DNA of 64,000 bases from Styela clava (Eukaryota; Chordata; Ascidiacea; Stolidobranchia; Styelidae). The DNA lies in NCBI RefSeq assembly GCF_964204865.1, contig NC_135257.1:15150151-15214150 (forward strand). The letters are read 5' to 3'. The notes under the pieces were generated by a model that ran no database searches, was not told the origin of the DNA, and worked only from the letters and a program-made list of their open reading frames with translations. The stretch's first letter is position 1. The number at the start of each line of letters is the position of its first letter. This document shows positions 1 to 64,000 of the stretch, piece by piece. Made by a program: the position numbers and the translations under genes.

Positions 1-575
1 TTCCTATTTTAAGTTAACAATATTACCATTTCTGACGCCGGAATGCGGATAAGACGACAGTTGGCCTTCTTCTAATTTTACTTTTCTATCGTGCCTGTTT
101 TATTTTCGTATTTTAAATAGTGAATTAAAACCCGGCAAAGTCAATGCGTGAAACCTGAACGTTATTTTGAGTTTAAATAATGATTCAATAAATCGGCAAT
201 AATGGCAATTTTACTAGTCAAATAATAATTCCTTGGTAAAATTTGGGGAAATTTTTGCACAATACTTTGTTACCTTGTTTGACATTTTCAATTTTACGAA
301 ACGGTGTTGGTGCGCTTTATGCAAAATTTGGAATTGAAACAATACCCAAGTACGACTCAAATTTGTCGTTTCTGTTTGTTAGCAAGAGCCGTGGGTGATT
401 CTCGCGGAATTCACGGGATTGGAAATTGGAATCACTTAAAATAAATTCACAAATGAAATTATTTCGCGTCGCACCTGGGAACCACTGTGATCTAACCTGT
501 CACGTCAACACAGTTAGGTACAACTCATAATCATGGTGAACCTCATTTATTTTATTTTTTTACTTTCATGCTTAG
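1..575. other. Upstream intron or flank of the SLC5A-like gene, no exon seen
   Basis: No coding exon matching the expected preceding part of an SLC5A transporter was found here. The segment ends in a 3' splice site (AG at 574-575), so at least the last part is intron. The first roughly 300 residues of the transporter must be encoded upstream of the window. Confidence 0.6.
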
Positions 576-3294
576 GGCAATGTACTCTTCGTGGATATTT
601 GGTTTATTCATGCTAATTCCACTCTATATAATTGGATTTATCGCATACGCATATTTTGGAGATTGCGATCCTTTGCTGAGTAACAAGATAAGTGCAGGAG
701 ATCAGGTATTCTTTGTTGTAATCGATGATTTAATTTGTTATTGCATATATTCGATGAAATTTGAGTTAAAAATCAATAAATACCTACGAAACTTAGATTT
801 CAACCGAATTGCGACAAAGCAATAATACAAAAAATTTGAAAGTCCACAAACAAGTCGTCCTTTTTTTCGTTAGCGTTCGTTGCAAGAATTTAGACTAAAA
901 TAGTAGAAAGTTAAAATAAAACTTTTGTATTAGCAATTTTGTATTAGCAATTGAATGCTGATTAATAAAGCAATGTATGTGCTGTTTTAACGCATGCCAT
1001 CGCTGAATATCATTACTACCTAACAAGCAGATCTTTAACATTATATATATCAGGTTTTACCTTATATGGTCATGATCGTGTTTCGTGATCTTCCGGGAAT
1101 GTCTGGCTTATTCATTGCTGGTATCTTTGCAGCAGGTTTAAGGTAAGTTTTGGCTGATTTGAACAGCTCGCCATATACATATACTGGGTATTCAGGCTAA
1201 TAACCATATTGAAAAGCATACCTGACTCCACTTATACCATATATAAATTTTCTTTGTGGCTTAGAAAGGTCCCGTTAATATCTACATCTAATCTCAATGC
1301 AATGTTTTTCTTGTGTACAGCACAATTTCAAGTGCATTGAATGGAATGTCGTGTGTAACTGTCGGAGATCTGATCCAGCCTCACTTCAATTGGAGCAAAA
1401 ATACACTTCTGTGGGTTTCGAAAGGTAAAATTGATAAATTATAAAAAAAAAAATGAAAATAAGGTTATTCCGTTTTTCTTCACAGAGTAGTAGTGACAAA
1501 GTCATTGCGAGTTAGTCGTCTGTTTTTCCTAGAGGTGGACGATTGTTGGATCATGATCGTGTTACGCTGAGCGGCAAAACATTTGAACCAATTGTACAAT
1601 TAATGGAGAAAGCTAAAATAGACTTCTCGCAACATATAATCAAAACAGTTTCAGTGAAACTTCAAAGAGTAACGTTTGGAGTTTCCGTAATAAATTTTGA
1701 CTTCCGACTCGGAAAAATTCAAAATGTGGAGCTCGATTCTTATTCTGGGTGTTGTCTCCAGAATTGGGTGGACGTGTTCACATTACTATTTGTCGATTTG
1801 ATTTGACAATCGTATCGGATTTTGACATCGCCTTAGATTAGCATGATTAATTAAGGATTGTCAACATTTACTTTGTTCATCACTATTATTTCATTCACGT
1901 TAATCTCACACAATATTCTAACACAATAAAAATATATTCAGTCTGGGTATTCATGTACATTGAGAATGTGAATTATATTATTTGTATAATATCAAGAATA
2001 TAATTTTCAGGCATAACACATCATATAATTTCTAGAATATTTGTCTTATTTGGCTCGCATGACCATGATTTTTACAGGAAAGTGCTGTAAACATGTAATA
2101 TCGCAAGTGAAAATGTTCTACTGTCAAGGGCTTTTACTGTTGTAAACATTTTCTATCAGGCTTGACGTTAACATATGGCATCATCTGCATTGCATTTGCA
2201 TATCTCTCTTCGATACTAGGTGGACTCATACAAGCCACTCTGAGTTTACTTGGAATCTGCGCTGGACCTTTACTCGGACCTGTGGTGTTGGGAACATTAG
2301 TTCCCTTTACCAACTCTGCCGTAATGATTATTTTTATATAATAATGAATAATTGTAATTACTTTACCTTGATAATGGTATGTTAACAGCTAAAACGTTGT
2401 GAGTGCTAATAGCAAATACCGTACATTTCTTTAAATTAAATTGATAAAAAAACGAAATATTTTCTCCCATTCTAGGGTGCGATAAGCGGCATGCTTATAT
2501 CACTAGCCTTTAGTATTTGGCTTTACGTCGGATCCACAATATATCCACCGCCTCCAGAATTTATGAGAGCCAAGTACATTACGGCATCGGGGTGTCCTGT
2601 CTCAAATTCTACTCAGAACTTCACCACAATACCGTCGACATCTTCATCTACATTTCTCGCAACAGATTCCGACAAAACACCGGCAGGTCCAGAGGAAAGA
2701 CCAGCGATAGCAGATTTCTATGCTGTATCGTTCGCATTGTACGCCTTGTATGGCCTTATGGTTAATCTTCTAGTTGGACTCATCGTGAGTTGTGCATCAG
2801 GTAAATTGAATGTGAATTATTTCGGCCTTATAGCTTATAAAAAGAAGATTATACACCAAATTTATGTTAAAAATGGGACATATAATATAATAATTAAATT
2901 AAGTGAATTTGAAATTTTATGATCCGCTGTGTTGTCAACAGGTGGATTGAAATCACGCCATCATGTGAATCCAAATCATATTTATTTGCCGTTTGAACAC
3001 AAATTACTTCGATGGTTGCCAGAAAAATTCAGAAGACTTATGAGACCTAAGTTTGTTACTACAGAGGTAAATATTATCTATTTTCACTAGAAAGTTATCT
3101 AATAATGAGGATAACTACGGCCTATTTAGATTAGTCATTCAATGGAAATTATTAGACAGGTGGTATCATTATTTCAGGCAATTGATAATGAAAAAACTTT
3201 GCATTTCGCAAAAAATGCCGAGATACTCATTATCACCTCAAATATTTCAGAATGCGATATCATCCAAACAGGAACTAAATCTGACAGACGTTAA
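576..3294 (+). CDS. Sodium-coupled monocarboxylate transporter-like protein (SLC5A8/SLC5A12 type), 3' half
   Basis: Seven coding exons: 576-705, 1054-1142, 1321-1424, 2160-2320, 2476-2800, 2942-3066 and 3178-3294 (TAA at 3292-3294). All introns are GT-AG and every phase matches. The product is the C-terminal ~315 residues of a ~600-residue sodium symporter. Recognisable parts are FGDCDP in the first exon, GLSTISSALNGMSCVTVGDL at the second junction, the helix-rich stretch ending TLVPFTNSA, then YPPPPEF and a cytoplasmic tail. The loop after YPPPPEF has N-x-S/T sites (NSTQNFT), as in SLC5A8. Known members move lactate, butyrate and other short monocarboxylates with sodium across the plasma membrane; substrate here is inferred from family only. 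SLC5A6-type vitamin transporters are a less likely alternative. The 5' exons lie outside the window. Confidence 0.88.
1543..1806 (+). other. Open frame inside an intron of the SLC5A-like gene, probably not coding
   Basis: An 87-codon open frame lies in the 735-base intron between the exons ending at 1424 and starting at 2160. It resembles no family I recognise and is not needed for the transporter, whose flanking exons join in phase without it. It may be a chance frame or a decayed element. Confidence 0.2.
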
Positions 3295-3591
3295 CAGCAG
3301 CGGGTATTTGGAAAACGGCAAGATTTCAGATAAGTCAGACGGAAAGCAAAACTTTTGTTTTATCAATGATGAAACTATTTCAACCATCATGTGAAATCAC
3401 AACATGCTATCTTCCTCGATATATTGACAATATTCTGTCCAGAAACCCCGTCATGCATTTTAGATTCATCTAAATTACAATTGCTAGTTAACTTCGTTAA
3501 CGCTGAGAACCTCTGACTTCTGTTGCTGCTTGCTATGGCACATAGGTTAACATAACATGAAAATAATTATGTTATTGTAACCAAAGCCCAG

Positions 3592-3597
3592 AATAAA
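3592..3597 (+). promoter_or_regulatory. Candidate polyadenylation signal of the SLC5A-like gene
   Basis: AATAAA occurs about 300 bases after the stop codon at 3294, in a plausible 3' UTR. No transcript evidence is available. Confidence 0.45.
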
Positions 3598-3600
3598 TAA

Positions 3601-5056
3601 TTTTTGTGAAAAAACTTGTTATTTCAGTATATTCTGAGAGCAACACTGGTTGTTAACAATCGTTTATCTGCAGTCTATACGCCATTGTTTTATTGCTGAT
3701 TACTTTAATTCTCGCGGTTCTGCAGCTAAAAAAGTCTCCTTCAATTTTCAATGCAGTCTTCCAAATATTAATACACCTAAACTCCTTTAGAAGTATTTCG
3801 ATATCATCGATTCTCGACACGATGAAGTTATGTCTATAAGCCTGCTCTAGGTAAATTCGGCATCACATGGACAATGAATGGTTAGATTATCGTTGAAATC
3901 AAGGTATTTTTATCGGAATTAAATGACTATGTTAAAGAGATTTGTTAACCTGTTGCTTGAGTTGTTTCAATATTTAGTGGCATTTAGGGGCCTGCAACTG
4001 CATCAATCCCCGCCCTGTCAACTAGCCCATCGCTAAATGTATTTCTTGGTACATAGCATTTTTTGGTTTTTGCTTTCGCTAATATTTTCATTCTACTCAT
4101 ATCTGCACGGTATGCCACGCTAATTTCACAAATAAGTTTGCTATCCGAAAATAAAAATAATTTAAATTTATCGGTATCTTAATTAAAGATGGCATTGCCT
4201 CGAGATGGCCAGAGGGTGCGTGTGAAAAGGACCTTCCGCGTTCCGCCTCTAGTAATTTTCGTAGATGCACAGCTATCGCTTTTTTGTTTATTAGCACTAA
4301 GATGATTTAAAAAATAGGAATCGACGGTAACTTAACTAAACCAGAATGCGCTTCGTCTGACATGACTTATATTAAAAAGTCATGCCAGGCGAAGTGCATC
4401 AGTCGTGTGCCAGGTATCTTGTAAACACATAACCACTTTTACAGCATTACATGAAGAAAGTTTCCACAAAAATTTTATATTACATTTTGCGTTTATCATT
4501 GTGGTATATCGTAAACCGCAGTGGTTCCCAACAATTTTTCAAGCGACCTAAATTAAAAAAAAAATAAATTTTGTGAAATCTCGCGACCCAAGGGTATACT
4601 CACATACTAAACGGCGTGTAGTGCTTTTTATGGCCAAAAAATTACAGAATTAAATGACTAATAAAAAACGTCTTTTTACATAGAATTCATTTCAACAGAA
4701 ATTAAATCAAAGTTGCACCGGTGAGGATGTTGCGCTTGTTTGTCGTTTGCGAGTTTTTGAAATCGTGACGGGTTCGCGTTTTTTTTTTAAACGAAATAGA
4801 TGATGCTAAGATTTTACACCTGATACTCCTCGTATATACAGTTACCACTGAACTACACTACAATACCAAATATAAAATGAACATTACAATTTCCTAAAAA
4901 AATAAAACCAACCTTCTAAGCTTGTTGAAAAAAAAAACGGAATCAAAGTCATGGGGAATTGGAAAGTCAGGTTTGTTCGTGTTCGTGGCATCTCTGCATA
5001 CCTCGCTTTCTGCTCAGACTGAGTATTACATTGATCTCTATTGCACACAAGCTCAG
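3601..5056. other. Intergenic stretch without recognisable genes
   Basis: No gene is seen. Near 4518 a sequence like the end of a hAT-type repeat (CAGTGGTTCCCAAC) occurs, but I found no matching inverted end or target duplication, so it is not called as an element. Confidence 0.5.
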
Positions 5057-5062
5057 TTTATT
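5057..5062 (-). promoter_or_regulatory. Candidate polyadenylation signal of the DHRS11-like gene
   Basis: AATAAA on the minus strand, about 135 bases beyond the stop codon of the SDR gene. Confidence 0.4.
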
Positions 5063-5197
5063 TCAACTTTAAACACATACGCCTGTATATATATATTACT
5101 TGAAAATTAGCAGTTCAGATTTGCTACTCATCCAATTTAACTAATGTTCGTAGAAGTAGAATTTTTACTCCAAAAGTTTATACGCACCCAGTTAAAG

Positions 5198-5965
5198 TTA
5201 GGTTTTTTGTTCCAGCGGCTTGACATGAATATCACAAACATTTACTCTTGGCGGAGTACCCAGTGCGTAAACTACAGCATCTGCAATATCATCGGCTGTT
5301 AAGCCTTCTAAGGAAGATTGAATTTCGTTTGCTTTCTCTGGTGTCCGGTGGTACATTCTGTGAAAAAATTCAGTTTCAACGGTTCCGGGTGAAATGCACG
5401 TCACCCTGATACGAGACCCTCTCATAATCAGCTCGTGTCGCAGTCCCTTACCAAGGGCGGTAACGGCGTGTTTTGTAGCTGTGTAAAGGTAGCCGTGTGG
5501 ATTGTTTGCTTTCACTCGGTGCCCGGACATGCTGTTTATGTGTATCACATGACCGTCGTCGACGCCACCGCTCTCCATGAGTTTTACAGCTTCACGAGTG
5601 CACAAACACAATCCCAGTATGTTTGTAGAAATCATTGAGTTCCATTCAGTCAATGTTCCAGATAGCAACGGTGCGGGATGGCAGAGACCTGCGCTATTGA
5701 CACATACATGAAGAACCCCATACTTTCTTCTGATTTCCCTAAACATGTTTAGAACTTCGCTTTCGGATGTCACGTCACATTTAATAGCAAAGACTTCTCC
5801 TTGTTCATTTTTGTTCCAAATATTGCAAAATTCTTTAAGCTTTGCATGATTTCTCGCACATGCCACCACTTTCATGTTGTGTTTCACTAAGTGGCCGACA
5901 GTAGCTTTGCCAATTCCTGATGATGCCCCGGTAACCAATGCAATCTTTCCAGCCCATCTCTCCAT
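5198..5965 (-). CDS. DHRS11: DHRS11-like short-chain dehydrogenase/reductase, intronless
   Basis: A complete 255-residue classical SDR; human DHRS11 is 260 residues. The Rossmann cofactor loop TGASSGIG is at residues 12-19, the CDV adenine-contact motif at 63-65, NSAG (usually NNAG) at 90-93, the structural Asn at 115, catalytic Ser in NSMSG at 145-147, and YTATK with catalytic Tyr161/Lys165. The stretches MERW at the start, CTREA, VDDGH, NSMSGHR, CISPGTVET and a C-terminal EQKT tail match DHRS11 specifically. DHRS11 is an NADPH-dependent 3-/17-ketosteroid and dicarbonyl reductase; that activity is inferred. The gene is a single exon here, so a retrocopy origin is possible, but the frame is intact and all catalytic residues are present. 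It points away from the SLC5A-like gene's strand, tail to tail. Confidence 0.92.
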   Translation of the reverse strand: MERWAGKIALVTGASSGIGKATVGHLVKHNMKVVACARNHAKLKEFCNIWNKNEQGEVFAIKCDVTSESEVLNMFREIRRKYGVLHVCVNSAGLCHPAPLLSGTLTEWNSMISTNILGLCLCTREAVKLMESGGVDDGHVIHINSMSGHRVKANNPHGYLYTATKHAVTALGKGLRHELIMRGSRIRVTCISPGTVETEFFHRMYHRTPEKANEIQSSLEGLTADDIADAVVYALGTPPRVNVCDIHVKPLEQKT

Positions 5966-6506
5966 AACTTGGGCTAACTAATTTATCGTCTTCGTTGAGA
6001 TTTACTATGAGCTTGAATAGACAACTCGTTCTCCACCGTGAAAAAAAATGCTGGTTGGATTCCTTTTCCTAATTTTTTTGTTGCAAAAAGAGTAAAAATG
6101 CGCTAATACGGTCGTGTTTGGTACTATACCGTGAGCGGCTGGCAATTTCTCGAATAAATCCGTTGCATGGGAGTGTCTGCCTGAATCAATCAATACAGAA
6201 AGGGGGAAATGAACCAGACTTCAGTATGACAGATAGGGAAGAACCAATGAGGGATAGCTTAATTCAAAGTTCCGTGACAACTGAATGCATCATACATAAC
6301 GTCGCTGCAAACACATTTTTTTATACGTCATATCCCGAGTGTATGCCTGATATCTAAACAGCTAATGTAAAGAAGCCTACAATCCAATTTCAAACATTCC
6401 AAAAAGGGTTGTACGAACCTTCTGAATGCCATCAGTGCAGCAAATCCTAATCTTGCATAACCAACCACTGAATAACTTCATATTTCCTGTGTCATCGACT
6501 TCAAAT
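5966..6506. other. Region upstream of the DHRS11-like gene
   Basis: This holds the presumed promoter and 5' UTR of the minus-strand SDR gene. No clear TATA box or coding exon is seen. It ends at the left target duplication (6499-6506) of the hAT element. Confidence 0.4.
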
Positions 6507-6827
6507 TAGGCTTGCACGTAATTTACGGATTTACGGAATTACGTAATTATTTGGAGTTACGGAAGGGAAGTTACGAATTACGTAAAGTCGTAATAATTGC
6601 ATTGAAACGAGCTTTCTTCAAAGCAGTCAATTTCGTCGATTGCGAAAAATGAAAGCTCAACAAGTAGAAGAAGTTAGGGTTTCGGTATTCGCAGCCGTTT
6701 TTCTCACTTTTCTCTCTCTTGTTACGTAGGTGAAGGAAGGCATGACGCGTTGCCATTTACTAACCTATTATCAACTTATCTGGCATGGCCAATGTTAATT
6801 ATTAACGTAGTTAAGGGGGAAGAACTG

Positions 6828-7130
6828 AGTAGGGCCGTTTGACGCCAACACACCTGGTTTCAACTTCTCCCGCAACTTAACCGTAGATAAGGGATAGCAT
6901 TGCGTTGAGACCGATTGACGCCAACACACCTGGTTTCAACTTCTCTCGCATCTTAACCGTAGATAAGGGATAGCATTGCGTTGAGACCGATTGACGCCAA
7001 CACACCTGGTTTCAACTTCTCTCGCATCTTATCTAGCATGGCCATGGCCAATGTACATAATAACCGTAGATAGGGGGAAGAATTGTGTTAAGACCGATGG
7101 ACGCTAACAGCCCGGTTTCAACTTCTTCGG
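6828..7130. repeat. 76 bp tandem repeat, about 3-4 units, inside the hAT element
   Basis: The motif GACGCCAACACACCTGGTTT recurs at 6841, 6917 and 6993 (period 76), with a diverged fourth copy near 7100 after about 31 extra bases. Units 2 and 3 are nearly identical, so amplification is fairly recent. Confidence 0.85.
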
Positions 7131-8233
7131 GTGAAATGACTAATGAACGCAGGAGATCAATCTATCAAACATGGTCTATCAAACATTTGTATCCATTTTA
7201 CTTTTATTTATTATTTACTTGTTCCAGTTTTCCGTTACTTATGGTATATATGTTCCGTTTCTATTTTATTCTAATTTATAGTCACGCGTTTAAATAGTGG
7301 GAATTCCCCACCAAGTGTGGATTAGCAATGCTTAACCATTCTTTATTGTTAATATCAACACTTGATATATGAACATGGAATATCATACTGTTTTTAGCTG
7401 TTTTGTTTCAGACTTGGGGAATAAACAGGAAAATATCCATAACCTTTCAACACGACGATCTTGTGAAATTTAACGAAGAGCTTTCGCGACGAATTGGAAC
7501 CAAATAAGCGAAAAGAGCGATTGATCACTCGCGCCAATACCTCGCGTGATAATTAATGTCGCGTTTATCAAATAGAAATATGACGACAAAAGAGAGATTG
7601 CGTAATGAATCAGCGCAACCTCGTCTTCTCGGCATCGGTAAAGCGATTGAGACGGCAGAGAAACAGCAAAACAACGGATTCCTCACGGACCGCTAAAAAT
7701 TTAACTGCTATCATATATAATCAAATATGAGCCAGTGTGTATATTCTGTGCGAGATCCATTTTCTATTACAAAATCGTGATGTTCTGTTAACGGTTTTAT
7801 TGTTATATATCAGTCCGGACTTGGCCTTGCTCATGATGTTTTTCACAATTCCTCGCAATATTTCGGCCATATATGATTAACTGTCTTACCAAATGCGGCA
7901 ACTTATTTTGATTTATCGTCGACTTGAATACCACCGACACCCGACCAAACTTGTGTCAATCTTGGCCGATAGGATCGCCGACTTGAGTTAGCAAATAAAT
8001 GTCGTGAGTGTGAAATAAATGTCACAAAATGCATTGTTTTGCGATATAACTTTGTATAAGTTCGGTATTTAAATTATACGCAAATAAATAATATTTGATT
8101 CAAATTTATCGCAAATAATGGCATAAACATTCATTCCGCGAAATGATTAAATGTAAAATGAAGCATGGTAATCGGAATATCGTCAATAAGTCGACATCAA
8201 TAATTATTATTATAAAATGCTAACAAGGCAGTA

Positions 8234-8497
8234 ATGTCGGATAATGCAGAAAACGCTGCAAAAACAAGTCTTCGTCGCGAGGAAATCGCAAGGTCGTTGG
8301 TTAATAAATTAGAAACCCGTAATTTTTATTCAGTACGAGAGTCGATTTTAAAAAACTATCGTTTCCATAAATATCCGTATACCAGTGTCGGTAATGATAA
8401 AATTGATCGCATAAAAATGGGACAGTTAATTTGCGAAGGTGATAAAGGAAAACCAAAGCTAACACAAAATATAAAAATCAGAATAAAATTAGTTTGA
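8234..8497 (+). CDS. Uncharacterised 87-codon open frame within the hAT element
   Basis: The frame starts MSDNAENAAKTSLRREEIAR and is rich in charged residues. It contains no hAT transposase motif that I recognise. Possibilities are a remnant of the original transposase N-terminus, a captured host exon, or a chance frame. A gene function is not supported beyond its being open. Confidence 0.25.
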   Translation: MSDNAENAAKTSLRREEIARSLVNKLETRNFYSVRESILKNYRFHKYPYTSVGNDKIDRIKMGQLICEGDKGKPKLTQNIKIRIKLV

Positions 8498-8716
8498 ATT
8501 CACTCCTTGATATTTGTCTTTAACATCTGCCGCCGGCGTGTAGTACTGCCAAGAATATGAAAACCCAACTTCAATGGCCCATTCGGAAAAGAAGTGGATT
8601 CAATTGGTTGTTATGATAGGTTTAAATGCGTGGAAAATATCGCAATTACGGGGTCATTACGTAATTGATTTTGCCGTAATTACGGAATTGATTTTTGTCA
8701 ATTACGTGCAAGCCTA

Positions 8717-9176
8717 CTTCAAATGAACGAGTTTTATCAATAGCAGGGGATATTGCAAGTAGAGTACGGTGTACTCTTTGATTCAGTCCCAGTCTTTATG
8801 GTCATGGCAAGAGTATTAAAGTCACAGCGAAATGCTACTTAAACGCTTAACGGCTGACGCTTTTTAACAGTGTAATGAATGAGAAATGTGATACCTTGAT
8901 ATAGGGTTTTATACAACTTTAAGTTTACAGCACTCTTAGAATTTAAAGTAAAATATAACACAAGTAAATGTTATTAAACAAGAAAACAAATATGTAGCGA
9001 ATTGCTGATGCTAACAGTAAACGGTCCAATAGCTAAATGAATAAAGTTGAAAAAATTAACACACTACATCTACAGCACAGCGATATTTTATGTAGCGAAA
9101 AATATAATCTTCACTCACTGAAAATTTCAAAGCAATTGGTCCAGTATTCGAAGAGAAAAGCGACTTTATAATGATG
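8717..9176. other. Intergenic stretch, no gene seen
   Basis: AT-rich DNA between the hAT element's right target duplication and the palindromic element at 9177. Nothing coding is recognised. Confidence 0.4.
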
Positions 9177-9262
9177 ACGAAAAATAACAACAAAATATTG
9201 AAACGATCGAAACATAACGATCGTTTCGATATTTTGTTGTTGTTCTTGTTGTTATTTTTCGT
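9177..9262. repeat. Near-perfect palindrome (foldback element)
   Basis: The left arm 9177-9209 starts ACGAAAAATAACAACAAAAT and ends in ACGATCG. The right arm 9218-9262 is its complement, with about a dozen extra bases in the TTGTTGTT tract. The loop is about 8 bases. It could be a tiny foldback transposon or MITE; RNA from either strand would form a long hairpin. It lies about 180 bases downstream of the UST-like stop codon. Confidence 0.75.
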
Positions 9263-9320
9263 GTCCAACAATTATTTACCAATGTTAATTTGCTTCACTG
9301 GTGTACTTCATCAAAAACGT

Positions 9321-9326
9321 TTTATT
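9321..9326 (-). promoter_or_regulatory. Candidate polyadenylation signal of the UST-like gene
   Basis: AATAAA on the minus strand about 110 bases after the stop codon. Confidence 0.4.
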
Positions 9327-9437
9327 GCGATTACTAAGATAATTGCATTCATAAGATAAAACGTCTTGAAGGCGAAATCTAATTTGTTTAAAAACGTTGA
9401 AGGGAAATTACGCACAGACAAGAAAAATTGATTTGCT

Positions 9438-10382
9438 TTAGGTTATTAAATATTTTCTTTTCAAGTTTTCGAATTTTCTTTTTGCATGATAATAAACTTC
9501 ATATTCGTCTGCCATTAAGTCTTCTTTTAGCTTTTTTCGTGATTCTGGTGTCAAAAAGTCTCTTTTTATGCTTTCCGTTGTTCCACTTGTTTCGTTGTGA
9601 GTCTTCCAGATATCAAGTGCGCCTTGAAAATAGTCCGGCAACATCCACTCAAATAGAAGTAAAGTTTTCTCAAATTCCTCTAAAACCCCGATCACTGAGT
9701 ACTTTTCATCGACATGCCTTTTCGCTATTTTAACGCGTGTCGCTGATCTTATTTTACAAGTATTGCCCATCCCACAAAAATAAAATCCCATGTTAAACAT
9801 CATCGGGTTGTGCCTGTTACAAACGCCTATCTCCTTTAAAACACAGTCATTAATGTTTTCTCTACCTGCCTTTGGTGGACTGCGAGATTTATTTCTACTG
9901 GCATCACCATATTTTTCGTAGTTGAAATGCGAAACAAAACGTTCAATCGGATCCCTCACGATGTTGATATAAACGGGACGAAGAGACTCCGGGTACATGT
10001 CGAAATCAACATATAAAAGATGCCTTTCATAAAATGTTGGGGGAAAGATATTGATAATATTTTGTTGAAGTTCCTTCAGTTCCACTCCCTCAAGTTTGCG
10101 TTTATAAATTTTGTTGTCTGATATCACCTTTATTTTATTTCTTTGTGCGATGTTGATCGCAATGCTTATCAGAGATCTACTTCCACATTTTTCTATTCTG
10201 TTATAAAACACGTTCCTATTTCTCAAATTGGGCAACGGATATTCCCTCGATAAAGTTTGCCTTTTTGGCCTCCATGAAAGGCCAATCGTCTCATTCTCGT
10301 CCAATTTCCAGTAATCCACAAATTTCAAGCAAGCTACCAAGAATATAAGAACCCATAAAATCCATCTAAACTTTGGGATCAT
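9438..10382 (-). CDS. UST: Uronyl 2-O-sulfotransferase-like enzyme, intronless
   Basis: A complete 314-residue type II Golgi membrane protein. Residues 7-24 form one hydrophobic anchor after a short basic cytoplasmic tail. The 5'-phosphosulfate-binding loop is FYNRIEKCGSRSL (KCGSR at 65-69; UST enzymes have KCGSR, HS2ST enzymes KTAST). The 3'-phosphate-binding element is PVYINIVRDPIERF (136-149). Further family stretches are FCG and the C-terminal YEVYYHAKRKFENLKRKY. Known UST enzymes transfer sulfate from PAPS to the 2-O position of uronic acids in chondroitin/dermatan sulfate. The conserved basic His region reads ERHLLY (His121); the second His of the usual RHVH is replaced by Leu. The gene is a single exon with an intact frame. 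HS2ST is the alternative family, less likely because of the KCGSR loop. Confidence 0.88.
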   Translation of the reverse strand: MIPKFRWILWVLIFLVACLKFVDYWKLDENETIGLSWRPKRQTLSREYPLPNLRNRNVFYNRIEKCGSRSLISIAINIAQRNKIKVISDNKIYKRKLEGVELKELQQNIINIFPPTFYERHLLYVDFDMYPESLRPVYINIVRDPIERFVSHFNYEKYGDASRNKSRSPPKAGRENINDCVLKEIGVCNRHNPMMFNMGFYFCGMGNTCKIRSATRVKIAKRHVDEKYSVIGVLEEFEKTLLLFEWMLPDYFQGALDIWKTHNETSGTTESIKRDFLTPESRKKLKEDLMADEYEVYYHAKRKFENLKRKYLIT

Positions 10383-13380
10383 GGTTGGAATCGACGCATT
10401 TTTTATGAATTATTGTTCAGAGTACGAGTCTCCCCCGAGGATAAGGATCAATTTCAGAGTGATCGGGTTCCAGTTATGTGAAGCCGAAGCGCCTGAGGGC
10501 TTTCATTAATGAATACATTTTAATAGAAAATGAAGGCTTGTTCACACAGTTGTATGGGAGAGAGCAAGATTATCGCACGAGGACATTAAAAAAACACACA
10601 CTGCATATATATACACACACTGATTAACCAAACTTATTTTTCAGTGAATTTTTATAAATGTTATGTTCGAAGGGCACCATCAAGTAGAAGTAGGTATCTA
10701 GGTACATTTACGTATAAATATTCATATAGTATATGAATTTCAGATTGTACTCATCTCTGGTTTTGGTGATTGGAAAATGGACAAACGAAACAGTTTGTAT
10801 TCGTAAAGTATGTCAGAAAATCTATCTGTAATAATATATCAATTGCGTGCTGAAAGAATTGGGCGGCTGAAGGCATCGCGGTTTGATAGGGGATTAACTC
10901 AAAATTCACCAATTCCATATCACAAAACTATTTCAATTTACAGGCTATTGGTGTACGATGAACACGTCCTCTTATAACAGAATGAATTTTGGAGGTTATC
11001 GTTCACTCAGTTACTAGATGTGCCACAAGAGCCATTTCCGAGTGCGTACAGTACTATGAATGATGCCGGAGACTCAGACAATACCGGAGTTCAGCGTTTT
11101 CTACTGACATCTAAGTCAAAATCATATTTCCATTGCAGGGCCACTGCGTGGTAGTTTACTAGACCAGCAGAACTTTTATTCTCAAGTGAAAAACATAGAT
11201 GTCTTGCAAGCATTCAAGTTTTGCATTCGAATTTGAAGACAATTTTAAATCAGCCGAACAACAAAGTCAGAATTGTTTTCACCGAATGTAGAATCAGTTT
11301 TTTTAACTTGGAGTCGGAACTAAATGGAGCTCTTTCCTCATCTCAGCAACACCTACTATTACAGTACATTATTTTGGTTATTAAGCAAAGGAAAACACAT
11401 GTGACAATTTTGCAAAATGTATTATATGAGCAAGCAAGCAACATGACTTGAAATAACCATACGCGTAAAGACCAAACACGTGATAAAGATTAAATAAATA
11501 TACATCTACTATCAAACAAGAAAAATAAAGAGAAATTACACACCAGCAATGTACAATATTCAATTGCAAATGCCGAAAACTTAATCAGACATTGGCATGT
11601 GATAAGTGATAAGATGTGATGAACACATACATTTAAATGTTCAATGAATGGATAATGGCTTCAGCAGATTATACTTCTGCCAGTTCACAGTAGGCAAAAA
11701 AGTCATATTGAATACTTTTTATGCACCCAGTAAGACAAAATACAAACTCAACAGAAAACGAGAAATTACCAGCCTCTTGCATAACCATGGTGTCTTGCTA
11801 CCAAAGCCGACAGAGTATAAATCAGAGACATACCTAACATATCAATTTTAAAATGCTGAATTTTTTAAAATAGGAATTGAACAAATGTATAGTCCAAAAT
11901 AAAAAAATTAAGGAAGGTATCAGGGCAGTTACTAATACTGACGAAAAAATATAAACAATCAACTACATGTGATGGGTTACTATTTATCATGCTATCATTA
12001 CAGACTATTGTCATGCGTTTGGTGAGGGCAGGCTATAACTAGCAAGTATTTCAAATTTGTGACTCTATAACTAATCGCTCATAATAAATTTGAATGTAAA
12101 AATGGATGGTCCTTCATTTGACAGTACATGGAACATTGATTCCAATAAAACAATTACTTGTTCTGTGGCCATAACTCAGATTGGTAAGTACAGGCTCCGA
12201 TAATGGAGCCAATTTAAGTTCAAAATAGAACAGAGTATGTCCATTACATCAGTCAAGTACAAAAATTAAAATTTTAGTATTCAACAATTTTAATAAAATT
12301 GACTTTTGTGGAGCACAGTCATAATAATGTACTGATGATTCCTCTGATTTTAAACACTTCGACATTCGAAAATTTTCAAATTTCGAAAAAGTATTAATTA
12401 CAAACATCACTGTCCTACGAGACATATCACTTGTTGAAAATATGCACGCCATTCAGAATTTGACAATTCTGAGAAGATATTTTCGATTTTACAATATCAT
12501 CACCAAGACTCAATACAGTGGAAGGACAAAACAAAACGATTGACAGGTGGACACAAAAGTAAAACAGGAATACTTAAAACAAAATCACAAAAATTCATTT
12601 TATTTTGCGATGATACAGCACAAAGCACAATAATTGCAACACATTATGGAAGACTTTGAAGCGACACTCGAGCAAATATTCGAATGACTGTTCAATAAGC
12701 AACGGATCCAATATTCTAATTGCATAAAATTTTGACTACCCAAAATGCAGAAGCAAATAGGATGCACCTATGACCGAGATATTTTTAAAACATTATAGAG
12801 GGCAAATGAAGTTGTCCTGTTAAAAGACGTCCACCGAATGTAGAACCGAATTAAAAGTATAGACGCCACACGATCACCTCTTTTGCTTGAAAACTAAAAA
12901 TTTATTGGAAAAGACAATTGAAAATGTCAACATCTTTCAGTTCGAAAAATGTGTTACCAATATATATAGTTCAAATTTTTTTTCTTTTTAATTTTTTAAT
13001 TTACTTAATTCATATGTTTCAATTTTAAATGAAAAAAAAATTCTTGGGAAAAAGACACTTCTAAGCCAACAGTGCTCATTTGTATTCATTCTGAAATCTA
13101 ACGTTATACCTTCATACTTTTTTTTATGTCTCAAGTTCCAGATGCATATGAAAGATAGTGGAGGTATATTTGAACAAAATATGGGAAATGGTTCTACAAG
13201 AAATTATCAGTGTCGAGTGAAGAACATAACATGTACTATAAAATGATTCATGCAGGAATAAATGAGCAGCTGATTTTGATTCAGAGGTTGCACTAATTCG
13301 ATTTAGAAACGAACCACACGTGAGCTCTTGGAATGGCAGGTGTGTATAATGTTAATCAAAATGACAAAATTCCAGTTCAG
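10383..13380. other. Intergenic stretch of 3 kb
   Basis: The part near 10.4 kb should contain the promoter of the minus-strand UST-like gene. The remainder lies downstream of FAM135 and may include an extended 3' UTR. No further coding exon was recognised; open frames near 11.2, 11.6 and 12.3 kb have no family resemblance and no splice context. Confidence 0.4.
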
Positions 13381-13718
13381 GGTTGTAAAAACGGATCAAA
13401 TATTCGAATACATTCAAAATTCATTATGTTCGATATAGTAAATTTTTGAATTTAGGAATAATCCAAAATTTTTTTATTTAAAAATTAGGAATTTTAAGCC
13501 GTCAGACAAGCAGATCGAAAACATACAATACCTCAATTGGTAACAAACTGCACAGACAAACCAATGACATTTGTTTGTGTGATCAACATGAAGATATAGT
13601 ATATTGTGAAATTTTCCACATGAACTTGCCCCCGATTTAGAATGTAATCAAAATTCCATATTCAAAATTATTTTTTCAGAATTTATTAGGAATATTAAAA
13701 TATTTCGGTTTGGCCATC
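13381..13718 (+). repeat. Dispersed MITE-like repeat, family A, copy 1 (in the FAM135 3' UTR)
   Basis: Related copies are at 29923-30240 (reverse), 35505-35667 (reverse, partial) and 48858-49184, with a fragment near 15072. The ends are imperfect inverted repeats of the form GATGGCCAAAACCGAATATT. The internal block GCCGTCAGACAAGCAGATC is shared with the 35.5 kb copy. The copies are diverged, so the family is old. Confidence 0.65.
13682..13687 (-). promoter_or_regulatory. Candidate polyadenylation signal of FAM135, inside a repeat
   Basis: AATAAA on the minus strand about 80 bases after the FAM135 stop codon. It falls within the family A repeat, so the signal may be repeat-derived. Confidence 0.45.
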
Positions 13719-13764
13719 CTTGTACCAGATCCACCCTTTATCAGAAATGATAGAGCGAAGCTTT

Positions 13765-52939
<39,175 letters not shown>

Positions 52940-52968
52940 TACAAGTATCAGATCATTGATACTGAATG
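52940..52968 (-). other. FAM135: 5' UTR part of FAM135 exon 1 with an upstream 3' splice site
   Basis: A pyrimidine-rich tract followed by GCTGCAG sits just upstream (minus strand) of 52968, indicating that the start codon exon is preceded by an intron. The transcription start therefore lies further out, somewhere between 53 and 57 kb. Confidence 0.55.
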
Positions 52969-53585
52969 CTGCAGCAGTGCAAAAAACAGAAGGTCAACAG
53001 CAAGTACGAGGTTTCCTTTATATCCACAAGCCTTGGAGTTTATTGGTTGTTCCAATGTATTGATTTAATGGTAAACAAAATATATTTCAATTTGCAAATG
53101 TCCAGTAATCTTTGACTGGTGTAAATTGTCTAGATTGCTTTAGAAAAACACAAAAACTTTCCTCTGATATGTTGCAGCGTCACTACGCAGTTCTAAATCC
53201 ATTCTGCCTTAATAAGAAACTGCAAACATATCCATTTTCAAATTCCTGAGTTGACGAATTGGGATTTCAGGAGTTTACTTTTATTAGCCCAATGCAGATG
53301 CTATAACTGCTGAACTGTGAAATACAGATCGTATATTTACTCACAAGTGATAAGAATATAACACAGACAACATACAGACATAAAACTGAACCAAATTAAT
53401 TCCAAAGACACAATCAACTTACGATAATTCCAAGGGCAGAATGCTAGAGTCCCCAAAGTACGCGCCGACAAGTACTTCTGGCAACATGATTTTTTTTTTT
53501 TTTTTTTTAATGTTTCCACAATGTGGATTAATCAAAAATTAAAGAATAAATAAAATAATATAGGAATATCAATAAATAACAACAT

Positions 53586-53709
53586 GATTTTTGCATAAAA
53601 TATTCCTAACCCCCACCTGACTACTTCGCCCAAAAATTACGGTACCGGTACTCCGCAATGACTGAATGACGTGGTCAGGTGGGGGTTAGGATTGACATAT
53701 GCAAAAATT
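53586..53709. repeat. Inverted repeat with ~36 bp arms
   Basis: The left arm contains CCTAACCCCCACCTGAC and the right arm GTCAGGTGGGGGTTAGG. The match continues outward to TTTTTGCATA and TATGCAAAAA. The loop of about 50 bases contains GGTACCGGTA. It may be a foldback element. Confidence 0.7.
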
Positions 53710-54410
53710 GTTGAGTCAGGCCAACTACAGAACTAGAAGTGCACCGGTACTAAACTATACCAGAAATAACATTGCTTCAGATTATGATTACAGATTAAAA
53801 CTTAACGAAATCTGCTCAACCACTCGACGGTACGGTATTAGTACCGGTACGTTCCGCGTACCGGTACCCGAAAACTGTACAGATACGGTACCGGTAACCC
53901 ACCTCTCTGTCCAATTCTACTGGAAGCATTTCCAATTTCCTATGGCGTACGGTACCGTATCTATTTACACATAAAGGTCTCCCCACTGCCCTAAGCCATT
54001 ACCGTAAGCTAACACCGAAGTCGGACACTCAAGTATCCGAGCCCCTCTTACTTTTAGGCATCGTGTCGGGCACTTTCTTTTCATCCAAAATACAGAAATA
54101 TAAAAATCTGACATTGTAGAAATTTCAGTCCCTTTGTAAAAACCTATTTCTAAATGTTTCCGATGGCTTATACCCAGATTTTAGAATGAAACTTGTTATT
54201 CTAATACGGTACCTACCGGTACATGTTCAGCATTTTTTACAATAATGCAAAACCTGTGTAAAACCGAATACCTAATGCATGCATCGAATTGTACAGTAAA
54301 CTATTACCAAACTACGGCCCACACGACGCATCCGCACGCGATAACAATTATCCCGTGCGCCACACTTCGCTTTGAAATATGATAGATAGCTACCGGTAGT
54401 TTATTTTAAA
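53640..54410. repeat. Cluster of the palindrome TACCGGTA and variants
   Basis: Forms of (G)GTACCGGTA(C) occur at about 53640, 53742, 53843, 53857, 53885, 53945, 54211 and 54391. Such a CpG-containing palindrome is otherwise sparse in this AT-rich window. Its position upstream of FAM135 allows a promoter role, but a simple repeat origin is equally possible. Confidence 0.55.
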
Positions 54411-54614
54411 AACTCCATAATACATACGAATTAAAAATGGAGAATTCTGGAGAGCAAGCAAAACCTTTAAAGAAGTTTAAAACATGAGAAATATCATGTG
54501 CCGGCCCACCAACACATACACAAAAACGCAAACTCAATTAAATGAGGCTTGGGCCAGAATTGAACAAACGAAATACGCGATAGTATTGAACTTTCGGGCT
54601 GTTGTACTTTTAAC

Positions 54615-54817
54615 GGTGACCGTACATTTGAACCCATGTACATTTGAACCCATGCGTATATCCACGGGTTCAATCTATATGCGGGTGCTAAAACCCATGG
54701 GTTAGGGTTAGTATGGGTTTAACTATCCGTGAAACAAAAAAAATTCCATAGGTGCAATAGCATACAGGTGCAGTTGTCATGGGTTCAAATGTACGTGGGT
54801 TCAAATGTAATGGAACC
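54615..54817. mobile_element. 203 bp MITE with 9 bp target duplication (Merlin- or Mutator-like)
   Basis: The ends GGTGACCGTACATTTGAACC and, on the complement, GGTTCCATTACATTTGAACC extend as inverted repeats of ~45 bases, each holding two copies of GTACATTTGAACCCA-like sequence. A perfect 9 bp direct repeat ACTTTTAAC lies at 54606-54614 and 54818-54826. GG termini with an 8-9 bp duplication fit Merlin; Mutator-like elements also make 9 bp duplications. Confidence 0.8.
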
Positions 54818-55138
54818 ACTTTTAACACTTACGATGATAATGGCCTATACAATCTCGCACAAAGATAATAGGGGGTGGAATAGAATGGATGAATCTGCTC
54901 ATGAAATTAACTTTGTTTATGTATGTATTAGTATTATCTACAATACAATGTATTAGTATTATCTACGCCTTTTATCGCGTAATTATTTCTCTTTTGTCTT
55001 ATTTGATGTATGGCTGACAAAAGAATCTGTCAAATGTTGCCATATACATATTGTTGAATAGAACAAACAACAAAAGAACAGCAGCCTAACGTTAAATAAA
55101 ATTCCTTTTTAGTGGTGTAGAATAATGTAGGCTACAAT

Positions 55139-55314
55139 CAGAGGTGGGATTCAATTTTTTTGTCAGCCGGTTCCATTACAAAAGTCATATTTTTCAGCCG
55201 GTTCTGTTACAAAAACTCATGTTTTTTCAGTAATGCTAACCGGTTCGCTGATCTCATAAAATTCCGTGAGACGGTTCTATAGGACCGGGGCAAACCGGCT
55301 GAATCCCACCACTG
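55139..55314. mobile_element. 176 bp non-autonomous hAT element
   Basis: The inverted ends are CAGAGGTGGGATTCA and, on the complement, CAGTGGTGGGATTCA. A perfect 8 bp target duplication GCTACAAT lies at 55131-55138 and 55315-55322. The 3' part was later copied by the adjacent tandem duplication. Confidence 0.9.
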
Positions 55315-55616
55315 GCTACAATCAACAACAGGTTATTTAATCACTAATATCCCATAACATTTGATCTCAACATCTCACTATTTTGATATTGCTTTTATCC
55401 TCACTGCAATTCCGAAGAACACAATTTATTTCGCTGATCTCATAAAATTCCGTGAGACGGTTCTATAGGACCGGGGCAAACCGGCTGAATCCCACCACTG
55501 GCTACAATCAACAACAGGTTATTTAATCACTAATATCCCATAACATTTGATCTCAACATCTCACTATTTTGATATTGCTTTTATCCTCACTGCAATTCCG
55601 AAGAACACAATTTATT
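55245..55616. repeat. Exact 186 bp tandem duplication
   Basis: Units 55245-55430 and 55431-55616 appear identical base for base. Each unit contains the 3' end of the 176 bp hAT element, one copy of its target duplication and about 115 bases of flanking DNA. Confidence 0.92.
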
Positions 55617-56083
55617 TCAAGTAGAATAGAAGATTGATTGACATACATTGGATCTTTTTTCATCCAGAATAACTGTGTGCGATAATTTTATTTTAATATT
55701 TGGCAGTGGATAAAATAGCATAATATGCTCAAAATTGTGTTTTTCATGTTCAATATGCAAGTTTCCTTTAGTAACTATTAACTAAGCATACCTCAAAATA
55801 GTGCTAATATAACATTCTTTTATCTATCGCAGAGCTCCTAAGACAAAATTTATCATGATTGTTTCGTTATATTTTCATGACGTGGTAATCAGCGAACTGA
55901 GCTGGGTATCAGTTTCCCATGAAGATTTCCTAAAATTTTGGTTACATCAAGGCAGATTTACGAGCAGAGATAAGTTGGTTATTCGACACAAAAGAAAAGA
56001 AAGGGTCAAATTTTTATCACCGTATTCCAATTGTAGTATCCCTCCAGACCAGTCGAAAATTTGGGTTGCGCATTCAAACCTAC

Positions 56084-56141
56084 CATCAGCCTCGTCGCCC
56101 ATATTCGCGCAATAACACATTTTTTTTGACTGGACGGACAA
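56084..56141 (-). other. Candidate upstream exon of FAM135
   Basis: On the minus strand an open frame with ATG codons (MCYCANMGDEAD) ends at a donor GATG|GTAGGT. Spliced to the acceptor at 52968, it reads in frame through the 29-base leader into MDDLQATV. This is either a noncoding or coding first exon, or coincidence; vertebrate FAM135 proteins have no such N-terminal extension that I know of. Confidence 0.25.
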
Positions 56142-57115
56142 TTCCGTTTAAGAAAAAAAAAAATACCTATGTCTCCGTGGCACAAACCAACAGATATTTG
56201 TGAGATAGGAAAACCTCCCGCAACCGATTTAAGTCAATGGACCTTTCCCCGAGCTTCCACTTCCTTGTTTACTTCGTGACATTGGCCAATCAGCAAGATG
56301 TAAAACGTGACGTAACAATGCCCCCTTTTCGCATCTGCTCAGACACTTTTCTCACTCAGACAGATTTTCAAGCGTGGTTGTAAACATTACCTCGTTTTTG
56401 CGTTTTTTAACTCTATTCGTTAGTTTTCAGTTGTGTTTCGGAAACTTAAATATAAATCAGATAATTCAATGATCACTCTTTCTTCCTAGGAGTTTTAATT
56501 TAATTGCAGTAATAAAAATTAGTGTAGAAATAGCTGTGATAGATTAGCCTGAAATTCTTTACCGGTAGTTTTAAAAAAGAGATTGTTGTATGCAATGAAT
56601 CATAATGATGATTTGAAACATATACCCCATTTTACAGGCGCCAACTCGGAAAAGCACTCTTAAAATAGCCCCGAAAATTTTGCAATGGTAAAGTATAGGA
56701 AGAATTTTTCGGGGGTCAAAGGTCGGGGAAAGGTCCATAGGATGAATACAAATAGAGATGTGAATAAAACTAGCACAAGAACCAGCAGTTTTCAGCGACT
56801 TTTTCAGCCTTCAGAAAAAATTTTGTGCCGATGATCCGGCTTGCAGTCGTATATTCTCGTCATATCCAACCCTGCAAAAAAGGGTATCGACATTGCGACT
56901 GGACGAAATCGTACTGGAATAGATTTAAAACTTGGCTTGTTCAATGCATAATAGCTCAAAATGGCTTGTAAAACATATTGAAAATATATGACTTAACCGT
57001 CTTATCGGCCTTGCTCTTCGATGGGATGAATTTAAGAACTTGATTCCATCATAAATACTGTATTAGTCAATTAGGGCTTGATACACGCTTGCTTCGTAAA
57101 AATAGTCAAGCATTA

Positions 57116-57123
57116 TGACGTCA
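57116..57123. promoter_or_regulatory. Perfect cAMP-response element TGACGTCA
   Basis: The full CRE palindrome lies about 90 bases upstream of the proposed start codon of the small-exon gene. It is a plausible CREB/ATF site in a proximal promoter. A GTTTGCAAACA palindrome follows 15 bases later. Confidence 0.45.
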
Positions 57124-57208
57124 CTAAAGATTACAATGTTTGCAAACAATGACCTTTTATCAATCCGTCAAATTTATGGTAATTTATTTCATTCTGATTT
57201 CAACGCCT

Positions 57209-60200
57209 ATGGTAAGTTAATCTTTGTTATTCGATGTATTTTTAAATAGCCTTTTCAATTTAAATCATTGAATCCTCTTATTCCTTAACAGAAAATGGGA
57301 CAAGGAAAAAGAATTAGAGTTTTTCGACGCCAAATCGGCTGGGAAAAATCTATCAATAAAGCCGCCAAAGCTTTGAAAAAATATGGAAAAATTTGTTCCA
57401 AACGACAGAAGGAGGAACTCGAAAAGGTTTGTTAAATATATTTAAGTCAGCTAGTATAACTCTACAAAGCTATATGTTTTTATTTGAAAACAAGGGTTGA
57501 TTTTCTTTTTATTAATTGGGACGGGTAAGATAGCGGGATTCTTGCGTACATGATCGAAGCCTTTTCTATTAATCAAATGAATTCGCTTTTTGTTTAGATT
57601 TATGACGTCATAATCCATTATAAGCATACTCTTACTAAAGAGAGCTTGTGATGCTTATTTTTGATTACAAGCAGTTCGGTAACTTAAGCGTTTCAAACGT
57701 TTAGCGTTTTTTAGCGTAGCATTTTTTTGAGCGGCTTCAGTAAGACATCGGCAGTTTATTTTTTTTAACTTCGGAGATCGTTTTTGTTAGAGAACTTCGA
57801 AGTCGGGGAAATTTTACGCCAAATCCAAGCTCCAAGCTTTTCAAATGACGAATTCTGTTTTAACTCCAAGTTTACAAAAATTTCAATTCCGATAAAACCG
57901 AATTTTAAGAGTGAAAACTTTTAGTGCAAGCAACCATTTCCTTCCGTTGTTAATAAATAGTAGACTTCGATTTTTTATCGGAAACTTTGACGTCGATTAT
58001 CACGTCGATTGAAATTTATAATTTCAACTTCGGCGCGGATTTCTCGACTCCGGAAATTTGGAAACTCCGGACTTCTCAATAGGAACATGCAAACCCCCCA
58101 CTCCACAGCTCAAGCGGACACTCGATAGTCCTACGGTCGCACGTTGCATAAACCTGTGTTCTGAAAATGGATAATCTACGATGTCCGCAAAACATAATTC
58201 TTCCACATTTTCAAGATCTATCTACTATACAGCACGAACTTAAACTATGATATCTTTCAGGATCCATCCAAAGGAGAGTTACCTCAATCAATATTAAATA
58301 TCATTCTTGACTGGGCGAGAAAACAGTCTAAGAAGGTTCGTATCACTGTGACGTATTCAGGATATAGTGTCATTGGGTTTTGTATTAAAAACTGGTGCTG
58401 TGGTTTAAAATATTCGCGGTTCCGTAGTCTTACTAAGATTATGCTGTAGTCGCAAAGTACACTACATAGCGACATAAAACTCCATCCAGCTAGAACCGAA
58501 GTAACACAATTTGTTTGGTCTCTATCTTTGTAGGATGTACTAAAGTTGATAAAATCGGTGTATTATTTTATTTTCAGCTGTGTGTATGCATGCAAAGTCA
58601 AGAAAAAGAAACGGAGAATTTTGAGGAAGATATTCCGGTAGGCAATTATATAAATAAAATCTTAAATGATATTAGTTTTATAATACATTCAGTTCTCCTC
58701 GTTGCGGTTAGCCTTAGCAGTACGCTCGATTTTCGGCCCCTGATCTAAGGTTTGTTTCGAATACTCGTATAATGCCGATCATACCAAACTGGGTCCTTTA
58801 AAATTAGATGACCAAGCACGTCTTGTCAAAAATATTACATCGGCAGCAAATTTCACTAGTGTAAACGCACTTATTCAAAGGCGTAACTCTGTGACATCAT
58901 TCAACTGTGTTCACGTGAAAGCAAATCAGTTTCAAAATAAGAGGTTCTTCAGCCCAAAAGCACGATTATCTTTTCCAGTCGACCCCACAGAAACCAGATG
59001 TTACAAGAAGCCGTTCCGCATATCCCCAGTCTGTCAGATTAGATCCAGATGCGTGTTGTTCTGGACATTGTACTAAAAACAATAAAAAGGAGGAAGCATC
59101 ATCTTTGTGGTATCAACTATCACCGTCGTTTTCAGAAGAAGTAAATAGTAATTTATGAACCGTTCAAATTATATGGACTAGTACCACTAAAACGGTGACT
59201 TTTTAAAAGCAATAATCTTTTTGCTGAAAAAAATGCTAAAATTCAAGACAAAACAATTTGTTACAACAAGGTCCACGTCGTAATCCGGCTCAGCGAAGCC
59301 TAATACATTGTATGATTGCAGCAATTCAAAAACCATTTAACTGTAGTTGTAATCTACAAGAACAATAGCAAACATCGACTTCTTGAGTTGGTACAGAATT
59401 ATATTTTGCTATTTAGCCGATTCAAAGGGTGTGTGAATGCATTCATGAATATTCCTTTCCAGGATCTTAGTCGAGAACCGACTCCTCCACATCCATTTGA
59501 AAAAATATTGAGAGAACGAAATAGTCTAAATTACACTGAAAAAGTGAGTTTGTGTTAAATATTGTTACTTGAATGTACTACTAAAAGGTTCAATAATATC
59601 TTAATCAAACTTTTTTTGTTTTTCAGATGGACATTGAATATGCAAAAATAAGATCATTGGTAAGATTAGTAGTATTAATGAATTCAAATAATCTTGATTT
59701 ATATTATTAAAGAATCCTCGCGTTTTCATTTAACAGGATTCGGATGGAAGTGAATCACCTGATTACATGCAGGCTCTATTACGTCCCTCTGAAGTAAATA
59801 TATTATTTATTTTTATAGTAATACCTTAATTACTTTTAAATTTTTTTGGAAGACCTCATTCTACGATTACTTTATTTTTTACCTTATTTTAGATCAAACA
59901 AAGACCCAGTTTCTTTTCAGATTGGAATAGGGTAAGTTGTTGCTGTATGAACACGAGATCATTAGGTAAATTATCGTTAGAAATCGATTCATTAAAATAT
60001 CGTTTAAAATAACCATGAACGCTCCGAGGTGTAACAGTTAATAGTGGTTATTGTAGAAGAATTACTTCGTCTATGATTCAGTTTGAGATTCCGGGCCTCA
60101 TCACCCGACAGCTAATTAAAATTTACATACCGTTTTTGCTTTGTTTCAGCCAAATCCGTTTTTCCGTCTACCAGGAAACACGCCACCTCCTTTCCCAGTT

Positions 60201-63200
60201 TAAACCGAAGTAACACAATTCGTTTGGTCTCAATCTTTGGAGGATGTAACTAAAGTTGATAAAATCGGGGTATTATTTTATTTCAGCTGTGTGTATGCAT
60301 GCAAAGTCAAGAAAAAAAAACGGAGAATTTTGAGGAAGATATTCCGGTAGGCAATTATATAAATAAAATCTTATTACATCGACAGCAAATTTCAGCTAGT
60401 GTAAACTTACTTATTCAAAGACGTAACTCTGTGACATCATTCAACTGTCCTGCGCGTAAATGCAAATCAGTTTCAAAATAAGAGGTTCTTCAGCCCAAAA
60501 GCACGATTATCTTTTCCAGTCGACCCCACAGAATCCAGATGTTACAAGAAGCCGTTCCGCATGTCCCCAGTCTGTCAGATTAGATCCAGATGCGTGTTGT
60601 TCTGGACATTGTACTAAAAACAATAAAAAGGAGGAAGCATCATCTTTGTGGTATCAACTATCACCGTCGTTTTCAGAAGAAGTAAATAGTAATTTATGAA
60701 CCGTTCAAATTATATGGACTAGTACCACTAAAACGGTGACTTTTTAAAAGCAATAATCTTTTTGCTGAAAAAAATGCTAAAATTCAAGACAAAACAATTT
60801 GTTACAACAAGGTCCACGTCGTAATCCGGCTCAGCGAAACTTAATACATTGTATGATTGCAGCAATTCAAAAACCATTTAACTGTAGTTGTAATCTACAA
60901 GAACAATAGCAAACATCGACTTCTTGAGTTGGTACAGATTTATATTTTGCTATTTAGCCGATTCAAAGGGTGTGTGAATGCATTCATGAATATTCCTTTC
61001 CAGGATCTTAGTCGAGAACCGACTCCTCCACATCCATTTGAAAAAATATTGAGAGAACGAAATAGTCTAAATTACATTGAAAAAGTGAGTTTGTGTTAAA
61101 TATTGTTACTTGAATGTACTGCTAAAATGTTCAATAATATTTTAATCAAACTTTTTTTTGTTCTTCAGATGGACATTGAATATGCAAAAATAAGATCATT
61201 GGTAAGATTAGTAGTATTAATTAATTCAAATAATCTTGATTTATATTATTAAAGAATCCTCGCGTTTTCGTTTAACAGGATTCGGATGGAAGTGAATCAC
61301 CTGATTACATGCAGGCTCTATTGCGTCCCTCTGAAGTAAATATATTATTTTTTATAGTAATACCTTAATTACTTTTAAATTTTTTTGGAAGATCTCATTC
61401 TACGATTACTTTATTTTTTACCTTATTTTAGATCAAACAAAGACCCAGTTTTTTTTCAGATCGGAATAGGGTAAGTTGTTGCTGTATGAACACGTAATCA
61501 CTAGGTAAATTATTGTTAGAAATCGATACATTAAAATATCGTTTAACATAACCATGAACGCTCCAAGGTGTAACAGTTAATAGTGGTTATTGTAGAAGAA
61601 TTACTTCGTCTATGATTCAGTTTGAGATTCCGGGCCCCATCAACCGACGGCTAATTAAAACTTACATAACGTTTCCGCTTTGTTTCAGCCAAATCCATTT
61701 TTCCGTCTACCAGGAAACACGCCACCTCCTTTCCCATCGGACTGGAATTTAAAGGAATCGAAGGTAAGAGCTATATTTTACTAATTGATATTAAGGATTT
61801 GCTCCTCTATTCATCAAAGTGCGTAAATTTAGTTGTACATGAGATTGAATACAACAAATAAAGATTTTCACAAATACCATTTCGAGTCATAGATCGGTCA
61901 AAAAAGTTATCGACGATGTGCTATTTGCTATTAGGTTCACTTCAGGTTTCCAAGTAGAGATTTTTTGGTTCAGAGTGTTACTTTGTCTGGTGTATTCATT
62001 TTTCTTGCAACTTGAAAAAAGTAGAATTAGTATGTATCTAAAGTTGTTTTTTAATTGCAAACGTGATCTCACATATTTATTTTGATTAAATGTTATTCAT
62101 ATTTGACAGGAGGCTCCCAGCTCTCGACCAATGGCTTCTACTGTTTTGCCTGAGCCTGAATGGGAAGTGTCGAAAGATGATACAAATGCAATGACGGAGG
62201 TATGTTGAGTAGTTTGTACATATATTTTACAGTTAAGTGGATAATATCTATCATTCTTGTCACAATAATTAGTGATATTGTTTGTGCTTCGCTCACTCCG
62301 TCTTTCGCCAGAATAGCTTCTCCAAAACCTTCATGTTCTTTTGCCTAAAACATGCTACAATGTTTTTTTCTTGCATCCCTACCTAAAACAAGCAGAACTG
62401 AGTGATATAACTGTAGATTCAGATAGGCAGACAAAAACATCGACTACACTATGTTTTGACCTATATATTTTATATTAACAGGTAAACACCGCCGATAGTG
62501 AGAAAGAAAAAATATCAGAGATTCACGTAAGATTCCTGCCTCACAAAACTTATTGTCGCCCCCAATGTACTTTATTTATCACAATTTGTATAAATACTGT
62601 TTTCTAGGTTGCAATGGCAGTGGCTGAAAGAATGGACTGGATGCTTGAACAGGTTGAAAATAACCTTGGAGGAAATTCACCTAATCTTTCCAAAATCATA
62701 GTGAGTTAAAAATTTTAGGTCTTGCGTGAGAAATATTCAACATGAAATCCCAAAATGGAATAAGGTTGACAAGGAAATTTTCTTTAAGCATATTTTGGGT
62801 AAAAGGCGCCACCTATGGCCGGACTCAAAATCTTGTAGACGTATATAGATACATTGAGAGATTATTTCAAATTATCGGTATATCAGGTATATCAGGTATA
62901 GAAATTTATGTCAGACATTCCAGTCATTTCAAAACACTATAGTTTTAGCTATACGATAGAAAAATAAATAAAAAATTTATGTATTATTATAATAATATTA
63001 CGTGTTTCAATTTAACAGGAAGAGGCTGTAATACAGCACAGTGAAAGTTCAGAAGTCAACGAGGAATGTGATGATGGAGAAGTGAGTTGCATTATATTTT
63101 ATTTATTGTGATCGTATATATTCATATTTACGCAAACCAGGGACAAACGCTTTAAATATATTTCAACATTTTTGCATGATTCGTACAGTTTCTTAGTTTA

Positions 63201-64000
63201 TAAATATACTTATTTTAGAGTGACAATTTATCGGTATCGGTGGATATGAGTTCAGAAGACGAAGAAGAAATCAACATTCGAGAGGTTTGTTTACATTTTG
63301 TTCCTGATTTCCCATTTAATAATCTTAATCTCAATCAAAGTGCGTTAAAGCATTGGACCTGACTTTGACATCGCAGATTACACGTCTCTGGTTCAAATCC
63401 CACGTCCCACTCCATCCAGAGTCTACTAAATTGAGTAGGCAATGCAGAACCGAAAAGATTCAGGTTCTTCCAAATAGCATTAGCTGCTCACATTCTTGGT
63501 ATTATTGGATGCTTGTATACGACCTGTTTAGAAGCGAAATGCGCCAATAGGCATTGTATAGAATTAGAACCAAAAAATTTGTCTCAAAGACAAGATTCTT
63601 TCGTGAAATTCAAATCTTTGCAAATCTAGAGAAAAAAATGTTTGAACATCACAGTTTATGACAGCTAAATTTTGTATTTCGAAAAAAAAACATTTGGAAT
63701 TGATTTTTTTAGCTTGATTCAAGAGCAACTTACGTTGTTGATGCCGATGTTACTTCACTGGTTCCTGTGAGTAAATTTACTTTGAATATAATTAAAGTAT
63801 TGTTTGATTACGATAATTTAAATCAAAACATTTATTCCAGACTGATGAAACATGCGAACAATGGGTTGATGACATTTTGTTTGGCGAATTGGAAGTCGTT
63901 GGTAGAGAGGTGAGCATGTAACATAGTATTAAAAACATTCTGCAATTTTTTTGCTCATCTATTTATATGCTTTTTCATACAGGAGTCAGACTTAATTTGT
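57209..64000 (+). CDS. Unrecognised gene of small phase-0 exons, 5' part
   Basis: Coding exons: ATG at 57209-57211, 57292-57426, 58261-58335, [58578-58637, 58979-59140, 59463-59543, 59627-59659, 59737-59793, 59893-59931, 60150-60203 or beyond], [60287-60346, 60520-60681, 61004-61084, 61169-61201, 61279-61335, 61432-61470, 61689-61763], 62110-62199, 62482-62526, 62608-62700, 63019-63081, 63219-63284, 63713-63766, 63841-63909 and 63983 onward. Brackets mark the duplicated blocks. Internal exons are 33-162 bases and multiples of three, with GT-AG phase-0 introns. The N-terminus is basic (MGQGKRIRVFRRQIGWEK); later exons are acidic and Ser/Pro-rich (SSEDEEEINIRE, EWEVSKDD), with a Cys cluster CCSGHC and a repeated SDWN motif. 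No signal peptide, membrane segment or known domain is seen, so disorder is likely. I do not recognise the family. The gene continues past the window. Confidence 0.75.
58494..60203 (+). repeat. Intragenic tandem duplication, copy 1
   Basis: The unit 58494-60197 (about 1.70 kb) carries six complete small exons plus a seventh, truncated one. In this copy the PNPFF exon is interrupted after PPPFP by the junction and runs to TAA at 60201-60203. An extra ~170 bases in the first intron (about 58665-58835) are absent from copy 2. Confidence 0.9.
58665..58835 (+). mobile_element. 170 bp indel with SINE-like boxes
   Basis: Present in duplication copy 1 and absent from copy 2, at the point AAATCTTA/TTACATCG. 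It contains GGTTAGCCTTAGCAGTACGC (A-box-like) and GTTTCGAATAC (B-box-like), suggesting a tRNA-derived SINE. Flanking target duplication is not clear, so loss from copy 2 cannot be excluded. Confidence 0.4.
60203..61736 (+). repeat. Intragenic tandem duplication, copy 2
   Basis: The unit is about 1.53 kb. All corresponding exons are open. Coding differences from copy 1 include E to K, K to N, Y to C, T to I and W to R, plus about three silent changes. The final exon (61689-61763) is complete here, reading PPPFPSDWNLKESK before a good donor. Confidence 0.9.
63335..63575 (+). mobile_element. tRNA-derived SINE-like repeat, family D, copy 2
   Basis: An A-box-like GCGTTAAAGCATTGGACC and a B box TGGTTCAAATCCC lie about 40 bases apart. 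They are followed by a tail (TAAATTGAGTAGGCAATGCA, then GAACCGAAAAGATT) that matches the 44.0 kb copy. It lies within an intron of the small-exon gene and is in the same direction. Confidence 0.6.

Follow-up and report, generated by a model that had tools for sequence, protein, structure and literature searches.

A Styela clava gene of small symmetric exons and phase-0 introns whose assembled sequence contains a tandemly repeated block with a truncated exon

We find, at the downstream end of a 64,000-nucleotide stretch of Styela clava DNA (hereafter the window; positions are counted from its first letter), a chain of 16 different complete coding exons that runs on the plus strand from 57292 to the window end. 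Each exon is 33-162 nt long with a length divisible by three, and the introns between and after these exons are in phase 0 in 16 out of 16 cases. Part of the chain, 58486-61736, is a block that occurs twice in tandem and contains a broken exon, which we regard as the most useful new fact of this analysis. Our joint reading, to which we give a probability of roughly 0.6, is that of a protein-coding animal gene with all introns in phase 0 that would be spliced mainly into one long message, whose layout may be a legacy of the way the gene grew and whose product may be a charged linker or scaffold.

An exon chain with phase-0 introns

The unique exons measure, in order, 135, 75, 60, 162, 81, 33, 57, 39, 75, 90, 45, 93, 63, 66, 54 and 69 nt (median 67.5 nt, total 1197 nt) and, with AG/GT borders placed by script, span 57292 to 63909. 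Joined as one spliced chain they are free of stops in frame 0, whereas the two alternative frames contain 12 and 37. Every complete exon is given by both the script and a gene finder and begins and ends in phase 0. The first (57292-57426, 135 nt), which encodes a basic segment, is further supported by the frame test. It is followed by a 75-nt exon at 58261-58335, by the exons of the repeated block described below and by a second 75-nt exon, complete at 61689-61763. The chain then continues with exons of 90 nt (62110-62199), 45 nt (62482-62526), 93 nt (62608-62700), 63 nt (63019-63081, acidic), 66 nt (63219-63284, acidic), 54 nt (63713-63766) and 69 nt (63841-63909). The gene finder also places, at 63983-64000, the beginning of another exon that is entered in phase 0 and cut off by the window end.

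When all copies are counted, the script lists 22 complete internal coding exons and one truncated exon, again of 33-162 nt. Six of the 22 are second copies from the tandem repeat, and thus only 16 exons and 16 introns are independent. An AG acceptor is present on every exon and a GT donor on every exon except the truncated one. The sequence-only reading of this DNA had described a continuous string of exons, all multiples of three and all separated by phase-0 introns, from which exons could be skipped freely. The script and the phase-neutral gene finder bear out the lengths and the phases, and skipping without a frameshift is indeed true of every complete exon. The continuous string from 57209 stands as far as the chain and its phases are concerned; six of its exons had been counted twice, and the truncated exon (60150-60203), which has no donor and ends in TAA, makes the string discontinuous unless that exon is skipped. 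Both the tandem repeat and its truncated exon had been overlooked.

The start codon had been set at 57209. Direct reading does find an ATG there (57209-57211) followed immediately by GTAAGT, a possible start in an exon stub, and among the gene-finder runs with printed exons it is picked at intron penalties of -4 and -3 only. This start is uncertain because a second in-frame ATG of the spliced message, at 57295 within the 135-nt exon, looks better placed, in the context AAAATGG. Translation would start either at 57209, directly before an intron, or, more likely from the context, at 57295.

The gene finder used here was custom-built without any phase preference, with a codon table derived from four open reading frames of other genes and with generic splice weights. 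A first, stricter run (penalty -9, stricter site cut-offs) gave only seven exons with six introns, all in phase 0, and the penalties and cut-offs were therefore relaxed. At an intron penalty of -4 the program returned 24 exons on 56801-64000, with 23 out of 23 introns in phase 0; 22 of these exons are identical to hand-placed ones (of 23 hand-listed), and the remaining two are the stub with the ATG at 57209 and the incomplete exon at the window end. Penalties of -8, -7, -6, -5 and -3 gave 10, 14, 14, 21 and 25 exons with 9, 13, 13, 20 and 24 introns, respectively, every one of them in phase 0. An extra exon at 58750-58914 appeared only at the laxest penalty (-3); it has weak sites and overlaps a stretch that is absent from copy 2 of the repeat, and we rejected it.

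When phase 0 was forbidden, the gene-finder score fell from 81.1 to 16.6. The best score was 51.0 on both strands of 17 other 7.2-kb segments, where 24 of 72 introns were in phase 0 and many models are noise, and 10.7 on 20 first-order simulated sequences. The same program, run on a FAM135-like gene on the minus strand (14046-28158), gave 18 exons, the last few of which may be wrong, and 17 introns with mixed phases (four in phase 0, nine in phase 1 and four in phase 2), a control that is not independent of the training because two of the four training open reading frames lie in that gene. Two of five introns were in phase 0 in a gene-finder model at 1066-3394, which we take to be transporter-like and whose longest open reading frame gave no family in Pfam.

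If half of all introns were in phase 0 and phases were independent, 16 out of 16 would have a probability of 1.5e-5. Independent draws would therefore not be expected to yield such a gene in an ordinary-sized gene set, and a functional reason has to be kept in view. Intron phases inside one gene presumably share a history, in which case they are not independent draws. An excess of phase-0 introns has been described for nearly all genomes analysed, with the exception of the tunicate Oikopleura (PMC3488318).

A repeated block with a truncated exon

The segment 58486-60197 (copy 1) recurs on the same strand as 60195-61736 (copy 2). The repeat alignment pairs 58486-58664 with 60195-60373 at 94.4% identity and 58833-60197 with 60372-61736 at 96.6% identity, and copy 2 is without a 170-nt stretch of intron. 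Inside the block are six whole exons (60, 162, 81, 33, 57 and 39 nt) and the beginning of the second 75-nt exon. The whole exons lie, in this order, at 58578-58637, 58979-59140, 59463-59543, 59627-59659, 59737-59793 and 59893-59931 in copy 1, and at 60287-60346, 60520-60681, 61004-61084, 61169-61201, 61279-61335 and 61432-61470 in copy 2. In copy 1 the 75-nt exon is interrupted near 60198 by the repeat junction and continues into intron-derived sequence, reading PNPFFRLPGNTPPPFPV and then an in-frame TAA at 60201-60203. Seven GT sites are found from 60198 to 60287; the best of them has a score of only -0.1 and is located behind the stop.

The consequences for the product depend on how this exon is handled. 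From the ATG at 57209, a message in which copy 1 is spliced in full encodes a protein that ends after 232 residues. Given the phase-0 layout, skipping the truncated exon is frame-neutral, and with that exon skipped the frame is open from the same ATG to 63909, across both copies, for 544 codons. A long product would require this skip if the block is real. With a single copy real or in use, 404 or 406 residues of the protein are known, depending on the start.

The two copies differ at 8 of 480 exon sites (1.7%) and at 40 of 1058 intron sites (3.8%; Fisher p = 0.027); the exon count was 9 of 481 before one site, together with gap columns, was removed at the breakpoint. No indel separates the copies within the six whole exons. 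The codon changes in these exons comprise five replacing and two silent ones (pN 0.0145, pS 0.0226, pN/pS ~0.64), which would suggest only weak constraint.

This divergence looks allelic, and the block 58486-61736 therefore represents either a duplication that arose recently within the gene or two alleles that the assembly placed one behind the other. We treat the reality of the duplication as an even bet: it is just as probable that two haplotypes of 58486-60197 were placed serially in the assembly, in which case the real gene has each exon once and no truncated exon. The intron and exon differences, taken together with the 170-nt indel, would fit the divergence of alleles in heterozygous animals, and full inclusion of the block would interrupt the long frame. 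Nearby, at 55244-55618, two tandem copies of ~186 nt are 100% identical, which likewise points to very recent duplication or to an error of assembly. False segmental duplications from unmerged haplotypes have been described in print (PMC2864568), and the present block resembles them in being an adjacent, near-identical stretch with exons and with allele-like divergence. It differs from them in a junction without a gap. Also against an artefact, the window contains no N, and the breakpoint is sharp and falls within an exon, as expected of a real rearrangement. If the duplication is real, it would offer a clean case of a phase-0 architecture buffering a damaging exon-block duplication, with 544 codons open against 232 residues. 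If it is an artefact, it would be a warning that, in heterozygous animals, assembly can raise the exon number and the isoform predictions of such genes above their true values.

The broken exon could also mark a gene that is decaying, or has become a pseudogene, through the duplication. Provided that the block is real, inclusion of the truncated exon, which has a TAA and no donor, shortens the product as described, and the pN/pS value between the copies points in the same direction. Against this, all other exons are open and have usable splice sites over ~1.2 kb of coding sequence, and the frame stays open for 544 codons once the truncated exon is skipped. We consider decay quite unlikely. Outside the repeated block, descent of the exons from one another by old duplication was rejected, as the best pair score of 35 was matched by 9 of 100 shuffles.

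The predicted protein

The translated chain is divided by charge, with a net charge of +13 in the first 69 residues and -42 in the remaining 335. The product had been called mostly acidic and probably disordered. The first term fits the residues after position 69 and does not fit the basic segment before it. As for disorder, both parts fall on the unfolded side in a charge-hydropathy comparison, while TOP-IDP gives a mixed picture, exceeding 0.2 at 32% of positions in one part and at 47% in the other. No hydrophobic N-terminus is seen, the highest Kyte-Doolittle mean of any 11-residue stretch among the first 40 residues being -0.26, and the translated chain contains no membrane-like segment; for these reasons we take the protein to be probably intracellular. 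It would consist of a basic N-terminus of ~70 residues and a long, acidic and largely unstructured remainder, and this remainder may serve as a charged linker or a binding scaffold, a guess made from composition.

Pfam gave no match with the 406-residue chain or with three pieces of it, and PDB sequences included no relative of the whole chain. A designed protein in the PDB matched by the first 69 residues (E 0.4) was rejected as chance. Viral contigs held no relative of the 170 N-terminal or of 160 later residues, and prokaryote genome contigs none of the 170 N-terminal residues. Apart from Pfam and the PDB, the sets searched hold no eukaryotic sequence by design, and the absence of relatives in them therefore says little. 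These results agree with the sequence-only reading, which could place the gene in no family and had proposed a profile search with the translated exons, carried out here against Pfam without a match. Literature on genes with only phase-0 introns, on symmetric exons and on micro-exons of tunicates yielded no title naming the gene; a prior description is possible, as the gene lacks a name.

Comparison with known gene systems

Micro-exons have an upper size of 36 nt, and only one of the 16 exons described here is that small. The layout had been likened to that of the micro-exon genes (MEGs) of schistosomes. The MEGs are reported to encode a signal peptide on all their products and to consist, over most of the coding region, of very small symmetrical exons, and they are described as apparently restricted to platyhelminths (PMC4350168). 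The present gene shares with them small symmetric coding exons. It differs in that no signal peptide is seen at its N-terminus and in that its exons, at the median given above, are symmetric but not very small. The analogy fails on both counts, and schistosome MEGs are a poor match.

The sequence-only reading had further proposed that the symmetric exons are used or skipped in many combinations, so that one gene would yield a set of related disordered proteins, as in micro-exon genes. The layout permits combinatorial splicing; constitutive and alternative splicing of this gene are equally putative. In favour of such a variant generator are the uniform phase of all 16 unique introns, the small size of the exons and the weak score of some donors (-0.3 after the 162-nt and 57-nt exons). 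We nevertheless think it unlikely, because the micro-exon features that were tested, a signal peptide and very small exons, are absent and because other all-phase-0 genes are known that need not be variant generators; in the published example alternative splicing is said to keep the frame (PMC6732285). A more far-reaching version, which we hold to be very unlikely, is a non-secreted counterpart of micro-exon genes outside flatworms, frame-neutral and producing many variants by combinatorial exon use, that grows by block duplication and bypasses a newly broken exon in splicing.

The all-phase-0 layout is a recognised one that was already known, and its observation here is correct and not trivial. 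The closest published layout, and by analogy a better parallel than the MEGs, is that of the vertebrate SCPP genes, such as ameloblastin (AMBN). Introns of SCPP genes are described as virtually all in phase 0, a layout in which exon duplication, deletion and alternative splicing proceed without a frame shift (PMC6732285). AMBN itself is reported to have all introns in phase 0, to have added exons through tandem duplication and to possess two in-frame starts, of which the one in exon 2 is better (PMC6732285). The likeness to the present gene extends from the uniform intron phase to the second in-frame start at 57295, which likewise seems the better one. SCPPs, secretory by name, carry a signal peptide, whereas none is seen here. 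The parallel would thus be one of layouts that work alike, and the signal-peptide test speaks against membership among the SCPPs. Proteins of the SCPP type diverge fast; Pfam gave no match that would point to homology, and the identified neighbours in the window are a short-chain dehydrogenase, a sulfotransferase and the DUF676/FAM135-like gene. Fibrillar collagen genes also contain long runs of small 0-0 exons. The collagen hallmark, a Gly-X-Y repeat, is absent from the translated exons.

For the preferred reading of a gene spliced mainly into one long message, the phase-0 layout would be a legacy of gene growth under which exons can be gained, lost or duplicated, as in ameloblastin, and would not in itself generate variants. 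We count in its favour the frame and phase tests with their controls, the lower divergence of exons than of introns together with the lack of indels in whole exons, the lack of clear likeness among exons outside the block, the absence of a hydrophobic N-terminus and the AMBN layout. Against it we count the improbability of 16 out of 16 phase-0 introns, the weak constraint between the copies and the mixed disorder scores.

Other features of the window

The short-chain dehydrogenase has its best PDB match in 1xg5 (E 2.6e-68), which we take to be human DHRS11. The sulfotransferase gene was identified by Pfam, and Pfam DUF676 was matched by joined open reading frame pieces of the remaining neighbour (E 9.1e-15), for which we assume the name FAM135. 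ARAGORN found no tRNA in the window and Rfam gave no match at gathering scores; a sub-threshold group II intron hit at 56570-56723 (E 0.062, 23.8 bits vs 34.5) was rejected as chance. Within an intron of the phase-0 gene, the stretch 63330-63580 includes GGTTCAAATCC at 63390, which resembles a tRNA-type B box; this stretch may be a tRNA-derived SINE, and no second copy of it occurs in the window. Inside the FAM135-like gene, 17314-17628 and 22079-22394 form a direct repeat of ~316 nt with 89.7% identity, possibly a mobile element. The same may be true of two inverted copies of ~190 nt, 84% identical, at 30494-30681 and 50230-50421. Among 2-kb steps, 42001-44000 has the lowest GC (0.270) and the largest GC skew (+0.207).
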